Shown: positions 1 through 64,000 of the stretch, one piece after another | How positions within the stretch are numbered: position 1 is the stretch's first letter | Layout of the letters: the number at the start of each line of letters is the position of its first letter | Source: Aliarcobacter sp. | GTDB lineage: Bacteria; Campylobacterota; Campylobacteria; Campylobacterales; Arcobacteraceae | NCBI GenBank assembly: GCA_028690445.1 | Contig: JAQVBE010000004.1 | Span: 97,181-161,180, forward strand | Direction of reading: 5' to 3' | DNA length: 64,000 bases | The notes under the pieces: model-generated | Database searches by the model: none | Told to the model about the DNA's origin: nothing | What the model saw: only the letters and a program-made list of their open reading frames with translations | Position numbers and translations under genes: made by a program

Positions 1-12
1 TTTTCGTGACTT

Positions 13-33
13 CTATTTACATCTTGTAAATAG
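13..33 (+). terminator. Hairpin upstream of tRNA-Asp, possible terminator
   Basis: A perfect 8-bp stem (CTATTTAC / GTAAATAG) with a 5-base loop is followed by TATTTTT. It may end a transcript entering from outside the window. The stem is AT-rich and the T run is short, so this is tentative. Confidence 0.35.
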
Positions 34-45
34 TATTTTTAAAGT

Positions 46-122
46 GCGGTTGTAGTTTAGTTGGTTAGAATGCCTGCCTGTCACGCAGGAGGTCGAGGGT
101 TCAAGTCCCTTCAACCGCGCCA
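46..122 (+). tRNA. tRNA-Asp (anticodon GTC)
   Basis: A full cloverleaf can be read. The acceptor stem GCGGTTG pairs with CAACCGC. The anticodon stem CCTGC/GCAGG encloses the loop CTGTCAC with anticodon GTC. The T arm contains GGTTCAAGTCC. Discriminator base G is followed by a genomically encoded CCA, giving 77 nt. GTC reads the Asp codons GAC and GAT. It stands alone, about 77 bases before the histidine kinase gene. Confidence 0.97.
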
Positions 123-198
123 CTTTTTTATTAATCTATTAAAGATTATTCTCACATAAATCCAGATACAATAATACCTTAAATAAAAAAGGTTTTTA

Positions 199-1785
199 AT
201 GTTAAGAGCAAAAAGTTTATATCATCTTATAGTTTACAGTATTCTATTTATCATTGTTTTGGTTTCAACTTTTACTTTTATTATAATAAGTAATGCACAT
301 GAAGAACTTCAAGAAAAAAATCATACTTTAAAAACTGACTATACTAATAATCAAAAAGAATTAATAAAAAATCATGTTAACTATATTATAAATTTTATTG
401 ATTATTATAATGAAACTAACAAAAATAAAAAATCTGAAGCTCTTATACAAAAAGAAGTTCTTGAAATAATCGAAAAATTAAGAGTTAATGAAAATCCCAA
501 TGAATATATTTTTATTTATGATTTTAATGGCAACTTAGTTCAAGATGCAATAGCAAAGAAAGATAATATTGGACATAATTACTTAAATATTAAAGATATA
601 AAAGGCAAAGAAGTTGTAAAAGAACTAATAACTACCTCAAAAAGAAATTTAGGAGGATATGTCGAATATGTTTGGTTAAAACCAGAGATATCAAAACAAA
701 CTACCAAAATTTCTTATGCTCTTTCTTATAATAAATGGAATTGGACTATTGGGAAAGGCGTTTATTTAGATGAAATTGATAAATTAATTAAAGAAAAAGA
801 AGAAGATTATAATCAAAAAATCTCAAATTATACACTACAAATAACTTCACTTACAATTATGTTGGTATTATATTCTATATTTATTTATAAAAATGCAACT
901 ATATTAATAGTAAATGACGTAAAAGAAATAGGTAAATATTTTAAAGAATCACAAAAAAACAACGACCCAATTAACCAAAACCGAATTATTTTTGGAGAAT
1001 TTAAAGTAATTGCAAACTATGCAACAGATGCAATGAATAATATCAAACTAAAAACAAACATGCTCGAAGATTTAAATAAAAATTTAGAAGACAAAGTTAC
1101 TGAAAAGACAAAAGAGTTAACAAACCTTATTCAATCTCAGAAAAAATTTATTAAAAATTCAGTTCATGAAATAAATACTCCATTATCAATAATCCAAACA
1201 AATATTGATTTACTTAAAATGAAAATACCAAATAATAAATATATTACAAATATTGAATCTGGTTCAAAAATTATTCAGTATATTTATGATGATTTATCAT
1301 ATCTTGTAAAAAAAGATAGGGTTACTTATGAAAAAGAGTATTTAGATTTTTCAAAAATCTTAATTTCAAGAATAGAATTTTTTGATGAAATTGCAATTTC
1401 AAACTCTTTAAATTTTGTAACAAATATTGAAGAAGATATATATATCAAATTTAATATCACCGAACTTCAAAGAGTAATAGATAATAATTTATCAAATGCA
1501 ATTAAATACTCTTTTGCAAAATCTCCTATTCTTGTAAAATTAGATTATCTAAATGATGAAGAGATTGAATTTAGTGTTTCTTCTAATTCAAAAAAAATTG
1601 AATCTAAAAATAAAATATTTGACGATTTTTATAGAGAAAATAATGCGAGGGGTGGTTTTGGTCTTGGCTTAAAAATAGTGAAAGATATTTGTGATAAAAA
1701 TTTAGTTATAATCGATCTTGATTCAAATGAAAAAGAGACAAAATTTACTTATAGGTTTAAAATAAATGAAAATACTACTACTTGA
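199..1785 (+). CDS. Cache-domain sensor histidine kinase
   Basis: A membrane sensor kinase of 528 aa. A first membrane segment (about residues 10-32) is followed by a periplasmic region of about 180 residues that resembles a single Cache domain (YIFIYDFNGNLV, then WNWTIGKGVYLDEI). A second membrane segment lies near 215-232. The cytoplasmic part has a coiled coil, a dimerisation domain with the phospho-acceptor H323 in VHEINTPL, an N-box with NNLSNAIKYS, and a G-box GGFGLGLKIV. The start has a good ribosome site (AAAAAGG). It overlaps the response-regulator gene by 20 bases, so the two are almost certainly a cognate pair. Cache domains of this type bind small molecules such as carboxylates. 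Given the downstream acetate genes I infer sensing of acetate or a related acid; the ligand is not shown by the sequence. Confidence 0.9.
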   Translation: MLRAKSLYHLIVYSILFIIVLVSTFTFIIISNAHEELQEKNHTLKTDYTNNQKELIKNHVNYIINFIDYYNETNKNKKSEALIQKEVLEIIEKLRVNENPNEYIFIYDFNGNLVQDAIAKKDNIGHNYLNIKDIKGKEVVKELITTSKRNLGGYVEYVWLKPEISKQTTKISYALSYNKWNWTIGKGVYLDEIDKLIKEKEEDYNQKISNYTLQITSLTIMLVLYSIFIYKNATILIVNDVKEIGKYFKESQKNNDPINQNRIIFGEFKVIANYATDAMNNIKLKTNMLEDLNKNLEDKVTEKTKELTNLIQSQKKFIKNSVHEINTPLSIIQTNIDLLKMKIPNNKYITNIESGSKIIQYIYDDLSYLVKKDRVTYEKEYLDFSKILISRIEFFDEIAISNSLNFVTNIEEDIYIKFNITELQRVIDNNLSNAIKYSFAKSPILVKLDYLNDEEIEFSVSSNSKKIESKNKIFDDFYRENNARGGFGLGLKIVKDICDKNLVIIDLDSNEKETKFTYRFKINENTTT

Positions 1786-2428
1786 AGATGAGTTAATGCT
1801 TAACAATGCGATTAGTGAATATTTAAAAAATATAGGTCATATGGTTGAGAGTTTTAGCGATGGGCAAGAAGTTTTAGACAACATAAATAATACTTATGAT
1901 TTATTAATTCTTGATATAAATGTTCCTACAAAAGACGGTTTTGAGATTTTAAGTGAGTTAAATAGTAAAAAAATTTATATCCCAACTATCTTTATTTCTG
2001 CGTTAATTGACATAGAAGACATTAGTAAAGCCTATAGTCTTGGATGTAGAGAATATATCAAAAAACCTTTTCATTTAGGTGAATTGGGTATAAAAATAAA
2101 TCAAATTTTAAAAAAAGAACAAAATAATACTACTCATATTAAATTCTCTGAAAACTACTCTTATTCAAAAGATAAACAAACTTTATATTTTAATGGAGAA
2201 CCGCAAAGTCTAACTAAAAAACAGTTAGAAATTGTTCATATTCTTGCACTAAATATAAATATGATAGTTGATTTTGAAAGATTTAGAATTGATATTTGGG
2301 ATGGTGAGGATATTGATAATCCTACTATTAGAGCAGAAATATCAAGACTAAAAAAAGCATTAAAAGAAGATTTTATCAAAAATATAAGAGGTCTTGGATA
2401 TAAAATAGACAGATATTACTCTGCTTAA
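1766..2428 (+). CDS. OmpR-family response regulator, candidate acetate-module regulator
   Basis: A 220-aa two-domain regulator. The receiver domain has acidic residues E7/D8, phospho-acceptor D50 in LILDINVP, and K100 in IKKPF. The C-terminal winged-helix domain (about 130-215) ends with RAEISRLKKAL and IRGLGYKI, typical of the OmpR/PhoB family. Translation starts inside the kinase gene, which argues for coupled expression. OmpR-family proteins usually bind tandem direct repeats with a period of about 11 bp. Such repeats lie in front of the symporter gene just downstream and at three more acetate promoters in the window. The link between this protein and those repeats is an inference. Confidence 0.92.
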   Translation: MKILLLEDELMLNNAISEYLKNIGHMVESFSDGQEVLDNINNTYDLLILDINVPTKDGFEILSELNSKKIYIPTIFISALIDIEDISKAYSLGCREYIKKPFHLGELGIKINQILKKEQNNTTHIKFSENYSYSKDKQTLYFNGEPQSLTKKQLEIVHILALNINMIVDFERFRIDIWDGEDIDNPTIRAEISRLKKALKEDFIKNIRGLGYKIDRYYSA

Positions 2429-2476
2429 ACTTTATAAATAATAACCATATTAAATAAGCTTTCAAAAAAAGCTAAA

Positions 2477-2509
2477 TGCTACCCTTTTGCTACATACATC
2501 TACTATAAT
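2477..2509 (+). promoter_or_regulatory. Direct-repeat box A and -10 of the first symporter operon
   Basis: TGCTAC at 2477 and TGCTAC at 2488 lie 11 bp apart, and TATAAT is at 2504-2509, exactly 27 bp from the first repeat. The repeats cover the place of a -35 box, where the bases (ACCCTT) do not match TTGACA. This is the layout of an activator-dependent promoter of the PhoB type. The same pattern recurs at 7350, 9615 and 15687. Confidence 0.65.
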
Positions 2510-2560
2510 TGCTAATTAAATTATCTTTCAATTCTGTTTTAAATTTATAAGGAAAGTAAA

Positions 2561-2815
2561 ATGAGCCCAGAAAAAGCACAAGCATACTGGAAAGAAAACA
2601 TCTCTATGATTATTAAACTTCTAATAGTTTGGTTTGTATTTTCTTTTGGTTGTGGAATTTTATTCATCAATGAACTTAATGCAATAGAAATTAGTGGTGT
2701 AAAATTAGGTTATTGGTTTGCACAACAAGGTGCAATATATGTATTTGTTATCTTAATTTTTGTTTATGTAAAAGTAATGACAAGAATAGATGAAAAATAT
2801 GGTGTAAATGAATAA
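2561..2815 (+). CDS. DUF4212 small subunit of a sodium/solute symporter
   Basis: An 84-aa membrane protein with two predicted transmembrane segments (about 16-36 and 52-72), after a soluble start containing AYWKENISMI. This is the usual shape of DUF4212 proteins, which are encoded immediately before VC_2705-type symporters and are thought to be their small subunit. AAGGAAAG provides the ribosome site, and the stop lies 9 bases before the symporter start. Substrate is unproven; family and neighbourhood suggest acetate or another short carboxylate. Confidence 0.85.
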   Translation: MSPEKAQAYWKENISMIIKLLIVWFVFSFGCGILFINELNAIEISGVKLGYWFAQQGAIYVFVILIFVYVKVMTRIDEKYGVNE

Positions 2816-2824
2816 GGAATTGCT

Positions 2825-4720
2825 ATGGCCTTACAAACATTAATTTATCTATTTGTAGGTATCTCTTTTGCAATATATATTGGTATTGCACTTTGGGCAA
2901 AAGCTGATTCAACAAAAGAATTTTATGTTGCAGGTGGAGGAGTTCATCCTATTGCAAATGGAATGGCAACTGCTGCTGATTGGATGTCTGCTGCTTCATT
3001 TATCTCTTTAGCTGGTATTATTTCTTTTCAAGGTTCTGATGGTGGAGCATATTTAATGGGATGGACAGGTGGATATGTTCTACTTGCGATGTTATTAGCT
3101 CCCTATTTAAGAAAATTTGGTAAATTTACTGTTCCAGATTTTGTAGGAGATAGATATTATTCTGATATAGCAAGATTAGTAGCAATTATTGCAGTTATTT
3201 TTATCTCTTTTACCTATGTAGCTGGACAAATGAGAGGTGTTGGAATTGTATTTTCTAGATTTTTACAAGTTGATATAAATGCCGGTGTTCTTATTGGTAT
3301 GGCAATTGTATTTTTTTATTCGGTTCTTGGTGGAATGAAAGGAATTACATATACTCAAGTTGCGCAATATGTAGTTATGATTTTTGCATACATGGTACCT
3401 GCAATTTTTTTATCATTACAAGTAACTAATACTTTTTTACCTCAATTAGGTATTTTTTCACAAACAACTTTTGCATTTAATACAGGTGTTCAAGTAATCC
3501 CCGAAGGGACTTATTTATTACATGCTCTTGATCAATCATTGTTAGATTTAGGATTTAAATCATATACAGAACCCGGTAATTTATGGAATATGTTTATGCT
3601 AACAACTGCTTTAATGTTAGGGACAGCTGGTTTACCACATGTAATAGTGAGATTTTTTACAGTACCAACAGTTAGAGATGCAAGAATTTCTGCTGGTTGG
3701 GCTTTAGTATTTATTGCAATTATGTATACAACTATCTCTTCTGTTGCATCATTTTCAAGAATAAATTTGATAAAAAATGTTCAAAATGTTGAATATGAGT
3801 CATTTGTTAATGGAGAATCTAAAAATATTGATGGTTCTATAAATAATGGAAAATGGTTTCAAACTTGGGAAAATGCTAATTTAATAGCATGGAATGATAG
3901 AAATGGTGATGGCAAAATTCAATATGCATCAGGAGTTGCTTTTGATGCAAAAGGTGGGAAACCAACTTTTAATGAAATAAATAGAGCAAAAGATGGACAT
4001 AAATTGACTACTAATCCTAAAGGGACACCTAATGACTATGAACTTAGAAAAGGGAATGGAGTAGTTAATGAATTATATGTTGATGAAGATATTATGGTTC
4101 TAGCAAATCCAGAAATTGCAAATTTGCCAAATTGGGTTATAGCATTCATAGCAGCTGGAGCTTTAGCAGCAGCATTATCAACAGCAGCTGGTTTATTATT
4201 AGTAATTGCTTCATCAATTTCACATGATTTAATGGGACAAATTATATATAAAGATAAAGAAACTGGAAGATCAACTTTAAATGAAAAAACAGAATTAATT
4301 TGGGCTAGAATTTCTGCTATTGTTGCTGTTTTAATTGCAGGATATTTGGGTATAAATCCTCCTGCTTTTGTTGCACAAGTTGTTGCTTTTGCCTTTGGTT
4401 TAGCAGCTGCTGCATTTTTTCCTACAATTATTCTTGGAATATTTGATAAAAGAATGAATAAAGAAGGTGCAATTACAGGAATTATTGTTGGTCTAACTTT
4501 TACCTTTACATACATAATTTATTTTGTATTCTTAGGTGGTGATCCAAAAGATTATTTATTAGGAATCAATCCAACAGGAATTGGTGCAGTTGGTGCATTA
4601 TTACATTTTATAATAGCATTCGTTGTATCAAGAATGACTCCACCTCCTCCTGAACATATTCAAGAACTTGTTGAAAGAATAAGAATTCCTTCTGGAGCAG
4701 GCGAAGCTTTAGAACATTAA
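2825..4720 (+). CDS. Sodium:solute symporter, VC_2705 subfamily (acetate-type)
   Basis: A 631-aa member of the solute:sodium symporter (SLC5-like) family in the inner membrane. Family features include the early FYVAGGGVHPIANGMATAAD motif in TM1-2 and [16 protein letters not shown] near residue 270. It is longer than the ActP copies nearby because of a hydrophilic insertion at about 320-415. That insertion contains NDRNGDGKIQY, which looks like an EF-hand calcium loop. It follows the DUF4212 gene in the same operon. A hairpin terminator lies directly after the stop. The exact substrate cannot be read from the sequence; acetate is the best guess from its relatives and neighbours. Confidence 0.9.
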   Translation: MALQTLIYLFVGISFAIYIGIALWAKADSTKEFYVAGGGVHPIANGMATAADWMSAASFISLAGIISFQGSDGGAYLMGWTGGYVLLAMLLAPYLRKFGKFTVPDFVGDRYYSDIARLVAIIAVIFISFTYVAGQMRGVGIVFSRFLQVDINAGVLIGMAIVFFYSVLGGMKGITYTQVAQYVVMIFAYMVPAIFLSLQVTNTFLPQLGIFSQTTFAFNTGVQVIPEGTYLLHALDQSLLDLGFKSYTEPGNLWNMFMLTTALMLGTAGLPHVIVRFFTVPTVRDARISAGWALVFIAIMYTTISSVASFSRINLIKNVQNVEYESFVNGESKNIDGSINNGKWFQTWENANLIAWNDRNGDGKIQYASGVAFDAKGGKPTFNEINRAKDGHKLTTNPKGTPNDYELRKGNGVVNELYVDEDIMVLANPEIANLPNWVIAFIAAGALAAALSTAAGLLLVIASSISHDLMGQIIYKDKETGRSTLNEKTELIWARISAIVAVLIAGYLGINPPAFVAQVVAFAFGLAAAAFFPTIILGIFDKRMNKEGAITGIIVGLTFTFTYIIYFVFLGGDPKDYLLGINPTGIGAVGALLHFIIAFVVSRMTPPPPEHIQELVERIRIPSGAGEALEH

Positions 4721-4731
4721 AAAAATTACTA

Positions 4732-4756
4732 AAAAGTATACCTTTAGTATACTTTT
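4732..4756 (+). terminator. Hairpin after the first symporter
   Basis: A perfect 10-bp inverted repeat (AAAAGTATAC / GTATACTTTT) with a 5-base loop lies 11 bases after the symporter stop and 29 bases before the next start. It probably ends or attenuates the transcript; no separate strong promoter is visible for the downstream gene. Confidence 0.6.
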
Positions 4757-4785
4757 ATTACTTCCATAAAATATTAGGTAAATAC

Positions 4786-6606
4786 ATGAGTATCAAAGAC
4801 CAAAAAACCTTTCTTTCAAATATTCACCCTTTTCAAGTTTTAACATCTGAACAAATGGAAATATGTATAAAACACATGGATATTGCATATTATCCTAAAG
4901 ATTCAGTATTAATAAATCCTGAACAAATTCCTAATTATTTCTTTATAGTTATTAAAGGCTCGGTGTATGAATATTCAGTAGAAAATGTTGTTGTTATGGA
5001 TTATCATCATCAAGATTCATTTGATTCTAACTCTTTAATATATGGAAAATGTAATAATACTTTTAAAGTATATGAAGATTTAATCTGTTACGAGTTAGAA
5101 AAAAATACTTTTTTAAAATTAATTGAATTAAATCAACAATTTAAAGATTATTTTTTAAAAGATTTAGTAAATAAAATTCAAACTTTAAAAAATAAAGAAT
5201 ATACCTCTGAACTTTCATCTTTTATGATTGCAAAAGTTGAAGATACACTTATACATGAGGCTTGTATTATAGATGAAGATACAAAATTAATAGATGCTAT
5301 TCAAAAATCAATGGAATATAAAACTTCAAGTATTATTGTCAAAAGAAAAACTGGTGAATATGGAATTATTACTGATTCATTACTTAAAACAAAAGTATTA
5401 CTAGAAGGTAGAGATTTAAGTATTCCCGTAAAAAACATTGCAATATTTCCTCTTTTAACCGTTAATAATGATGATTATTTATTTGAAGCATTAACAGTAT
5501 TAATTAAAAAGAATATAAAAAGAGTTGGTGTTACAAATAACAAAGATGAAATGATAGGTATTTTAGAACAAATTGATGTTCTTTCACATTTTGCAAACCA
5601 TACTTATGTTGTTGATTCAAAAATCAAAAAAGCAAAAAATTTGGAAGATTTAAAAGATTCTAGTAAAGATTTGATAAATATTATAAGTAGCCTTCACTCT
5701 AAAGGCGTAAAAGTAAATCATATATCAAATTTGATTGGTCAATTAAATACAAAAGTTTATCAAAAACTTTATGAATTAATTTTACCAAAAGAACTAAGGA
5801 ATAACGCTTGTTTTATAGTTATGGGAAGTGAAGGAAGAAATGAACAAATCATAAAAACAGACCAAGATAATGCTCTTGTAATTAAAGATGGAATTGAAGT
5901 TGAGCAATATAAATTTTATATGCATGAAATTACAAAAAATTTAATTGATTTTGGTTATCCAATATGTGAAGGAAATATTATGGTTTCAAATCCATTTTGG
6001 TGCAAAACTGTAAATGAATATAAAAATGAAACTGCAAGATGGATAGAAGCTCCAGGAATTCAAAATTATATGGATTTAGCAATCTTTTTTGATTCATTTG
6101 CTGTTGCTGGAAATAAAGAATTATTAATTAATTTAAAAGATAATTTGTTTAATAAACTACATGATAAAGATGTTTTTATGGCGTATTTTGCAAAGGCAAC
6201 ATTAGCATTTGATACACCAAATACGGTTACAAATATTATGACAAAATCACATATCATTGACATAAAAAAAACAGCTGTCTTTCCAATAGTTCAAGGTATT
6301 AGAAGTTTAGCTTTAAAAGAAAAGATTAGAGAAACTACAACTATTAAAAGAATAAAAATTCTTGAAAATAAAAAAGTTTTAGAAAAAGATAAAGCTGCTG
6401 AATTATTAGAGGCTTTTGATTTTGTAAATACAATAAGATTAAAATCACAACTTTTTGATATTCAACATGGGAAAAAAATTACTAATGAAATTGATACATA
6501 TACTTTAGGAAAAATAGAAAGGGATTTACTAAAAGATTCGTTTAAAATCATAAATGAATTTAAAAGATTTATCTCTTATACTTTTAGAATAGATAGAATT
6601 TCATGA
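4786..6606 (+). CDS. cNMP-binding/CBS/DUF294 nucleotidyltransferase-like protein, copy 1
   Basis: A 606-aa cytoplasmic protein. The order is a cyclic-nucleotide-binding-like fold (about 10-130), a pair of CBS domains (about 150-285), then a DUF294 nucleotidyltransferase-like domain with MGSEGRNEQIIKTDQDNAL near 345, and a DUF294 C-terminal domain. The GS...DQD signature is that of the polymerase-beta/GlnD-like fold, so a nucleotidyl-transfer role is possible, but no substrate is known to me. Proteins of this type are commonly encoded beside acetate/cation symporters together with a DnaQ-like exonuclease, as here. The 3' end overlaps the exonuclease gene by 4 bases. A second copy lies at 11811-13652. 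Confidence 0.85.
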   Translation: MSIKDQKTFLSNIHPFQVLTSEQMEICIKHMDIAYYPKDSVLINPEQIPNYFFIVIKGSVYEYSVENVVVMDYHHQDSFDSNSLIYGKCNNTFKVYEDLICYELEKNTFLKLIELNQQFKDYFLKDLVNKIQTLKNKEYTSELSSFMIAKVEDTLIHEACIIDEDTKLIDAIQKSMEYKTSSIIVKRKTGEYGIITDSLLKTKVLLEGRDLSIPVKNIAIFPLLTVNNDDYLFEALTVLIKKNIKRVGVTNNKDEMIGILEQIDVLSHFANHTYVVDSKIKKAKNLEDLKDSSKDLINIISSLHSKGVKVNHISNLIGQLNTKVYQKLYELILPKELRNNACFIVMGSEGRNEQIIKTDQDNALVIKDGIEVEQYKFYMHEITKNLIDFGYPICEGNIMVSNPFWCKTVNEYKNETARWIEAPGIQNYMDLAIFFDSFAVAGNKELLINLKDNLFNKLHDKDVFMAYFAKATLAFDTPNTVTNIMTKSHIIDIKKTAVFPIVQGIRSLALKEKIRETTTIKRIKILENKKVLEKDKAAELLEAFDFVNTIRLKSQLFDIQHGKKITNEIDTYTLGKIERDLLKDSFKIINEFKRFISYTFRIDRIS

Positions 6607-7238
6607 TATTTAATAATTTATTTAAAAATTGGAATAAAAAAAAACTAAAAGATGCTAAATTTAATTTTTTATTTGAACCACCTATTCTTGATGAATATGT
6701 ATGTTTAGATTGTGAAACGAGTGGATTAAACCCAAAAAAAGATGAAATTCTCTCAATTGGAGCAATTCATATAAAAGAAAATAAGATTCTAATGAGAAAA
6801 ACATTTAATATTTTTTTAAAACCCTCAAAAAATATAAATCCTGAATCAATTAAAATTCATCATATTAGACCAATAGATTTAGAAAACGGTATGAATCCCA
6901 AAGAAGCTATTTATGAGCTTTTAGAATTTATAGGTTCAAGACCAATTGTAGGATATTATATAAAATTTGATGTAGCAATTATTTCTAGATATACAAAAGA
7001 ATTTATTGGTATAAAACTTCCAAATGAAACAATTGAAGTATCTTCTATGTATTATAAAACTAGAAAAAGATCAAGTGATTATCAATTTATAGACTTAAGA
7101 TTTGATACTATTTTAAAAAATCTTGATATTCCAGCATTAGGTAAACATGATGCTTTGAATGATGCAATAATGACATCTATGATGTTTTTAAAACTAAAAA
7201 ACTTAACACCTGCAAAAACTACATTTTATACAAATTAA
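6603..7238 (+). CDS. DnaQ-like 3'-5' exonuclease, copy 1
   Basis: A 211-aa DEDDh-type exonuclease domain. The motifs are visible in order: DCETSGLNP (Exo I, D and E), YYIKFDVAIISR (Exo II), and GKHDALNDAIMT (Exo III, H and D). There is no polymerase domain. It starts within the ATGA overlap with the preceding DUF294 gene, so translation is coupled. A DnaQ domain in an acetate-transport locus is unlikely to be a replication proofreader. It may act on a nucleotide-derived signal or RNA, but this is speculation. The second copy is at 13645-14265. Confidence 0.85.
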   Translation: MIFNNLFKNWNKKKLKDAKFNFLFEPPILDEYVCLDCETSGLNPKKDEILSIGAIHIKENKILMRKTFNIFLKPSKNINPESIKIHHIRPIDLENGMNPKEAIYELLEFIGSRPIVGYYIKFDVAIISRYTKEFIGIKLPNETIEVSSMYYKTRKRSSDYQFIDLRFDTILKNLDIPALGKHDALNDAIMTSMMFLKLKNLTPAKTTFYTN

Positions 7239-7349
7239 AAAAATCTAAAAGTCATATTTTTGATATTAAATCAATAAATTTATTTAAAATAAACCCTAAA
7301 TAACAGATTTTATGATGTTTTATTAGAATATTTGACAAATATTTTCAAA

Positions 7350-7382
7350 TGCTATGTTATTGCAACTTTAATAGTTTAAGAT
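7350..7382 (+). promoter_or_regulatory. Direct-repeat box B and -10 of the first actP operon
   Basis: TGCTAT at 7350 and TGCAAC at 7361 are 11 bp apart, with the -10-like TAAGAT at 7377-7382, again 27 bp from the first repeat. A TTGACA at 7332 also occurs, but its spacing to this -10 is far too long, so it is either unused or serves another start. Confidence 0.55.
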
Positions 7383-7424
7383 TCCATAGTACGTTTAGTT
7401 ACAATCTAATTTTAGGGAGAGAAT

Positions 7425-7739
7425 ATGGAATCAGAATTAGTAAAAAAAATTAAATCTAATCCAAAATATAATGAGTTAGTTACAAAAAGAAATTCGTTTT
7501 CTTTAAAGCTTTCATTGTTTGTTTTAGCTATGTTTTATGGTTATATCTTAGTTATCGCTTTTAATAAAGAGCTTTTGGCTACAAAAATTGGTGACGGTGT
7601 TATGACTTATGCATTTCCAGTAGGAGCTGCAATCATTATTATAAGTTTTATAACAACATTGATTTATGTTAATAGAGCAAATAATGAATTTGAAGATTTA
7701 ACAAATGATATAAAAAAACAAGCACTAGGAGATAAATAA
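7425..7739 (+). CDS. DUF485 membrane protein, ActP partner, copy 1
   Basis: A 104-aa protein with an N-terminal soluble stretch ([20 protein letters not shown]) and two membrane segments (about 28-47 and 62-83). It matches the DUF485/YjcH family, encoded before the acetate symporter actP in many bacteria and probably its accessory subunit. GGGAGAG is the ribosome site. The stop and the actP start share one base (TAATG). Its near twin is at 9709-10023. Confidence 0.88.
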
Positions 7740-9391
7740 TGTTAAAAATATTCACACTATTATCTATATTAGCAATCACAGTTTTTGCAGCTGGTGATTC
7801 ACTAGGAGATATGGGTAAATCAAGCTTAAATATTCCTGCAATTATTATGTTCTTTATATTTATAGCCGGAACATTAGGTATTACAAAATGGGCTGCTAGT
7901 AAAACAAAATCTGCTTCAGATTTCTATACAGCAGGTGGAGGAATCACAGGATTCCAAAATGGTATGGCAATTGCTGGAGATTATATGTCAGCTGCGTCTT
8001 TCCTTGGTATTTCTGGAATGATTTATTTAAGTGGATATGATGGTTTAATTTATGCTGTTGGATTCCTTGTTGGTTGGCCTGTAATTTTATTCTTAATGGC
8101 TGAGAAATTAAGAAATTTAGGTAAATTTACATTTACTGATATTGCTGCATATAGACTAGATCAAACTAAAATCAGAATTTTAGCTGCTTTTGGTTCTTTA
8201 TCTGTTGTAACTTTATATTTAATTGCTCAAATGGTTGGAGCTGGTAAATTAATTCAAATCTTATTTGGTATGGATTATGAGTATGCTGTTATACTTGTTG
8301 GTGTTATGATGATTATTTATGTAACTTTTGGTGGGATGCTTGCAACTACTTGGGTACAAATCATTAAAGCTATCTTATTACTTTCTGGTGTTACTTTCAT
8401 GGGATTCATGGTAATGGCACATTATGGTTTCTCTTTCAGTGAATTAGCTACTCAAGCTGTTGCTGTACACTCTAAAGGTCAAGCTATTATGGCACCAGGT
8501 GGATTTATTTCAGATCCTGTTTCTGCTATTTCTTTAGGTTTAGCATTAATGTTAGGAACTGCTGGTTTACCACATATCTTAATGAGATTCTTTACTGTTG
8601 GAAATGCAAAAGAAGCTAGAAAATCTGTTGTTTATGCAACTGGATTTATTGGTTACTTCTACTTAATTATTGCTGTTATTGGTTTAGGGGCTATCGTATT
8701 CTTACAAGGACCTGATGCTGCTGCTTACTTTAAAGATGGTAAATTAATTGGTGGTGGAAATATGGCTGCTATTCACTTATCACATGTTGTTGGTGGAGAT
8801 ATCTTCTTAGGATTTATTTCAGCTGTTGCATTTGCTACTATTTTAGCGGTTGTTTCTGGATTAACACTTGCTGGTGCATCTTCAATATCTCATGATATTT
8901 ATGCAATTGTAATGAGAAAAGGTAAAGCTAGCGAAGCAGATGAAATTAAAGTTTCAAAAAGATCAGTAATTATTATTGGTATTGTTGGAGTTATTTTAGG
9001 TATTGCTTTTGAAAATCAAAATATCGCATTCATGGTTGGTCTTGCTTTTGCTATTGCTGCATCTGCTAACTTCCCAATTTTATTCCTTTCAATTTATTGG
9101 TCTAAATTAACAACTAGAGGTGCATTCATTGGTGGATTCATGGGTCTTATTACTGCTGTTGTACTTGTAATATTAAGTCCTACTGTATGGGTTGAAATTA
9201 TGGGTAATGCAAAAGCAATTTTCCCTTATAAACACCCTGCATTATTCTCTATAGCTGTAGCATTTATTGGAATTTGGTTCTTCTCAATTACTGATAAATC
9301 TGAAAGTGCTCAAAGAGAAATTGAAGCTTATGAGCCTCAAAATGTTAGAGCTGAAACTGGTATCGGTGCTGACGGGGCTGTTTCTCATTAA
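7739..9391 (+). CDS. actP: Cation/acetate symporter ActP, copy 1
   Basis: A 550-aa inner-membrane symporter of the sodium:solute family. It begins with a hydrophobic segment like a signal peptide ([14 protein letters not shown]), as in E. coli ActP, and then carries [36 protein letters not shown] and [17 protein letters not shown]. ActP family members take up acetate, and in some cases glycolate or pyruvate, with a cation. It is co-transcribed with the DUF485 gene from a promoter carrying the shared direct repeat. A strong hairpin lies 6 bases after the stop. The second copy at 10023-11672 is very similar in protein sequence but clearly diverged, so this is an old tandem duplication. Confidence 0.93.
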
Positions 9392-9396
9392 CTTTC

Positions 9397-9424
9397 TTAC
9401 TAAAGAGATTTTTCTCTTTAGTAA
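9397..9424 (+). terminator. Terminator of the first actP operon
   Basis: A perfect 12-bp stem (TTACTAAAGAGA / TCTCTTTAGTAA) with a TTTT loop begins 6 bases after the stop codon. The downstream tract is TTTAAAAA rather than a pure T run. Confidence 0.7.
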
Positions 9425-9614
9425 TTTAAAAAAATAATCTTAGAAATCTTTCTTTAAATCTTAAAAAAATCTTAAAAACTATAATTAAATTTAAGAATTT
9501 ATACTTATATTTTATGTTACAAATCTACTAATTATCATTAATTCTTATATAAAAAATTTAAAAAAATATTTTAAATTTTTATTTATGTGTATAATAAAAA
9601 ACATTTTTTTCATT

Positions 9615-9648
9615 TGCTAATTTAATGCTACAATTAATTTAGTCATAT
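9615..9648 (+). promoter_or_regulatory. Direct-repeat box C of the second actP operon
   Basis: TGCTAA at 9615 and TGCTAC at 9626 show the same 11-bp period. No clean TATAAT stands at the expected distance; TCATAT at 9643 is the nearest candidate, 28 bp from the first repeat. This is the weakest of the four in its -10, although its repeats are good. Confidence 0.5.
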
Positions 9649-9708
9649 GAAAAACTGTTAAGTTATAAATATAACATCTAAAAAATGTTGTATTAAAAAG
9701 GAAGCATA

Positions 9709-10023
9709 ATGAATGACGAATTAGTTGATCGAATCGAATCTAATCCAAAGTATAAAGAACTAGTTTCTAAAAGAAATGGCTTAGGTATTAAATTAGGTAT
9801 TTTTGTAATAGTAATGTTTTATGCATATATCTTAGTTATTGCATTTAACAAAGAACTTTTAGCTGCAAAAATCGGTGTGGGAGTTACTACAATAGCATTT
9901 CCTATTGCATTAGCAATTTTAGTACTTAGTTTTATCACAACCCTTATTTATGTAAGAAAAGCAAATGGTGAATTTGAAGATTTAACTAACGAAATAAAAA
10001 AAGATGTAAAGGGGCTAATCTAA
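9709..10023 (+). CDS. DUF485 membrane protein, ActP partner, copy 2
   Basis: A 104-aa protein of the same length and plan as the copy at 7425: a soluble N-terminus ([17 protein letters not shown]) and two membrane segments. Long identical blocks such as [13 protein letters not shown] show the two arose by duplication. AAAAAGGAAG is the ribosome site, and it shares one base with the following actP start (TAATG). Confidence 0.88.
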
Positions 10024-11672
10024 TGTTAAAAATTTTAGCGTTAATTTCAATCATTGCATTAAGTGCATTTGCTGCTGGCGATGCAACTTTTGAGGCAACA
10101 AAAAGAGATTTAAACATTTCTGCGATTATTATGTTTTTTGTTTTTATCCTTGGAACTTTAGGTATTACTTACTGGGCTGCTAAAAAAACAAAATCTGCAA
10201 GTGATTTTTATACAGCAGGTGGAGGAATTACAGGTTTTCAAAATGGTTTAGCAATTGCTGGTGATTATATGTCAGCTGCTGCGTTTCTTGGAGTATCTGG
10301 ACTGATATATATGAAAGGTTATGATGGAGTAATTTATGCTGTTTCATTTTTAGTTGGATGGCCTGTTATTTTATTTTTTATGGCTGAAAAATTAAGAAAC
10401 TTAGGTAAATTTACTTTTGCTGATATTGCTGCTTATAGATTAGGACAAAAAGAGATTAGAACTTTAGCTGCGTTTGGTTCTATTTCAGTTGTTATTTTAT
10501 ATCTTATTGCACAAATGGTTGGAGCTGGAAAATTAATTCAAGTACTTTTTGGTATGGATTATGAATATGCTGTTATCATGGTTGGTGCGTTAATGATTGT
10601 TTATGTTACTTTTGGTGGTATGTTAGCTACTACTTGGGTACAAATTATAAAAGCTTGTTTATTATTAACAGGTGTTTCTTTTATGGCTGTTATGGTTTTA
10701 TACCATTTTAATTTTTCTTTTGAGTCATTAGCTGCTAAAGCTGTTGAAAATCATAAATCAGGTGAAGCAATTTTAAGTCCAGGTGGATTTATTACAGACC
10801 CAATTTCTGCAATATCTTTAGGTATGGCTTTAATGCTTGGAACTGCTGGATTACCACATGTTTTAATGAGATTCTTTACAGTTGGGAATGCTAAGGAAGC
10901 AAGAAAATCTGTTGTTTATGCTACTGGTTTTGTTGCATATTTTTGGGTAATTATTACTATTGTTGGATTTGGTGCAATTGCATTTTTAAATTCTGCTGAT
11001 GGTGCACAATATTTTGTTGATGGAAAATTATTTGGTGGAAGTAATATGGCTTCTGTTCACTTATCGCATATGTTAGGTGGAAATGCATTTTTAGGATTTA
11101 TTTCAGCTGTTGCATTTGCTACTATTTTAGCTGTTGTTTCAGGACTTACACTTGCAGGTGCATCTGCAATTTCACATGATATTTATGCAAATGTAATTAA
11201 TCCAAATGCATCTGATGAAAAAGTTGTTAAAATTTCTAAAATTACTGTAATTATTATTGGTATTATTGGAGTTGTATTAGGTATTGCTTTTGAATCGCAA
11301 AATATAGCTTATATGGTTGGTTTAGCATTTGGTATTGCTGCAAGTGCGAACTTCCCTATTTTATTCCTTTCTATTTACTGGAGTGGACTAACAACAAGGG
11401 GTGCATTTATTGGTGGATTCATGGGATTACTTTCAGCAGTTGCCCTTGTAATTTTAGGACCAAATGTTTGGGTTGAAATATTAAAAAATGAAAAAGCAAT
11501 TTTTCCTTATGCTCACCCTGCACTATTTTCAGTAACTATTGCATTTGTTTCTATTTGGTTCTTCTCAAAACTTGATAACTCTCCAAGAGCTAAAAGAGAA
11601 AAAGAATTATTTAGAGGTCAAAATGTTAGAGCGAATACTGGTATTGGTGCAGCTGGAGCTGTTTCTCATTAG
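10023..11672 (+). CDS. actP: Cation/acetate symporter ActP, copy 2
   Basis: A 549-aa symporter closely related to the copy at 7739, sharing nearly all conserved blocks ([52 protein letters not shown]) and the C-terminus GAVSH. Differences are concentrated in loops (for example about 235-250 and 325-345) and at silent positions. Two intact copies could differ in affinity, ion or expression condition. It follows its own DUF485 gene, has its own promoter, and ends in a strong terminator. Confidence 0.93.
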
Positions 11673-11679
11673 TTATAAT

Positions 11680-11709
11680 ATTTATCAAAGGAAAATTCCT
11701 TTGATAAAT
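11680..11709 (+). terminator. Terminator of the second actP operon
   Basis: A perfect 13-bp stem (ATTTATCAAAGGA / TCCTTTGATAAAT) with a 4-base loop lies 7 bases after the stop, followed by a T-rich stretch (CTTTCTTTTTCTTT). Confidence 0.75.
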
Positions 11710-11810
11710 ACAACAAATCTTTCTTTTTCTTTGTATTTTTATACAAGGTAATAATTTCCTTATCCATTTTTAGCTAAAATACACTCACAAAACCATTAAA
11801 AAGGGAAACT

Positions 11811-13652
11811 ATGAGTATACTAGAACAAGAATCTTTCATATCATCAATTCATCCATTTGAAAGTCTTACAATAAATCAATTAGAATTATTTGTTGAAAAT
11901 ATTGACATTGTTTATTTCAAAGAAAATGAGATAGTACAAAAACAAAATTGTGAACCTACTCATTTATATTTTATATTAAAAGGTTTAATACAAGAAAAAC
12001 AAGAAGATGAAGTACTAAGTTTATATTCAAAAAATGAAATTTTTGATTCTATTTCATTAATTGAAAATTACTCTAAAAATACCTTTATAACGGTAGAAGA
12101 AACTATTTGTTACACATTACCAAGGGATATTTTTATAAAAACCTTACATGAAAATTCTACATTAAAAAACTATTTTTTCCAATCTATCTCAGAAAAAATA
12201 AGTAATAATATTAACTATGAAAATAATAAAGAGATGGCTAATATTATGATTGCAAAAATAAAAGATGCAAAAATTCATAAAGCCGTAATTATTGATACAG
12301 AGAAAACAATATTTGAAGCAGCCTCAATTATAAAAAAAGAGAAAGTACCTACTCTTTTATTAAGGGATAAAAAAGGTGAAATGTATATTGTAACTGATTC
12401 TGATTTTAGACAAAAAGTAATATTAAATAGAATGGATTTTGATGATAAAGTTATAAAAATAGCATCAAAAGGTTTAATTTATGTAAATGAAGATGATTTT
12501 TTATTCAATGCTCAACTAACAATGGCAAAACATGGGCTTAAAAGAGTAGTTGTACAAAATGACAAAAAAGAAATTGTTGGAATATTAGATCAAATTTCAT
12601 TATCATCATTTTTTGCGACAAATACTTTTTCTGTATCAAATCAAATTGTAAAAGCAGAAACACTTGAAGAATTAAAAGAAGCATCTTTATCATTTATTAA
12701 AATAATCAAATCATTAAATGCAAAAGGTGTAAAAATCGAATTTATTTCTAAACTAATTAATCAATTAAATAAAAAATTATTAGATAAATTATATGTAATG
12801 TTAGCACCAGAAGAACTTTTAGGAAAATCTTCTTTAGTTGTTATGGGAAGTGAAGGAAGAGGTGAACAAATCTTAAAAACAGATCAAGACAACGCACTAA
12901 TTCTAGAAAATGACTGTACAATTAGTGATGAAAAACTTCAAGAATTTACGACTAAATTTACTGAGACACTAGTTGATTTTGGTTTTCCAAGATGTGAAGG
13001 TAATATCATGGTTTCAAATCCATATTGGTGCAGAAGAGAATCTGATTTTAAAGATTTAATTTTTGAATGGGTAACTCAGCCTTCACCTGATAATTTTATG
13101 AATATTGCAATTTTTTATGATGCCGTTAGTGTTTCAGGAGATAGAGCATTAATTCTTAGATTAAAAGAATATTTATTTAAAATTATTGATAATTCTCAAC
13201 AATTTAATTCTCACTTTGCAAAAATAATATCAAGTTTTGATGTTCCTTTAGGATTTTTTGATGGATTTATTTTCAACAGTAAAGATAACAAACATAAAAA
13301 TGAATTAAATATTAAAAAAGGTGGTATTTTCATAATTGTTCAAGGAATAAGATCACTTAGTTTGGAACATAAACTATATAATACAAGTACTGCAAAAAGA
13401 ATAAAAAGATTAAGTGAACTAGGTGTAATTGAAGCAGAACTTGCTAATGAAATAACAATGGCATTTAATTTTTTAACTAATATAAATCTAAAATCAAATT
13501 TAGAGAAATTAGATAAACAAGAAGAAGTAGATAATTATATCAACCCTAATAATTTAAATACAATGGAAAAAGATTTATTAAAAGAGTCATTTAAAATTGT
13601 AAATAAACTAAAAAAGAAATTAGAATTTCACTTTAAGTTAAATTATGTTTAG
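11811..13652 (+). CDS. cNMP-binding/CBS/DUF294 nucleotidyltransferase-like protein, copy 2
   Basis: A 613-aa paralogue of the protein at 4786, with the same order: cyclic-nucleotide-binding-like fold, CBS pair, nucleotidyltransferase-like domain with MGSEGRGEQILKTDQDNAL, and DUF294 C-terminal domain. The first residues (SILEQESFISSIHPFESL) match copy 1 (SIKDQKTFLSNIHPFQVL). AAAAGGGAAA is the ribosome site. It overlaps the exonuclease gene by 8 bases and heads an operon running into ackA. Its activity is unknown. The CBS and cyclic-nucleotide folds suggest it reads an adenine-nucleotide signal, which would suit control of acetate activation. Confidence 0.85.
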   Translation: MSILEQESFISSIHPFESLTINQLELFVENIDIVYFKENEIVQKQNCEPTHLYFILKGLIQEKQEDEVLSLYSKNEIFDSISLIENYSKNTFITVEETICYTLPRDIFIKTLHENSTLKNYFFQSISEKISNNINYENNKEMANIMIAKIKDAKIHKAVIIDTEKTIFEAASIIKKEKVPTLLLRDKKGEMYIVTDSDFRQKVILNRMDFDDKVIKIASKGLIYVNEDDFLFNAQLTMAKHGLKRVVVQNDKKEIVGILDQISLSSFFATNTFSVSNQIVKAETLEELKEASLSFIKIIKSLNAKGVKIEFISKLINQLNKKLLDKLYVMLAPEELLGKSSLVVMGSEGRGEQILKTDQDNALILENDCTISDEKLQEFTTKFTETLVDFGFPRCEGNIMVSNPYWCRRESDFKDLIFEWVTQPSPDNFMNIAIFYDAVSVSGDRALILRLKEYLFKIIDNSQQFNSHFAKIISSFDVPLGFFDGFIFNSKDNKHKNELNIKKGGIFIIVQGIRSLSLEHKLYNTSTAKRIKRLSELGVIEAELANEITMAFNFLTNINLKSNLEKLDKQEEVDNYINPNNLNTMEKDLLKESFKIVNKLKKKLEFHFKLNYV

Positions 13653-14265
13653 AAATATAATTCAATATTTTAATAAGAAAAATTTAAAAGACACTAAGTA
13701 TGAGTTTTTATTTGATAAAACATCAAATGATGAATATGTATGTTTTGATTGTGAAACAACCGGTTTAGATCCTAAAAAAGATGACATTGTTTCTATTGGT
13801 GCTGTTATTATTAAAAATAATACAATTATAGCAAGTAAAAGATTTGTCAAATTTGTAAAACCAAAAACTAAACTTCAAGCAGATGCTATAAAAATACATC
13901 ATATTAGAGTGTGTGATTTAGAAGATGCTGAAGACATAAATGTGGTAGTTGAAGAGTTTTTAAATTTTATTGGGAATAGAACATTAGTTGGATATTTTTT
14001 AGAATTTGATATTGCTATGATTAATAAATATGTAAAACCAAAATTAGGAATTACCCTTCCAAATAAAACACTTGAAGTTTCTGCTATTTATCATGATTAC
14101 AAAATTGAGAAAATTCCTCAAGGGCATATTGATTTAAGATTTAATACAATTATGAGAGAATTGCAAATTCCAAATCTTGGAAAACATGATGCTTATAATG
14201 ATGCTATTATGACATCTATGATTTTTATAAAATTAAAAAATCAACCAAAAGTAAAAATAAATTAA
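13645..14265 (+). CDS. DnaQ-like 3'-5' exonuclease, copy 2
   Basis: A 206-aa DEDDh exonuclease domain: DCETTGLDP (Exo I), FLEFDIAMINKY (Exo II), GKHDAYNDAIMT (Exo III). All catalytic acidic residues and the histidine are present, so it is predicted active. It lies between the DUF294 gene (8-base overlap) and ackA (20 bases). Repeated pairing of this exonuclease with DUF294, here twice in one locus, points to a joint function. Confidence 0.85.
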   Translation: MFRNIIQYFNKKNLKDTKYEFLFDKTSNDEYVCFDCETTGLDPKKDDIVSIGAVIIKNNTIIASKRFVKFVKPKTKLQADAIKIHHIRVCDLEDAEDINVVVEEFLNFIGNRTLVGYFLEFDIAMINKYVKPKLGITLPNKTLEVSAIYHDYKIEKIPQGHIDLRFNTIMRELQIPNLGKHDAYNDAIMTSMIFIKLKNQPKVKIN

Positions 14266-14285
14266 ATAAAACAAAGGAAATATAT

Positions 14286-15479
14286 ATGTTAGTATTTGTA
14301 TTAAACGCTGGTTCATCTTCTTTAAAATATCAATTAATAAACGCAAAAACAGCTGAATTAAAAGCTAGTGGATTAGTTGAGAGAATTGGTATTGATGGAA
14401 TTTTAAAACATGAAGTTGGGGAAAATAAGAAATTAACTTTTGAATTACCAATTCCAACACATAAAGAAGCAATCGAACTTGTTTTAAGAATTTTAACAAA
14501 TGATGAAACAAAAGTAATAAACTCAATCAAAGAGATTCAAGCAATTGGTCATAGAGTTGTGCATGGCGGAGAATTTTTCAAAGAATCAACAATAGTTACA
14601 AAAGATGTAATTGAAAAAATCGAACAATTAATTCCACTTGCTCCATTACATAATCCTGCAAATATTATGGGAATAAAAATTTGTCAAGAATTAATGCCAA
14701 ATGTTCCAAATGTTACTGTATTTGATACTGCCTTTCATCAAACTATGACTAAAGAAAATTTTTTATATGCTGTTCCTTATGCTGATTATACAGAACATCA
14801 TTTAAGAAAATATGGTTTCCATGGAACAAGTCATTACTATGTATCTAATGAAACAGTTAAAATTTTAAACAAAAAAGATTCGAAAATTATCGTATGCCAT
14901 CTAGGAAATGGTTCATCTATTTGTGCAGTAAGAGATGGGAAATCAATTAGTACATCAATGGGATTAACTCCACTTGAAGGTTTAATCATGGGGACAAGAT
15001 GTGGAGACATTGATGCAGGTGTTATTCCTTATTTAATGGAAAAAAAGAATTTAACTTCAAATCAAATTCTTGATTATTTAAATAAAAAGTCTGGAATTTT
15101 AGGAATTTCAGGAATTAGTTCAGATTTAAGAGAAGTAATAAAAGCTTCAAAAGATGGAGATATTAGATCTAAAATTACTATTGAAATGTTATGTAATAGA
15201 ATTAAAAAATATTTATGTTCTTATGCTGGATTAATGGGTGGTGTTGATGCTATTTGTTTTACAGCTGGTATTGGAGAAAATTCAGACCTAATTAGAGAAA
15301 AAGTTTGCCATGGTTTAGAGTTTATGGGAATCGAACTTGATACTGAAAAAAATAGAGTTAGAGAATTAGGAAACAGAGAAATTAGTAAAAAAGATTCAAA
15401 AACAAAAATCTTTATTATTCCAACAAATGAAGAATTAGTAATTGCAAAAGATACTTATAATCTTGTAAAAGCTAAATAA
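14286..15479 (+). CDS. ackA: Acetate kinase, copy 1
   Basis: A 397-aa acetate kinase (acetate + ATP to acetyl phosphate + ADP, reversible). Visible are the phosphate-binding start LNAGSSSLKYQL, GHRVVHGG, FDTAFHQTM, KYGFHGTSHYY with the catalytic His, GTRCGDID with the conserved Arg, and IPTNEELVIA with the late Glu. Length is standard. AAAGGAAA precedes the ATG. It is the last gene of the DUF294-exonuclease operon, separated from pta by a long hairpin terminator, whereas the second copy is directly behind pta. That suggests different expression, perhaps uptake-linked here and overflow-linked for copy 2. Confidence 0.95.
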   Translation: MLVFVLNAGSSSLKYQLINAKTAELKASGLVERIGIDGILKHEVGENKKLTFELPIPTHKEAIELVLRILTNDETKVINSIKEIQAIGHRVVHGGEFFKESTIVTKDVIEKIEQLIPLAPLHNPANIMGIKICQELMPNVPNVTVFDTAFHQTMTKENFLYAVPYADYTEHHLRKYGFHGTSHYYVSNETVKILNKKDSKIIVCHLGNGSSICAVRDGKSISTSMGLTPLEGLIMGTRCGDIDAGVIPYLMEKKNLTSNQILDYLNKKSGILGISGISSDLREVIKASKDGDIRSKITIEMLCNRIKKYLCSYAGLMGGVDAICFTAGIGENSDLIREKVCHGLEFMGIELDTEKNRVRELGNREISKKDSKTKIFIIPTNEELVIAKDTYNLVKAK

Positions 15480-15507
15480 TTTGTTACAAATTAGCAAATA
15501 TTAAAAA

Positions 15508-15548
15508 ATTGTAAGCTATGTACAAATTTTGTACATAGCTTATACAAT
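15508..15548 (+). terminator. Terminator after the first ackA
   Basis: A 12-bp perfect inner stem (AAGCTATGTACA / TGTACATAGCTT) is extended by ATTGT/ACAAT outside, with a small bulge. It lies 29 bases after the stop. It separates this operon from the pta promoter. Confidence 0.65.
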
Positions 15549-15686
15549 TATCTCCTTTTAAATCTATCCTTTCCCCCAATATATTACAATTTTGCACAAA
15601 TTCATTTTTTTTTCATAATTATGTATTTATTATGTACTTTTTCTGAAATATCCTATAAAATTTTACTTAGTAAGATTATAAAACAT

Positions 15687-15719
15687 TGCTATGTTAATGC
15701 TATGTTTCTAAATTATAAT
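15687..15719 (+). promoter_or_regulatory. Direct-repeat box D and -10 of the pta-ackA operon
   Basis: TGCTAT at 15687 and TGCTAT at 15698, 11 bp apart, with a perfect TATAAT at 15714-15719, exactly 27 bp from the first repeat, as in box A. This is the cleanest member of the set and brings the Pta-AckA pathway into the same putative regulon as the symporters. Confidence 0.65.
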
Positions 15720-15756
15720 CTTTCAAGAAAGTTTAAATTAGAAAGGATTACTAAAG

Positions 15757-16752
15757 ATGGGTTTAATTGAAAGCATTAAAGAAAAAGCAAAATTAAAATT
15801 AAGAACAATCGTTCTTCCAGAGCCTGAAGATGAAAGAGTTTTAAAAGCTGCTCAACAAGTTTTAGAAGAGAAGACTGCAAAAATTGTTTTAATTGGTAAT
15901 GTTGATACTATCAAAGCTGATGCAGCTAAATGTGGAGCTGTTATTGAAGGAGCAACTATAATTGATCCTAAAAACTTTGATAATATTGATAAATATATTA
16001 ATGAATTAGTTGAATTAAGAAAAGCAAAAAATCTTTCAAAAGATGAAGCTACTGAAATTATGACAACTGAACCTAGATTTTTTGGTTGCATGATGGTAAG
16101 ACTTGGTGATGCTGATGGTTTAGTTGCAGGTTCAAACTCTCCAACTGCTGATGTTTTAAAAGCTGCTATTCAAGTTATTAAAACAGCTCCTGGAATCAAC
16201 ACTGTTTCTTCAACATTTATTATGGAAACTGCTGATGGTAAATTTGGTGATAATGGTTTAATTTTATTTGCTGATTGTGCTGTTATTCCAGAACCTAATG
16301 CAGAGCAATTAGCTGATATAGCATGTGCAACGGCTGCAACAGCTGCTTCTGTTGTTGGACTTGAGCCAAGAGTTGCTATGTTATCTTTTTCAACAAAAGG
16401 AAGTGCAAAACATCCGTTAGTTGATAAAGTTCAATATGCTTGTGAAATTTTGGAAGATAGAAATGTTAATTTCTCTTTTGATGGTGAATTACAAGCAGAT
16501 GCTGCTATTGTTGAAGCTATTGGAGCAAAAAAAGCACCAGGTTCTAAAGTTGCAGGACGAGCTAATGTTTTAGTATTCCCTGATTTACAATCTGGGAATA
16601 TTGGTTATAAACTTGTTCAAAGATTCGCAGGTGCAGAAGCTCATGGACCAATCGTTCAAGGGTTAAACCAACCTGTTAATGATTTATCAAGAGGTTGTTC
16701 AGTAGAAGATATAGCAAACTTAGTTGCAATTACAGCAACTCAAATCAAATAA
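15757..16752 (+). CDS. pta: Phosphate acetyltransferase (short form)
   Basis: A 331-aa Pta, the short catalytic-domain-only form (acetyl-CoA + phosphate to acetyl phosphate + CoA), without the N-terminal DRTGG/regulatory part of the long E. coli enzyme. Conserved stretches include RTIVLPEPEDERVL, MVRLGDADGLVAGSNSPTAD, AMLSFSTKGSAKHP and NVLVFPDLQSGNIGYKLVQR. AGAAAGGATT precedes the ATG. It is followed after 29 bases by ackA copy 2, so the two form the central acetate/acetyl-CoA interconversion operon. Confidence 0.95.
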   Translation: MGLIESIKEKAKLKLRTIVLPEPEDERVLKAAQQVLEEKTAKIVLIGNVDTIKADAAKCGAVIEGATIIDPKNFDNIDKYINELVELRKAKNLSKDEATEIMTTEPRFFGCMMVRLGDADGLVAGSNSPTADVLKAAIQVIKTAPGINTVSSTFIMETADGKFGDNGLILFADCAVIPEPNAEQLADIACATAATAASVVGLEPRVAMLSFSTKGSAKHPLVDKVQYACEILEDRNVNFSFDGELQADAAIVEAIGAKKAPGSKVAGRANVLVFPDLQSGNIGYKLVQRFAGAEAHGPIVQGLNQPVNDLSRGCSVEDIANLVAITATQIK

Positions 16753-16781
16753 TTTAAACACAAGAAAAAAGGAAATATCAT

Positions 16782-17981
16782 ATGTTAGTATTTATTTTAA
16801 ATGCAGGAAGTTCATCTTTAAAGTATCAATTAATGAATCCAGTTTCAAAAGAAGTTTTAGCTACAGGTCTTTGTGAAAGAATTGGACTTGATGGAATTTT
16901 AAAACATGAGTTTGGTGAAGGTCAAAAGTTAACTTTAGAAGTTCCAATGCCAACACATAAAGAAGCAATAGAATTAGTATTAAAAACTTTAGTTGAAAGT
17001 GAAGGAAAAGTTATCAATTCTATTGATGATATTGATGCAATTGGACATAGAGCTGTTCATGGAGGAGAAGAATTTGCATCTTCAGTTATGGTAACTCCTA
17101 AAGTTATTGAAACAATGAAAAAATTAATTCCTCTTGCACCTTTACATAATCCTGCAAATATTATGGGAATGGAAATTTGCCAAGATTTAATGCCAGGAAA
17201 ACCAAATGTAGCTGTTTTTGACACTGCTTTTCACCAAACTATGCCTGATTATGCGTATATGTATGCATTACCTTATGAACAATATACTAAACATGGTATT
17301 AGAAAATATGGATTTCATGGAACATCTCATTACTTCGTTTCAAATGAAGCAAAAGGAATGTTAGATAAAAAACACAATACTAGAGTTATAGTTTGTCACT
17401 TAGGAAATGGTTCTTCTGTAAGTGCTGTATTAAATGGTAAATGTATTGATACTTCTATGGGTCTTACTCCTGTTCAAGGTTTAATGATGGGAACAAGAGC
17501 TGGAGATGTTGGAGCTGGAGCTATCTCTTACATGATGAGCCAAGAAAATCTTACAATTGATCAAGCATTAGATATTATGAATAAGAAATCTGGTATTTTA
17601 GGAATTTCTGGTAAATCATCTGATTTAAGAGAAGTTTTACAAGGTATGCAAGATGGTGATGATAGATGTAGATTAGCTGTTCAAATGGTTGCATATAATA
17701 TCAAAAAATATGTTGGTGCTTATGTTGCTGCACTTGACGGTGTTGATGCTTTATGTTTCACAGGTGGAATTGGTGAGAATTCATCATTAATTAGAGAAAT
17801 TGTTTGTGCTGGTCTTGATGGTATGAGATTAATTATAGATCCAACTAAAAATAACAAAAGAAGTTCAAAAGCTAGAGATATTGCAACAAATAGTTCAGCT
17901 GCTAGAATCTTTGTTATTCCTACAAATGAAGAATTTGTAATTGCTAATGATACATATAAAATTGTATCTGAATCAAAATAA
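16782..17981 (+). CDS. ackA: Acetate kinase, copy 2
   Basis: A 399-aa acetate kinase with all family motifs: LNAGSSSLKYQL, GHRAVHGG, FDTAFHQTM, KYGFHGTSHYF, GTRAGDVGAG, CFTGGIGENS and IPTNEEFVIA. It differs from copy 1 at GTRAGDVG (copy 1 has GTRCGDID), next to the conserved Arg. It is co-transcribed with pta and is the likelier partner of Pta. A strong terminator follows. Confidence 0.95.
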   Translation: MLVFILNAGSSSLKYQLMNPVSKEVLATGLCERIGLDGILKHEFGEGQKLTLEVPMPTHKEAIELVLKTLVESEGKVINSIDDIDAIGHRAVHGGEEFASSVMVTPKVIETMKKLIPLAPLHNPANIMGMEICQDLMPGKPNVAVFDTAFHQTMPDYAYMYALPYEQYTKHGIRKYGFHGTSHYFVSNEAKGMLDKKHNTRVIVCHLGNGSSVSAVLNGKCIDTSMGLTPVQGLMMGTRAGDVGAGAISYMMSQENLTIDQALDIMNKKSGILGISGKSSDLREVLQGMQDGDDRCRLAVQMVAYNIKKYVGAYVAALDGVDALCFTGGIGENSSLIREIVCAGLDGMRLIIDPTKNNKRSSKARDIATNSSAARIFVIPTNEEFVIANDTYKIVSESK

Positions 17982-17999
17982 TCTCTTTTCTTTAAAATA

Positions 18000-18034
18000 A
18001 AAAAGGTAGAAGTTTAAAACTTCTACCTTTTTTT
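18000..18034. terminator. Bidirectional terminator between ackA and sppA
   Basis: A stem of about 15 bp (AAAAAGGTAGAAGTT / AACTTCTACCTTTTT) with a 3-base loop is flanked by A and T runs, so it can end transcription from both sides of this convergent junction. Confidence 0.85.
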
Positions 18035-18067
18035 ATCTCATTTTAAAACTCAAAGATATTAATAAAA

Positions 18068-18952
18068 TCAATAAGCTTTTAATCCACTTACAAAATTCAT
18101 ACTAATATTTGTTACTGCTTCACTAATTAATTTATTCATAAATTTTTCAAATTTATCTTCTTTTTTCCAAACAGGATTTTTAACTTCACTAAGTTTAATT
18201 AAACTATCTTGAGCATAAGAAAGAGTTGCAACTTCATCAACTAAACCAACTTCTTTTGCTTGTTTTGAAGTAAATATTTTTGCATCAGCAAATATAGTGT
18301 GATTTTTAACATCAAGATTTCTAGCACTTGCAACATCAGAAATAAACATATTATAAGTATCATTTATCACATCTTGAAGTTGTTTTTCTTCATAATCAAA
18401 CCATTTTCTAGTTGGTGTTCCTGATTCTTTGTACTTACCAGCTTTTACAGTTTGAGTTGAAACCCCGATTTTTTGCATAAGTTCTTCAGCATTTACACCT
18501 TGCATAATAACCCCAATAGAGCCTACCATACTTCCAGGATTTGCAATAATTTTATTTGCCCAAATAGAAGCATAATAACTTCCACTTGCAATCACACCAC
18601 TTGCATACACAACAACTGGTTTAACATTTTTTAATTCTTTAATTGCATAAGCTAATTCAACAGAAGGAGCAACAGCACCTCCTGGAGAATTCACAACAAA
18701 CAAAATACCTTTTATATTTTTATCTTCTTTTGCTTTTTGTATATCTTCTAATGTTTTTGAAACATCCATTATTGGACCAGTTAACTCTATTTTTTGCAGA
18801 TTTGAATGAATATTACTATCAACTAAATTTTCATCTGATGGAACAATTATAAAATACATAATTGTTAAAAAAACTATTGTTTTAAAATATTTAGTAATAA
18901 AATCCAAAATAGCTGTTATTGGTGAAAAAATCATTTTAAAAAAATTAAACAA
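18068..18952 (-). CDS. sppA: Signal peptide peptidase SppA (short form)
   Basis: A 294-aa S49-family serine peptidase that degrades cleaved signal peptides at the inner membrane. It has one N-terminal membrane anchor (about 25-42), then VVNSPGGAVAPSVELA, the nucleophile-serine region ASGSYYASIWAN, GSMVGSIGVI, and VKAGKYKESG with the likely general-base lysine. The SGSYY sequence replaces the more usual SGGYY. It overlaps the upstream deaminase gene by 8 bases. Confidence 0.88.
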   Translation of the reverse strand: MFNFFKMIFSPITAILDFITKYFKTIVFLTIMYFIIVPSDENLVDSNIHSNLQKIELTGPIMDVSKTLEDIQKAKEDKNIKGILFVVNSPGGAVAPSVELAYAIKELKNVKPVVVYASGVIASGSYYASIWANKIIANPGSMVGSIGVIMQGVNAEELMQKIGVSTQTVKAGKYKESGTPTRKWFDYEEKQLQDVINDTYNMFISDVASARNLDVKNHTIFADAKIFTSKQAKEVGLVDEVATLSYAQDSLIKLSEVKNPVWKKEDKFEKFMNKLISEAVTNISMNFVSGLKAY

Positions 18953-20168
18953 ACTCTCCTCCTATTATTGTTTTATCTACAAATTTTGTATGCAAAATAA
19001 TTTGCATAGGTAAATCTTCCATATCTTCCACTTTATCTGGTAAAGAAAAAGTTATCATATCAGCATCAAACTCTTTTTGAAGAGTTCCTTTGTTTAATCC
19101 TAGTGCCCTAGCACCATTTAATGTTGCTGCTTTTAATAAAATATTTGAAAAATTAACAATATTTTTATCACTATGCATCATTAAAGCATTTCTTAACTCA
19201 TCAAACATTGATAAAGAATTATTTGAACTAAGTCCATCTGTTCCTATTGAAAAAGGAATATCTTCTAGTTTTGATAAATCTAATTTACTATTATTTAAAA
19301 CTCTATTAGAAGTTACGCAATGATTAATACTTGCACCTAAATTTCTAATTTTTTCTAAATCAACCTCACTTGCTTCTACACAATGAGTGAAAGAAAGATT
19401 TTTTATATTTGAAAATAGATTTAAAAACTCCATTGGTTTTGTAACTGCTTTTTCTTGTCCTAAAAAGTTTTTAAAAAAATCTAAAAAAGAACCTTCATCT
19501 TTATGAAGCCACAAAAACTCTTCTGGTGATTCTAAGAAATGGGAACTAACAGCTAAATTTTGAGTTCTTGCTAAATTCAAAGTTTCTCTAACTAAAAAAG
19601 GATGAACTGAATATGGTGAATGAATTGCAATTGCAGGTATAAAATTCTTAGATTTTAATTTTTTTGCACTGTTTAATCTATCTTTAAAATCAGCAAACAA
19701 AGTATCAACCATATCACCTTTTGAACCGATTACTTCACAAAAAAATACTGTATTAATTGGACTTTTCACACAAGGTTCCATATCAAAAGAGTACGAAGAA
19801 ATCGCTCCAATGGTTGTTGTTCCTGTTTTTTTCATTCTATCAAGTTTTGTGGAAATTAATTTTTTATCAGCTTTATTTATTAAATCATCTCTATTTTTAA
19901 TCACAGAATTTAACCACGACATAAAATTACCATATTTTAAAGTAGTTGTATTTGAACTAAACTCTAAATGTACATGGGAATTTATAAGTCCTGGCATTAA
20001 AACTGAATTTTCTTCAAGTTTTAGTATTTCAATATTTGGATATTTTTTTTCTATGTTAATTAAAGTATCAATTTTAACTATTTTATCATCAAAAACAACT
20101 GCACCATTTTTAATGATACGATTGTTTTCATCACAAGTTACGATCCAATTTGCACTTATTATCTTCAT
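18945..20168 (-). CDS. COG0402 amidohydrolase, probable aminodeoxyfutalosine deaminase type
   Basis: A 407-aa metal-dependent deaminase/chlorohydrolase-family enzyme. The metal site is visible: PGLINSHVHLEF (HxH), AIHSPYSVHP, SHFLESPEEFLWL (H and E), and SIGTDGLSSNNSLSMFDEL (D). In Campylobacterota, relatives of this family deaminate 6-amino-6-deoxyfutalosine in menaquinone biosynthesis. I infer that function, but other adenosine-like substrates fit as well. The ATG at 20168 is chosen over a TTG one codon earlier; no clear ribosome site is seen. It lies 9 bases downstream of aroQ. Confidence 0.75.
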   Translation of the reverse strand: MKIISANWIVTCDENNRIIKNGAVVFDDKIVKIDTLINIEKKYPNIEILKLEENSVLMPGLINSHVHLEFSSNTTTLKYGNFMSWLNSVIKNRDDLINKADKKLISTKLDRMKKTGTTTIGAISSYSFDMEPCVKSPINTVFFCEVIGSKGDMVDTLFADFKDRLNSAKKLKSKNFIPAIAIHSPYSVHPFLVRETLNLARTQNLAVSSHFLESPEEFLWLHKDEGSFLDFFKNFLGQEKAVTKPMEFLNLFSNIKNLSFTHCVEASEVDLEKIRNLGASINHCVTSNRVLNNSKLDLSKLEDIPFSIGTDGLSSNNSLSMFDELRNALMMHSDKNIVNFSNILLKAATLNGARALGLNKGTLQKEFDADMITFSLPDKVEDMEDLPMQIILHTKFVDKTIIGGEFV

Positions 20169-20177
20169 CAATAATTA

Positions 20178-20648
20178 TTATGCATTATCTTGTTGTGCTT
20201 GAGTAACTGCTTTAATTTCACTAATTATTTGCATTAAAGCAATTAATCCCATATGATAACCAAAAGGTCCAAATCCTGAAATAACACCTGTTGAAGCACC
20301 TGCTGTTATTGATTTTTGTCTAAACTCTTCTCTTTTATAAATATTTGAAATGTGTACTTCTACAACTGGCATTGCAACTGCACTTAAAGCATCTTTTATA
20401 GCTATTGATGTGTGAGAATAGGCAGCTGGATTTATCATAATTCCATCAACAGTTCCTAAACATTCTTGAATTCTATCAATAATTTCACCCTCAAGATTTG
20501 ATTGAAAAAATTCAATTTCAACTCCATTTTGTCCTGCAGCTGTTTTTAATTGGTCATGAATTTGTTCCAATCCCATTGAACCATAAATGTGTTGTTCTCT
20601 AATTCCTAACATATTTAGGTTTGGACCTTGAATTACGGCAATTTTCAT
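20178..20648 (-). CDS. aroQ: 3-dehydroquinate dehydratase, type II
   Basis: A 156-aa type II dehydroquinase, the third step of the shikimate pathway (3-dehydroquinate to 3-dehydroshikimate). Motifs: [17 protein letters not shown] with the catalytic Tyr, [12 protein letters not shown], and [15 protein letters not shown]. Length is typical. It starts the aroQ-deaminase-sppA operon and is divergent from the M24 peptidase gene. Confidence 0.95.
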
Positions 20649-20724
20649 ATTATATTCCTTTTATAAATTTTAGGTAAGATTATAATAAAATTTATGTTAA
20701 ACGATACCAAATTAAAGGCTTTTT

Positions 20725-21750
20725 ATGAAAAACTTTATTCTTCAAAATGAAAATGCAATCTATTTTGAATGCAAATTTTCATGTGATAATGTAATCTTCT
20801 TAAATCTTAATGATGAAAAATATTTTATAACAGATGCAAGATATGTTACAGAGGCTAAAGAATATGCAAAAAATTGTCAAATTATAGAATCATCAAATCT
20901 ACTAGAAACAACTAAAGAAATTTTAAAAAAAAATAAAATAAAAAAACTTATATTTGATCCAAATGATTTCACATATGCCACATATATAAAATTAAGTGAA
21001 CATCTAAAAACTCAATTTATTGAAAAAGCAAATTTTTCGAAACTAAAAAGAATCATTAAATCAGACAAAGAAATAATTCTTCTAAAAAAAGCGGCAATTG
21101 CTGGACGAGAAGGATTTAAAGAATTAGCAAAATTTATTAGAAAAAATGGCTTTAATCAAAATGAACAATTTTTATATTTCAAAGCTTTTGAAAAAATGAG
21201 TCAAATTGGAAAACTTGATATTAGTTTTGAACCAATTGTTGCAATAAATGAAAATGCAGCAAAACCCCATGCCCTTCCTACGACTAAAAAATTAAAACTT
21301 AATGATTTAATTCTTGTTGATGCTGGAATAAAATATAAAAGATATTGTTCTGATAGAACCTGTACAAGTATTGTTGATTTTGAAAAATTCTCTTTTAAAA
21401 GAGAGCAAAAATTCAAAAATGAAAAACATCAAAAAGTTTATGATATTGTTTTAAAAGCTCAATTAAATGCAATTGAAAAAGCTAGAGTTGGAATGAAAGC
21501 TAGCGAAGTTGATAAATTAACTAGAGATGTAATAGAAAAAGCTGGTTTTGGAAAATATTTTATTCATAGCACTGGGCATGGAGTAGGACTTGATATTCAT
21601 GAATTTCCAAATATAAATTCAAAATCTGATGTAATTATAGAAGAAAATATGGTTTTTACAATAGAACCTGGTATTTATCTTCCGAATGAATTTGGTGTTA
21701 GAATTGAAGATACAATTGTAATGCAAAAAGGTAAAGCAGTAATACTTTAA
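20725..21750 (+). CDS. M24-family aminopeptidase (Xaa-Pro peptidase type)
   Basis: A 341-aa metallopeptidase. An N-terminal creatinase-like half (1-115) is followed by the pita-bread catalytic domain with the two-metal ligands: DAGIKYKRYCSD (two Asp), HSTGHGVGLDIHEFP (His), TIEPGIY (Glu), and GVRIEDTIV (Glu). It is predicted to remove N-terminal residues ahead of proline in the cytoplasm. It heads a run with folK and mnmA. Confidence 0.9.
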   Translation: MKNFILQNENAIYFECKFSCDNVIFLNLNDEKYFITDARYVTEAKEYAKNCQIIESSNLLETTKEILKKNKIKKLIFDPNDFTYATYIKLSEHLKTQFIEKANFSKLKRIIKSDKEIILLKKAAIAGREGFKELAKFIRKNGFNQNEQFLYFKAFEKMSQIGKLDISFEPIVAINENAAKPHALPTTKKLKLNDLILVDAGIKYKRYCSDRTCTSIVDFEKFSFKREQKFKNEKHQKVYDIVLKAQLNAIEKARVGMKASEVDKLTRDVIEKAGFGKYFIHSTGHGVGLDIHEFPNINSKSDVIIEENMVFTIEPGIYLPNEFGVRIEDTIVMQKGKAVIL

Positions 21751-21812
21751 ATTAAAAAAATATCAAAAATATACTTGACTTATTTAATAAGTTTGGTATT
21801 TTAAGAAGAAAT

Positions 21813-22292
21813 ATGAAAAAAAAATTAACACAAAATTTAACACTTTTTTATACTGCTAATTTTCCCAAAAAGTTCAATAGTAATTCAACTAAAAGATATA
21901 CAGTAATTATGGGAATTGGGGGAAATATTGGAGATACAAAAAAAATATTTGATAAATTAATCTTATGTTTAAAAAAAGATTCAAGATTTACTTTACTTAT
22001 AACTTCACCACTTTTAAGAAACCCTCCCTTTGGTTTCTTAGAACAAAACGACTTTCTAAATGGTATAATTCGCCTCAAAACAAATCTTTGTCCTAAAGAC
22101 TTTTTAAAAGCAATGCAAAGATATGAAAACAAATTCGGAAGAAAGCGATCCTTTCAAGATGCGCCTAGAACCTTGGATATAGATATAATATTTTTTGATG
22201 ATAAGAAAATAAATACAGAAAATTTAATTATACCTCATAAAAATTGGGCAAGTAGAGAGTCAGTGATTATTCCTTTAAAAAGGATGAAATAA
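21813..22292 (+). CDS. folK: 2-amino-4-hydroxy-6-hydroxymethyldihydropteridine pyrophosphokinase
   Basis: A 159-aa HPPK of the folate pathway, transferring pyrophosphate from ATP to hydroxymethyldihydropterin. It has GIGGNIGDTKKIF, RNPPFGFLEQNDFLNG, and the signature APRTLDIDIIFFDD with the magnesium-binding Asp pair. About 28 extra residues precede the domain. The stop shares one base with the mnmA start. Confidence 0.92.
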   Translation: MKKKLTQNLTLFYTANFPKKFNSNSTKRYTVIMGIGGNIGDTKKIFDKLILCLKKDSRFTLLITSPLLRNPPFGFLEQNDFLNGIIRLKTNLCPKDFLKAMQRYENKFGRKRSFQDAPRTLDIDIIFFDDKKINTENLIIPHKNWASRESVIIPLKRMK

Positions 22293-23326
22293 TGAATAAA
22301 AAAGTAATGATTGGTATGAGTGGTGGAATTGATTCATCAGTAACTGCTTATATGCTACAAAAAGAAGGATATGAAGTTGAGGGTGTTTATCTAAAACTTC
22401 ACAATAGAACAGATGGTTATCACGAAAGAAACCTTGGATACATCGAAGATGTAGCAAAATTCTTAAATATTAAATATCACATTTTAGATTTAGCAGATAA
22501 ATTTACAGCTGAAATTTATGATTATTTTGTTGAAGCTTACCTAGAAGGAACAACTCCTAATCCTTGTGTTAAATGTAATAAAAATATAAAATTCGGTGCA
22601 ATGCTAAAATTTGCTCAAGAAAATGGAGCTAATTATTTAGCAACTGGACATTATGCAAAAACTGATGGTAAATTTTTCTATGAAGCTGATGATAAAACAA
22701 AAGATCAAAGTTATTTTTTATCACAAGTAGATAAATCTGCACTTCCTTTTATGATGTTTCCTTTAAGTACATATAAAAAAGAGGATATTGTAAAATTTGG
22801 AGCAACTCTTTCAAGTGTATATAAAAAAATTACAGAAAAAAGCGAATCACAAGAAATTTGTTTTGTTGAAACAGTATATACAGATGTTGTAAAAAAACAT
22901 GCGAATATTGATGTTCCTGGACTTGTACTTGATGAAGAAGGAAATGTAGTAGGTAAGCATAAAGGTTACGCGCACTATACAATAGGAAAAAGAAGAGGAT
23001 TTACAGTTAATGGAGCACATGATCCACATTTTGTTACAAAATTAAATCCAAAAGACAATACTATAGTTGTGGGGAAAAAAGCTGCATTAGAAGTAAATGA
23101 AGTAGTCGGTCAAAATTTAAATATGTTTATTGACGATATTGAGTTTTCTTGTAGTGTAAAATTAAGATACCGTTCTATATCAACACCATGTAAAGTAAAA
23201 ATTGAAAATCAAAAAGCATATATAACTTTAGAAAAACCAGCTTTTGGAGTTGCTGCTGGACAATTAGCTGTATTTTATGATGGACAAAAAGTAATTGGAA
23301 GTGCTTGGATTGAGAGTGCTAAATAA
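22292..23326 (+). CDS. mnmA: tRNA-specific 2-thiouridylase MnmA
   Basis: A 344-aa enzyme making 2-thiouridine at position 34 of Lys, Glu and Gln tRNAs. The PP-loop GMSGGIDSSVTAYML sits at the N-terminus. The two catalytic cysteines are in NPCVKCNKNIKF and in QEICFVE. The C-terminal beta domain is complete. It is translationally coupled to folK and ends at a strong convergent terminator. Confidence 0.95.
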   Translation: MNKKVMIGMSGGIDSSVTAYMLQKEGYEVEGVYLKLHNRTDGYHERNLGYIEDVAKFLNIKYHILDLADKFTAEIYDYFVEAYLEGTTPNPCVKCNKNIKFGAMLKFAQENGANYLATGHYAKTDGKFFYEADDKTKDQSYFLSQVDKSALPFMMFPLSTYKKEDIVKFGATLSSVYKKITEKSESQEICFVETVYTDVVKKHANIDVPGLVLDEEGNVVGKHKGYAHYTIGKRRGFTVNGAHDPHFVTKLNPKDNTIVVGKKAALEVNEVVGQNLNMFIDDIEFSCSVKLRYRSISTPCKVKIENQKAYITLEKPAFGVAAGQLAVFYDGQKVIGSAWIESAK

Positions 23327-23350
23327 ATTTAAAAAAATTTATTTGATTTT

Positions 23351-23383
23351 TATATGAGTTGACTTTAATAGTCAACTCATATA
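23351..23383. terminator. Bidirectional terminator between mnmA and the TorF-type porin
   Basis: A 14-bp perfect stem (TATATGAGTTGACT / AGTCAACTCATATA) with a 5-base loop lies between two convergent genes. Confidence 0.75.
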
Positions 23384-23387
23384 TTAT

Positions 23388-24059
23388 CTAAAATGAATAT
23401 TTTGCTGTTACAAATAGATTTTTTTCATCTTTGTCATTTGAAGCATCTGAATTAAACGAAGCATAAACAAGTGCTAATTTAATTGCTTGTTCTTCTATTT
23501 TAACAGATTTACTTACTCCGACTGTATAATTAGTTCCTATATCTTCATAATCCCCATAACTAGTATCTAAACTTAAGATTTTAAAGTCATACGATGCAGT
23601 TGCTTCAGCATAAGATGGTTTATGTCCACCCCATTCTTGATACACTGTTTGTAAATAAGATGTACCTAATGTTAAATCTCCTATAAGATAACCTAATGTA
23701 AGTTTTGCTTCATCAAAATCAGATTCATCATGTGAATCAGGATACATAATTTTTGTATAAGAGAAATCATATGAAAAATCATTAATTATATTACTATAAC
23801 CAATATATGCGTCTAATTCAAAATTTGCTTCTGTACCAAAATCTACATTTGAAGCCCAAGTACCTGCATAAAAACCATTATATTTTAAATCAGCTCCACC
23901 ATTAACAGATGATTTATCTTTTGTTTGAGTCATACCTCTCCAAATATAATTTGAAGTAGCCCCAACATTACCACTTACTTCTAATTCATTTGCTTGTATT
24001 ATTGATACAGAACCCAGTGTACCTAGAGCTAATAAAGCTACTAAACTTAATTTTTTCAT
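23388..24059 (-). CDS. TorF-family putative porin
   Basis: A 223-aa exported protein with a signal peptide (cleavage probably after SIIQANA-like residues near 23). Then comes the family start VSGNVGATSNYIWRGMTQT, followed by amphipathic beta strands and a C-terminal aromatic residue (VTAKYSF), typical of outer-membrane beta barrels. The family was defined by such glycine/aromatic barrels and its substrate is unknown. A single gene, with its own upstream region of about 220 bases. Confidence 0.85.
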   Translation of the reverse strand: MKKLSLVALLALGTLGSVSIIQANELEVSGNVGATSNYIWRGMTQTKDKSSVNGGADLKYNGFYAGTWASNVDFGTEANFELDAYIGYSNIINDFSYDFSYTKIMYPDSHDESDFDEAKLTLGYLIGDLTLGTSYLQTVYQEWGGHKPSYAEATASYDFKILSLDTSYGDYEDIGTNYTVGVSKSVKIEEQAIKLALVYASFNSDASNDKDEKNLFVTAKYSF

Positions 24060-24250
24060 AATTTTTCCTTATTATTATTTATAAAAATTTTCATTTCTGG
24101 AAAAGATTTATCTTAGAAGAACAAAAAAATTATAACATTAAGTAAACAGATTGAAAACACATTTATTGTATATTTTTTATGCAATATTTTTATTATTAAA
24201 TTTATAACAAATAAGTAGAGAAATTAGGAAAAGAGATTAATTATTTACAT

Positions 24251-24274
24251 AATTTAGGAAATTCTTCCTAAATT
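24251..24274 (-). terminator. Terminator of the opr-type porin gene
   Basis: A 10-bp stem (AATTTAGGAA / TTCCTAAATT) with a 4-base loop lies 10 bases after the porin stop on the minus strand. Confidence 0.65.
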
Positions 24275-24283
24275 ATATTTATA

Positions 24284-25396
24284 TTAGAATGTATATTCTA
24301 GACTTGCTAACGTATATTTATCATCTTTATATGTTGCATCACTTGTATCCTCATCAACATCTCCATATAAAATAGTTGCTGTTAAAGATTCTGTTATTGG
24401 ATAAGATGCTGTTAAATTTAATTCTTTTTCTTTAGAATCATTTATTCCATAAGTTGTTACACCATATAATGCACCTAACTCTACATCTGCAATTGTATAT
24501 CCTAAAGAACCATATGCAGTTCTTGCGTCTGGATCGTACGTTCTATTTCCTGTATCAAATGGAGAAATGTTGTCACCACCAATAGCCATACTTCCCGCAC
24601 CAATATCTTTATCAGTTTTGATATAACCAACAGCTGCTGAAACTCCTACTAAAGTTGTATTTAATTCAACATGTCCTATTGAACCATCTGATTGAGTATC
24701 CTCGCTTGATACTGCATAATGTGCTATTACACCAAAATAATCAGTTGTAAATGTTGTTTTTAATCCATACCAATCAGCAACATCTGGAGCTGAATATGCA
24801 TAAGGGTTAAATTCTAGACCTTGTAAACCAGCATATTTAACATCTAAAACATAAACACCTTTATCCCCATTTAAATCACTAAATTTTTTACTTTTATCAA
24901 TTCCAGATTCAGCTTGTCTTTCTGAGTATCCCAAAACTATTGTAGTATCAGGAATTGCAGTAATTTCAGCGACTACTGCCTCATTATAATCACCTAACCA
25001 TTCCAAATCTATAGCTTGTCTACCAGCTGTTAATGAAAATCCATCCATTCCATATTTAATGTAAGCTTCTGTCATTAAAGAATTATTTTCATAAGCATTA
25101 TCATAATCGCTATTCTCAAATTCACCTAAATAAAGGTTTCCTTTAAATTCAGCTTTAGCACTTAATCCATAAAACGATGCAGTTTCATAAGCTACCGTTC
25201 CATTTCCATTTCCAAATCCAGAATCTTTTGCCCTATCTTTATAATCATGTTTTTCACCATATAAAGCTACACTTCCCGAAACTTTCCCATTCTTAAATGC
25301 TGAATCAATTGTGTCTGCTCCAAAAGTTGCAGAAGTACTTAACAATAATCCACAAGCTACTAAACTTATTCTCTTATCTTTTAATAGATTTTTCAT
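24284..25396 (-). CDS. Opr-family outer-membrane porin
   Basis: A 370-aa predicted porin. A signal peptide (LVACGLLLSTSATFGA, about 1-27) is followed by alternating strands and a C-terminal SLEYTF with terminal Phe, the barrel-assembly signal. TAGRQAIDLEWLGDYNEAV in the constriction-side region is like Opr/OprD-type porins of Campylobacterota. It is the likely general or organic-acid diffusion channel. A Fur-box-like sequence overlaps the -35 region, so iron may affect expression. Confidence 0.85.
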   Translation of the reverse strand: MKNLLKDKRISLVACGLLLSTSATFGADTIDSAFKNGKVSGSVALYGEKHDYKDRAKDSGFGNGNGTVAYETASFYGLSAKAEFKGNLYLGEFENSDYDNAYENNSLMTEAYIKYGMDGFSLTAGRQAIDLEWLGDYNEAVVAEITAIPDTTIVLGYSERQAESGIDKSKKFSDLNGDKGVYVLDVKYAGLQGLEFNPYAYSAPDVADWYGLKTTFTTDYFGVIAHYAVSSEDTQSDGSIGHVELNTTLVGVSAAVGYIKTDKDIGAGSMAIGGDNISPFDTGNRTYDPDARTAYGSLGYTIADVELGALYGVTTYGINDSKEKELNLTASYPITESLTATILYGDVDEDTSDATYKDDKYTLASLEYTF

Positions 25397-25430
25397 TTTT
25401 TTCCTTGTAAATAAATATAATACAAATTAA

Positions 25431-25436
25431 ATTATA
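25431..25436 (-). promoter_or_regulatory. -10 box of the Opr-type porin
   Basis: TATAAT on the minus strand lies 34 bases upstream of the start codon. The Fur-like site at 25456-25474 occupies its -35 region. Confidence 0.5.
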
Positions 25437-25455
25437 TTAGTTATTCTTTTTAATT

Positions 25456-25474
25456 ATCATTGATAATCATTATT
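25456..25474. promoter_or_regulatory. Fur-box-like operator
   Basis: This 19-base stretch matches the classical Fur consensus (GATAATGATAATCATTATC) at 14 of 19 positions, including 12 consecutive matches (GATAATCATTAT). It overlaps the -35 position of the porin promoter and lies 93 bases upstream of prs. In AT-rich DNA such matches can occur by chance. Confidence 0.45.
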
Positions 25475-25566
25475 ATAATATTTTTTATATTAATTTTTCA
25501 TTAACTTAATATTCATTAAGTACACTTTAGATAATATTCGAAATCAATAAAATGTAAGGAATCTTT

Positions 25567-26499
25567 ATGTCAACATTTAAACTTTTTAGTGGTTCAGCTA
25601 ACCCTGAATTTGCAACAAAAGTAGCAGAATATTTAGGAATGTGTGTTTCTAATGCAACTCTTAATAAATTTAGTGATGGAGAAATCTCTGTTCAAATTAC
25701 TGAAAGCGTAAGAGGACAAGATGTATTTATAATCCAACCAACTTGCGCACCAACAAACGATAATTTAATGGAATTATTAATTATGGTAGATGCACTAAAA
25801 AGATCAAGTGCTAAATCTATTTCTGCTGTTATTCCATATTATGGATATGCAAGACAAGATAGAAAAGCAGCTCCTAGAGTTCCAATAACTGCAAAATTAG
25901 TTGCTGATATCTTAGAAAAAGCTGGTATTACTAGAGTTGTAACTATTGATTTACATGCAGCTCAAATTCAAGGTTTCTTTAATATTCCAGCTGATAATTT
26001 ATTTGGTTCTATTTTATTCAAAAATTATATTAAATCTAAAAATTTGAAAAACCCAATCATTGCAAGTCCAGATATTGGAGGAGTAACTCGTGCTAGATCT
26101 TATGCAGATAAATTAGGTTATGATTTAGTTATAGTTGACAAAAAAAGAGAAAAAGCAAATGTATCTGAAGTTATGAATATCATTGGTGATGTTAAGGGTA
26201 TGGATGTAATTTTAGTAGATGATATGGTTGATACTGCTGGAACTTTAGTAAAAGCAGCTGAAGCTTTAAAGAAAAAAGGTGCAAATTCTGTAATGGCATG
26301 TTGTACTCATGGAGTTTTAAGTGGGCCAGCTTATGAAAGAGTTGAAAAAGGTGAATTGGATGAATTAGTTATTTCTGACACAATTCCTACACGAAAAAAT
26401 GCTAAAAAAATAACTGTATTAACAGCTTCAACTATGATTGGAGAAGCCATAAGAAGGATTCATAATAACGAATCTGTTAATTCAATTTTTATCGCGTAA
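25567..26499 (+). CDS. prs: Ribose-phosphate pyrophosphokinase
   Basis: A 310-aa PRPP synthetase (ribose-5-phosphate + ATP to PRPP + AMP), feeding nucleotide, histidine and tryptophan synthesis. Motifs: FSDGEISVQI, DLHAAQIQGFF (metal site), the PRPP loop VDDMVDTAGTL, and PYYGYARQDRKA. Standard length. ATGTAAGGAATC gives the ribosome site. Divergent from the porin. Confidence 0.97.
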   Translation: MSTFKLFSGSANPEFATKVAEYLGMCVSNATLNKFSDGEISVQITESVRGQDVFIIQPTCAPTNDNLMELLIMVDALKRSSAKSISAVIPYYGYARQDRKAAPRVPITAKLVADILEKAGITRVVTIDLHAAQIQGFFNIPADNLFGSILFKNYIKSKNLKNPIIASPDIGGVTRARSYADKLGYDLVIVDKKREKANVSEVMNIIGDVKGMDVILVDDMVDTAGTLVKAAEALKKKGANSVMACCTHGVLSGPAYERVEKGELDELVISDTIPTRKNAKKITVLTASTMIGEAIRRIHNNESVNSIFIA

Positions 26500-26521
26500 T
26501 GCAAGATTAAAATTTTTTTGC

Positions 26522-26527
26522 TATAAT
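26522..26527 (+). promoter_or_regulatory. -10 box of the OmpA-family gene
   Basis: TTTTTTTGCTATAATG is a textbook Campylobacterota promoter: a T-rich upstream tract, an extended TGC, and TATAAT. It lies 34 bases before the start codon. Confidence 0.75.
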
Positions 26528-26560
26528 GCGCAAGATTATCTAATATAAAAAGGAAAAACA

Positions 26561-27580
26561 ATGAAAAAAATTTTATTATCGACTGTTGCTTGTGCAACAA
26601 TGATGTTGGCTGCAAACTCTAATTACAAATATGAAATTACACCAACAATTGGTGGAGCTTATACTGAAGGTAATTTAGGTTTAGATAGAAATTATGCAAA
26701 TGGTGGATTAAGTTTAGGTTTTAACCAATTTGATTCTTTTATAAATCAAGTTGAACTTGGTTTTTTAAGATCAATTGAAGATGTAAACTATGAAGGTGGA
26801 AACAAAGATTCAGGAATTACAAGAATATTCACTAACTTAGTAAAAGAATATGACTTAACTTCAGATGTATCTTTATATACATTAGTTGGAGCTGGTGTTG
26901 AAATTTTTGATAATGAAGCTAATGGAAATGAAGATGGTCTATTTGGTGAATATGGTGTAGGAATCAAATATAAAATTGCTGACCAATTTGCTTTAAAATT
27001 CGATGTTAGACATTTAATAGAAGCTGATCATGGAGATAATAACTTATTATATAACTTAGGATTTGCTGTTCCATTTGGTGAAGTTGCTAAAGCTGCACCT
27101 GTTGTTGCTGCTGTAGCTCCTGTTGCTGCTAAAGTAGCTCCTGTTGAAGCTCCAAAAGATTCAGATGGTGATGGTGTAATTGATTCATTAGACGAATGTC
27201 CAAATACAATGGCAAAATCAAAAGTTGACAGTGTTGGATGTATGACTTTAGTTAATTTAAATATTAATTTTGATACAAATAAATCTAACATCAAAGATTC
27301 TTATAATACAAGAATAGTTGAATTTGCAAATATGTTAAAAGCAAATCCAAAATTAAAAGCAACAATTGGAGCACATACTGATTCAGTTGGTTCTGATGCT
27401 TATAATCAAAAATTATCTGAAAGAAGAGCTGCTTCTACTGTTGAAGCATTAAAAGCACTTAAAGTAGATGCTTCTAAAATTAAAGCTGTTGGTTACGGTG
27501 AGACTAAACCAGTTGCTTCAAATGATACTGTAGAAGGTAGAGCTGAAAATAGAAGAGTTGAAGCTATAATGAGCAAATAA
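26561..27580 (+). CDS. OmpA-family outer-membrane protein
   Basis: A 339-aa envelope protein. A signal peptide (about 1-18) precedes an N-terminal beta-barrel of about 150 residues, an Ala/Pro/Val-rich linker (about 170-195), a calcium-type thrombospondin-3-like repeat (DSDGDGVIDSLDECPN), and a C-terminal OmpA peptidoglycan-binding domain with NFDTNKSNIK, GAHTDSVGSDAYNQKLSERRA and AENRRVEA. It ties the outer membrane to the wall. Strong promoter and terminator suggest an abundant protein. Confidence 0.92.
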   Translation: MKKILLSTVACATMMLAANSNYKYEITPTIGGAYTEGNLGLDRNYANGGLSLGFNQFDSFINQVELGFLRSIEDVNYEGGNKDSGITRIFTNLVKEYDLTSDVSLYTLVGAGVEIFDNEANGNEDGLFGEYGVGIKYKIADQFALKFDVRHLIEADHGDNNLLYNLGFAVPFGEVAKAAPVVAAVAPVAAKVAPVEAPKDSDGDGVIDSLDECPNTMAKSKVDSVGCMTLVNLNINFDTNKSNIKDSYNTRIVEFANMLKANPKLKATIGAHTDSVGSDAYNQKLSERRAASTVEALKALKVDASKIKAVGYGETKPVASNDTVEGRAENRRVEAIMSK

Positions 27581-27599
27581 TTCTAAATCTTTTTAGAAT

Positions 27600-27633
27600 A
27601 AAAGGGGTTGAGTTTATCTCAGCCCCTTTTTTT
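27600..27633 (+). terminator. Terminator of the OmpA-family gene
   Basis: A GC-containing stem of 13 bp (AAAAGGGGTTGAG with CTCAGCCCCTTTT, one G-U pair) ends in a run of seven or more T. Confidence 0.9.
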
Positions 27634-27678
27634 ATTTCTACTCAATTTATATTTAACAATAAACTTACAAAATTTTAG

Positions 27679-27696
27679 ATATAATCGCGATTATAT
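27679..27696. promoter_or_regulatory. 18-bp perfect palindrome over the lepA -10 box
   Basis: ATATAATCG is followed directly by its reverse complement CGATTATAT. The TATAAT at 27680-27685 is a good -10 for lepA, so a dimeric protein bound to the palindrome would cover the promoter. No regulator is identified. Confidence 0.45.
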
Positions 27697-27730
27697 AAAT
27701 AAAACAATAAACAAATCATAGGAATTACCC

Positions 27731-29518
27731 TTGCAAAAAAATATTAGAAACTTTAGTATTATTGCTCATATTGACCATGGGAAATCTACACTTGCAGATA
27801 GAATTATTCAAGAGTGTGGAGCTGTAGCAGATAGAGATTTAACTGCACAAATGATGGATACAATGGATATTGAGCAAGAAAGAGGGATTACAATTAAGGC
27901 TCAAAGTGTGAGACTTAATTATGTAAAAGATGGACAGCCATATATCTTAAATCTAATTGACACTCCAGGACATGTTGACTTCTCTTATGAAGTAAGCCGT
28001 TCGTTAGCATCTTCTGATGGAGCGCTTTTAATCATTGATGCAACTCAAGGTGTTGAAGCGCAAACAATTGCAAATGTTTATATCGCAATGGATAATGATT
28101 TAGAAATTCTTCCTGTTGTAAATAAAATCGATTTACCAAGTGCTGATCCAGATAGAGTTTTAGAAGAAGTTGAAGAAGCTATTGGAATAGATTGTACAGA
28201 AAGCAACTTAATCAGTGCAAAAACAGGTCAAGGTGTAAAAGCATTAATTGATGCAATCGTTGATAGAGTTCCCTCTCCAGTGGGAGATACAGATGCTCCA
28301 ACAAAAGCTTTGATTTATGACTCTTGGTTTGATAATTATCTAGGAGCTTTAGCGCTTGTTAGAGTTTATGATGGAAGTATCAAAAAAGGTCAAATGATAA
28401 GAATGATGAATACACAAGAAGAACATCAAGTTCTTAATTTAATGTATCCACATCCTAGAAAACCAACAAAAACAAATGTTATTGAAACAGGTGAAATTGG
28501 TATTGTTGTACTGGGACTTAAAACAACAAATAGTATTGCCGTTGGGGACACCATTACAGATGCAAAAAATCCAACAGCTGAAGTTATTGATGGATTTGAA
28601 CCTGCAAAACCATTTGTATTTGCTGGAATTTATCCAATTGAAACTGATAAATTTGAAGATTTAAGAGATGCTTTAAATAAACTTCAATTAAACGATAGTT
28701 CAATATCTTTTGAACCTGAAAGTTCAGCAGCTTTAGGAAGTGGATTTAGAACAGGATTTTTAGGAATGCTTCATATGGAAGTAATCAAAGAGAGACTTGA
28801 AAGAGAGTTTGATTTAGATTTAATTGCAACTGCACCAACTGTTGTTTATGAAATCTTAAAAACAGATGGAACAAGAATTTCAATTCAAAATCCAAGTGAA
28901 TTACCAGCTCCAAATTACATAGATACAATTTTTGAACCTTATGTAAAAGCAACAATTTTAGTTCCAGATGAGTTTTTAGGAAATGTTATCAAACTTCTTA
29001 ATGATAAAAGAGGTTCTCAAAATAAAATGGATTATATCGGTAAAAGAGTTTTACTTGATTATGATATTCCAATGAATGAAATCGTAATGGACTTTTATGA
29101 TAAATTAAAATCAACAACAAAAGGTTACGCATCATTTGATTATGAACCTATTGGATTTAGACCAGGAATTTTACAAAGACTTGATATAAAAGTTGCAGGG
29201 GAAGTTGTAGATGCACTTTCAATTATTGTTCCTGAAAATAAAGCACTTTCAAAAGGAAGAGAATTTATCAAAGCCCTAAAAGAGCTAATTCCAAGACAAC
29301 TTTTCGAAGTAGCAATTCAAGCTAGTATTGGTAACAATGTAATCGCAAGAGAAACAGTAAAATCAACAGGTAAAAACGTAACTGCAAAATGTTATGGTGG
29401 AGATATTACAAGAAAAAGAAAATTACTAGAAAAACAAAAAGCTGGTAAAAAAAGAATGAAAGCGATTGGGAAAGTGAATGTTCCTCAAGAAGCATTTATG
29501 GCTGTTTTAAAAATATAA
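27731..29518 (+). CDS. lepA: Translation elongation factor 4 (LepA)
   Basis: A 595-aa GTPase of the EF4 family that acts on stalled or mistranslocated ribosomes. G1 is [14 protein letters not shown]2 GITIKAQ, G3 DTPGHVDF, G4 NKIDLP. The LepA-specific C-terminal domain ([20 protein letters not shown]) is complete. The start is a TTG at 27731 with AGGAATTACCC in front; the following codons ([14 protein letters not shown]) match the usual N-terminus. Confidence 0.96.
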
Positions 29519-29526
29519 TTTCATCT

Positions 29527-29548
29527 TTTGGCGAATTCTTTCGCCAAA
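29527..29548 (+). terminator. Hairpin after lepA
   Basis: A 9-bp stem (TTTGGCGAA / TTCGCCAAA) with a 4-base loop begins 9 bases after the lepA stop. No T run follows on either strand, so it may be an RNA-stability or attenuator element rather than a full terminator. Confidence 0.4.
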
Positions 29549-29575
29549 TCAATAATTTATGATATTATTATTTTT

Positions 29576-30148
29576 ATGTTATGCCTAACCTGTAAAAACC
29601 TATCATTCCAAATTATTTGTAAAGATTGCCAAAATAATCTTTTAATCCCCTCTTTTCACAAAAGAGAAATAGAAGATGGATTTTTTAATTACTCATTTTA
29701 TACTCTTTCAGAACTAGAAGATTTAATCTCTTCAAAATACTATTTCCATGGAGATAGAGTTTTTAATCTACTAGCAAAACTCTCTTTTGCGAAATTTGCA
29801 CAAAATTTTGTTTTTGAAAAAGAAGTAATTGCTGTTCCCATTGATGACCATACTAGACATGATTTTTCCCACACCGCAATTCTTGCTCGTCATCTAAAAT
29901 CTCAATTTATTACGCCTAAATATAACTGCTTAAAAGCTACAAATATTGTTAAATATGCGGGAAAAGATTTGGAATTTAGGCAAAAAAATCCTCGAAAATT
30001 TAAGCTTACAAATATATCAAATCAAATGACAATTTTATGTGATGATTTAATCACAACTGGTGCTACAATTAAACAAGCAAAAAAAGCTCTTGAAAAGAAA
30101 AATAATGAAGTTCTCTTTTCTTTAACCCTTGCTGATGCAAAACTTTAG
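29576..30148 (+). CDS. ComF-family phosphoribosyltransferase-like protein
   Basis: A 190-aa ComF/GntX-type protein. The zinc-ribbon-like N-terminus has CLTC...CKDC. The phosphoribosyltransferase-like domain has VPIDDHTRHDFSHTAILARHL and the PRPP-loop-like TILCDDLITTGATIKQA. In competent bacteria ComF takes part in DNA uptake. The ATG at 29576 is preferred because a longer TTG-initiated reading would run through the preceding hairpin. It ends just before the hisH promoter. Confidence 0.8.
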   Translation: MLCLTCKNLSFQIICKDCQNNLLIPSFHKREIEDGFFNYSFYTLSELEDLISSKYYFHGDRVFNLLAKLSFAKFAQNFVFEKEVIAVPIDDHTRHDFSHTAILARHLKSQFITPKYNCLKATNIVKYAGKDLEFRQKNPRKFKLTNISNQMTILCDDLITTGATIKQAKKALEKKNNEVLFSLTLADAKL

Positions 30149-30154
30149 TATAAT
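30149..30154 (+). promoter_or_regulatory. -10 box of hisH
   Basis: TATAAT begins immediately after the comF stop codon and lies 25 bases before the GTG start of hisH. No good -35 is required in this group of bacteria. Confidence 0.5.
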
Positions 30155-30179
30155 TTATTTTTTTACAAAGGGTTTAAAA

Positions 30180-30788
30180 GTGATTGGGATTATTGATTAT
30201 AACATGGGAAATCTTGCAAGTGTTTATAACGCTTGTCATTTAATCGATGCAAAAGCAACGATTGTAAAAGACCCAAATGATTTGAAGAATTTTAATAGAG
30301 TAATATTGCCAGGTGTTGGTGCATATAAAGATGCAATGGAGCATCTAATTCAAACTGGTATGAACGAAGCTGTTTACGAGTACGCAAAAAGTGGAAAACC
30401 AATGATAGGTATTTGTCTTGGAATGCAACTTTTATTTGAAAGCTCAACAGAGTTTGGTCATACGGATGGATTAGGTTTAATTGATGGAAAAGTTGTTAAA
30501 TTTGACAAGTCAAAAATGCATGAGGATTTCAAAATCCCTCACATGGGATGGAATACAATTGTAAATAAAGAACATCCTTTGTTTGAGGGTTTACATAATC
30601 CATATTTATATTTTGTACACTCTTTTCATGCAGTAACAAGTGAAAAAAATATCATAGGAACAACAACTTATGGATATGAATTTACAAGTGCTGTAAATAA
30701 AGATAATATTTATGGATTTCAGCCTCATCCGGAAAAATCTCATGATAATGGACTTAGAATTTTAAAGAACTTTGTAAATATTAAATAA
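30180..30788 (+). CDS. hisH: Imidazole glycerol phosphate synthase, glutaminase subunit
   Basis: A 202-aa class I glutamine amidotransferase that feeds ammonia to HisF in histidine synthesis. The catalytic Cys is in GICLGMQLLFESS, the His in FQPHPEKS, and the oxyanion region in LPGVGAYKDAM. The GTG at 30180 gives the normal N-terminus (IGIIDYNMGNLASV) with AAAGG at 30167-30171. A longer reading from an upstream ATG would start inside comF and is rejected. Confidence 0.93.
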   Translation: MIGIIDYNMGNLASVYNACHLIDAKATIVKDPNDLKNFNRVILPGVGAYKDAMEHLIQTGMNEAVYEYAKSGKPMIGICLGMQLLFESSTEFGHTDGLGLIDGKVVKFDKSKMHEDFKIPHMGWNTIVNKEHPLFEGLHNPYLYFVHSFHAVTSEKNIIGTTTYGYEFTSAVNKDNIYGFQPHPEKSHDNGLRILKNFVNIK

Positions 30789-30797
30789 AGGATATTT

Positions 30798-31649
30798 ATG
30801 AAAACTATTGCAATTACAGGTGCTAGTGGTTTTGTGGGAACAAGTTTAACAAAATATTTTTCTGATTTAGGATACAAAATTATTCCTATTTCAAGAGATA
30901 TTTTAAATAATAATAAAAAACTAGAAGAGACTTTAAATCAAACAGATATTGTAATCAATTTAGCTGGTGCGAATATTATAAATAGATGGAGTGAGTCTTA
31001 TAAAAAACTTCTATATTCAAGCCGAATAGATACAACATCAAAAATTGTAAATGCAATAAATAGTATTCAAAACAAACCAAAACTTCTTATTTCAACTTCT
31101 GCTGTTGGAATTTATGACAATAAATCAACTTATGCTGAAAATGGCTCTTTTTCAAATGATTTTCTTTCAACTCTTTGTCAAAATTGGGAAAAAGAAGCTT
31201 TAAAAGCAAAAAATGGAACTACAAAAGTATCTATTTTTAGATTTGGAATTGTTCTTGGACGTGATGGTGGAGCTTTACAAAAAATGATTACACCATTTAA
31301 ATTAGGACTTGGCGGAGTTATTGGAAGTGGGAAACAAGCCTTTTCTTATATTCATATAGATGATTTAATGAATACTTATAAATTTGTGATTGAAAATGAG
31401 TTTGAAGAAGTGTTTAATTTAACAGCTCCAGTTCCAACAACAAATCAAGGGTTAACTTCTGCTTTAGGAAAAACACTAAAAAGACCTACTATACTTCCAG
31501 TCCCAGAATTTGTTTTAAAACTAATTTTTAGTGAAGGTGCTAAGGTTCTAACAGATGGACAAAGTGCAGTTCCTAAAAAATTATTAGATTTAGGTTTTGA
31601 ATTTAAGTTTAAAACTATTGAAGAAACAATTGAAAATTTATGTAAATAA
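30798..31649 (+). CDS. TIGR01777-family (SDR39U1-like) sugar-nucleotide epimerase-type protein
   Basis: A 283-aa extended-SDR protein. The NAD(P)-binding start is TGASGFVGTSL. Family features are NLAGANIINRWSESYKK, SSRIDTT, STSAVGIYD, FRFGIVLGRDGGAL and a short C-terminal DUF1731-like end. The physiological substrate is unknown. It lies between hisH and hisA with 9- and 13-base gaps, so it is transcribed with histidine genes; I know of no role in that pathway. Confidence 0.85.
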   Translation: MKTIAITGASGFVGTSLTKYFSDLGYKIIPISRDILNNNKKLEETLNQTDIVINLAGANIINRWSESYKKLLYSSRIDTTSKIVNAINSIQNKPKLLISTSAVGIYDNKSTYAENGSFSNDFLSTLCQNWEKEALKAKNGTTKVSIFRFGIVLGRDGGALQKMITPFKLGLGGVIGSGKQAFSYIHIDDLMNTYKFVIENEFEEVFNLTAPVPTTNQGLTSALGKTLKRPTILPVPEFVLKLIFSEGAKVLTDGQSAVPKKLLDLGFEFKFKTIEETIENLCK

Positions 31650-31662
31650 TGAGGATTGATAT

Positions 31663-32376
31663 ATGGATATTTTACCAGCGATTGATTTAAAAGATGGAAA
31701 AGCTGTAAGACTTAGTAAAGGATTAATGGATAGTGCAAAAATCTATTCAGATGAACCATGGCAAGTTGCAAAAAGATTTGAAGAATTAGGTTCAAAATGG
31801 GTTCATATTGTGGACTTAAATGGTGCTTTTGAGGGAAAACCTGCAAACCTTGAACAAATCAAAAAGATTAGAGAAAATTGTAATCTAAAAATCGAACTTG
31901 GTGGTGGAATCAGAGATGAAGAGACTATCAAAATGTATATTGAACTTGGTGTTGATAGATTAATTTTAGGTTCAATTGCAGTTAAAAATCCACAATTTGT
32001 AAAAGATATGGCTTCAAAATATCCAATTGCTGTTGGAATTGATGCAATGAATGGAATGGTTGCTGTTGAGGGTTGGGCAGAAGTTTCTACTATGGAAGCT
32101 ACAACTTTGGCACGTGAGTTTGCCAATGCAGGTGTTCAAGCAATTATCTGTACAGATATAAGTAAAGATGGAATGCTTTGTGGTGTAAATGTTGAATTTA
32201 CTGAATCAATCGCCCTTGCAAGTGGTATTGATACTATTGCATCTGGTGGTGTAAAAGATATAAATGATATTATTAATTGTAAAGCGAATGGAAATATTGC
32301 TGGAGTTATTGTTGGGAAAGCCTTTTATGAGGGAACACTTGATTTAGAAGAGGCATTCAACGTTCTAAAAAAATAA
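31663..32376 (+). CDS. hisA: ProFAR isomerase (HisA)
   Basis: A 237-aa TIM-barrel isomerase of histidine biosynthesis. Motifs: [14 protein letters not shown] with the first catalytic Asp, [38 protein letters not shown] with the second catalytic Asp, and [11 protein letters not shown]. Same operon as hisH. A weak AT-only hairpin at 32383-32409 follows. Confidence 0.95.
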
Positions 32377-32382
32377 TTTACA

Positions 32383-32409
32383 AATAAAAAAGTTATTTCC
32401 TTTTTTATT
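32383..32409 (+). terminator. Weak terminator after hisA
   Basis: A 10-bp stem (AATAAAAAAG / CTTTTTTATT) with a 7-base loop. The low GC makes it weak. Confidence 0.4.
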
Positions 32410-32534
32410 AAATATTTTTATTGACTATCATTATATCGTTAGTCTATTCTAAATTTCTAGAAATTATTTAAAAAGTATATACATAAAAATAATTTTATGT
32501 TATTATAATTGAAATGATTTATAAAGGCTCTTTG

Positions 32535-34391
32535 ATGAACTCTAACAAAAAGATAACTATTATAATTTTCACTATGGTTACAGTATTAACAATTGTAATA
32601 GTAGCTTTAGTGGCGCTTGGTTCTAGGCAAACAGGTTATGATAGTGCAAAAAAAAGAGCTTATTTAACGGCTGACATAGTCAAAAAATCTCTAACATCTC
32701 ATATGATTAATGGAAACATGCACCAAAGAGATGTTTTTTTAGATAGTATGACTCAACTAAAAGAAGTGAATGATTTATGGATTGTTAGATCAAAAACAAT
32801 AAGCGCGCAATTTGGTAAGTCCGGATTAGGAAATGAAATCCCTAGAGATACTATTGATGAAGAAGTTTTAAGAACAGGTATTGAAAGAGTCATAACAACT
32901 GAATCTCTAAAAAATGCTTCACTAAGAATCACTATTCCATACACGGCTTCTTCTCTTGATAAACCAAATTGTTTATCTTGTCATAATGCAAAAGAAGGGG
33001 AAGTATTAGGTGCTATTTCTTTAAAATTTGATATTCAAGAAGATAGAATTTCGAGTATTGCTATTTTATTAAATGTTATTGGAATCATTTCTCTTTTCCT
33101 AATTTTTATATTAATTTATATTAGTAAAAAAATCAAACCCTATACTAGTTCATTTGATGCCATTACAGAAGTTTTAAAACAAGTTCACGATGGTGATTAT
33201 TCTGTACGTGCAAAAGAAGGTGTTTTAAAAGAAGATAAAGAAGCTTCTTTATGGTTAAATGAAATTATAGAAAAACTTGAAACTGTATTAACAGGAATTG
33301 AAAAAAATCTAACTGCATTTGTTCACAATAGAGTGTCAAATGTAAATAATGATAAATTATTAACGGCAAAAGAGATAATAGAAGATATTTCAGAAATTTA
33401 TAACTATAAAAAAACAATTGAAACTGACTTAACAAAAGAAGATATTTATTATAGATTAGTGCAAGTGTTAAAAGATAAATTATTAATCAAATCTTTTTAT
33501 ATTTTTGAAAATGATTTAGTAAAAGATGAAAGAACAATAATCTTTTCTACAAAAAATATCAAACCTTGTTGTGGGCTTCTAAAGAATGTAAAAGAACAAT
33601 GTAGAGCTGAAAGAACTGATACTATTGTTATATCTGAGAATTTTCCTGAAATTTGTAGAGTTGCAACTTGTAAAAATGATACTGATTATATCTGTATTCC
33701 ATTCTTAATAAATGACCAAAAAAGTATAACTATTCATATTTTATGTGAAGATAAAGAGTGTTTAAAACACTCTAAGTATCAAATTGGAATAATCAAAAAA
33801 TATCTTGAAGAAACTAAACCTATTTTAGAAAGTAGGATGTTAATGGATGTTTTAAGAGAAAGAAATCTAGTTGATGGGTTAACAGGCCTTTATAATAGAA
33901 AATATCTAGATGAATTTATTGATAAAAAAATGCCCCATGAATTATCTAAAGGAATGACTTATGCTATTATGTTCTTAGATATTGACTACTTTAAAATGAT
34001 AAATGATACTTATGGACATGATGCAGGAGATGCAATACTTCAAAAACTTTCATCAACGATGAAAGGTGCAATTACTGAAAATGAATTTATAATTAGATTT
34101 GGAGGAGAAGAGTTCTTAATTATAATGAAAAACCCAACTCCTGAAAGTGCAGATGAACTAGCAAATAGAATTAATCAAGAGTTTGCAAAACTTGTATTTA
34201 CATTTAATAATAATTCATTTAGTAAAACAGTAAGTATTGGTTATGCATTTTTTCCAAGTGATACTGACCAAATATGGAAATGTATTAAATTTGCAGATCT
34301 ATGTCTTTATAAAGCAAAAGAGACAGGAAGAAATAAAGTTATAAGATTTACAAAAGAGCTTTTAAAGGGTAGTGATAAAGATAATTATTAA
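32535..34391 (+). CDS. Membrane diguanylate cyclase with haem-type periplasmic domain
   Basis: A 618-aa protein predicted to make cyclic di-GMP. A membrane segment (about 8-28) is followed by a periplasmic Tll0287-like (DUF3365) domain with the c-type haem motif CLSCH at residues 146-150, a second membrane segment (about 178-198), a HAMP-like stretch, a cysteine-rich GAF-like region (CCGLL, CRAE, CRVATCKND), and a GGDEF domain with GGEEF at 523-527. The RxxD inhibitory site normally five residues before GGEEF is absent, so product inhibition by that route is not expected. The ATG at 32535 has AAAGG seven bases upstream, which decides against a start 21 bases earlier. Haem ligation suggests sensing of redox state or a gas. 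Confidence 0.85.
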   Translation: MNSNKKITIIIFTMVTVLTIVIVALVALGSRQTGYDSAKKRAYLTADIVKKSLTSHMINGNMHQRDVFLDSMTQLKEVNDLWIVRSKTISAQFGKSGLGNEIPRDTIDEEVLRTGIERVITTESLKNASLRITIPYTASSLDKPNCLSCHNAKEGEVLGAISLKFDIQEDRISSIAILLNVIGIISLFLIFILIYISKKIKPYTSSFDAITEVLKQVHDGDYSVRAKEGVLKEDKEASLWLNEIIEKLETVLTGIEKNLTAFVHNRVSNVNNDKLLTAKEIIEDISEIYNYKKTIETDLTKEDIYYRLVQVLKDKLLIKSFYIFENDLVKDERTIIFSTKNIKPCCGLLKNVKEQCRAERTDTIVISENFPEICRVATCKNDTDYICIPFLINDQKSITIHILCEDKECLKHSKYQIGIIKKYLEETKPILESRMLMDVLRERNLVDGLTGLYNRKYLDEFIDKKMPHELSKGMTYAIMFLDIDYFKMINDTYGHDAGDAILQKLSSTMKGAITENEFIIRFGGEEFLIIMKNPTPESADELANRINQEFAKLVFTFNNNSFSKTVSIGYAFFPSDTDQIWKCIKFADLCLYKAKETGRNKVIRFTKELLKGSDKDNY

Positions 34392-34428
34392 AAAAAATCT
34401 GCATATATTTTTTATGCAGATTTTTTTT
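34390..34428. terminator. Bidirectional terminator between the cyclase and mutS7
   Basis: An 8-bp core stem (TCTGCATA / TATGCAGA) is extended by A and T runs of eight on either side, with a 7-base loop. It serves both convergent genes. Its position just past the HNH reading frame (stop at 34435) suggests the mutS7 transcript includes the HNH segment. Confidence 0.85.
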
Positions 34429-34434
34429 AAAACT

Positions 34435-34665
34435 CTACTTCTCAACCATCGTATAATGCAATTCTAAACCTTTTGAAGTTGTTACAAATCCATTTATATT
34501 TATCGTTCCATCATGCACCATTTTATGATGTTCTTTACAAAGTGGAATCAGATTATATTTATGATTTGCATTTATATGTCCTATAAATCCATCTTTATTA
34601 GCCCGTGCTTGTTCTTTTATATGATGAACATCATCACAAGCTCGTCCACAAATTAGACAGATGCA
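34435..34665 (-). pseudogene. HNH endonuclease domain of mutS7, in the -1 frame
   Basis: Directly behind the stop of the MutS gene, the -1 frame stays open for 76 codons and encodes a clear HNH nuclease: a zinc pair CLICGRAC, the first His pair in DVHHIKEQA, the Asn in YNLIPLC, and KEHHKMVH, ending in YTMVEK. No start codon with a ribosome site precedes it. In the T run at 34665-34669 the gene has five T; one more T would join the frames as ...NVFCICLICG..., giving a 983-aa protein, the expected size for a MutS7. This is either a true frameshift, a sequencing homopolymer error, or slippage that makes both forms. Codon use and motif conservation argue the domain was recently or is still functional. 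Confidence 0.85.
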
Positions 34666-37385
34666 AAAACATTATTATTATACTTTGAAGTTTTTCGTTG
34701 AGTCAATCTTTCAACTGAACTATAATCATCAGTTAATTTTTTTCTTATTTCATTTGCCACAGATAAAAACTCTTTGTCCATATGAAGAGATTTTGCATAC
34801 TCTAAACCATACATAGATGAACCACTTCCATAGGCTAATTTTCTATCAAAAATAAGTTTGTCTTCGTCATCTTTGTACATAACTGATAAATGAAGTGCAA
34901 TTATATTTTTTAGTTTTTGTATTTCTTCAATTTCTGGAAGTTGATGCAAATGTGTAGCAAAAACAAAAATAGCTTCAAGTTTTGCTAATTTTAAAATAGC
35001 ACTTGCAACTATACTTAATCCACTCATTGTTTCTGTACTATGAGAAATTTCATCACCTAAAATAAGTGAGTTTTTACTAGCCCTATTAAAAATATTTTTT
35101 AATTCTAACATCTCAACAGCAAAAGATGATAATCCTTTTGCAATATTATCAGCTCCTGAAATTCTAGTGTAAACAGCATCAAAAATAGAAAATCTCATAG
35201 ACTTACAAGGTACATAAAATCCTGCTTGTGCCATAATAACTAAAATTCCAATAGCTTTCATAAGAGAAGATTTACCAGAAGAGTTTATTCCATAAAGTAA
35301 AACTCCATGCATTTTATTGTCATAAATATTTATAGGATTTAAATTTTTTATAATCACATTATCTTTATACTCTTTTGAAGCGAGTGATAATTCTCCCAAA
35401 ATAATATCATTTGGTACATAAATTCCTTGCTCTTCATTTGCTTCAATAATTGGATGTCTTAAATCAATTAACTCTAAAAAGTTTTCATTATCTTTTGTTT
35501 TTACTATTTTTGGACAAGTATAATTATATTTTTTTGCTGTTTTAATATTTGAAACTGTTAAGTCAACCTCTGCTATAAATTGCACTAATTCTTCAAGTAA
35601 AATTGCAAATTTTTTCTCAAACTCAAGGATTTTTTCTTTAAATACAAGTTTATTTAACTCAATTATTTTTCGTAAGTTATGAACATATTTATCTGAAATA
35701 TCTTCTGTTAATTTACAAAATATTTTCACAGAGTTTGTTTGAATTCGAACTGTAAAATCTTTGAAAAGATATAATTCATCATCAACAATCAAGTGAGAAT
35801 TCATCAATTCTTCTTTTATAGAATTAAATCTATTTTTTGTTAAAGTGATAAAAAATCCCTCTTTATCAAGTCTGTTTATTCCCACAAAATTTGAATCATC
35901 AGATTTTATGTAAGATAAAATGTGCCTTTGCAAAATTTCTAATTTTGAATATAAAATCTCATTTTGAACATTTAATTCATCAATTTGAGTATTTATTCCC
36001 TCACTTATCATATTTACTTCAACATCTTTTAGCATATATTTTCCACTAATACTTAAATCAAAAGTTGAATCAATAGATTGAATAAAAAGGGTTAAATCAG
36101 CACTTGAACAAGGTGGCGTTATAAACTTATAATTCTCCATGAAAGTCACAACTTCTTTGATACTCAAAAGTGAATCATACAGATAATTTAACTCAAAGGG
36201 ATGAAGACGATTAAGTTTTATTCTTCGTGTTAATCTTTCAATATCATAAATATTTGCCAACTCATTTTCTATTGGTGTATGATAATCATACAACTCTTTT
36301 GAAAGTGCAAGTCTTCGTAAAATCTCTTTACTATCTTTAACTGGATGAGTAAGTCGCTCTTTTAAAAGTCTTTTTCCCATTGCTGTTGAAGTATTGTTTA
36401 TTAGTTTTATTAAACTTGGATTGTGTGTTGTTTCTATTACATTTAATTGTTCAAGAGCATTGTTTCCAAGATATATGTATCTGCTAACATCGAGTTTTAC
36501 TGGATGCGAGAGTTTTTGAACAATATTTGAATCGTGTCCTATTACAAAATCAATTAAAACTGCAAGTGATTCAGTACTTAATGGAACTCTTTCCATATCA
36601 AGATGTTCTATTGAAGTTAATAAAGATTGAATATTGAACACATTTTTAAACAGTTCATTTTGATAAGAGATTTTTGGTCTAAAATGCCCTATATGAAATG
36701 TTTTTAAAGAGAGTTCTAAATAATCAATAACCTCTTTTTGATTTATATTTTTATCTGCAAAACTTACAATTATCTCATTGGTTTTGTGCATATTCATATA
36801 ATTAAAAACTTCATCCAGTGCAAAAAATTTATCTTCACTTGTTCCATGAACTTCGTTGTAATAACACTTTCCAGTTGTTACATCAATGGCACTATAACCA
36901 ACTAAATAAATTCCTCTTATTTGGTCAATTAAAAGCGAAGTTATATTATTTTCATCTTGGTCAAGTACAAAATCAAAGTTTGTTCCAGGACTTACAACTG
37001 TATCCAAATATCTTGTAACATTTGGTGGGATTCCCTTTTGTTTGATTAAAACAACTGTGTATTTTTGCTCACTAATAATTCGGGAAAGATGTTTTTCAAG
37101 TGAAATTGCTGGAACTCCAGCCATTATTGGATTTTCTTTTGAGTTTTCTAAAATAGCTTTATTTTTTCTTGTTAGTTGTATATTTAGTAATTCTGCTATC
37201 TCTTTTGCTTTTCCTATTTTTTCTTCATCATTATTTACTTCATAAACTTCAAAAAAAGTTCCTATTTCCATAAGAACTACTGTGTTTATTCCATATTTCT
37301 TTTCAAATAACTTTTGAAGTTTAAAATAAGTAATTGTTAATAAATCTTTTTTATTGGCTAAAAGTTCTGCTACTTGCTCTCTCAC
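34653..37385 (-). CDS. MutS7-type DNA mismatch repair protein, HNH domain out of frame
   Basis: A 910-aa MutS homologue. It has the mismatch-recognition domain near the N-terminus (MEIGTFFEVYEVN, the counterpart of the FxE region), connector and lever domains, and an ATPase with Walker A GINSSGKSS (about residue 700) and Walker B LILGDEISHSTETM. MutS7 proteins are known from Campylobacterota, octocoral mitochondria and giant viruses, and carry a C-terminal HNH nuclease, allowing recognition and nicking in one polypeptide. Here the frame stops after residue 910, just before the HNH part, which continues in the -1 frame. It is the last gene of a run with a haem-binding protein and a thioredoxin-like protein. 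Confidence 0.88.
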   Translation of the reverse strand: MREQVAELLANKKDLLTITYFKLQKLFEKKYGINTVVLMEIGTFFEVYEVNNDEEKIGKAKEIAELLNIQLTRKNKAILENSKENPIMAGVPAISLEKHLSRIISEQKYTVVLIKQKGIPPNVTRYLDTVVSPGTNFDFVLDQDENNITSLLIDQIRGIYLVGYSAIDVTTGKCYYNEVHGTSEDKFFALDEVFNYMNMHKTNEIIVSFADKNINQKEVIDYLELSLKTFHIGHFRPKISYQNELFKNVFNIQSLLTSIEHLDMERVPLSTESLAVLIDFVIGHDSNIVQKLSHPVKLDVSRYIYLGNNALEQLNVIETTHNPSLIKLINNTSTAMGKRLLKERLTHPVKDSKEILRRLALSKELYDYHTPIENELANIYDIERLTRRIKLNRLHPFELNYLYDSLLSIKEVVTFMENYKFITPPCSSADLTLFIQSIDSTFDLSISGKYMLKDVEVNMISEGINTQIDELNVQNEILYSKLEILQRHILSYIKSDDSNFVGINRLDKEGFFITLTKNRFNSIKEELMNSHLIVDDELYLFKDFTVRIQTNSVKIFCKLTEDISDKYVHNLRKIIELNKLVFKEKILEFEKKFAILLEELVQFIAEVDLTVSNIKTAKKYNYTCPKIVKTKDNENFLELIDLRHPIIEANEEQGIYVPNDIILGELSLASKEYKDNVIIKNLNPINIYDNKMHGVLLYGINSSGKSSLMKAIGILVIMAQAGFYVPCKSMRFSIFDAVYTRISGADNIAKGLSSFAVEMLELKNIFNRASKNSLILGDEISHSTETMSGLSIVASAILKLAKLEAIFVFATHLHQLPEIEEIQKLKNIIALHLSVMYKDDEDKLIFDRKLAYGSGSSMYGLEYAKSLHMDKEFLSVANEIRKKLTDDYSSVERLTQRKTSKYNNNVFASV

Positions 37386-37804
37386 TTAGGTCTAACTCCC
37401 GTCCAATCCCTAATCATACTTCTTTGCTCTTTTGTTAAATTTGCATCTTCATGAATATATAAATAACTAGGAAGTGGCATAGAAGCATATGCTGTTCTAT
37501 AAATAGCTTTGATTTTTTCATCTTTCTTTTCAGGTGAATAATTCTCCCAAACTGAAAAATTCAAAGCTTTTTTCCCTTCTGTTATATGAGTTGAAATAAC
37601 CCAAGAAAAAGGCGATACATTAAAATACCAAGGATATTTAACTTCATTTGAATGACAATCATAACAAGAAGTTTTTAATATATTCATTACTTCAAGGGGT
37701 GCTTTTATTTCGAGGGTTTTATCAACAGCAATATTTTCTTTATTTGGTCGAATAAACTGCATAACAATAAATACTATTAACAATATTAATAAATTTCTTT
37801 TCAT
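37382..37804 (-). CDS. Haem-binding domain protein (Haem_bd type), exported
   Basis: A 140-aa protein with an N-terminal membrane/signal segment (about 3-18) and one c-type haem motif CYDCH followed by SNEVKYPWYFNVSPFSWV, characteristic of the small Haem_bd family. It is expected in the periplasm, membrane-anchored. It overlaps the mutS7 start by 4 bases and follows the thioredoxin-like gene by 3 bases. It could be an electron carrier or a redox sensor; its partner is not evident. Confidence 0.8.
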   Translation of the reverse strand: MKRNLLILLIVFIVMQFIRPNKENIAVDKTLEIKAPLEVMNILKTSCYDCHSNEVKYPWYFNVSPFSWVISTHITEGKKALNFSVWENYSPEKKDEKIKAIYRTAYASMPLPSYLYIHEDANLTKEQRSMIRDWTGVRPK

Positions 37805-37807
37805 ATT

Positions 37808-38137
37808 TTACTCACACATCAATTTATAAGGTCTTTTTATTTCTTCAATAAAAAGTGGAACACTCATATTTCTTCCATATCTTTTAAACTCTTTTGAATC
37901 AAAAAAAATCAAAGTTGCAGGAATTGAAAATATCATAAAGTGAGCAGTTAGTTCTTTGTCAAAATCAGTTTTTACTTCAAAAAGTTCAAATTTAGGAAAA
38001 GTTTTTTTTATCTCTTGTTCAATTTTTGGTTTTAAAATCTTACAAACAGAACAGTTTTCACCTGAAAAATAGACTAAAATAGGATTACCACTATTAATAC
38101 TATTTTGTAATTGTTCTAATTTCATAACTTGTATCAA
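37808..38137 (-). CDS. Thioredoxin-like protein
   Basis: A 109-aa thioredoxin fold with active site FSGENCSVCKILKP (CxxC with Ser-Val between the cysteines) and the cis-proline in FSIPATLIFF. No signal peptide, so cytoplasmic. The TTG at 38137 has AAGGAG five bases upstream; an ATG four codons later would leave the ribosome site too far away. Neighbouring the c-type haem protein, a thiol-reduction role is possible. Confidence 0.82.
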   Translation of the reverse strand: MIQVMKLEQLQNSINSGNPILVYFSGENCSVCKILKPKIEQEIKKTFPKFELFEVKTDFDKELTAHFMIFSIPATLIFFDSKEFKRYGRNMSVPLFIEEIKRPYKLMCE

Positions 38138-38184
38138 AAATTCTCCTTCTAATCATTAGCATATTTTGCAATTTTATTTTTAAA

Positions 38185-38880
38185 TTAATTTCCAGTTCTT
38201 ATATAGTTGTTAAATTTATCTAAATTTTCTTTATATCCAATTGCTACTAAAGTATCATCAGCATCAATTTTATGATTTTTAGAATATGAATTAAATATAA
38301 AATCCTTACTTAATTCATTATCGGTTAATCCAATTATTATGACATTAAAATCTCTACTAAAATCAAAATCTTTTAAATATTTACCATCTAAATAAGAACC
38401 TTTTAATATAGGAAATTCTTCAATATTTAATAGTGAATCTCCAAATAAAATTTTATCTAATACATGGGAAATAATCGGTTTATCTAATAATCTAAACATT
38501 CTTAGAGCACCAATTTCATAAGGATTAATTACTTTTGTAGCACCAGCTAATAACATCTTTTTGCTATCTGATTTACTACTAGCTTTTGATATGATTCTAA
38601 TCTTTTTATTTAAATTTCTTGCTGAAAGTGTAACAAAGAAGTTATTATTTGAAGAGTCACTTACACAATAAAATGCTTTAACATTACTTTCAATTCCTAT
38701 TTCAATCAACTCTTCATCTTCTAACAAATCTTTATTAAAAGTATTATAACCATCTAATATTGCTTTATTATAATTATCTTCATCATAATCAACTATAATT
38801 ATTTCAAATTTCGTATTTTTTAAACTTTTGGCAATTTTACTTCCAAGATTACTATATCCATAAATTATTACTTTTGACAT
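38185..38880 (-). CDS. RCK/TrkA-N type K+ channel regulatory protein
   Basis: A 231-aa cytoplasmic protein. The Rossmann domain starts VIIYGYSNLGSKIAKSL and has the acidic nucleotide-binding residue in IIVDYDED. The C-terminal TrkA-C-like part is about 150-230. It has no membrane segment. It follows the channel gene by 1 base and shares blocks with that protein's own RCK part (for example ARxLNKKIRIISxASxSxSKK). So it was probably derived from it and may form mixed gating rings. Confidence 0.82.
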   Translation of the reverse strand: MSKVIIYGYSNLGSKIAKSLKNTKFEIIIVDYDEDNYNKAILDGYNTFNKDLLEDEELIEIGIESNVKAFYCVSDSSNNNFFVTLSARNLNKKIRIISKASSKSDSKKMLLAGATKVINPYEIGALRMFRLLDKPIISHVLDKILFGDSLLNIEEFPILKGSYLDGKYLKDFDFSRDFNVIIIGLTDNELSKDFIFNSYSKNHKIDADDTLVAIGYKENLDKFNNYIRTGN

Positions 38881-38881
38881 A

Positions 38882-40444
38882 TTAAACCCTAAAATCTAAA
38901 TTTATTAAATCAGATTTTAATTGTGAAATCGAACTTTTAAAACCAATAATTACTAAAATATCATTTCTTTGAACTTTATAATCAATATTTATAGGATTAA
39001 AAATAAATTCATTTAAATTATTTAAGTTGATAATACCTAAAAGTGTCAAACTATAATTATTAAAGTTAATTAAATTTATATTTTTATCAAGTATTTTAGA
39101 ATTTCCAACTATTTCAACTTCATCAATAACTACATCAAAATCTCTATTTAATAAAATCCCATCAATTGCTTCAAAAGCAACTGGTTGTCCTAAATATTGG
39201 GATGCAACAAAAGCAGTAACATCATTAAATAATATTGTTTTATTTACACCTGCAATTTCAAATTTCTTTTTTGAATTACTATTATTTACCCTTGAAATAA
39301 TTTTAATTTTTTCATTTAATGCCCTAGCACTTAAAACTATGGATAAATTTATTGCATCATCATTTGTAAGAGCAACAACAGAATTTGCACCCTTGTTTAT
39401 TCCCATCATTTCCAAAGTTAACATATTAGTTGCATCAGCTTGAATTGCTAAATAATTGAGATTTTTAGCACTATTTACTGCTTCTTTATCACTATCAATT
39501 ACTATAAATTTTTTTCCTACATTCAATAATTCTTCACAAAAATATTTTCCCATCATTCCAAAACCACAAACAATAACAAAATCTTTCATTTTTGAAGTTT
39601 CTGATTGAACTCTATTTTCCTTAATAATTTCCATTCTATCTGATAAACCTGTTGTTATAATAGATGTACCAAAAGCAATTACTAAAAAACTAGAAATAAC
39701 CAGAACCAAAGTTACAAGTTTCCCCTCAACAGTTATAGGTGTAACATCGCCATAACCTACAGTTGAAATAGTAATTATTGACCAATAAACAGCATCAAAA
39801 AAATCAACAATATTTGGATTTACACCTTCTGGTCCTTCGTATAAAAAAATAACTGTTGACGAAAAAAATACAACAGTAATATATAAAAGTCCTAGAGTAA
39901 AAAGTTCAAACTTTCTCTCTTTAAATACTTGTAAAAATTCTTTTAAAGAATTTGCATATCTTAAAATTTTAAATAATCTGAAAATCAGAAGAATTCTTAA
40001 AAGTCTTAAAGGCCTATAATAAGGTAAAATTGCTAATAAATCTACTATTGCCATAGGAGAAAGTATAAAATCAATTTTTCTTGAAATAACTCTTTGTATA
40101 GATTTAGTTATCTTATATTTTTTATTTAAGAGTTGATTATTCTCATAATCTTCTATGATTATACTATGAATATCTGAACTAATCCATAATCGTCCTATAT
40201 ACTCAATTGCAAAAATAACAACTGCAAAAAGTTCATAATCAGTTAATAATCTTAAGTTTTTATGATTTACTTCAAATATCAAAATTCCAATTGTACTAAG
40301 AACTAAAAAAATCATTACCATATCAAAATATTTTTTATAGTGATATGAATTATTTTCTAATAAATTATAAGTAAAAGTTTTAAATCTCTTATATTTAGTG
40401 GAAGTTTCTAGTTTGTATGCTAATGAAATTATATATTTAGTCAT
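38882..40444 (-). CDS. Voltage-gated-type potassium channel with RCK domain
   Basis: A 520-aa inner-membrane channel. Six membrane segments are predicted in the first 260 residues. An arginine-rich S4-like segment (RPLRLLRILLIFRLFKILR, about 145-163) and the selectivity filter STVGYGDVTP (about 227-236) are visible. A cytoplasmic RCK domain follows, with VCGFGMMGKYF and VIDSDKEA, then a TrkA-C-like end. It conducts potassium under ligand and perhaps voltage control. Co-transcribed with the separate RCK protein. Confidence 0.9.
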   Translation of the reverse strand: MTKYIISLAYKLETSTKYKRFKTFTYNLLENNSYHYKKYFDMVMIFLVLSTIGILIFEVNHKNLRLLTDYELFAVVIFAIEYIGRLWISSDIHSIIIEDYENNQLLNKKYKITKSIQRVISRKIDFILSPMAIVDLLAILPYYRPLRLLRILLIFRLFKILRYANSLKEFLQVFKERKFELFTLGLLYITVVFFSSTVIFLYEGPEGVNPNIVDFFDAVYWSIITISTVGYGDVTPITVEGKLVTLVLVISSFLVIAFGTSIITTGLSDRMEIIKENRVQSETSKMKDFVIVCGFGMMGKYFCEELLNVGKKFIVIDSDKEAVNSAKNLNYLAIQADATNMLTLEMMGINKGANSVVALTNDDAINLSIVLSARALNEKIKIISRVNNSNSKKKFEIAGVNKTILFNDVTAFVASQYLGQPVAFEAIDGILLNRDFDVVIDEVEIVGNSKILDKNINLINFNNYSLTLLGIINLNNLNEFIFNPINIDYKVQRNDILVIIGFKSSISQLKSDLINLDFRV

Positions 40445-40485
40445 TGGGAACTTAATGTAAAGTAGTTAAACCACTTTACATCTTA

Positions 40486-42042
40486 TTAGATTTGATGTTC
40501 GTTATTTTTAGACAATCTCTCTTTTTGAGAAAGATAAGAGTTTAAAGCTCCTAAATATGCTTTTGCCGTTGCTAACATTGTATCTATGCTTAATCCATGT
40601 CCAACAAATGAAGGACTTGTTTGATCAAATGAAACTCTTGTAGTAACTTTTGCAAGTGCATCTTTTCCTTCTGTTACTGAAGTTACTTTATAATCTTTTA
40701 ATTCTCCTGTATAACCTGTTAATCTATCAATTGTTTTAAAAATTGCATCCATTGTTCCATCACCAATTGCTGCATCTTTAATTATTTCATCTTTATATTT
40801 AATTGCAACAGCAGCTGTTGGAACACCTGCTGTACAATCTGATATTTGTAATCCTATTAGCTCATAAGTTTTATCTTGATTTAATGACTCATCAGTAATT
40901 AACATTCTAATATCATCATCTGTAACATCTTTCTTCTTATCAGCTAAATTCTTGAATTTCTCAAAAGCAGCATTTAACTCTTCATCACTTACTTTATCAA
41001 ATCCTAAATGTACAATTTTATCTCTAAATGCAGCTCGACCTGAATGTTTTCCTAATATTAAAGTAGAATCTTTAAATACTCCAACATCTTCAGGTTTCAT
41101 AATTTCATATGTTTCTTGATGTTTTAAAACACCATCTTGGTGAATTCCACTCTCATGTGAAAATGCATTTTTTCCAACAATTGCTTTATTTTGTTGTGGC
41201 TCAACACCTGTTACAGTTGCTACTAATCTTGAAGTTGCATAAATTTCAGGTGTATTAATTGTTGTATATAAATCACCAAAAGCATCTTTTCGTGTTTTAA
41301 TAGCCATAACAGCTTCTTCTAAAGCTGAATTTCCAGCTCTTTCACCTAATCCATTTATTGTAACTTCAATTTGTCTAGCACCATTTAAAACAGCAGCTAA
41401 AGTATTAGCTGTTGCTAATCCTAAGTCATTGTGATTATGAACTGAAATAATTGCTCTATCACCTGCAAATGCACTTAATTCTTTAACCATTGCACCTAAT
41501 TCTGTGGGTAATCTATATCCTACAGTATCAGGTAAATTAATAGTTCTTGCCCCTGCTCCAATAACTGCATCCATAACTTCTTTCATAAATGAAATTTCAC
41601 TTCTTCCTGCATCTTCTAAAGAGAACTCAACATCATCAACAAATGTTTTTGCATATTGAACTGCATGAATTGCTCTTTTTATAACTTCTTCTTCACTCAT
41701 TTTTAATTTATATTTCATATGTATTGGTGAAGTTGCAATAAAAGTATGGATTCTATGTTTTGGAGCATGACTAACAGCTAATCCCGCTTGTTTAATATCA
41801 TTTTCTATTGCTCTTGCTAAAGAACAAATGCTTGAATTTTTAACAATTTCAGCAATTCTACTAACCGCATCAAAATCCCCAGGACTTGCCGCTGCAAATC
41901 CTGCTTCTATTACATCTACACCTAATTTTTCTAATTGTAAAGCTATTTTAATTTTTTCTTCAGTGTTCATAGAACAACCAGGACTTTGTTCACCATCTCT
42001 TAATGTTGTATCAAATACTATAATTTTATTTTTATCCATCAT
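40486..42042 (-). CDS. leuA: 2-isopropylmalate synthase
   Basis: A 518-aa enzyme, first committed step of leucine synthesis (2-oxoisovalerate + acetyl-CoA). The catalytic barrel has [16 protein letters not shown] and [17 protein letters not shown] with the metal-binding HxH, and the leucine-feedback domain occupies about 390-505. Two adjacent ATGs occur; the first has AAAGG five bases upstream. The gene has a 5' leader of roughly 200 bases with a leucine-rich leader peptide, so leucine-dependent attenuation is likely. Confidence 0.96.
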
Positions 42043-42117
42043 ATTAACCTTTTAAAATGTTATTTATTATATCTTTTTTTAAATAAAAAAAGAAAAACTG
42101 TGTTTTGATTGTGTTTG

Positions 42118-42148
42118 TTATAAATTGTAATTATAAAAATTTATAATT
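42118..42148 (-). promoter_or_regulatory. Alternative stems after the leuA leader peptide
   Basis: One inverted repeat pairs 42129-42136 with 42141-42148 and overlaps the leader stop codon. A second pairs 42118-42126 with 42138-42146. They share bases and cannot form together, as expected for an attenuator switch. Both are AT-only, so their stability is uncertain and no strong terminator hairpin was found. Confidence 0.35.
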
Positions 42149-42224
42149 AGAGAGAAAAAGAAAGAAGCAGAAGAGAGTTTACACTTTTGATGAAATGGTT
42201 TTTATAAAAATCAAATATTTTCAT
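42147..42224 (-). CDS. leuA leader peptide (25 aa, leucine-rich)
   Basis: A short reading frame, ATG at 42224 to TAA at 42147. Its peptide begins MKIFDFYKNH and ends with SVNSLLLLSFSL. Four leucine codons in a row (CTT CTG CTT CTT) and a fifth before the stop make 5 of the last 8 residues leucine. AAGGAG lies six bases upstream of the ATG. It sits between the leuA promoter and leuA. By analogy with enterobacterial leu leaders, ribosome stalling at these codons under leucine limitation would change the downstream RNA fold. Confidence 0.75.
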   Translation of the reverse strand: MKIFDFYKNHFIKSVNSLLLLSFSL

Positions 42225-42256
42225 ATATCTCTCCTTGTTTTGTTTTAAAGTGTTTA

Positions 42257-42285
42257 AGTATAATTAATAAATTTTAATTTGTCAA
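42257..42285 (-). promoter_or_regulatory. leuA promoter
   Basis: On the minus strand TTGACA (42280-42285) is followed after exactly 17 bases by TATACT (42257-42262). The predicted transcript start is near 42250, about 26 bases before the leader peptide. Confidence 0.7.
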
Positions 42286-42314
42286 TACTTGAAATAGAAT
42301 TTTTAGTTAAACCT

Positions 42315-44897
42315 CTATTTTTTTTCATCTTTCATGAAAAGTTTAATTATAAAATTAGCACCTTCATGTGTATTTTCAACATAAATTTCACCATTCATAT
42401 TTTTTTCAATAATAATTTTAGACATGTATAAACCTATTCCTGTTCCTTGAACTTCATCTTTTGTTGTAAAATATGGTTCAAATATTTTGTGTATTATTTC
42501 ATCTTTTATACCTAAAGCATTGTCTTTTATTGAAATATACGCATAATCATCTTCAACTTTTGTCTCTATTTTTATCATTGGATTTTCTATTTTATTTCCT
42601 ATTGAAGCATCTTTAGCATTTGAAATAATATTTAAAATAACTTGTGAAAATTCATTTGGAAAGCCAAAAACATCGATTTTTTCTTCTTTAAAATCTTTTT
42701 GTAGTTTTATATTATGGTGTACAAAAGTAGATTCTACTAAAGATATAGCATCTAAAACACTTTTATTTACATCAAAGTGCTCTTTTGCTTTGTTTGGTCT
42801 AAAAAAATTTCTAAAATCATCTATTGTTTTTGACATATTTTTAGTAAGCATTTCAGCTTTATCTACTGTTCTATTGAGTACTTCATCATTTAATTCGCCT
42901 ATTTCATAAGAGAATTTAAGATTCTGGAAAACTAATCCTAATGCATTTAAGGGCTGTCTCCATTGATGAGCGATATTTCCTATCATCTCACCCATAGCAG
43001 CTAATCTCGTTTGTTGAATTAAAAGCTGTTCTTGTTCTTTTTGTTTTGATGTCTCTTCAAAAACTCTTTTTTCTAAAGTTTCATTTATATCTTTTTCTTC
43101 TTTTATTAACTCTTGTATTTTTGAAGCCATTTCATTAAATGAATTTTCTAATTGCCCTATTTCGTCATTTGAATTAACTTTAATTCTGTAATCTAATTCA
43201 TTATTTGAGAATCTTTTTGTACCTATTAAAATTTTTTCAATTTTTCTACTTAAATATCCAGACATTAATAAAGCCACCGCTATGATTAAAATTATCATAG
43301 CAAAAGTTACAAAGGATAACTCATTTATCAAAGCTTTTATAAATTTTTCTATTTCAGCTTGATTTTCATTTACAACTTCTTCCATATTATTTGTTTGATT
43401 TTTTAATATTTCAGATATATTTTTCTTTGTTTCATTTGCAGCTGCATGAAAATCATCTACACTAGCTCCTATTGTAACAAAACCAAAACCCCTTTTACTG
43501 TTTGCATATTTCCCCGTATAATAGGGTATTGCTGCAGCAGTTGTAAGTTTCCAAACTCCACTCCAATTTATAATAAATGAACCATATCCACCATTTTGTG
43601 TAACTTGCATCCATCCCTCACATTGAGGTGCAAAATTTAAATATCTACAATCTAAACTAACATTTCCATCTTCTTTTAATTGTTTAAAATTTGGTTTTTT
43701 ATTTAAACTTTGTTCTTCAAATTTTGGATAATTATTTAAAAAATCATTTATTTCTTCATTTGAAGCATAATATTTTTGTGCAATATCAGTACTTAACCAA
43801 GGCATTACTTTCATACCTGTATTTTTATCATAACCAACTATTGAATAATCCCTTGGATGAACTATACTTTTACCTTCATAATCCCAGATAAAAGCATAAT
43901 TTCCATATGTCGCATCTGGAATATTTTGTTTTGCATTTATACCTGTTGGATTTGCTGTATCTGTAAATTCTCTAATATGTTTGTGGTCTAATGCCATTGA
44001 AATATAACCGATTTTTTCATTATTCTTAAACACTGGTGTTATAAATCTAATAATTCCTTCAAATCTTTTTCCCAAAGGATTTTCTAATCCTGCATAACCA
44101 TACTTTTGTGGTTCAAACTCAATTCCTGCTTTTAAAGCCTTTTCTCTTGTAAAAGTCCCAATTACTTTTGTTCCAACATATTCACCAATTACATCAGAAA
44201 CATAAATTTCATCTTTTTCTAATTTAGATATTTCATTAAAATAAGTTTCTGAACTAACATAAGTATTTTTTTTATTAGAAATATTCAATTTTTCTTCATT
44301 TATTGAGGATACTTTATATTTTTCATTTCCACTTAAATCAAAAAAAGTTATCTCTTTATAAATTGGTATTTCTTTTTTAGAAAAATTAATAGGGTCAATA
44401 TAATTAAACTCTTTTTCATTATCAATCAAATTTACTGTTTTTTTATCTCTTTGTTCTATATTTAAATCTTCATTTGTTTTATAACTATTAGTAACTTCAT
44501 CATAATAATAGTTTTCATGTAAAAGAACTATTCTTTGTTTTGAATTATAAAAAGACTTTAATATATCTTGGTTAATATCTAATTTTGATAAAAATAAAAT
44601 ATCTTTATCCCGTTCATATAAAAAATTTGCTATTTGATTTGCTATTTCATAAGAGACTTTTTCTAAGGATTCTTGTGATTTCTTATCAAGATTTTTGATA
44701 CTATCTTCTATTGAAGCATTTGCGGTATTTATTATTATTTCTTTACTTTGATTAAATAAAAAGTTTGTACTCTTTGTCAAATATCCATCTAACTTTAATA
44801 CTCCCTCATAAGCAATATATGCTATTAATAATAATGGAAGTATTTTTATTAAAATAAAAATTATGATTAATTTAATTCTAATACTAAGATTTTTCAT
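42315..44897 (-). CDS. Cache-domain sensor histidine kinase
   Basis: An 860-aa sensor. A membrane segment near 10-30 precedes a very large periplasmic region (about 35-535) with Cache-like parts (for example YGNYAFIWDYEGKSIVHPRD and GFVTIGASVDDFHAAANE). A second membrane segment (about 540-560), HAMP and coiled coil follow. The dimerisation domain has H644 in NIAHQWRQPLNALG, and the ATPase has NIISNAKDAS and GTGIGLYMSKIIIE. It starts on the last base of the preceding REC-PAS-HD-GYP gene. The HQWRQPLN class is common in Campylobacterota. It is the only intact kinase of this operon. Confidence 0.9.
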   Translation of the reverse strand: MKNLSIRIKLIIIFILIKILPLLLIAYIAYEGVLKLDGYLTKSTNFLFNQSKEIIINTANASIEDSIKNLDKKSQESLEKVSYEIANQIANFLYERDKDILFLSKLDINQDILKSFYNSKQRIVLLHENYYYDEVTNSYKTNEDLNIEQRDKKTVNLIDNEKEFNYIDPINFSKKEIPIYKEITFFDLSGNEKYKVSSINEEKLNISNKKNTYVSSETYFNEISKLEKDEIYVSDVIGEYVGTKVIGTFTREKALKAGIEFEPQKYGYAGLENPLGKRFEGIIRFITPVFKNNEKIGYISMALDHKHIREFTDTANPTGINAKQNIPDATYGNYAFIWDYEGKSIVHPRDYSIVGYDKNTGMKVMPWLSTDIAQKYYASNEEINDFLNNYPKFEEQSLNKKPNFKQLKEDGNVSLDCRYLNFAPQCEGWMQVTQNGGYGSFIINWSGVWKLTTAAAIPYYTGKYANSKRGFGFVTIGASVDDFHAAANETKKNISEILKNQTNNMEEVVNENQAEIEKFIKALINELSFVTFAMIILIIAVALLMSGYLSRKIEKILIGTKRFSNNELDYRIKVNSNDEIGQLENSFNEMASKIQELIKEEKDINETLEKRVFEETSKQKEQEQLLIQQTRLAAMGEMIGNIAHQWRQPLNALGLVFQNLKFSYEIGELNDEVLNRTVDKAEMLTKNMSKTIDDFRNFFRPNKAKEHFDVNKSVLDAISLVESTFVHHNIKLQKDFKEEKIDVFGFPNEFSQVILNIISNAKDASIGNKIENPMIKIETKVEDDYAYISIKDNALGIKDEIIHKIFEPYFTTKDEVQGTGIGLYMSKIIIEKNMNGEIYVENTHEGANFIIKLFMKDEKK

Positions 44898-46714
44898 TAA
44901 TTAACATCCTTGAAAGTATCCTTTATTTGTAGAAAATCATCTAAATTATTCATAAAAATATCTATCAGATTTGGATCAAAGTGTTTTCCTTTTTCATCAT
45001 TAAATAAATTTAAAACTTCTTCCAACGGCCAAGCTTTTTTATAGACTCTATCACTACTTAAAGCATCAAATACATCAGCAATTGAAGTGATTCTTCCAAA
45101 AATATGAATATCTTCTCCTTTTAATCCAAGAGGATAACCTGAACCATCCCATCTTTCATGGTGTGTATATGAAATAATGCCTGCGGCTTGTAAGATTTCT
45201 CTTTTAGAAGTTCTCAAAATTTCATATCCAATTGTTGCATGAGTTTTCATAACTTCCCATTCAGCGGAATCCAACTTTCCATTTTTATTTAAAATAGAAT
45301 CAGGAATTCCAACTTTTCCAATATCATGCATAGGTGAAGCCATAAATAATTTATTTATATCTTTTGGACTAAGTCCAATTTTAATCGCAAGTAATTTTGA
45401 ATATTCAGCAACTCTTTTTACATGCTGTCCAGTTTCTGAACTTCTACATTCACCAATTTCACCTAGTTTATAAATTATTTCTCTTTGTGCATCTTCAAGT
45501 TCATCATGCAATCTTTCAATATCAGTTATATCATGGCGAATTCCCATATATTCTATTACTTTACCCTCATTGTCTTTTAAAGGATACATTGTTACATTAC
45601 AGTGGAAAACTTGACCATTTTTTTTGAAATTTGAAATTTTTCCTTTCCAAATATTTCCACTAAAAATAGAATCTAATTTTTGAACTTGTTCTTCTTCTGT
45701 TAAATTATAGTGCTTTAAGTAAGAGTATGGTTTATTTATTAAATCTTCTTTTGAGTAACCGCTAATTTTATAAAATGCATCATTAGCATAAACAATATTT
45801 CTATTTAAATCCATTCTCAAAATAATATTACTTTCGTTTATTGCTTCTTTATATGCATTTACAATTCTAATAGATTCAGTTAAGTTAAAAGCACTTTTTT
45901 GTGTTTGGGTTTTAAAATATTCTTTGGTAGTCTCTAAATCTGTAATATCATTTGATAAAGAAATAAACTCTAAAATATTTCCATCTAAGTCCAATATAGG
46001 CTTAATAATAATATCTACAAAATATTCTTTACCTGTTTTAGAAATATTTTTTAATCTTCCATGCCAAGATTTTTTTCTAATATTGGTTGTTTTCCATATA
46101 TTTTTAAATATATATTTATCTATTAAAGGAACAGTTACAATATGATAAGTTTTTCCAATAAGTTCTTCTTTTGTATAACCTGAAATTCTTTCAAAAGGTT
46201 CATTTACATAAGTTATTATTCCATTAATATCTATTTTAGAAATGATAGATCTTTCATCAACAATATCTTTGTACTGTTTTAAAGAGTTATAAATCTCTTT
46301 ATTTTCTTTTTCCAAATTTATATTTTTTGCAATATTGGCTAAAACTTCACTAAGAGCAAAAAGATTTAAAGGTTTTGTTAAATAATTTGTTACATTTAAT
46401 TTTATTGCTTCAAATAAATAATCTGCATCATTAAAAGCTGTAATTATGACTATAGGAATAGTTTTATTTTTTTCTTTTATCAATTTAATCATTTTTGTAC
46501 CTGTCATCACTGGCATTTGAATATCTGTTATGATTAAATCAGGTTGATATTTCTCAAAAAAATCTAACCCTTCTTGTCCATTTTTTCCAACATAAAGTTC
46601 TTTTACTTTATTTTTTAAAAAATATTCTAACTCTTCTCTTGTATTATCATCATCTTCCACATATAAAAGTGATAATTTTTTTAAATAACGAAAAAAATCT
46701 TTATTATCACTCAT
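44897..46714 (-). CDS. Response regulator with two PAS domains and an HD-GYP phosphodiesterase
   Basis: A 605-aa cytoplasmic protein. A receiver domain (about 12-125) has LIITDIQMPVMTG with the phospho-acceptor Asp and YLTKPLN. Two PAS domains follow (about 155-270 and 290-400; YVNEPFERISGYTKEELIGK, YANDAFYKISGYSKEDLIN). The HD-GYP domain (about 415-595) has HDIGKVGIPD and HHERWDGSGYP, all metal and GYP residues present. It should break down cyclic di-GMP under phosphorylation control. It overlaps the degenerate kinase gene upstream by 4 bases. Confidence 0.92.
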   Translation of the reverse strand: MSDNKDFFRYLKKLSLLYVEDDDNTREELEYFLKNKVKELYVGKNGQEGLDFFEKYQPDLIITDIQMPVMTGTKMIKLIKEKNKTIPIVIITAFNDADYLFEAIKLNVTNYLTKPLNLFALSEVLANIAKNINLEKENKEIYNSLKQYKDIVDERSIISKIDINGIITYVNEPFERISGYTKEELIGKTYHIVTVPLIDKYIFKNIWKTTNIRKKSWHGRLKNISKTGKEYFVDIIIKPILDLDGNILEFISLSNDITDLETTKEYFKTQTQKSAFNLTESIRIVNAYKEAINESNIILRMDLNRNIVYANDAFYKISGYSKEDLINKPYSYLKHYNLTEEEQVQKLDSIFSGNIWKGKISNFKKNGQVFHCNVTMYPLKDNEGKVIEYMGIRHDITDIERLHDELEDAQREIIYKLGEIGECRSSETGQHVKRVAEYSKLLAIKIGLSPKDINKLFMASPMHDIGKVGIPDSILNKNGKLDSAEWEVMKTHATIGYEILRTSKREILQAAGIISYTHHERWDGSGYPLGLKGEDIHIFGRITSIADVFDALSSDRVYKKAWPLEEVLNLFNDEKGKHFDPNLIDIFMNNLDDFLQIKDTFKDVN

Positions 46715-47799
46715 TCATTATCCTTTAAAAGTGGTAAGGCAATAACAAATTTTGCCCCCTCACTGGCATTTTCAAATTCTAATCTTCCTTGCATATTTTC
46801 TTCTATAATAATTTTAGATAAAAACAGTCCTAAACCTGAAGATTTCTTATATTTTTTCGTAGTAAAATAAGGTTCAAATATATTTCCAAGAAGGGATGAA
46901 GGAACTCCACCTGCATTATCTACAATATTTATATAAGCAAAATCTTTATCTTTTTTAATACTAATAAATACTTTCTTTGAATCAATATTTTTTTCAACTA
47001 AAGCCTCTTTTGCATTTTGAAGAATACTAAATATTACTTGATTGATTTCATTTGGAAAACCATATAAATTAATTGATTTACTAAAGTTATAATCAATTTT
47101 TATATTGTGATTCATAAAAGTATCTTCTAACATTTCTAATGCTTCCATTACTATTTCATCTAAAAAGAACTCTTTTTTTACTTCATTAGGTTTAATAAAG
47201 TTTTTTAATTCTTCATTCTTTATTTGCATTTCACTTATAATTCTATTTAATTGCTCCATGCTTTTATCTATAAAATTATTATTGATATTTATTTTTTTAT
47301 ATTCATTATTTATGTTTTATAAAAGAAAATTTACACTATTTATTGTTTCTTCACAAGCTTGTACACTATTTATTGCAACTTTCCCTATTCCTGCTAATCT
47401 TGATTGATGAACTAATAAAATTTCTTTTTTTTCTTTACTTTGTATTTCTAATATCAGTTTACTTTCCAAAGATTCATTTAATTCTCTTTGTTCTTTTACT
47501 TTTTCTTGTAATGTTGTGTTTATTAACTCTAATTCAAAAGCTTTTTGATGATTACTTTTTTTCATATCTTCATTAAATTTCTCAAATTCTTTTTTTGTAT
47601 TATTTAAGTCAAAAGTTAAAGGTGTAATTATAGTTTTATAAATCAAAAAAGTGATAATACAAGAAGAAAGGAATAAAGTACCTGCTAAATAAAAAAACTC
47701 TTTTTCAAACAAGATTTGCGTTAATTGAGAATATGAGAATAAGCCAATAAGTAAAATTAAAAAATTTAGAATAAATACTCGCCTTACTATTTTAGACAT
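46711..47799 (-). pseudogene. Degenerate histidine kinase with in-frame TAA
   Basis: A 361-codon kinase reading frame split by one in-frame TAA at 47317-47319. Before it lie two membrane segments (about 8-28, 33-50), a coiled coil, and LLVHQSRLAGIG. After it lie FIKPNEVKKEFFLDE and an ATPase with SILQNAKEAL and SSGLGLFLSKIIIEENMQG. Aligned without gaps to the intact kinase downstream, the H-box AHQWRQPLN becomes VQACEETIN, so the phospho-acceptor His is Gln. The stop falls on a Gln of that kinase's VFQN (CAA to TAA is one change). The second part could restart at an ATG at 47259, but no ribosome site is evident there. Either a decaying gene, or an ATPase-only remnant still translated with the downstream regulator. 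Confidence 0.8.
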
Positions 47800-47914
47800 A
47801 TAAATTACCTTTTACTAAAGCTTTGTTCATGCTGTTCCTAAATTTATTAATTACAATTCAATTATAACTAATATTAATTAAAAAATAATATTTGATTAAA
47901 AAATGTTTTATGAG

Positions 47915-47942
47915 AGAGTAAAAAACATAAGTTTTTTACTCT
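47915..47942 (-). terminator. Terminator after ftsH
   Basis: A 12-bp stem (AGAGTAAAAAAC / GTTTTTTACTCT) with a 4-base loop lies 19 bases past the ftsH stop, between ftsH and the signalling operon. Confidence 0.6.
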
Positions 47943-47960
47943 AAAAAATAAATATTAAAC

Positions 47961-50006
47961 TTATTTATTTTCAGTAGTTTCATTACTATTACTTGGAGTT
48001 TCTTCAATAATAGGTTCTTCTTTTGCAGTTTCAATAATTGCATCAGAATGTAAATCTTCATCAACAAAAACTTTCCCACCAAATTCTGTAATAATTTCTC
48101 GTACTCTTTCTCCTATTATTACTTCAATTTCTAATAGTTCAGCAGTCATTTTTTCAATTGCAGGAGAGTTATCTCTTAATTTTTGTAAAACTATTTCATA
48201 TCTTTCATTTAATAAATTTTTAGTATGGTCATCTAAATCTTTTGCCATTGCATCTGAGAAATCTTTTTGTGTTTGCCCACCTAAAAATTGGTTTGATCTT
48301 TTTTCTAAAACCATCAAACCTGCAATATCACTCATACCATAAATAGTTGCCATTGATTTAATAATTCCAGTTGCTCTTTCAAGGTCATTTCCAGCACCTG
48401 TAGAAATTTCACCAATAAATACCTCTTCAGCAGCTCGTCCACCAAGTAATACATCAACTTCAGCAATTAGCTCATGTTTTTGCATTAAGTATTTATTCTC
48501 TTCAGGAGTATTAAGTGTGTATCCAAGGGCAGCAAGTCCTCTTGGAACAATAGAAACTTTATTAACTTTATTTGCACCTTTTGTAATTTCAGCAATTAAA
48601 GCATGTCCAGATTCGTGATATGCAACAATTCTTCTTTCTTTTGGAGAAATTCTTTTTGATTTTTTCTCTAAACCTGCAATTTGTCTCTCAACTGCTTCTT
48701 TAAAATCACTTGGATCAACTTGTTCTTTTGAAGCACGACCTGCTAAAAGTGCAGCTTCATTAATAATATTTGCTAAATCGGCACCTGCAAGCCCAGCTGT
48801 CATTTTTGCAATTTCTTTTAAATCTACATTTTTACCAAGTTTTACTTCTTTAATATGTACATTTAAAATTTCAATTCTTCCTTCATAATCAGGTTTATCA
48901 ACTAAAACTTGTCTATCAAATCTTCCTGGTCTTAAAAGTGCTGGGTCTAAAACTTCTGGTCTATTCGTTGCTGCAAGAACTATAACAGGAGCTGCATCTG
49001 TTGAAAATCCATCCATTTCGGCTAAAAGTTGATTTAGTGTTTGTTCTCTCTCATCATTTCCACCCATAGGACCACCTGAAGCTCTGCTTTTTCCAATGGC
49101 ATCTATTTCATCAATAAAGATAATTGCAGGTGCAACTTTTTTAGCTTGTTCAAATAAATCTCTAACTCTTGATGCTCCAACTCCCACAAACATTTCAATA
49201 AATGCAGAACCTGAAACTGATAAAAACTCAACATTCGCCTCACCAGCAACTGCTTTTGCTAAAAGAGTTTTCCCTGTTCCTGGAGGTCCTACTAATAAAA
49301 CACCTTTTGGAATTTGAGCTCCAAGTCTTACATATCTATCAGGTGATTTTAAGAAATCAACAATCTCTTGAACTTCTTCTTTAGCTTCTTTATTTCCAGC
49401 CATATCATCAAAAGTTACATTCGGTTTTTCAGAATTAATCATTTTTTTAGATGACCCAATTCCAAGAATTCCTCCTGAACCTCCACCCATAGATTTTTGC
49501 ATTCTTTTTGCAATGAACATCCAAATAGCAAAAAATATAAATATTGGTAAAATCCATCCAAATAAAATATCAGCTAAAACATTTTCTTCATTTATTCCAC
49601 CATATGAAATTGAATTTTTTTCTAACTCAGGAATTAATGTATCGTCTGGAATAACCCTTCTTGCTGTAAAAGTTGTAACTTGTCCTGTTCCTATTTTTGA
49701 AACAGCTTTAATTTGTGTATTTCCAATTCCAACATATTCAATTTTTCCAGAACTAATTAATGCTTTTAAATCTGAGTATGGAACTGTTTTGTTAGAACTT
49801 TGTCCAAATGCTTGCATATTAGAATTTGAAGAATCACCACCCATTTGTTGTTCAGGGAAAATTGCTTTAAATGCAAATATTGTAACTATTGAAAAAATTA
49901 CAAAGATTAATAATGGGTTATTATTAAAAAAGTTATTCCCATTTCCATTATTACCACTGTTATTATTGTTATTATTAAGATTATTATTTTGTTGTTTTTT
50001 AGCCAT
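47961..50006 (-). CDS. ftsH: ATP-dependent zinc metalloprotease FtsH
   Basis: A 681-aa membrane protease that degrades unassembled membrane and regulatory proteins. Two membrane segments (about 33-50 and 148-166) flank a periplasmic domain. The AAA domain has [13 protein letters not shown] (about 236) and the second region of homology RPGRFDRQV. The protease site HESGH is near 462. The first 30 residues are Asn-rich ([14 protein letters not shown] and more), encoded by AAT/AAC triplet runs that could slip in length. Three bases separate it from prmA. Confidence 0.96.
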
Positions 50007-50009
50007 TAA

Positions 50010-50828
50010 CTAAAACTCCTTCTTATTTTTAAATACAACACTCATCCACTCATTTTTATGAATAAGTTTGATTTGTTCCAAATCACTAAATTTACTTAAT
50101 ACTCTATTAATGTGTTTATCTAAAATACCTGAAATTATCAATATACCATTTTCATTTAAACACTTTTTTAAATCAGAGGCAATCATAACTAAAACATCAG
50201 CAACAATATTTGCAATAACAACATCATATTTTTTTGTTGTTTTGTTTGTTGAACCAATCCATGAATCATTAAATAATACACCATTTAAATCGAAATTTGC
50301 TTTTGTATCAATAACACAAACTTCATCTGTATCACAAATATCAACAATGCATCCTTTTTTTGCAGCTGCAATTGCAAGAATTCCACTTCCTGTTCCTACA
50401 TCTAAAACTGTTTGATTTTGATTTACAAACTCATCAATTGCTTCAATACAAGAAGATGTTGTCTCATGATGCCCTGAACCAAAAGATAAAGCTGGATTAA
50501 TTATAATATCAATTTTCCCATCTTTTTTTTCTTCCCAAGATGGTCTGATATAAAAATTCCCAACTTCAACAGCTTTTACTGATTGTTGATATTGTTTTAT
50601 CCAATCTATATTTTCTTTTTTTTCATATGTAATTTCACATTTTGTATTTAATGCTTTAATAAACTCTTCAATTCCAAACATCAAATCTTCAAGTTCTTCT
50701 TCACTTCGTATTATTAATGTTCCATCAAGTTCTTCAATTGCATCTGTTGTTATAGCATTTGCTAAATCTAAAAAAAGTTCATAATTAGCATCTGGTTTTA
50801 GTGTTAATTCATAATAGTATTTTGACAA
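50010..50828 (-). CDS. prmA: Ribosomal protein L11 methyltransferase
   Basis: A 272-aa SAM-dependent methyltransferase. The SAM site is TVLDVGTGSGILAIAAAKKG, with the family motifs NPALSFGSGHHETTSSC and VIANIVADVL. It methylates ribosomal protein L11. Located immediately upstream of ftsH in the same transcript. Confidence 0.92.
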   Translation of the reverse strand: MSKYYYELTLKPDANYELFLDLANAITTDAIEELDGTLIIRSEEELEDLMFGIEEFIKALNTKCEITYEKKENIDWIKQYQQSVKAVEVGNFYIRPSWEEKKDGKIDIIINPALSFGSGHHETTSSCIEAIDEFVNQNQTVLDVGTGSGILAIAAAKKGCIVDICDTDEVCVIDTKANFDLNGVLFNDSWIGSTNKTTKKYDVVIANIVADVLVMIASDLKKCLNENGILIISGILDKHINRVLSKFSDLEQIKLIHKNEWMSVVFKNKKEF

Positions 50829-50921
50829 TTATTTCCCTTATTACAACTATATATAATTTTTCTTCATTTTTATAAAGAGATATATTTTATCTAAATATCT
50901 TTTGAATCATATTAAAAGAAA

Positions 50922-51854
50922 TTAAAAAAAGTTTTCTATCATATCTCGCATAATACTAATATCAGAGATTTTATTAACAATATCTCTAAATTCATTAGCA
51001 CCCGTATAACCTTTTGAATAAGAGTGCAATAATTTTCTAAACATAATAGCGCCATGAGGTCCATGAAATTTTAACATTGCATCAAAATGTTCTAAAATTA
51101 TCTCTTTTTTCATTTCATTTGAAATATCTTCAATTCCGTGTTTTAATTGATAAAATACCCAAGGTTTTCCAATCGCACCACGACCTATCATAACTCCATC
51201 TGCATTTGTATATGCTAAAACTTCTTTTGCTTTATCATAATCTTTAATATCACCATTTGCAATAACTGGAATTGAAATAGCCTCTTTCATTGCTTTTATT
51301 GCATCATAATCAACTGGTGCTTTATATTTTCCTGCTCTTGTTCGCCCATGAACTGATACAAAATCAACTCCACAAGCTTCAACAGCTTTTCCAATTTCCA
51401 CTGGAATTTTATCATTTACTCCAATTCTTACTTTGGCAGAAGTATATTGTTTTTTAGAGTATTTTTTTACAGTTGAAAGTATTTCTTCAAGTTTTTTTAA
51501 ATCACCTAAAAGGTTTGAACCACTTCCATGATTAAAAACTTTTGGAGCAGGACAACCACAGTTTAAATCAATTCCATCAATTCCTTCAACATCATTCAAA
51601 AGTAAAACAGCATCACGTACAAGTTCAACACTATTTCCAGCAATTTGAACAAAATAAGGATCTTCTGTTGGAGATTTTTCAATCATTTTTAAAGTTCGTG
51701 CAGATTTATAAACTAAAGCATTTGATGAAATCATCTCTGAAATGGTTAAATCTGCTCCAAATTTTTTAACAACTGAACGAAAGGGTAAATCAGTATAACC
51801 AGCAAGTGGCGCCAACACCATAAGGGGTCGGCTAAAATCAAGTTTTTTATTCAT
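50922..51854 (-). CDS. dus: tRNA-dihydrouridine synthase
   Basis: A 310-aa FMN enzyme reducing uridine in tRNA D-loops. FMN-barrel motifs are PLAGYTDLPFR, GIDLNCGCPAPKVFNHGSGS with the catalytic Cys, VHGRTRAGKYK, VIANGDIKDY and VMIGRGAIGKPW. Most like the DusB branch. It begins where the preceding membrane-protein gene ends. Confidence 0.9.
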   Translation of the reverse strand: MNKKLDFSRPLMVLAPLAGYTDLPFRSVVKKFGADLTISEMISSNALVYKSARTLKMIEKSPTEDPYFVQIAGNSVELVRDAVLLLNDVEGIDGIDLNCGCPAPKVFNHGSGSNLLGDLKKLEEILSTVKKYSKKQYTSAKVRIGVNDKIPVEIGKAVEACGVDFVSVHGRTRAGKYKAPVDYDAIKAMKEAISIPVIANGDIKDYDKAKEVLAYTNADGVMIGRGAIGKPWVFYQLKHGIEDISNEMKKEIILEHFDAMLKFHGPHGAIMFRKLLHSYSKGYTGANEFRDIVNKISDISIMRDMIENFF

Positions 51855-52867
51855 TATTTATAAGATATCGCTTCTAAATTGTAGTGTTTCCCAGCTTCTT
51901 TTAAATCTATTAAAGCTTTAAAAGCAGGATATTCATTATCTTTCGTATTTGCAAGAACTTCTCTCGCTTTATCAATCATTTCGTACTCAAATAATACATG
52001 TAAATAAGCAGGAATTGCATCTTCAAGTTCTAAAGATAATTTCTCAAATAATGCAATTATTTGATCAGGTTTTAAAATAGTTTCATAATTTTTTGCTAAT
52101 GCTAAATAATCATTTTTATCATAATCTAAATCTTTTACAATTTTTAAAATTTCTTCACTTGTAAAACCAAATTCATTATTTGCCGCATCTTTTTCAAAAA
52201 GTTTTTTAGCCATTTCTTTATCTAATTTTATATTTTTATATAGCTTTTTCATTGTTGTCATACTTTTTTCTTTCAAAACATTTTCAAAAGATTTTAAAAC
52301 GATATTTGAAGAAAAACTTTCTGGTTTTTTAAGAACATCAACAGCAAAATCAATTTGTTCATTTACTTTATTTAACATATTTAAATTTGCTAAATTTGTA
52401 GTTTCATTTACTTTAAATGATTTATCACTCACATATTTACCATTTTTTACATCTTGAACATTTGCAACTATTTTGTTTAATTCATCATCAAAACATGAAA
52501 ATCTATTTTCTTGTACATCAATTTTTACTTGAGAAAGAATAGAAGAAAGATTTTTAAAATCTTGAGTTTTAAATTTATAAACTTCATTTTTATCAAGTAA
52601 ATTTGATTTAATCATTTTAATCATAGTTTCATGGTCTTTTTTTACAGCTCGTTTTTTAAAATAATTAAGCATTGAATACCATAAAATATGTAAATATGTT
52701 GCAAGAGCAAGTACCGATATAGGTGCAATTACCCATGCAGAAACTGGTAAAGAAAGGGAATATCCAAAAAATAAAACATTGTAGTCACCCAACTCTAAAC
52801 TATATACATAACCAAATACGGCAACAATTAAAATTATTGAGAAAATAAAATATTTCTTAAAACCCAT
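51854..52867 (-). CDS. Membrane protein of unknown function
   Basis: A 337-aa protein I do not recognise. Two membrane segments (about 5-24 and 40-62) are followed by a basic loop (KKRAVKKDHETMIK) and a long soluble, helix-rich part. The last 120 residues resemble a repeat-type helical structure (YDKNDYLALAKNYETI, YLHVLFEYEMIDKAREVLANT). It shares a base with dus and lies between rlmH and dus, so it is probably co-expressed. No enzymatic motif is seen. Confidence 0.75.
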   Translation of the reverse strand: MGFKKYFIFSIILIVAVFGYVYSLELGDYNVLFFGYSLSLPVSAWVIAPISVLALATYLHILWYSMLNYFKKRAVKKDHETMIKMIKSNLLDKNEVYKFKTQDFKNLSSILSQVKIDVQENRFSCFDDELNKIVANVQDVKNGKYVSDKSFKVNETTNLANLNMLNKVNEQIDFAVDVLKKPESFSSNIVLKSFENVLKEKSMTTMKKLYKNIKLDKEMAKKLFEKDAANNEFGFTSEEILKIVKDLDYDKNDYLALAKNYETILKPDQIIALFEKLSLELEDAIPAYLHVLFEYEMIDKAREVLANTKDNEYPAFKALIDLKEAGKHYNLEAISYK

Positions 52868-52929
52868 TTTCTATCCTTTTATTATTATGAACTATTATTT
52901 ATTTTTCATTATACAAAAATGTTTATAAA

Positions 52930-53385
52930 TTACTTATGATACGGATGATTATTTTGAATACTTAATGCCCTAAATATCTGTTCAGTTAAAACAACATTAG
53001 CAACTTTATGTGCCATTGTTAAATCACTCAAGGAGATTGTTGTATCACATTTTGTTAAAAATTCTCTTTGAAATCCATATGCTCCACCAATAAAAAAATT
53101 TACTTCATTTTTATCTTCTATTAATGCAGAAAAAGCATAAGTATCAACTTTTTTTCCTAAAACATCTAAAGCTATATTATAACCTTTTAATAAAGGTTCA
53201 TAAGTTTCACTATATGATTGTTGAGCCTCTTTTTCTCCAATAGTTTGAGCTTTTGCAATATTTTTATTAAAAATATAAAAAACTTCAACCTTTGCGTATT
53301 TTGAAGACATTTTTATAAACTCTTTTATTAAAACATCAAACTCATCTTTTGAGGGTTTAATTATTGAATAAATATTAATCTTCAT
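52930..53385 (-). CDS. rlmH: 23S rRNA (pseudouridine1915-N3)-methyltransferase
   Basis: A 151-aa SPOUT methyltransferase acting on 70S ribosomes. Features: FFIGGAYGFQREF (the SAM-knot loop), ISLSDLTMAHKVANVVLTEQIFRA, and the C-terminal NNHPYHK. The ATG at 53385 has AGGAA nine bases upstream; a GTG three codons earlier overlaps that site and is rejected. The gene overlaps the 3' end of thiE. Confidence 0.93.
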   Translation of the reverse strand: MKINIYSIIKPSKDEFDVLIKEFIKMSSKYAKVEVFYIFNKNIAKAQTIGEKEAQQSYSETYEPLLKGYNIALDVLGKKVDTYAFSALIEDKNEVNFFIGGAYGFQREFLTKCDTTISLSDLTMAHKVANVVLTEQIFRALSIQNNHPYHK

Positions 53386-53983
53386 AAAATCCACTTCCTA
53401 CAACATTAAATCTAATGTTTTCTATAATGTCTTCTACTTTTACTCCACCAATTGCACAAACTGGATGTTTTGATATTTTTGCCAAATAAGAAATTTTAGA
53501 ACCCAAAATTGTTGATACATCTTTTGTATTTGTATTTTTATATGCACCAAGTCCAATCATATCTATTTCTAATTCATTAGCCTCTAAAATTTCTATTTCA
53601 TTGTGAGTTGAAAGCCCAAGAAGTTTATTTTTTATTTTTAATCTAACAAGTTTCACTGCTAATTTTTTATCTTTATGAATTTTGTCTAAATCTTCTTGAC
53701 CCAAATGTAAACCATCAGCAAACTCGATTAATTCAATTTTATCATTGATAATTATTGGAATATTAAGCTCTAATTTCAAATATAAAAGATTCTTTTTTTG
53801 TTCTTGAAAAGATGATATTTTATCTCTATATTGAATAATCTTTACATCTTTCTTTTTGCATAAATCAATAAATTTTTCCAGCGAGATGTTTTTTTTTAGA
53901 AGTGTTTCATAATCACATAAAACATATAAAAGATTAAAAGCTTCAAGTTTAAAACTCAAAGCTTTTTCTAAATTTGAAATCAT
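53375..53983 (-). CDS. thiE: Thiamine-phosphate synthase-like protein
   Basis: A 202-aa TIM-barrel protein like ThiE, which joins the thiazole and pyrimidine parts of thiamine. Visible are IIQYRDKISSFQEQKK, PIIINDKIELIEFADGLHLGQED, and the phosphate-binding PVCAIGGVKVEDI. It is slightly short and has an N-terminal extension of about 20 residues. The near-standard NDK and HLGQED motifs support the assignment, though a TenI-like variant cannot be excluded. Confidence 0.8.
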   Translation of the reverse strand: MISNLEKALSFKLEAFNLLYVLCDYETLLKKNISLEKFIDLCKKKDVKIIQYRDKISSFQEQKKNLLYLKLELNIPIIINDKIELIEFADGLHLGQEDLDKIHKDKKLAVKLVRLKIKNKLLGLSTHNEIEILEANELEIDMIGLGAYKNTNTKDVSTILGSKISYLAKISKHPVCAIGGVKVEDIIENIRFNVVGSGFYED

Positions 53984-53989
53984 CAGTAA

Positions 53990-54856
53990 TTAACTAATTT
54001 TTTCTTTTTTAAACATACTTAATAAGTCTGTTAATGTTTGTTTCATAGAGGATCTATTTACAACCATATCAATAGAACCATTTTTAAGTAAAAACTCTGC
54101 TCTTTGAAATCCTACTGGTAAATCAGCTCCAATTGTTTGTTTAATAACTCTTTGCCCTGCAAATCCAATTAATGCACCTGGTTCTGCAATAATAATATCA
54201 CCTAAAAATGCAAATGAAGCGGAAACTCCACCCATTGTTGGGTCTGTTAAAATAGAAATATATGGAAGTTTAGCATGGTCAAGTTTTTTTAATGCTGCTG
54301 AAGTTTTTGCCATTTGCATTAAAGCAAAAGTTGATTCTTGCATTCTAGCACCACCTGAAGCTGATATAATAATCAAACCTTGTTGTTTTTCAATAGCTCT
54401 ATTTACAGCTCGAACTATTTTTTCACCTTCAACAGAACCTAAACTACCTCCCATATAAGCGAAATCAAAAACTACTAATTGAACTGGTATTTCATTTATT
54501 TTTGCTTCTCCACTTACGACAGAAGATGTACGTCCTGTATTTTTAAGCGCTTCTTCTACTCTTTTTTTATAAGAAGTTTTATCAACAAATTTTAAAGGAT
54601 CATTTGGTTTTAGTTCTACATCATATTCAACAAAACTATCTTTATCACTCAAAATTTCAATTCTTCTTTTTGCCCCAATTCTCATATGAAAATTACATTT
54701 AGGACAAATATTATTTTGACTTTCAACCTCTTTAAAAAACATTAAGGCATTACATTCAGGGCACTTAATCCAATGACTTGGTGCATCCTTTTTTGTTGGT
54801 TGTTCTTTTGATTTACTATCAAAAGAAATTTTGCTAAATAAGTTTCTTAAATCCAT
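53990..54856 (-). CDS. accD: Acetyl-CoA carboxylase carboxyltransferase subunit beta
   Basis: A 288-aa subunit transferring the carboxyl group to acetyl-CoA for fatty-acid synthesis. The N-terminal zinc ribbon has CPECNALMF and CPKCNFHM. The carboxyltransferase domain has SASGGARMQEST, TDPTMGGVSASFA and GPLIGFAG-like AEPGALIGFAGQRV. Followed closely by thiE. Confidence 0.95.
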   Translation of the reverse strand: MDLRNLFSKISFDSKSKEQPTKKDAPSHWIKCPECNALMFFKEVESQNNICPKCNFHMRIGAKRRIEILSDKDSFVEYDVELKPNDPLKFVDKTSYKKRVEEALKNTGRTSSVVSGEAKINEIPVQLVVFDFAYMGGSLGSVEGEKIVRAVNRAIEKQQGLIIISASGGARMQESTFALMQMAKTSAALKKLDHAKLPYISILTDPTMGGVSASFAFLGDIIIAEPGALIGFAGQRVIKQTIGADLPVGFQRAEFLLKNGSIDMVVNRSSMKQTLTDLLSMFKKEKIS

Positions 54857-54875
54857 AATAATCCTTTAATCATTT

Positions 54876-56084
54876 TTAAATATTTTCAAATTTATCTAAT
54901 TCGTCAAGTTTTTCCCAAGGATAATCACTTTGACCAACTTGTCCCCTTGCTGCTACATCTGCATAAAGAAAAGTTTTTTCACTTGGTTTATCTAAATTAA
55001 ACTTTTGTGTAATCCATCTTGGTGTTAATGGGAAAGTATCCATTACAAATTGTGATAATTTATCATCATCAAATTTTGTATAAGAACCCATTGTATCAAC
55101 TGACACTGATGTTGGTCGCGCAACTCCAATTGCATAAGAAATTTGCACAACTGCTTTTTTTGCTAAGCCAGATGCAACTATATGTTTTGCAATCCAACGT
55201 GCAGCATAAAGTCCGCTTCTATCAACTTTTGTATAATCTTTAGAACTTTGAGCTCCTCCACCAATTGGAGAATATCCACCAAATGAATCAACGATTAATT
55301 TTCTTCCTGTTAATCCACTATCATGTAAAGATGAGTGATTTACATATCTTCCAGTTGGATTAATATGAATTATTGTTGAATCTTTATCATACATATTTGT
55401 AGGAAGCCCTGCATCGTCTATTAATCCTTGGATTAATTCTCTTACTTCTTCAATTGGCATTCCTTCAACTGAAGGTGCACTTACAACTATTGTATGAATT
55501 TTTTGTGGATTACAATTTTCAAAATTAGCTTTTGTTCCATAATCAACTGTAACTTGTGTTTTAATATCAACACCTAATTTTTGATTATGTTTTAAAGCAT
55601 AGTTATATACTTTATCACATAACATTCTTGCGTATGTAATCGCAGCTGGCATAAAATCAGCAGTTTCACTTGAAGCAAAACCAAACATGATTCCTTGATC
55701 TCCTGCTCCTATTTCTCCATCAACTTGATCAACACCTTGATTAATATCAGGTGATTGTTGATTTAATAAAACTTGAACTTGTACATTATCAGGATGTAAA
55801 CATTGCTCTTTTGTAAAAGCAGATTTTCCATCATATCCGATTTTTGCTAGTGCATCTAAAACTATTTTTTCATAATCTTTATTTGATAATTGAGCAGATG
55901 ATTTTACTTCACCACCAATTACAACATGTTTTCCTGCTACAAAAACCTCTGAAGCTACCCTGCTGTCTTTATCTGCAATAATTAATTTATCAACGATAGA
56001 GTCAGCTATTATATCTGCGCATTTATCTGGGTGTCCAGGGCTTACTACTTCACTTGTAAATAAGTAATGTGTTTGTTTTTCCAT
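54876..56084 (-). CDS. metK: S-adenosylmethionine synthetase
   Basis: A 402-aa enzyme making SAM from methionine and ATP. It has FTSEVVSPGHPDKCADII, GAGDQGIMFGFAS, GGGAQSSKDYTKVDRS and DVAARGQVGQSDYPWEKLD. The ATG at 56084 gives the expected N-terminus (EKQTHYLFTSE). An in-frame GTG nine codons earlier is possible but lies in a 14-bp tandem repeat that copies the start region. Other upstream ATGs in the repeat are out of frame and open short overlapping frames that may lower expression. Confidence 0.95.
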   Translation of the reverse strand: MEKQTHYLFTSEVVSPGHPDKCADIIADSIVDKLIIADKDSRVASEVFVAGKHVVIGGEVKSSAQLSNKDYEKIVLDALAKIGYDGKSAFTKEQCLHPDNVQVQVLLNQQSPDINQGVDQVDGEIGAGDQGIMFGFASSETADFMPAAITYARMLCDKVYNYALKHNQKLGVDIKTQVTVDYGTKANFENCNPQKIHTIVVSAPSVEGMPIEEVRELIQGLIDDAGLPTNMYDKDSTIIHINPTGRYVNHSSLHDSGLTGRKLIVDSFGGYSPIGGGAQSSKDYTKVDRSGLYAARWIAKHIVASGLAKKAVVQISYAIGVARPTSVSVDTMGSYTKFDDDKLSQFVMDTFPLTPRWITQKFNLDKPSEKTFLYADVAARGQVGQSDYPWEKLDELDKFENI

Positions 56085-56163
56085 TTTTGTTTTCCATCCT
56101 TTGTTTTCCACAAGAAAAATCTTGAGTTGTTTTCCATCTTTTGTTTTCCATTTTTTGTTTTCT
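56072..56163 (-). repeat. 14-bp tandem repeat spanning the metK start codon
   Basis: On the plus strand TTTGTTTTCCA-like units start at 56072 (one extra T), 56086, 56100, about 56126, 56140 and 56154: six copies with a 14-bp period. One interval is enlarged by 12 bp that include a small palindrome (CAAGA...TCTTG). On the coding strand each unit reads TGGAAAACAAA, the same as the first codons of metK. Two copies contain upstream ATGs that are out of frame, one contains a third ATG, and one an in-frame GTG. Confidence 0.8.
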
Positions 56164-56241
56164 ATATTTGTTAAGAAATTTAAAATAAAAATTTAAAGAA
56201 TTCAATTTGTCATAAAGACAAAAAGTTGCTAATACTAACTA

Positions 56242-56293
56242 AAAAAAGCTGTTATTTACTTTTAATTGTTTTTTAGATTTTTGAGTAAATAAC
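56242..56293 (-). terminator. Terminator after glmS
   Basis: On the minus strand GTTATTTACT (56284-56293) pairs with AGTAAATAAC (56251-56260) across a 23-base loop, and AGCTTTTTTTAG follows. The stem begins 15 bases past the glmS stop. The loop is long, so strength is uncertain. Confidence 0.5.
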
Positions 56294-56308
56294 ACAAATA
56301 AATAAGAT

Positions 56309-58111
56309 TTATTCAACCGTTACAGATTTTGCAAGATTTCTTGGCATATCTACATCATTTCCAAGTCTTATTGAAATTTCCATTGAAAATAATTGTAAAA
56401 CAACTAACATTTCAAAAAACTCTAACATATAATGATCACATTTATTTATTTTTACAAAATCATCTGCTAAATCAAAATCAAGTGGTGAAATTGCACAAAT
56501 TGTACTATCTCTTGCGCTTAACTCTTCTACATTTGATTTGATTTTGTCATAAAGTAAATTTTGTGGCATAAGTGCAATTGTAAATAATTCAGGGTCAGCT
56601 AAAGCAATTGGTCCATGTTTCATTTCACCTGCTGGATAACCCTCAGCGTGTAAATATGAAATCTCTTTTAATTTTAAAGCACCTTCTAACGCTAGTGGAT
56701 AAAACACATCTCTACCAATAAAGAAAAATCCATGTCCATGTAAATATCTTTTTGATAATCTTTTCATTTTTTCATGAATTTTATCGCTAATACAAAGAGT
56801 TTTTGGAACTTCTCTTAAAGTATGTAACTCTTTTTGCATAGTTTCACTTGAAATTACATTTTTTACTTTTGCAAAATATAGAGCTAACATCCAAAGTACT
56901 ACTGTTTGAGTTGAGAATGCTTTTGTTGAAGCAACTCCTTTTTCAATTCCAGCTCTTGTTAAAATAGTTGCATCTGCTGTTCTTGTCATTGAAGAGTTAT
57001 CAACATTACAAACTACAAGTGTTTTTAAACCTGCATTTTTTGCCATTTTTAAAGCTTCTAAAGTATCAGCTGTTTCACCACTTTGAGAAATAACAATAAA
57101 CAAAGTATCTTTTGTTAGAAGTGGTTCTTTGTATCTAAATTCACTTGCAATTTCCACATTACATTTTACTTTTGAAAGTCGTTCAAAAAGATATGAAGCA
57201 GTTAATCCTGCGTGATAAGAAGTTCCACAAGCACAGATTTTTATTTCATTGATTCCATCAATTATTGATTTTTCAATCTCATCAAATAAAATTTCGTTAT
57301 CCTTAATTCTTCCAAGCATACAATCACTAACAACAGTACTTTGCTCATAAATCTCTTTTTCCATAAAAAATCTATATCCATCTTTTTGAGCAAATTGTTT
57401 TGAAGTTGGTAAGCTTGACCAAGAATAATTATCAGAAAAAAACTCAATAGAATCAGCACTTGCAATTCCACCAACTCCATCTTCTAAATAAACAACACTT
57501 GAAGCTAATCCAATTAAAGGAGCATCAGAAGAAGAGAATAAAACTTCTTCTTTTTCATTTCCCTTTGCTACGATTAAAGGGCTTCCATGTTTAAAGAAAA
57601 ATACTTTTTTTGGATCTGCTTTTGTTATTAAAAGAATTGAAAAAGCACCTTCAAGTCTTAAAATAGTGTTTTGAAAAGCTTTTTTTGTGTCATTTAATTG
57701 GTTATAAAAATTTTCAAATAGATGAACTATAACTTCTGTATCTGTTTGAGATACAAACTTATGACCTTTTGCTGTTAATTCTTCTTTTAACTCTTTATAG
57801 TTTTCAATAATTCCATTATGAACAACGTAAGAGTATTCACCTAAATGTGGGTGTGCGTTTAATTCTGTTGGTTTTCCGTGTGTTGCCCATCTTGTATGCC
57901 CAATTCCAAGTTCATAATCACTTGAAGCTGTTGCATTTACTTTCTCTTCAAGATTTACAAGTTTTCCTAAAGCCTTAAAAACATCAATTCTATCATTTTT
58001 TAAAACAGCAATTCCAGCACTATCATAACCTCTGTACTCTAACTCTTTTAATCCATCTAATAAAATTCTTGTTGTCTCTTTTTTACCAATATATCCAACT
58101 ATTCCACACAT
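56309..58111 (-). CDS. glmS: Glutamine-fructose-6-phosphate aminotransferase (isomerizing)
   Basis: A 600-aa enzyme that makes glucosamine-6-phosphate for peptidoglycan and LPS. The N-terminal glutaminase starts CGIVGYIG, the catalytic Cys being exposed after Met removal. ELGIGHTRWATHG and a pair of SIS domains (CGTSYHAG, ISQSGETADTLEAL, HAEGYPAGEMKHGPIAL) follow, and it ends LAKSVTVE. Of two adjacent ATGs the second, at 58111, gives the required Cys-2. Confidence 0.96.
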   Translation of the reverse strand: MCGIVGYIGKKETTRILLDGLKELEYRGYDSAGIAVLKNDRIDVFKALGKLVNLEEKVNATASSDYELGIGHTRWATHGKPTELNAHPHLGEYSYVVHNGIIENYKELKEELTAKGHKFVSQTDTEVIVHLFENFYNQLNDTKKAFQNTILRLEGAFSILLITKADPKKVFFFKHGSPLIVAKGNEKEEVLFSSSDAPLIGLASSVVYLEDGVGGIASADSIEFFSDNYSWSSLPTSKQFAQKDGYRFFMEKEIYEQSTVVSDCMLGRIKDNEILFDEIEKSIIDGINEIKICACGTSYHAGLTASYLFERLSKVKCNVEIASEFRYKEPLLTKDTLFIVISQSGETADTLEALKMAKNAGLKTLVVCNVDNSSMTRTADATILTRAGIEKGVASTKAFSTQTVVLWMLALYFAKVKNVISSETMQKELHTLREVPKTLCISDKIHEKMKRLSKRYLHGHGFFFIGRDVFYPLALEGALKLKEISYLHAEGYPAGEMKHGPIALADPELFTIALMPQNLLYDKIKSNVEELSARDSTICAISPLDFDLADDFVKINKCDHYMLEFFEMLVVLQLFSMEISIRLGNDVDMPRNLAKSVTVE

Positions 58112-58196
58112 CAAAAAAACCTTTTTTCAAATTTTAATTGTAATTATTATATTTAATAGTTACTAAATATGTGCTTTTCGCACTTTTTTTGTTATT

Positions 58197-58970
58197 TTAT
58201 AAATTTAAATTTTTTATAAATTCATTATGGATTTTACCGTTTGAAGCAACTAAATATTTATCTTCAAACAAATTATATTCACCACCATTTATATTTGAAA
58301 CTTTTCCACCAGCTTCAGTAAGGATTAAAACTCCAGCACTTACATCCCAAGGTTTTAAGTTCATTTCATAATATCCATCATAAGTTCCCTTTGCCACATA
58401 ACATAAATCAAGTGAAGCTGAACCTAATCTTCTTAAATCTTGGCAAAGTGGTAAAACATCTTTTATTTTTTTTACAACATCAGTTAAATCAGCTTCATTT
58501 GAACTACTTGTATATGGAAATCCTGTTGCTAATAGTGCTTTTTGGAAAGTATCCTCATTGCTAACTTTTAATTTTTTACCATTTAAAAATGCACCCTTTC
58601 CTATTTTTGCTGTGTATAATTCATCTAAAATTGGATTATAAACTATCGCTAAATATGGTTTTTTATTTTTATAAACTCCAACAGAAATAGCTGTATGTGG
58701 AACACCATTTACAAAGTTTGTTGTTCCATCTATTGGGTCAATTATAATTGAGTTATTAAACTCTATATTTGAATTGTCCGATTCTTCTGCAATGATATTA
58801 AAATTTTTAAATCTTTTAGAGAATTTCTTTTTTAAGTATTTTTCAACTGCCACATCAAACTGTGTAACTAAATCTTTTTTTGCTTTAAAAGTTATATTTT
58901 TATCCGTATAAAATCCCTCTTTTAAGATTTTTCCTGCTTTTTTTATGATTTTTATTAAATCTTTTTTCAT
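58197..58970 (-). CDS. Inositol monophosphatase family protein
   Basis: A 257-aa lithium-sensitive-type phosphatase. Metal ligands: NIIAEESD, IIDPIDGTTNFVNG, and PWDVSAGVLILTEAGG. It could be SuhB-like or act on other sugar phosphates or PAP; sequence alone does not decide. The ATG at 58970 with AGGGA upstream is chosen over a start 33 bases earlier that lacks a ribosome site. Confidence 0.88.
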   Translation of the reverse strand: MKKDLIKIIKKAGKILKEGFYTDKNITFKAKKDLVTQFDVAVEKYLKKKFSKRFKNFNIIAEESDNSNIEFNNSIIIDPIDGTTNFVNGVPHTAISVGVYKNKKPYLAIVYNPILDELYTAKIGKGAFLNGKKLKVSNEDTFQKALLATGFPYTSSSNEADLTDVVKKIKDVLPLCQDLRRLGSASLDLCYVAKGTYDGYYEMNLKPWDVSAGVLILTEAGGKVSNINGGEYNLFEDKYLVASNGKIHNEFIKNLNL

Positions 58971-59084
58971 TATTTTCCCTAAATTTTTTTGTATTTTATC
59001 CAATTATGAACAAAAGTTAATATTTTGTTCATTACTAATTCATATTCAAACTCTAAAATTCTTCAAAATAATAAAGGAAAACTA

Positions 59085-60167
59085 TTGATTTCTTATGCTT
59101 TAAAAGCCTTAATGGCAAACAAACTAAAAACTACTCTTATTTATTTAAGTCTAATTTTTTCAATTGTTTCTATTTTTTTAATTAGTTCCATTTCAAATGG
59201 AATAATCACCATGTACTCTTCAATGCTTAAAAGTGACGGTGATATTATCATCACTCAAGCTAAGATTTCTGATACATTTTTTTCAAATGTAGATATAAAT
59301 TTAATAGAACAAATAAATAAAATAAAAGGCGTTCTTAAATCAACTGCTTTAATTGTTGGAGCAAGTCCCGTTGAAAAACTTCCAATAGTTGCAGTTTATG
59401 GAGCCAGTTCTAATAGATTTAAAAACTATGAGTTAATTGCTGGAAATTATCCAAACAAAAATGAAGTAATTGTTGGAAAATCTATTTACGACCAATTAAT
59501 AAATAAAAATGAAATTCAAATAGCTAATAAAACTTTTAAAATCTCTGGAATTTTTAAAAGTGAAATTGGTTTTGAAAATGGTGGAGTTGTTTTAACTATC
59601 AGTGATGCTGGAGAGATTTTTAATAAATCAGCTTCTATGATTATGGTAAATACTGAACTAAACTCAAATGTTGAAAATATCATCAACGATATAAAAATTA
59701 TAAGTGAGCAAATTGATGTTAAATCAACTCAAAATTTTGTGGATAACTATAATCAATTTAAAATCATAAAAACCTCATCAAATGTTATTTCGTTTATTGC
59801 CTTTTCTATGGGCTTATTGGGAATCGTAAGTTTAATGAGTATCACAATAAATCAAAGAAAAAGTGAATTTGGAATCAAAAGAGCTTTAGGAATAAGTACT
59901 TCAAAAATTGTTTATTCAATTATGACAGAGAGTTTTATTTTAGGACTTTTTAGTTTTTTTAGTGCTTTTATAATTTCTCATATTGTTCTGTTTTCTATAA
60001 AAAATATCTCAAGTTTACAAGGTTATGTAAATGGTGAAATTTCAAATGAATTAGCTTTTTATATTTTTATAACTTCAATTTTCATGGCTATTTTTGGCTC
60101 AATAATTCCTGCTTTAAATGCGGCTTTTACAGACCCAGTTGAGTTAATTCAAGGAAATAAAATATGA
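59085..60167 (+). CDS. ABC transporter permease, MacB/LolE type
   Basis: A 360-aa permease of the type VII (FtsX-like) ABC family. An N-terminal membrane helix (about 15-40) is followed by a MacB-type periplasmic domain, then three C-terminal helices (FSMGLLGIVSLMSI, FFSAFIISHIVLFSI, FMAIFGSIIPALNAA). NQRKSEFGIKRALGIS is the conserved coupling segment. A TTG at 59085 has AAAGGA upstream; an earlier TTG (59025) is less likely. These systems move lipoproteins or substrates across the envelope rather than import solutes. Overlaps the ATPase by 4 bases. Confidence 0.85.
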   Translation: MISYALKALMANKLKTTLIYLSLIFSIVSIFLISSISNGIITMYSSMLKSDGDIIITQAKISDTFFSNVDINLIEQINKIKGVLKSTALIVGASPVEKLPIVAVYGASSNRFKNYELIAGNYPNKNEVIVGKSIYDQLINKNEIQIANKTFKISGIFKSEIGFENGGVVLTISDAGEIFNKSASMIMVNTELNSNVENIINDIKIISEQIDVKSTQNFVDNYNQFKIIKTSSNVISFIAFSMGLLGIVSLMSITINQRKSEFGIKRALGISTSKIVYSIMTESFILGLFSFFSAFIISHIVLFSIKNISSLQGYVNGEISNELAFYIFITSIFMAIFGSIIPALNAAFTDPVELIQGNKI

Positions 60168-60787
60168 TGAAAGTAACAAATCTAACTCACTATTATAATA
60201 AAGATAAAGCTTTAGAAAATATAAACTTAGAGATAAAAAGTGGCGAATTTATAGCAATAATTGGAGAAAGTGGAAGTGGAAAATCTACGCTTTTATCTAT
60301 TTTATCAACACTTTTAAAACCAACTAGTGGAGATATTGTTTATAAGGGAATAAACTATAAAGATATAAAAAACATAGATGATTTTAGAAAAAACAATATT
60401 GGTTTTATTTTTCAATTCCACTATTTAATCAACTATTTAAGTGTAAAAGAAAATATTAATCTTGCAAATGAAAAAGCTTCAAAAGATGAAATTTTTAATT
60501 TACTAAAACTTTTAGGAATACAAAATCTAATAGACAAATATCCAAATGAAATTTCAGGAGGTCAAAGACAAAGAGTTGCCATTGCTAGAGCTTTGATTAA
60601 TAATCCAAAAATCATTTTTGCAGATGAACCAACTGGAAATTTAGACTCAAAAAACTCTTTAAATGTGTTTGAGTTATTTAAAACATTTGCGAATATTGGA
60701 ACAACCATTATCGTAGCAACTCACGATAAAAGTTTGGCAAAGTTAGCAAATAAAATTTATGAAGTAAAGGATGGAAAAATTGAATAA
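60164..60787 (+). CDS. ABC transporter ATP-binding protein, MacB/LolD type
   Basis: A 207-aa ATPase with Walker A GESGSGKST, Q-loop FQFHYL, signature EISGGQRQRVAIARAL, Walker B IIFADEPTGNLDS and H-loop VATHDKSLA. The EPTGNLDS sequence is typical for LolD/MacB partners. It pairs with the permease upstream and overlaps the next gene. Confidence 0.92.
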   Translation: MMKVTNLTHYYNKDKALENINLEIKSGEFIAIIGESGSGKSTLLSILSTLLKPTSGDIVYKGINYKDIKNIDDFRKNNIGFIFQFHYLINYLSVKENINLANEKASKDEIFNLLKLLGIQNLIDKYPNEISGGQRQRVAIARALINNPKIIFADEPTGNLDSKNSLNVFELFKTFANIGTTIIVATHDKSLAKLANKIYEVKDGKIE

Positions 60788-62342
60788 TTTTAATAATTTT
60801 GTAGATAGAACATTCAAAATATCTATTGCATTTTTTGCTTTAGGCTTATTTTTTGGACTTGTTTATTCAATAAATCTTTTAGGTTTTACTTTAAACTCTG
60901 AAACTTTAAATCCAGTAAATATGAGAGCTATTCATATTTCTTTGATGCTTTATGGATTTATTCCTTTGATGCTTTCGTATCTGCCTTTTTTACTTATAAA
61001 CAAAGAAGTTGGTTTTGACAAAGAAGGGCTTAGATATTTAGAACTTTATAGTTTAACTTGGTTTATATTTTTAGTTTTTATGATTGTAAGTTTACTTTTA
61101 GGTAAAAATAGAGGTTTGGCTTTTTATGATTTTGCCTATGAATTAAACTTTTTATTAGCACTTGCAGGTGTGTTTTATATCATAGCTTTATACAAATTTA
61201 TTAGACTTTATAAAACTCTTCCTTTATGGATAAAAGTGTGTTTAAGAGTTGTAACAATTGCTCCTATAACACTTTTAATTTTAATGAATCCAATTATTGG
61301 ACAAGTTGAAAGCACAGTTACAGGACCTCATGGAGATAACACTTTAGGAATGAGTTTAGCTTTGATTCCTATTTATTATTTGATTATTAAGCTATTAAAT
61401 AATGGTGAATTTAAAGCTAGATGGAATATCTTATGGATTATTCCAACTATTTTTTATTTTGGAACAGTTTTATATAGAATCTTTTTTGAACCACTAACTT
61501 ACAATCAAGAGTGGGTTGCACAATATCTAACACTTTTATATGTTCCACTTTTATATAGATGGTTTAAAGATAGCAATATTGACTCCCATGCAAAAAAAGC
61601 TTTATTAATTTCAATATTAGCTTTTTTATTTGTAGATGTTGAGGGGAATATTTTATTTATTCCCCAAATTAGATGGGTATTTCATAGAAATGATTTAATC
61701 GTTGCCCACGCTCATGTTGCTATGGGAATCTCTGTATTTTTTATGGTTATTGCTATGTTTATAAACAGTATAAAAGAGCTTCAAAAAGCTATTTATTTAA
61801 ATAGTTATTTGTTTGCACTTTTAGGAATATTTACAGTTTTAAGTATCTCAGGATTTGTTCAAGCTGGTTTTTTAAATATCTCAAGTGAAGTTTTATGGAC
61901 ATTTAGAACCGCTTTTGGATTTTTTGCTTTAGTTTTTGTTTTTGCTTTTATAAAAATGAAAACTTCTTATTCAAAAGTAGAACTTTACAACATCGCTGGA
62001 ATTTTAAGTGATGGATTAGGGGGAGTGTTTTTAATACTTCTTGCTAGTTTTATTTATCCTTTAATTGGATTTAGTTTTAGCGGAGTTTATGAATATGTGG
62101 TTTTTGCTTTTGTTTCTATGACTGGAATCATTCATTATATGGCTTTAAAAAATCCATCAAGCCAAGTGGTTTTAATGAACTTAACAGTAATTATTAGAGT
62201 ATTTGCAAGTTCTATATTTTTCGCTTTATATGCCAGTGGAAAATTAGGATTTGAAGCCTTAGCTATTTGTTTATTTGACTTAGGTTTTGTATTTGTTTAT
62301 TTGATTTATTTTTATAAAAAGGAGAAGTTATGCAAAGATTAA
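60780..62342 (+). CDS. Haem-copper-oxidase-like subunit I lacking CuB ligands
   Basis: A 520-aa protein with about 12 membrane helices. MRAIHISLMLYGF resembles helix II of CcoN/NorB-type subunits with the low-spin haem His, and LIVAHAHVAMGISV resembles helix X with the two haem-ligand His. The helix VI counterpart reads GPHGDNTLGMSLALIP, where CcoN has YGHNAVGF: the CuB-ligand His position is Asp. The HH pair of helix VII is not found. So it looks able to bind haem but not to be a normal oxygen or NO reductase. The TTG at 60780 has AAAGGA eight bases upstream and is preferred to an ATG at 60771 inside the ribosome site. Confidence 0.7.
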   Translation: MNNFNNFVDRTFKISIAFFALGLFFGLVYSINLLGFTLNSETLNPVNMRAIHISLMLYGFIPLMLSYLPFLLINKEVGFDKEGLRYLELYSLTWFIFLVFMIVSLLLGKNRGLAFYDFAYELNFLLALAGVFYIIALYKFIRLYKTLPLWIKVCLRVVTIAPITLLILMNPIIGQVESTVTGPHGDNTLGMSLALIPIYYLIIKLLNNGEFKARWNILWIIPTIFYFGTVLYRIFFEPLTYNQEWVAQYLTLLYVPLLYRWFKDSNIDSHAKKALLISILAFLFVDVEGNILFIPQIRWVFHRNDLIVAHAHVAMGISVFFMVIAMFINSIKELQKAIYLNSYLFALLGIFTVLSISGFVQAGFLNISSEVLWTFRTAFGFFALVFVFAFIKMKTSYSKVELYNIAGILSDGLGGVFLILLASFIYPLIGFSFSGVYEYVVFAFVSMTGIIHYMALKNPSSQVVLMNLTVIIRVFASSIFFALYASGKLGFEALAICLFDLGFVFVYLIYFYKKEKLCKD

Positions 62343-63298
62343 TTTTAATATTTTTTATAGCAAGTGAACTTTGCTATTACTTACTTATAGCTCAAACAGG
62401 AGTTGTTGAATACTTTTCTTCAAATCTATTTTTAATAGCACCACTTCCAATTGGAGGTGTTATTGGTTCATTATTAGTTTCATATATAAAAATTGATTTT
62501 AGAAATAAAATCTCTTTATTTTTAACTATTCAATTAATTATGAGTTTTTTATATCCAAATTTCAATATCTTAACTCTGTTTATTTTAGGATTTGCAGTTG
62601 GAAGTTTAGCTCCCCTAATTATAAATGAAATCAAAAAAGCAACGCTACTAGAACTTGGTCTTGCTCTTAGTGTTTCTTATGTTACAGGAACTTTATTATT
62701 TAACTACGAAGTTGAAGGAAGAGGAATTATTGCAATTACATTAACAACAATTACATTACTTGCTTCAAGATTTTTACCAACAAACGAACCTATAAAAAAA
62801 TCAAATGAAGAATTTCCTTTATTAATGATGGTTTTATGGGTATTTTTAGATTCAGCACTTTTTGAATCTCTTTCTAGGGATATAACAATTTCTATTTGGA
62901 GAGATGGTTTTACATTTCAAATTGCACTGTTTCATGTAATTGGAGTTTTTTGTGCTTTATTTTTCAAGATTGAAAAAAATCAAAAAAGTCTATTTATTTT
63001 GACTTTATTTGCAGCTTCATATCTATTTTATTTTTTAAGGCAAGGGGATATTTTATCGATAGTTTATCCATTTGTAATATCTTATTACAATGTGGTAATT
63101 TTACAAACTATTGCAAAAAAAGATTTTAGAATTATCACATTTTATATGATTTTTATTGGTTGGATGGCTTCTGGTGCAGGGCTTTTTGTAGCTTTGTCAA
63201 ATTTAATTTTATTTGTTCCTATCATTTTGTTAATTGCAATTTTCAAAATAATGATAGGAGAATATAAACCAAATAACAAGGAAATAAAATATGTTTAA
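62330..63298 (+). CDS. Polytopic membrane protein, MFS-like, unknown function
   Basis: A 322-aa protein with roughly ten hydrophobic segments and short loops (APLPIGGVIGSLLVS, FAVGSLAPLIINEIKKA, FIGWMASGAGLFVALS). It is similar in general plan to part of a major-facilitator transporter, but no family signature is decisive. AAGGAG precedes the ATG. It overlaps the oxidase-like gene by 13 bases and the YceI gene by 8, so it belongs to this operon. Confidence 0.65.
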   Translation: MQRLILIFFIASELCYYLLIAQTGVVEYFSSNLFLIAPLPIGGVIGSLLVSYIKIDFRNKISLFLTIQLIMSFLYPNFNILTLFILGFAVGSLAPLIINEIKKATLLELGLALSVSYVTGTLLFNYEVEGRGIIAITLTTITLLASRFLPTNEPIKKSNEEFPLLMMVLWVFLDSALFESLSRDITISIWRDGFTFQIALFHVIGVFCALFFKIEKNQKSLFILTLFAASYLFYFLRQGDILSIVYPFVISYYNVVILQTIAKKDFRIITFYMIFIGWMASGAGLFVALSNLILFVPIILLIAIFKIMIGEYKPNNKEIKYV

Positions 63299-63818
63299 AT
63301 TATTAGTAATATTAAGTTTAGCTCTATTTGCAAACGCAAATAACTTAACAGTTCAAAATGGTGAAATAAAAGCCCATACGGAAGTTTTTGGAGATAGTGA
63401 AATAAATCCAACTACAAAAAGTGTAAAAGCTGATTTAACAATGGAAAATTCTATTGAATCAATCAAAGGTAAAATTTACTTTGAAACATTAACATTAATT
63501 AGTGATAAAAAAAGTAGAGATGAACATATGTATGAATTATTACAAGTAGAAAAATTCAAAACTATCTCTTTTGATATTAAAAGTATCACAAAAAATGAAA
63601 GTGATTATGAGATAAAAGGTGCTTTAACATTAAATGGTGTTACAAAAAATATTAAAGCAAAAATTATTATCAATCAACAAAATAATCAAATTTCATTAAA
63701 TGGAGGTTTTTCATTTAACCTTACAGATTTCAATTTAGAACCACCAAAAATGATGTTTTTAACAGTTAGAAATCAAATTGATATTACTTATAACATCTCA
63801 TTAAATGAAGTAAAATAG
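63291..63818 (+). CDS. YceI-family periplasmic protein
   Basis: A 175-aa exported protein: signal peptide about 1-16 (LVILSLALFANA), then the YceI lipocalin-like barrel (SVKADLTMENSIESIKGKI, RDEHMYELLQVEKFKTISFD, GALTLNGVTKNIKAKI). YceI proteins bind polyisoprenoids such as quinones in a hydrophobic cavity. Next to an oxidase-like membrane haem protein, a link to quinone handling is attractive but unproven. Confidence 0.9.
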   Translation: MFKLLVILSLALFANANNLTVQNGEIKAHTEVFGDSEINPTTKSVKADLTMENSIESIKGKIYFETLTLISDKKSRDEHMYELLQVEKFKTISFDIKSITKNESDYEIKGALTLNGVTKNIKAKIIINQQNNQISLNGGFSFNLTDFNLEPPKMMFLTVRNQIDITYNISLNEVK

Positions 63819-64000
63819 ATGTTAAAGAAACTTATTTTATCAACCCTAATTTGTTTTTACGCAAATGCAGCTACTTTAAAAATAGATGATAAAATAAGTA
63901 CTTTTTCACTAGTAAATCAGTTTGATAAAATTCATACTATTACTAGTGAAATTTCTACAATTATTGTAACTTTCCAAAGAGAAACTTCAAACCTTGTAAA
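63819..64000 (+). CDS. Exported thioredoxin-fold-like protein (partial)
   Basis: An ATG follows directly after the YceI stop; the reading frame is open to the window end (60 codons). A signal peptide (LILSTLICFYANAA) is followed by IDDKISTFSLVNQFDKIHTI and STIIVTFQRET, which resembles the start of periplasmic thioredoxin/peroxiredoxin-like proteins. The active site lies outside the window. Confidence 0.6.
   Translation, partial: MLKKLILSTLICFYANAATLKIDDKISTFSLVNQFDKIHTITSEISTIIVTFQRETSNLV

Follow-up and report, generated by a model that had tools for sequence, protein, structure and literature searches.

A four-base deletion probably parts MutS7 from its HNH nuclease in an Aliarcobacter genome, at a codon occupied by a mobile island in a relative

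Natural knock-outs of mutS and mutL occur in mutator strains as a young, small indel that inactivates part of a mismatch-repair gene which close relatives carry intact; for MutS7, a type of MutS that carries its own nuclease, we know of no mutator phenotype. In Campylobacterota, giant viruses and octocoral mitochondria, MutS7 genes encode MutS domains I, III and V followed by a C-terminal HNH stretch with a conserved H-H-N-H pattern (PMC3166940); we found no literature on an Arcobacter MutS with an HNH domain. Mismatch-repair genes can also be interrupted by mobile islands: SpyCIM1 lies in mutL of Streptococcus pyogenes, and it excises and restores the gene according to growth state (PMC4689407, PMC3430984). 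Elements carrying several tyrosine recombinases differ in what they leave behind on excision. GInts make 6-nt staggered cuts and excise as a circle, sometimes leaving an altered or slightly shortened empty site (altered attB sites, or deletions of 2 or 6 nt; PMC5385486), and for SE elements no empty site is formed (PMC10214605).

The locus described here lies in a 64,000-nucleotide stretch of DNA (the window) from a draft Aliarcobacter genome (G000; 2.42 Mb in 25 contigs, the window on contig C12), whose relatives belong to Aliarcobacter and Arcobacter. A reading frame of 910 codons on the minus strand (34653..37385), with a GTG start and a TAA stop at 34653-34655, encodes the Pfam domains MutS_I, MutS_III and MutS_V in a single frame and matches residues 1-911 of a 986-residue relative at 96% identity; these features identify the gene as a MutS7, as the original prediction had it. 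The remainder of the gene follows in the -1 frame (34435..34668, minus strand), where every motif residue of an HNH nuclease is found in order (CLICGRAC, DVHHIKEQA, YNLIPLC, KEHHKMVH) up to a TAG stop at 34435-34437; Pfam scores for this part fall slightly under the cut-offs for HNH_2 and DUF968. Next to this stop is a hairpin between convergent genes (34388..34430) that is probably their shared terminator. The description of a complete but out-of-frame HNH domain behind the 910-residue frame, with its stop adjoining a terminator, is thus accurate. Different from known MutS7 proteins (PMC3166940), the predicted product lacks the C-terminal HNH that unites them, as its coding sequence sits in the -1 frame, and from the 96% identity to intact alleles the gene is best described as a broken MutS7 allele. 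Separate translation of the HNH part was considered and rejected, as no ATG, GTG or TTG was seen in the -1 frame ahead of the CxxC motif, and no second intact MutS7 was found elsewhere in the genome.

The lesion was originally placed in a run of five T (34665..34669, minus strand), from which one T was supposed to have been lost. Comparison of the junction with 30 genomes of the same genus, and a gapped alignment against the nearest relative (G023, locus L027), place it elsewhere. The relative reads GCATCTTCATGTCTAATTTGTGG at the junction and the window reads GCATCTGTCTAATTTGTGG, four bases fewer. The missing bases are TCAT or, equivalently, TTCA, so that the site, between 34658 and 34659 (minus strand), is ambiguous by one base; it falls 3' of the T run on the coding strand, in the codon preceding the first HNH cysteine. 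The T run itself occupies valine and phenylalanine codons (GTT TTT GCA, V-F-A), and the same GTTTTTG occurs in L006, L007, L008, L010, L011 and L027, all in frame as V-F-A-S-[ST]-C; indeed, all readable relatives of the genus are in frame at this point (30 junctions). By this comparison the run is ancestral and is not the lesion. Adding one T does reopen a frame of 983 codons, as had been noted, but only as a matter of arithmetic, since it yields VFCICLIC where the relatives have VFASSCLIC; homology predicts that an intact allele would have five T and four extra bases, not six T.

The deletion is also recent, as the original prediction had proposed for the lesion, because the HNH stretch, starting at the second CxxC codon, matches the nearest relative's intact allele at every base (219/219 nt, or 73 codons) while the body of MutS7 differs from that allele by several per cent. 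As a separate observation, the mutS7 body together with a part upstream (34800-37700 of the window) is about 10% different from the same relative, and much of the surroundings is about 95-99% identical; it looks as if mutS7 has been replaced by recombination in one of the two genomes. An apparent split of MutS7 in the relative was not taken as biology, as it coincides with a scaffold gap of N.

How firmly the nuclease is retained can be seen from two surveys. In the family, MutS7 was found in 94 of 104 genomes, and, a few fragmentary matches aside, only the window's genome and one other (G035) have a MutS7 that reaches the junction and stops there. Relatives without any HNH-coding sequence, which the original prediction named as a result that would tell against it, are therefore not the rule: in nearly all of them the HNH is fused in frame. 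In an order-wide sample, for which low-scoring genomes were chosen by E-value and then read one by one, at least 229 of 398 genomes had a MutS7 match; among the matches listed, one genome (G162) is cleanly without HNH, one (G451) has a degenerate HNH, one (G051) has the HNH alone, and several have a MutS7 cut by contig ends. A MutS7 without HNH thus also occurs outside the window's genome, in G162 and G035, and judging from these alignments the domain is strongly retained but losable.

We consider it probable that a recent four-base deletion has put the HNH domain out of frame, making this a knock-out or hypomorphic allele instead of a switch of the programmed or phase-variable kind. Lying in the codon ahead of the domain's first zinc-finger cysteine, the deletion shifts the C-terminal nuclease out of frame and would leave the cell with only the 910-residue MutS7, that is, with mismatch-binding and ATPase domains and without nuclease. 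A search of the genome found no MutL, and the only other MutS is a protein of 767 residues, taken as MutS2 from its size. By analogy with the proposal made for octocoral mtMutS (PMC3166940), we infer that a MutS7 with its own nuclease would be the only candidate for the usual mismatch repair in this genome. Because the genome has no MutL and just one other MutS, repair dependent on MutS7 would probably be lost, or be reduced to mismatch binding only.

One relative shows how the same codon can be broken in another way. In the complete genome of G035, from the same family, an island of 17.4 kb interrupts mutS7 at the codon of the first HNH cysteine (L122 1-17900; G035:C1:638501-656400); its MutS7 ends in NVFAST-FKSDF and a stop, and its HNH is found about 17.4 kb downstream. 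The island encodes, in order, a 740-residue protein, a tyrosine recombinase of 632 residues, a coiled protein of 154 residues and a tyrosine recombinase of 466 residues, followed by HsdM, HsdS, KwaB and HsdR, a cargo of type I restriction-modification plus KwaB. It has in common with GInt, SE and Tn554 an operon at one end that encodes two catalytic tyrosine recombinases along with a small coiled protein and a large companion for which Pfam gives no match, with cargo beyond it, but gene order and sequence differ, so we call it GInt/SE/Tn554-like and do not place it in any one of these groups. Gamma-mobile-trio elements were also considered, for which we did not find a literature description of the genes. 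The lone HNH of G051 is preceded by the same element end as in G035 (L143 1420-1725; L190 1926-2201), and at the threshold applied no MutS7 body turned up in G051. Insertion at the MutS7 HNH codon is thus seen in two genomes, and relatives of the element occupy other cysteine codons: they interrupt hsdM at DPA-C in G054 (L192, L193), the gene of a small CxxC protein in G086 (L194), and glutathione-peroxidase-like genes at GF-PC in G277 (L197) and G294 (L199). These sites lie at or beside apparent cysteine codons, and the conserved residues point to a CTTGY-like core, suggesting that a cysteine-codon core is the target of the elements. The right end of the G035 island also carries a stand-alone frame of 90 codons (L122 17130-17399, minus strand) that shares about 46-49% identity with the HNH tail of MutS7, includes the SKYN linker and is oriented opposite to the MutS7 HNH.

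The lesion coincides with a point at which mobile elements insert in relatives, which a chance deletion leaves unexplained and which counts against that reading. An alternative is that the four missing bases are the scar of a three-recombinase island of this type, which would formerly have occupied this codon and been imprecisely excised. In G035 the island parts MutS7 and HNH at this very codon, the HNH remnant of G051 adjoins the same element end, and the missing bases lie directly against the crossover point, a match expected in about 0.2% of cases by position alone (roughly 7 of 2950 placements), as judged after the fact; altered sites and short deletions are moreover known from GInt excision (PMC5385486). 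Against this, no recombinase of the island's kind was found in the window's genome, the core before the lesion would have been CATGT (as in the nearest relative), one base off the CTTGY of element targets, a scar of 4 nt has not been described, and SE elements would leave no empty site (PMC10214605). An ordinary deletion is favoured, and a scar seems possible but doubtful. More speculative is a broader hypothesis, to which we give little credence: that defence-carrying three-recombinase islands of Arcobacteraceae use the codon of the first HNH cysteine as an attachment site, that their entry and imprecise exit repeatedly part MutS7 from its nuclease, giving a control of mismatch repair like that of SpyCIM1, and that the window records one such exit. 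The growth-state dynamics belong to SpyCIM1; the G035 island is known from its sequence, and the window carries no island.

Two further explanations were weighed. If the assembly were wrong or a minor strain had been mixed in, the strain would have an intact junction, an idea that gains some weight from the draft state of the assembly, with its 25 contigs, and from an HNH otherwise perfect and the same as in an intact allele. The lesion is, on the other hand, outside homopolymers and interior to a contig of 167 kb, and when genes of the nearest relative and of a complete genome (G025) were placed on contigs C12 and C8 (about 122 genes, about 124 kb of coding sequence), mutS7 was the sole frameshift attributable to this genome, with one other gene showing a clear nonsense codon and two weak cases. 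Because mutS7 alone is shifted among these genes, the assembly is not frameshift-prone, and an error at the junction is unlikely. Far less credible is the original suggestion that slippage at the T run, whether ribosomal, transcriptional or replicative, yields MutS7 both with and without nuclease and so tunes the mutation rate. Slipping by -1 on TTT would allow re-pairing and yield the 983-residue protein with all HNH residues, and the 70 nt that follow form a somewhat more stable fold than shuffled sequences do (z -2.26). The folded stretch is, however, identical in the intact allele of the nearest relative, so it is coding sequence and not a frameshift signal, and no slippage signal has co-evolved with a deletion this recent. 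Inspection of the junction also bears out that an X XXY YYZ heptamer is lacking and that only a single-tRNA slip from TTT to TTT is available. A programmed frameshift would have a slippery site and a shift conserved in relatives, but the five T also occur in relatives whose frame is unbroken; phase variation would use a long, unstable repeat of varying length, but this run is short, has 12 further T runs of five or more beside it in the frame (13 in all, along with 26 A runs of five or more), and its length is not what sets the broken allele apart.

As a mutation, the nuclease-less knock-out that we prefer is nothing unusual and adds to the natural knock-outs of DNA-repair genes; it differs from those of mutator strains in that the nuclease domain alone is removed. 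What makes it of interest is the gene itself, together with the fact that mobile islands of relatives use this codon. The allele would part mismatch binding by MutS7 from the nuclease in a bacterium without MutL, and strains with and without the lesion bear on the question, raised also for octocoral mtMutS, of whether MutS7 is a self-contained repair enzyme by virtue of its HNH. The G035 island, if it excises, would be a reversible version of the same separation.

Several other interruptions were seen in the course of these comparisons. A draft genome of Campylobacterales (G404, L135) has A7 in place of A6 roughly 15 codons upstream of the junction, a different site, and the indel was rejected as the same event. 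Another (G425, L138) is two bases short right before the first cysteine codon; a contig ends about 200 bases away, its codon context lacks a CTTGY core, and it was not counted as a second scar. MutS7 is split in mid-protein in G026 (L118) and G086 (L117), around residues 335-350 and 430; one of these two genomes consists of a single contig, and the splits hint at occasional loss of MutS7. In the window itself, a histidine-kinase-like gene (46711-47799, minus strand) has an in-frame TAA at codon 161 where a relative reads through, and is thus a second broken gene in this stretch.

Follow-up and report, generated by a model that had tools for sequence, protein, structure and literature searches.

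Leucine leaders and related control regions

In the usual textbook picture, amino-acid attenuation depends on regulatory codons and competing RNA hairpins, and the sequence of the leader peptide itself is free to drift. The enterobacterial leuL, with its GC-rich terminator and antiterminator, is a system of this kind that governs leucine synthesis. The tnaC leader of Escherichia coli is Rho-dependent: a ribosome stalled in the leader keeps Rho off the RNA, residues of the nascent chain matter, and the signal is an excess of free tryptophan. In Campylobacter jejuni, LeuL was named from transcription start sites by Porcelli 2013 (PMC3847290), in passages that propose attenuation, note that LeuL RNAs end shortly past the leader stop codon, and report orthologs across most of the Epsilonproteobacteria that carry leucine genes, from a set of 42 genomes that included three Arcobacter species. 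Passages of a 2025 study (PMC11955535) use Ribo-seq start-site peaks to show that LeuL is translated in C. jejuni, and report that leuL hits by tBLASTn were generally confined to C. jejuni or related Campylobacter. Passages of PMC1262725 describe leaders of Actinobacteria that lack terminators, with Rho suggested for some of them, and PMC12121999 links a stall-sensing leader frame to Rho in one case.

As far as these passages go, a leucine leader before leuA is a published kind of control region, and the supposition of the original prediction that leucine attenuation was undescribed in this group falls. In the open-access literature we found no paper stating a role for Rho or for the nascent chain in LeuL or the leucine leaders of the group, nor did the string PKIEIKN lead to one. 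What goes beyond the passages of the earlier LeuL papers is the lack of an intrinsic terminator, a conserved GATATAAT box, and amino-acid selection on the residues that precede the Leu codons.

The locus considered here lies in a stretch of 64 kb of Aliarcobacter DNA (the window). Judged from its sequence, it is very probably leuL, a leucine leader-peptide control region in which a tiny leucine-codon-rich gene would act as the leucine sensor (Table 1). Like the enterobacterial leu attenuator, it has a Leu-codon leader peptide before leuA; unlike it, neither terminator nor antiterminator was found, and Rfam gave no match at the gathering score. The proposal developed below resembles tnaC in that a stalled ribosome would exclude Rho and nascent residues would matter, but the expected signal is scarcity of leucyl-tRNA rather than an excess of free tryptophan. 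Like the Campylobacterota LeuL, as the available passages present it, it is a frame of 20 to 35 amino acids with a Shine-Dalgarno (SD) sequence and terminal rare Leu codons, directly upstream of leuA. It departs from the 28-residue LeuL of C. jejuni in its canonical TTGACA promoter, FIKSVN core, and candidate second promoter before leuA, C. jejuni-like genomes having another core. In the passages of PMC1262725, the LEU element of Actinobacteria likewise places a leader ORF carrying a Leu run ahead of leuA; its Leu codons pair with the SD of leuA, and a pseudoknot was proposed for it, whereas here CUCU next to the Leu codons could base-pair with the SD of the leader itself.

Layout of the locus

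The promoter P1, one of the features predicted at the outset, is the sole match in the window with one mismatch to TTGACA-N17-TATAAT (the sigma-70 consensus with a 17-nt spacer), and both TTGACA and TATA.T are kept in an alignment of 46 distinct relatives. The sequence equally bears out the predicted 25-codon frame with its AAGGAG site, four consecutive Leu codons and a fifth at the end, and leuA, placed about 105 bases beyond, starts 104 nt after the leader stop. We take this gene to be leuA from a 13-letter protein motif and general knowledge of the family; among the best 80 of 492 named loci, its closest named relatives come from MAGs of Aliarcobacter, at 98-99% identity, and from Arcobacter caeni, at 96%. 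Downstream of leuA (38185-40444, minus strand), two frames follow that are by eye potassium channel-like and TrkA-type-like, and no leuBCD is seen there.

Table 1. Elements of the leuL-leuA locus, with positions counted from the first nucleotide of the window
Feature	Position	Strand	Basis or remark
Leader transcript promoter P1, TTGACA-17 nt-TATACT	42257..42285	minus	TTGACA 42285-42280, TATACT 42262-42257
Leader ribosome site AAGGAG / AGGAGAG	SD 42236-42231, site 42229..42235	minus	GGAGAG in 48/49 distinct loci
leuL leader ORF MKIFDFYKNHFIKSVNSLLLLSFSL, 25 codons and stop	42147..42224	minus	kept in 68/70 relatives
Conserved non-Leu core NHFIKSVNS, codons 9-17	42174..42200	minus	pN/pS 0.15 vs 0.91 for codons 22-25
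Four-Leu run CTT CTG CTT CTT, codons 18-21	42162..42173	minus	CTN enrichment
Final Leu codon CTC (codon 25), before stop	42150..42152	minus	CTC in 43/43 25-codon leaders
AT-only hairpin starting at the leader stop codon	42128..42149	minus	-3.9 kcal/mol, z -8.4
Unstructured C-rich, G-poor spacer, possible Rho-loading RNA with the Leu codons	42094..42127	minus	pooled base counts
Palindromic T-tract/A-tract, TCTTTTTTTA TT TAAAAAAAGA	42072..42093	minus	inverted repeat, arms 100% complementary
Candidate second promoter P2, -10 box TATAAT after GA	42066..42071	minus	conserved upstream of leuA
leuA ribosome site AAAAGG	42048..42053	minus	sequence and alignment of relatives
leuA, presumed 2-isopropylmalate synthase, 518 aa	40486..42042	minus	start 104 nt past leader stop

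Conservation of the leader frame

Three sets of leuA loci were compared: 30 loci kept from a search of 60 genomes (that of the window and its relatives), the best 80 of 492 named loci, and 100 stretches chosen from the leuA places listed, leuA being present in 176 of 298 genomes of the phylum at E 1e-150. The Arcobacter-type clade was defined within these by LeuA identity of at least 81% (L001-L059 and L111-L121); as many of its loci were seen twice, its leaders amount to 49 distinct DNAs encoding 44 peptides. The search for Leu-run frames upstream of leuA that the original prediction had proposed as a check recovers the frame at 68/70 loci of this clade, with LxLL variants allowed, and the ribosome site GGAGAG is nearly invariant (Table 1). 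The two misses are a single contig, sampled twice, which ends 69 nt upstream of leuA.

A generic rule that asks for ATG, an SD, and a Leu run within 200 nt detects a leader in 49/54 distinct Arcobacter-type upstream regions, as against 0/1080 dinucleotide shuffles, 0/54 reverse strands, and 0/53 regions further upstream. The deeper lineages of the family to which this clade belongs vary, with other leaders in L062, L063, and L123 and none in L122 and L124. Of 134 distinct loci from beyond the clade, a leader is recognized in 94 by the generic rule or a class motif, and in the remaining 40 by neither; the generic rule alone accounts for 84/134, compared with 8/1340 shuffles and 3/132 further-upstream regions. 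Within the genome of the window the frame is single copy, bar one match at E 0.2 (L222); as that match is weak and flanked by frames that are presumably tatA-like and argS-like, it was taken as chance and rejected as a second copy.

Rare leucine codons at the end of the frame

CTN makes up 92.5% of the Leu codons of the leaders, compared with 29% in the 53 long frames of the window, where CTC is the rarest Leu codon (0.6%) and CTG accounts for 1.0%. CTC is the last codon in 43/43 ungapped 25-codon leaders, and CTCTAA or CTCTGA ends the leader in 46/49 distinct loci. The tRNA genes covered (39 places found, 19 loci scanned) include tRNA-Leu UAA twice and the UAG, CAA, and GAG species once each, so that the CUN codons are read by the single-copy GAG and UAG species, as opposed to the two-copy UAA. 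The leader peptide with regulatory codons that characterizes the classical trp-, his-, and leu-type attenuators is present. Separately, ARAGORN called a selenocysteine tRNA in the same genome (G000:C6:53377-53472; L267).

Selection on the residues preceding the leucine codons

Conservation of the leader extends beyond its Leu codons. Over the 43 leaders of 25 codons without gaps, codons 2-8 have a pN/pS of 0.35 and the Leu run one of 0.26, the minimum lying in the NHFIKSVNS core and the maximum in codons 22-25 (Table 1). In other families the leaders sort into classes, one of them made up of 41 distinct loci with LPKIEI[KR]N directly before the Leu codons. A search made without a fixed motif shows this core to be all-or-nothing: among the 134 distinct non-clade loci, 34 match it at 8/8 positions, six at 7/8 (K to R), none at 6/8, three at 5/8, and 91 at 2-4. 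Its synonymous codons vary freely, with four Pro, five Leu, and three Ile codons in use. Across the same 41 loci its amino-acid identity (0.97) compares with 1.00 for the 13-letter LeuA motif, and its nucleotide identity (0.80) with about 0.80; since the class was itself defined by the motif, this identity is partly built in, and the unbiased part is the missing middle of the match counts. A profile of the core hits 57 of 298 genomes at E <= 2.3e-9, the next best match being at 0.0036, and every one of the 57 directly precedes leuA in the same orientation, at a distance of 58-292 nt from the matched part. Because the core is all-or-nothing, free in its synonymous codons, and conserved like the LeuA motif, these comparisons indicate that it is under selection as amino acids, beyond what Leu codons or RNA alone would require. 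Pure codon sensing leaves this selection on non-Leu residues unexplained. Different cores in different classes would explain why a tBLASTn search misses such leaders. By eye, the leaders of L062, L063, and L100, with FKSTNLLLL and FKSLKFLPKIEIKNSLLLL, resemble intermediates joining the FIKSVN core to the LPKIEIKN core, as though some ten residues had dropped out.

Residues conserved as amino acids besides the regulatory codons are what is expected of a ribosome arrest peptide, and the nascent LeuL chain may help to arrest the ribosome from within the exit tunnel, in a TnaC-like manner. Leucine or leucyl-tRNA would then set the arrest at the Leu codons, with FIKSVN required here and LPKIEI[KR]N elsewhere. 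The all-or-nothing core with its free codons, its LeuA-motif-like identity, and the placement of all 57 profile matches at leuA speak for such an arrest; the core nevertheless differs between clades, amino-acid selection would equally fit a peptide acting in trans, and the identity within the 41-locus class is in part a product of its definition. We regard arrest by the nascent chain as a tentative proposition, one that may overlap with the codon-sensing account favored below. Amino-acid conservation could also mean that the frame encodes a functional small protein with no part in sensing leucine. Neither Pfam nor NCBIfam yielded a family for it, but the confinement of all profile matches to the neighborhood of leuA and the clustering of rare Leu codons at the end of the frame make such a protein the most improbable of the alternatives.

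RNA between the leader and leuA

No intrinsic terminator was found between leader and leuA in a scan of the window, nor in any of the 49 distinct clade loci (0/49), and an intrinsic terminator was accordingly rejected for this locus. In other classes the terminator rule is matched by 2/9 loci of class IV, 3/41 of the LPKIEI class, 0/9 of class III, and 1/5 of class V. The terminator hairpin and T-run that precede the structural gene in classical attenuators are absent here, as is a mutually exclusive antiterminator. The original prediction had envisaged two mutually exclusive stems, and of these only the hairpin at the stop codon holds up. The alternative stem has a predicted energy of only -0.9 kcal/mol, and where its 3' arm is AATTTATAA here, the near relatives L002-L005 have AATCACAA, so that mutual exclusion is not conserved and the pair of stems was discarded. 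The stop-codon hairpin, whose sequence varies, has z below -1 in 33/49 distinct loci and is not clear in the other 16; we give it as a fraction of loci, as one near-zero divisor distorts the mean. An alignment by MAFFT of 25 stop regions chosen from the 49 was too poor for its covariation to be scored.

These observations bear on the classical reading, in which the stop-codon hairpin would be an intrinsic terminator whose 5' arm is blocked by the stalled ribosome. The hairpin does begin at the stop codon and has z below -1 in a majority of loci, and in certain Campylobacter-type leaders (L186, L197, L199, L200, L202, and L203) a hairpin around the stop (-6 to -9 kcal/mol) takes its 5' arm from the last Leu codons, such that a stalled ribosome would block it directly. 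Against this, the hairpin here is AT-only with no T-run after it, no clade locus passes the terminator rule, about a third lack a clear hairpin, and the stop is unstructured in most loci of the LPKIEI type. We therefore consider classical attenuation unlikely.

In Sulfurovum-like genomes we observed another hairpin, TCTAAT-N-ATTAGA, 60-160 nt before leuA and mostly followed by CAATTT (L066, L067, L078, L090, L095, L096, L101, L103, L105, L110, L150, L151, and L166), with an inner stem that varies among ACCC/GGGT, AATCC/GGAT, and ATCT/AGAT; the pattern is also matched by 36/4200 shuffles. Its role may be that of an attenuator; alternatively, it may serve as an operator overlying a promoter box, TAAAAT. 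A short version, TCTAATT/AATTAGA, occurs at the leader stop in the Arcobacter-type loci L019, L023, L040, L042, and L044.

The RNA itself is C-rich and G-poor. Pooled over the 49 loci, the last 33 nt of the leader contain 488 C and 35 G, and the region that runs from the stop up to a point 20 nt short of the GATATAAT box 245 C and 90 G. Past the stop, C/(C+G) is 0.68 for the clade and reaches 0.75 for loci of the LPKIEI type, against 0.45 ahead of 128 other genes; a value of 0.73 is reached by 5.5% of control upstream regions, and a mild C richness (0.58) is seen ahead of the Arcobacter-type leaders as well. The whole leader RNA folds no better than its shuffles (z -0.16). The genome has a rho gene, and leuA is preceded by the kind of RNA expected for Rho-dependent leader attenuation, rich in C, poor in G, and largely unstructured. 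C richness alone does not prove a rut site, as Leu and Ser codons bring C themselves; still, with no terminator and RNA of this composition, Rho is the likelier terminator, and most likely it is Rho that would end transcription before leuA.

From the AT-only stems it had been predicted that the mechanism could be either translational or Rho-dependent. The first half of this alternative fits the C-rich, G-poor RNA less well than the second. Translational attenuation would have the leader RNA mask the ribosome site of leuA for as long as no ribosome is stalled in leuL, and by eye a weak pairing is conceivable between AAAAGG and the T-tract ahead of leuA; however, the stretch from the T-tract through the leuA start folds no better than shuffles (z -0.15), and transcripts from P2 would escape the masking, which renders such control very unlikely. 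At the leader's own ribosome site, the GAGAG of the SD pairs with CUCU at the Leu codons (codons 17-19) in the predicted minimum-energy fold, and CTCT occurs within codons 15-20 in 49/49 distinct loci. Relative to synonymous recoding, the energy of this pairing lies below the null mean in 42/49 loci (mean rank 0.38), a modest excess, whereas tail pairing shows none (26/49), and the pairing was not retained as a feature. The tail does show A/T covariation (Fisher p 0.0002, by a statistic that ignores relatedness and leaves out C and missing rows).

A candidate second promoter

A feature that the original prediction did not name is the GATATAAT box, G[AT]TA[TC]AAT, which stands 23-29 nt before leuA in 49/49 distinct clade loci, with exact TATAAT in 48/49 as against 5.8 expected. 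On this conservation we propose it as a candidate second promoter, P2, of the Arcobacter-type clade. It does not extend to the phylum, for exact TATAAT occurs in 5/41, 3/9, 0/9, and 1/5 loci of the other leader classes, near the level of shuffles. A common promoter type within the genome finds no clear support either: the T/A tract ahead of P2 is the sole match in the genome with one mismatch, other matches being at control level, and the enrichment of TATAAT ahead of other genes is slight (12/46 vs 8.1 expected, one row being leuA itself).

Proposed mechanism and its implications

We consider it reasonably probable that leucine supply is sensed by stalling of the ribosome in leuL, with Rho ending transcription when no stall occurs and P2 acting alongside. 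Sequence and conservation provide the leader frame, its SD, the Leu codons, P1, the lack of a terminator, and the GATATAAT box; from these we infer the stalling, the parts played by Rho and the peptide, the activity of P2, and the response to leucine. RNA polymerase would begin at P1, with a ribosome following through leuL. With charged leucyl-tRNA plentiful, the ribosome would clear the rare CUN codons and release at the stop, exposing the C-rich, G-poor, largely unstructured RNA of the Leu-codon stretch and spacer, upon which Rho would most likely terminate transcription before leuA. With leucyl-tRNA scarce, it would stall at the Leu codons, perhaps aided by the conserved residues preceding them, and would shield both the C-rich RNA and the base of the hairpin at the stop codon, allowing the polymerase to reach leuA. 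In the Arcobacter-type clade, P2 would provide a basal supply of leuA independent of the leader.

A stronger form of this account, which we offer as more speculative than arrest by the nascent chain taken by itself, casts LeuL as a leucine-responsive arrest peptide: the residues before the Leu codons would program the stall, and the stall would mask a Rho site formed by the Leu codons themselves, with no intrinsic terminator involved. If so, sensor, stall site, and Rho site would be one and the same stretch of 30-60 nt. In the leaders described here the hairpins are missing or drifting, and in several families it is part of the peptide that is conserved, much like an enzyme active site. Should the nascent chain or Rho indeed act in this way, much of the phylum would control its leucine synthesis by a route different from the one usually taught.
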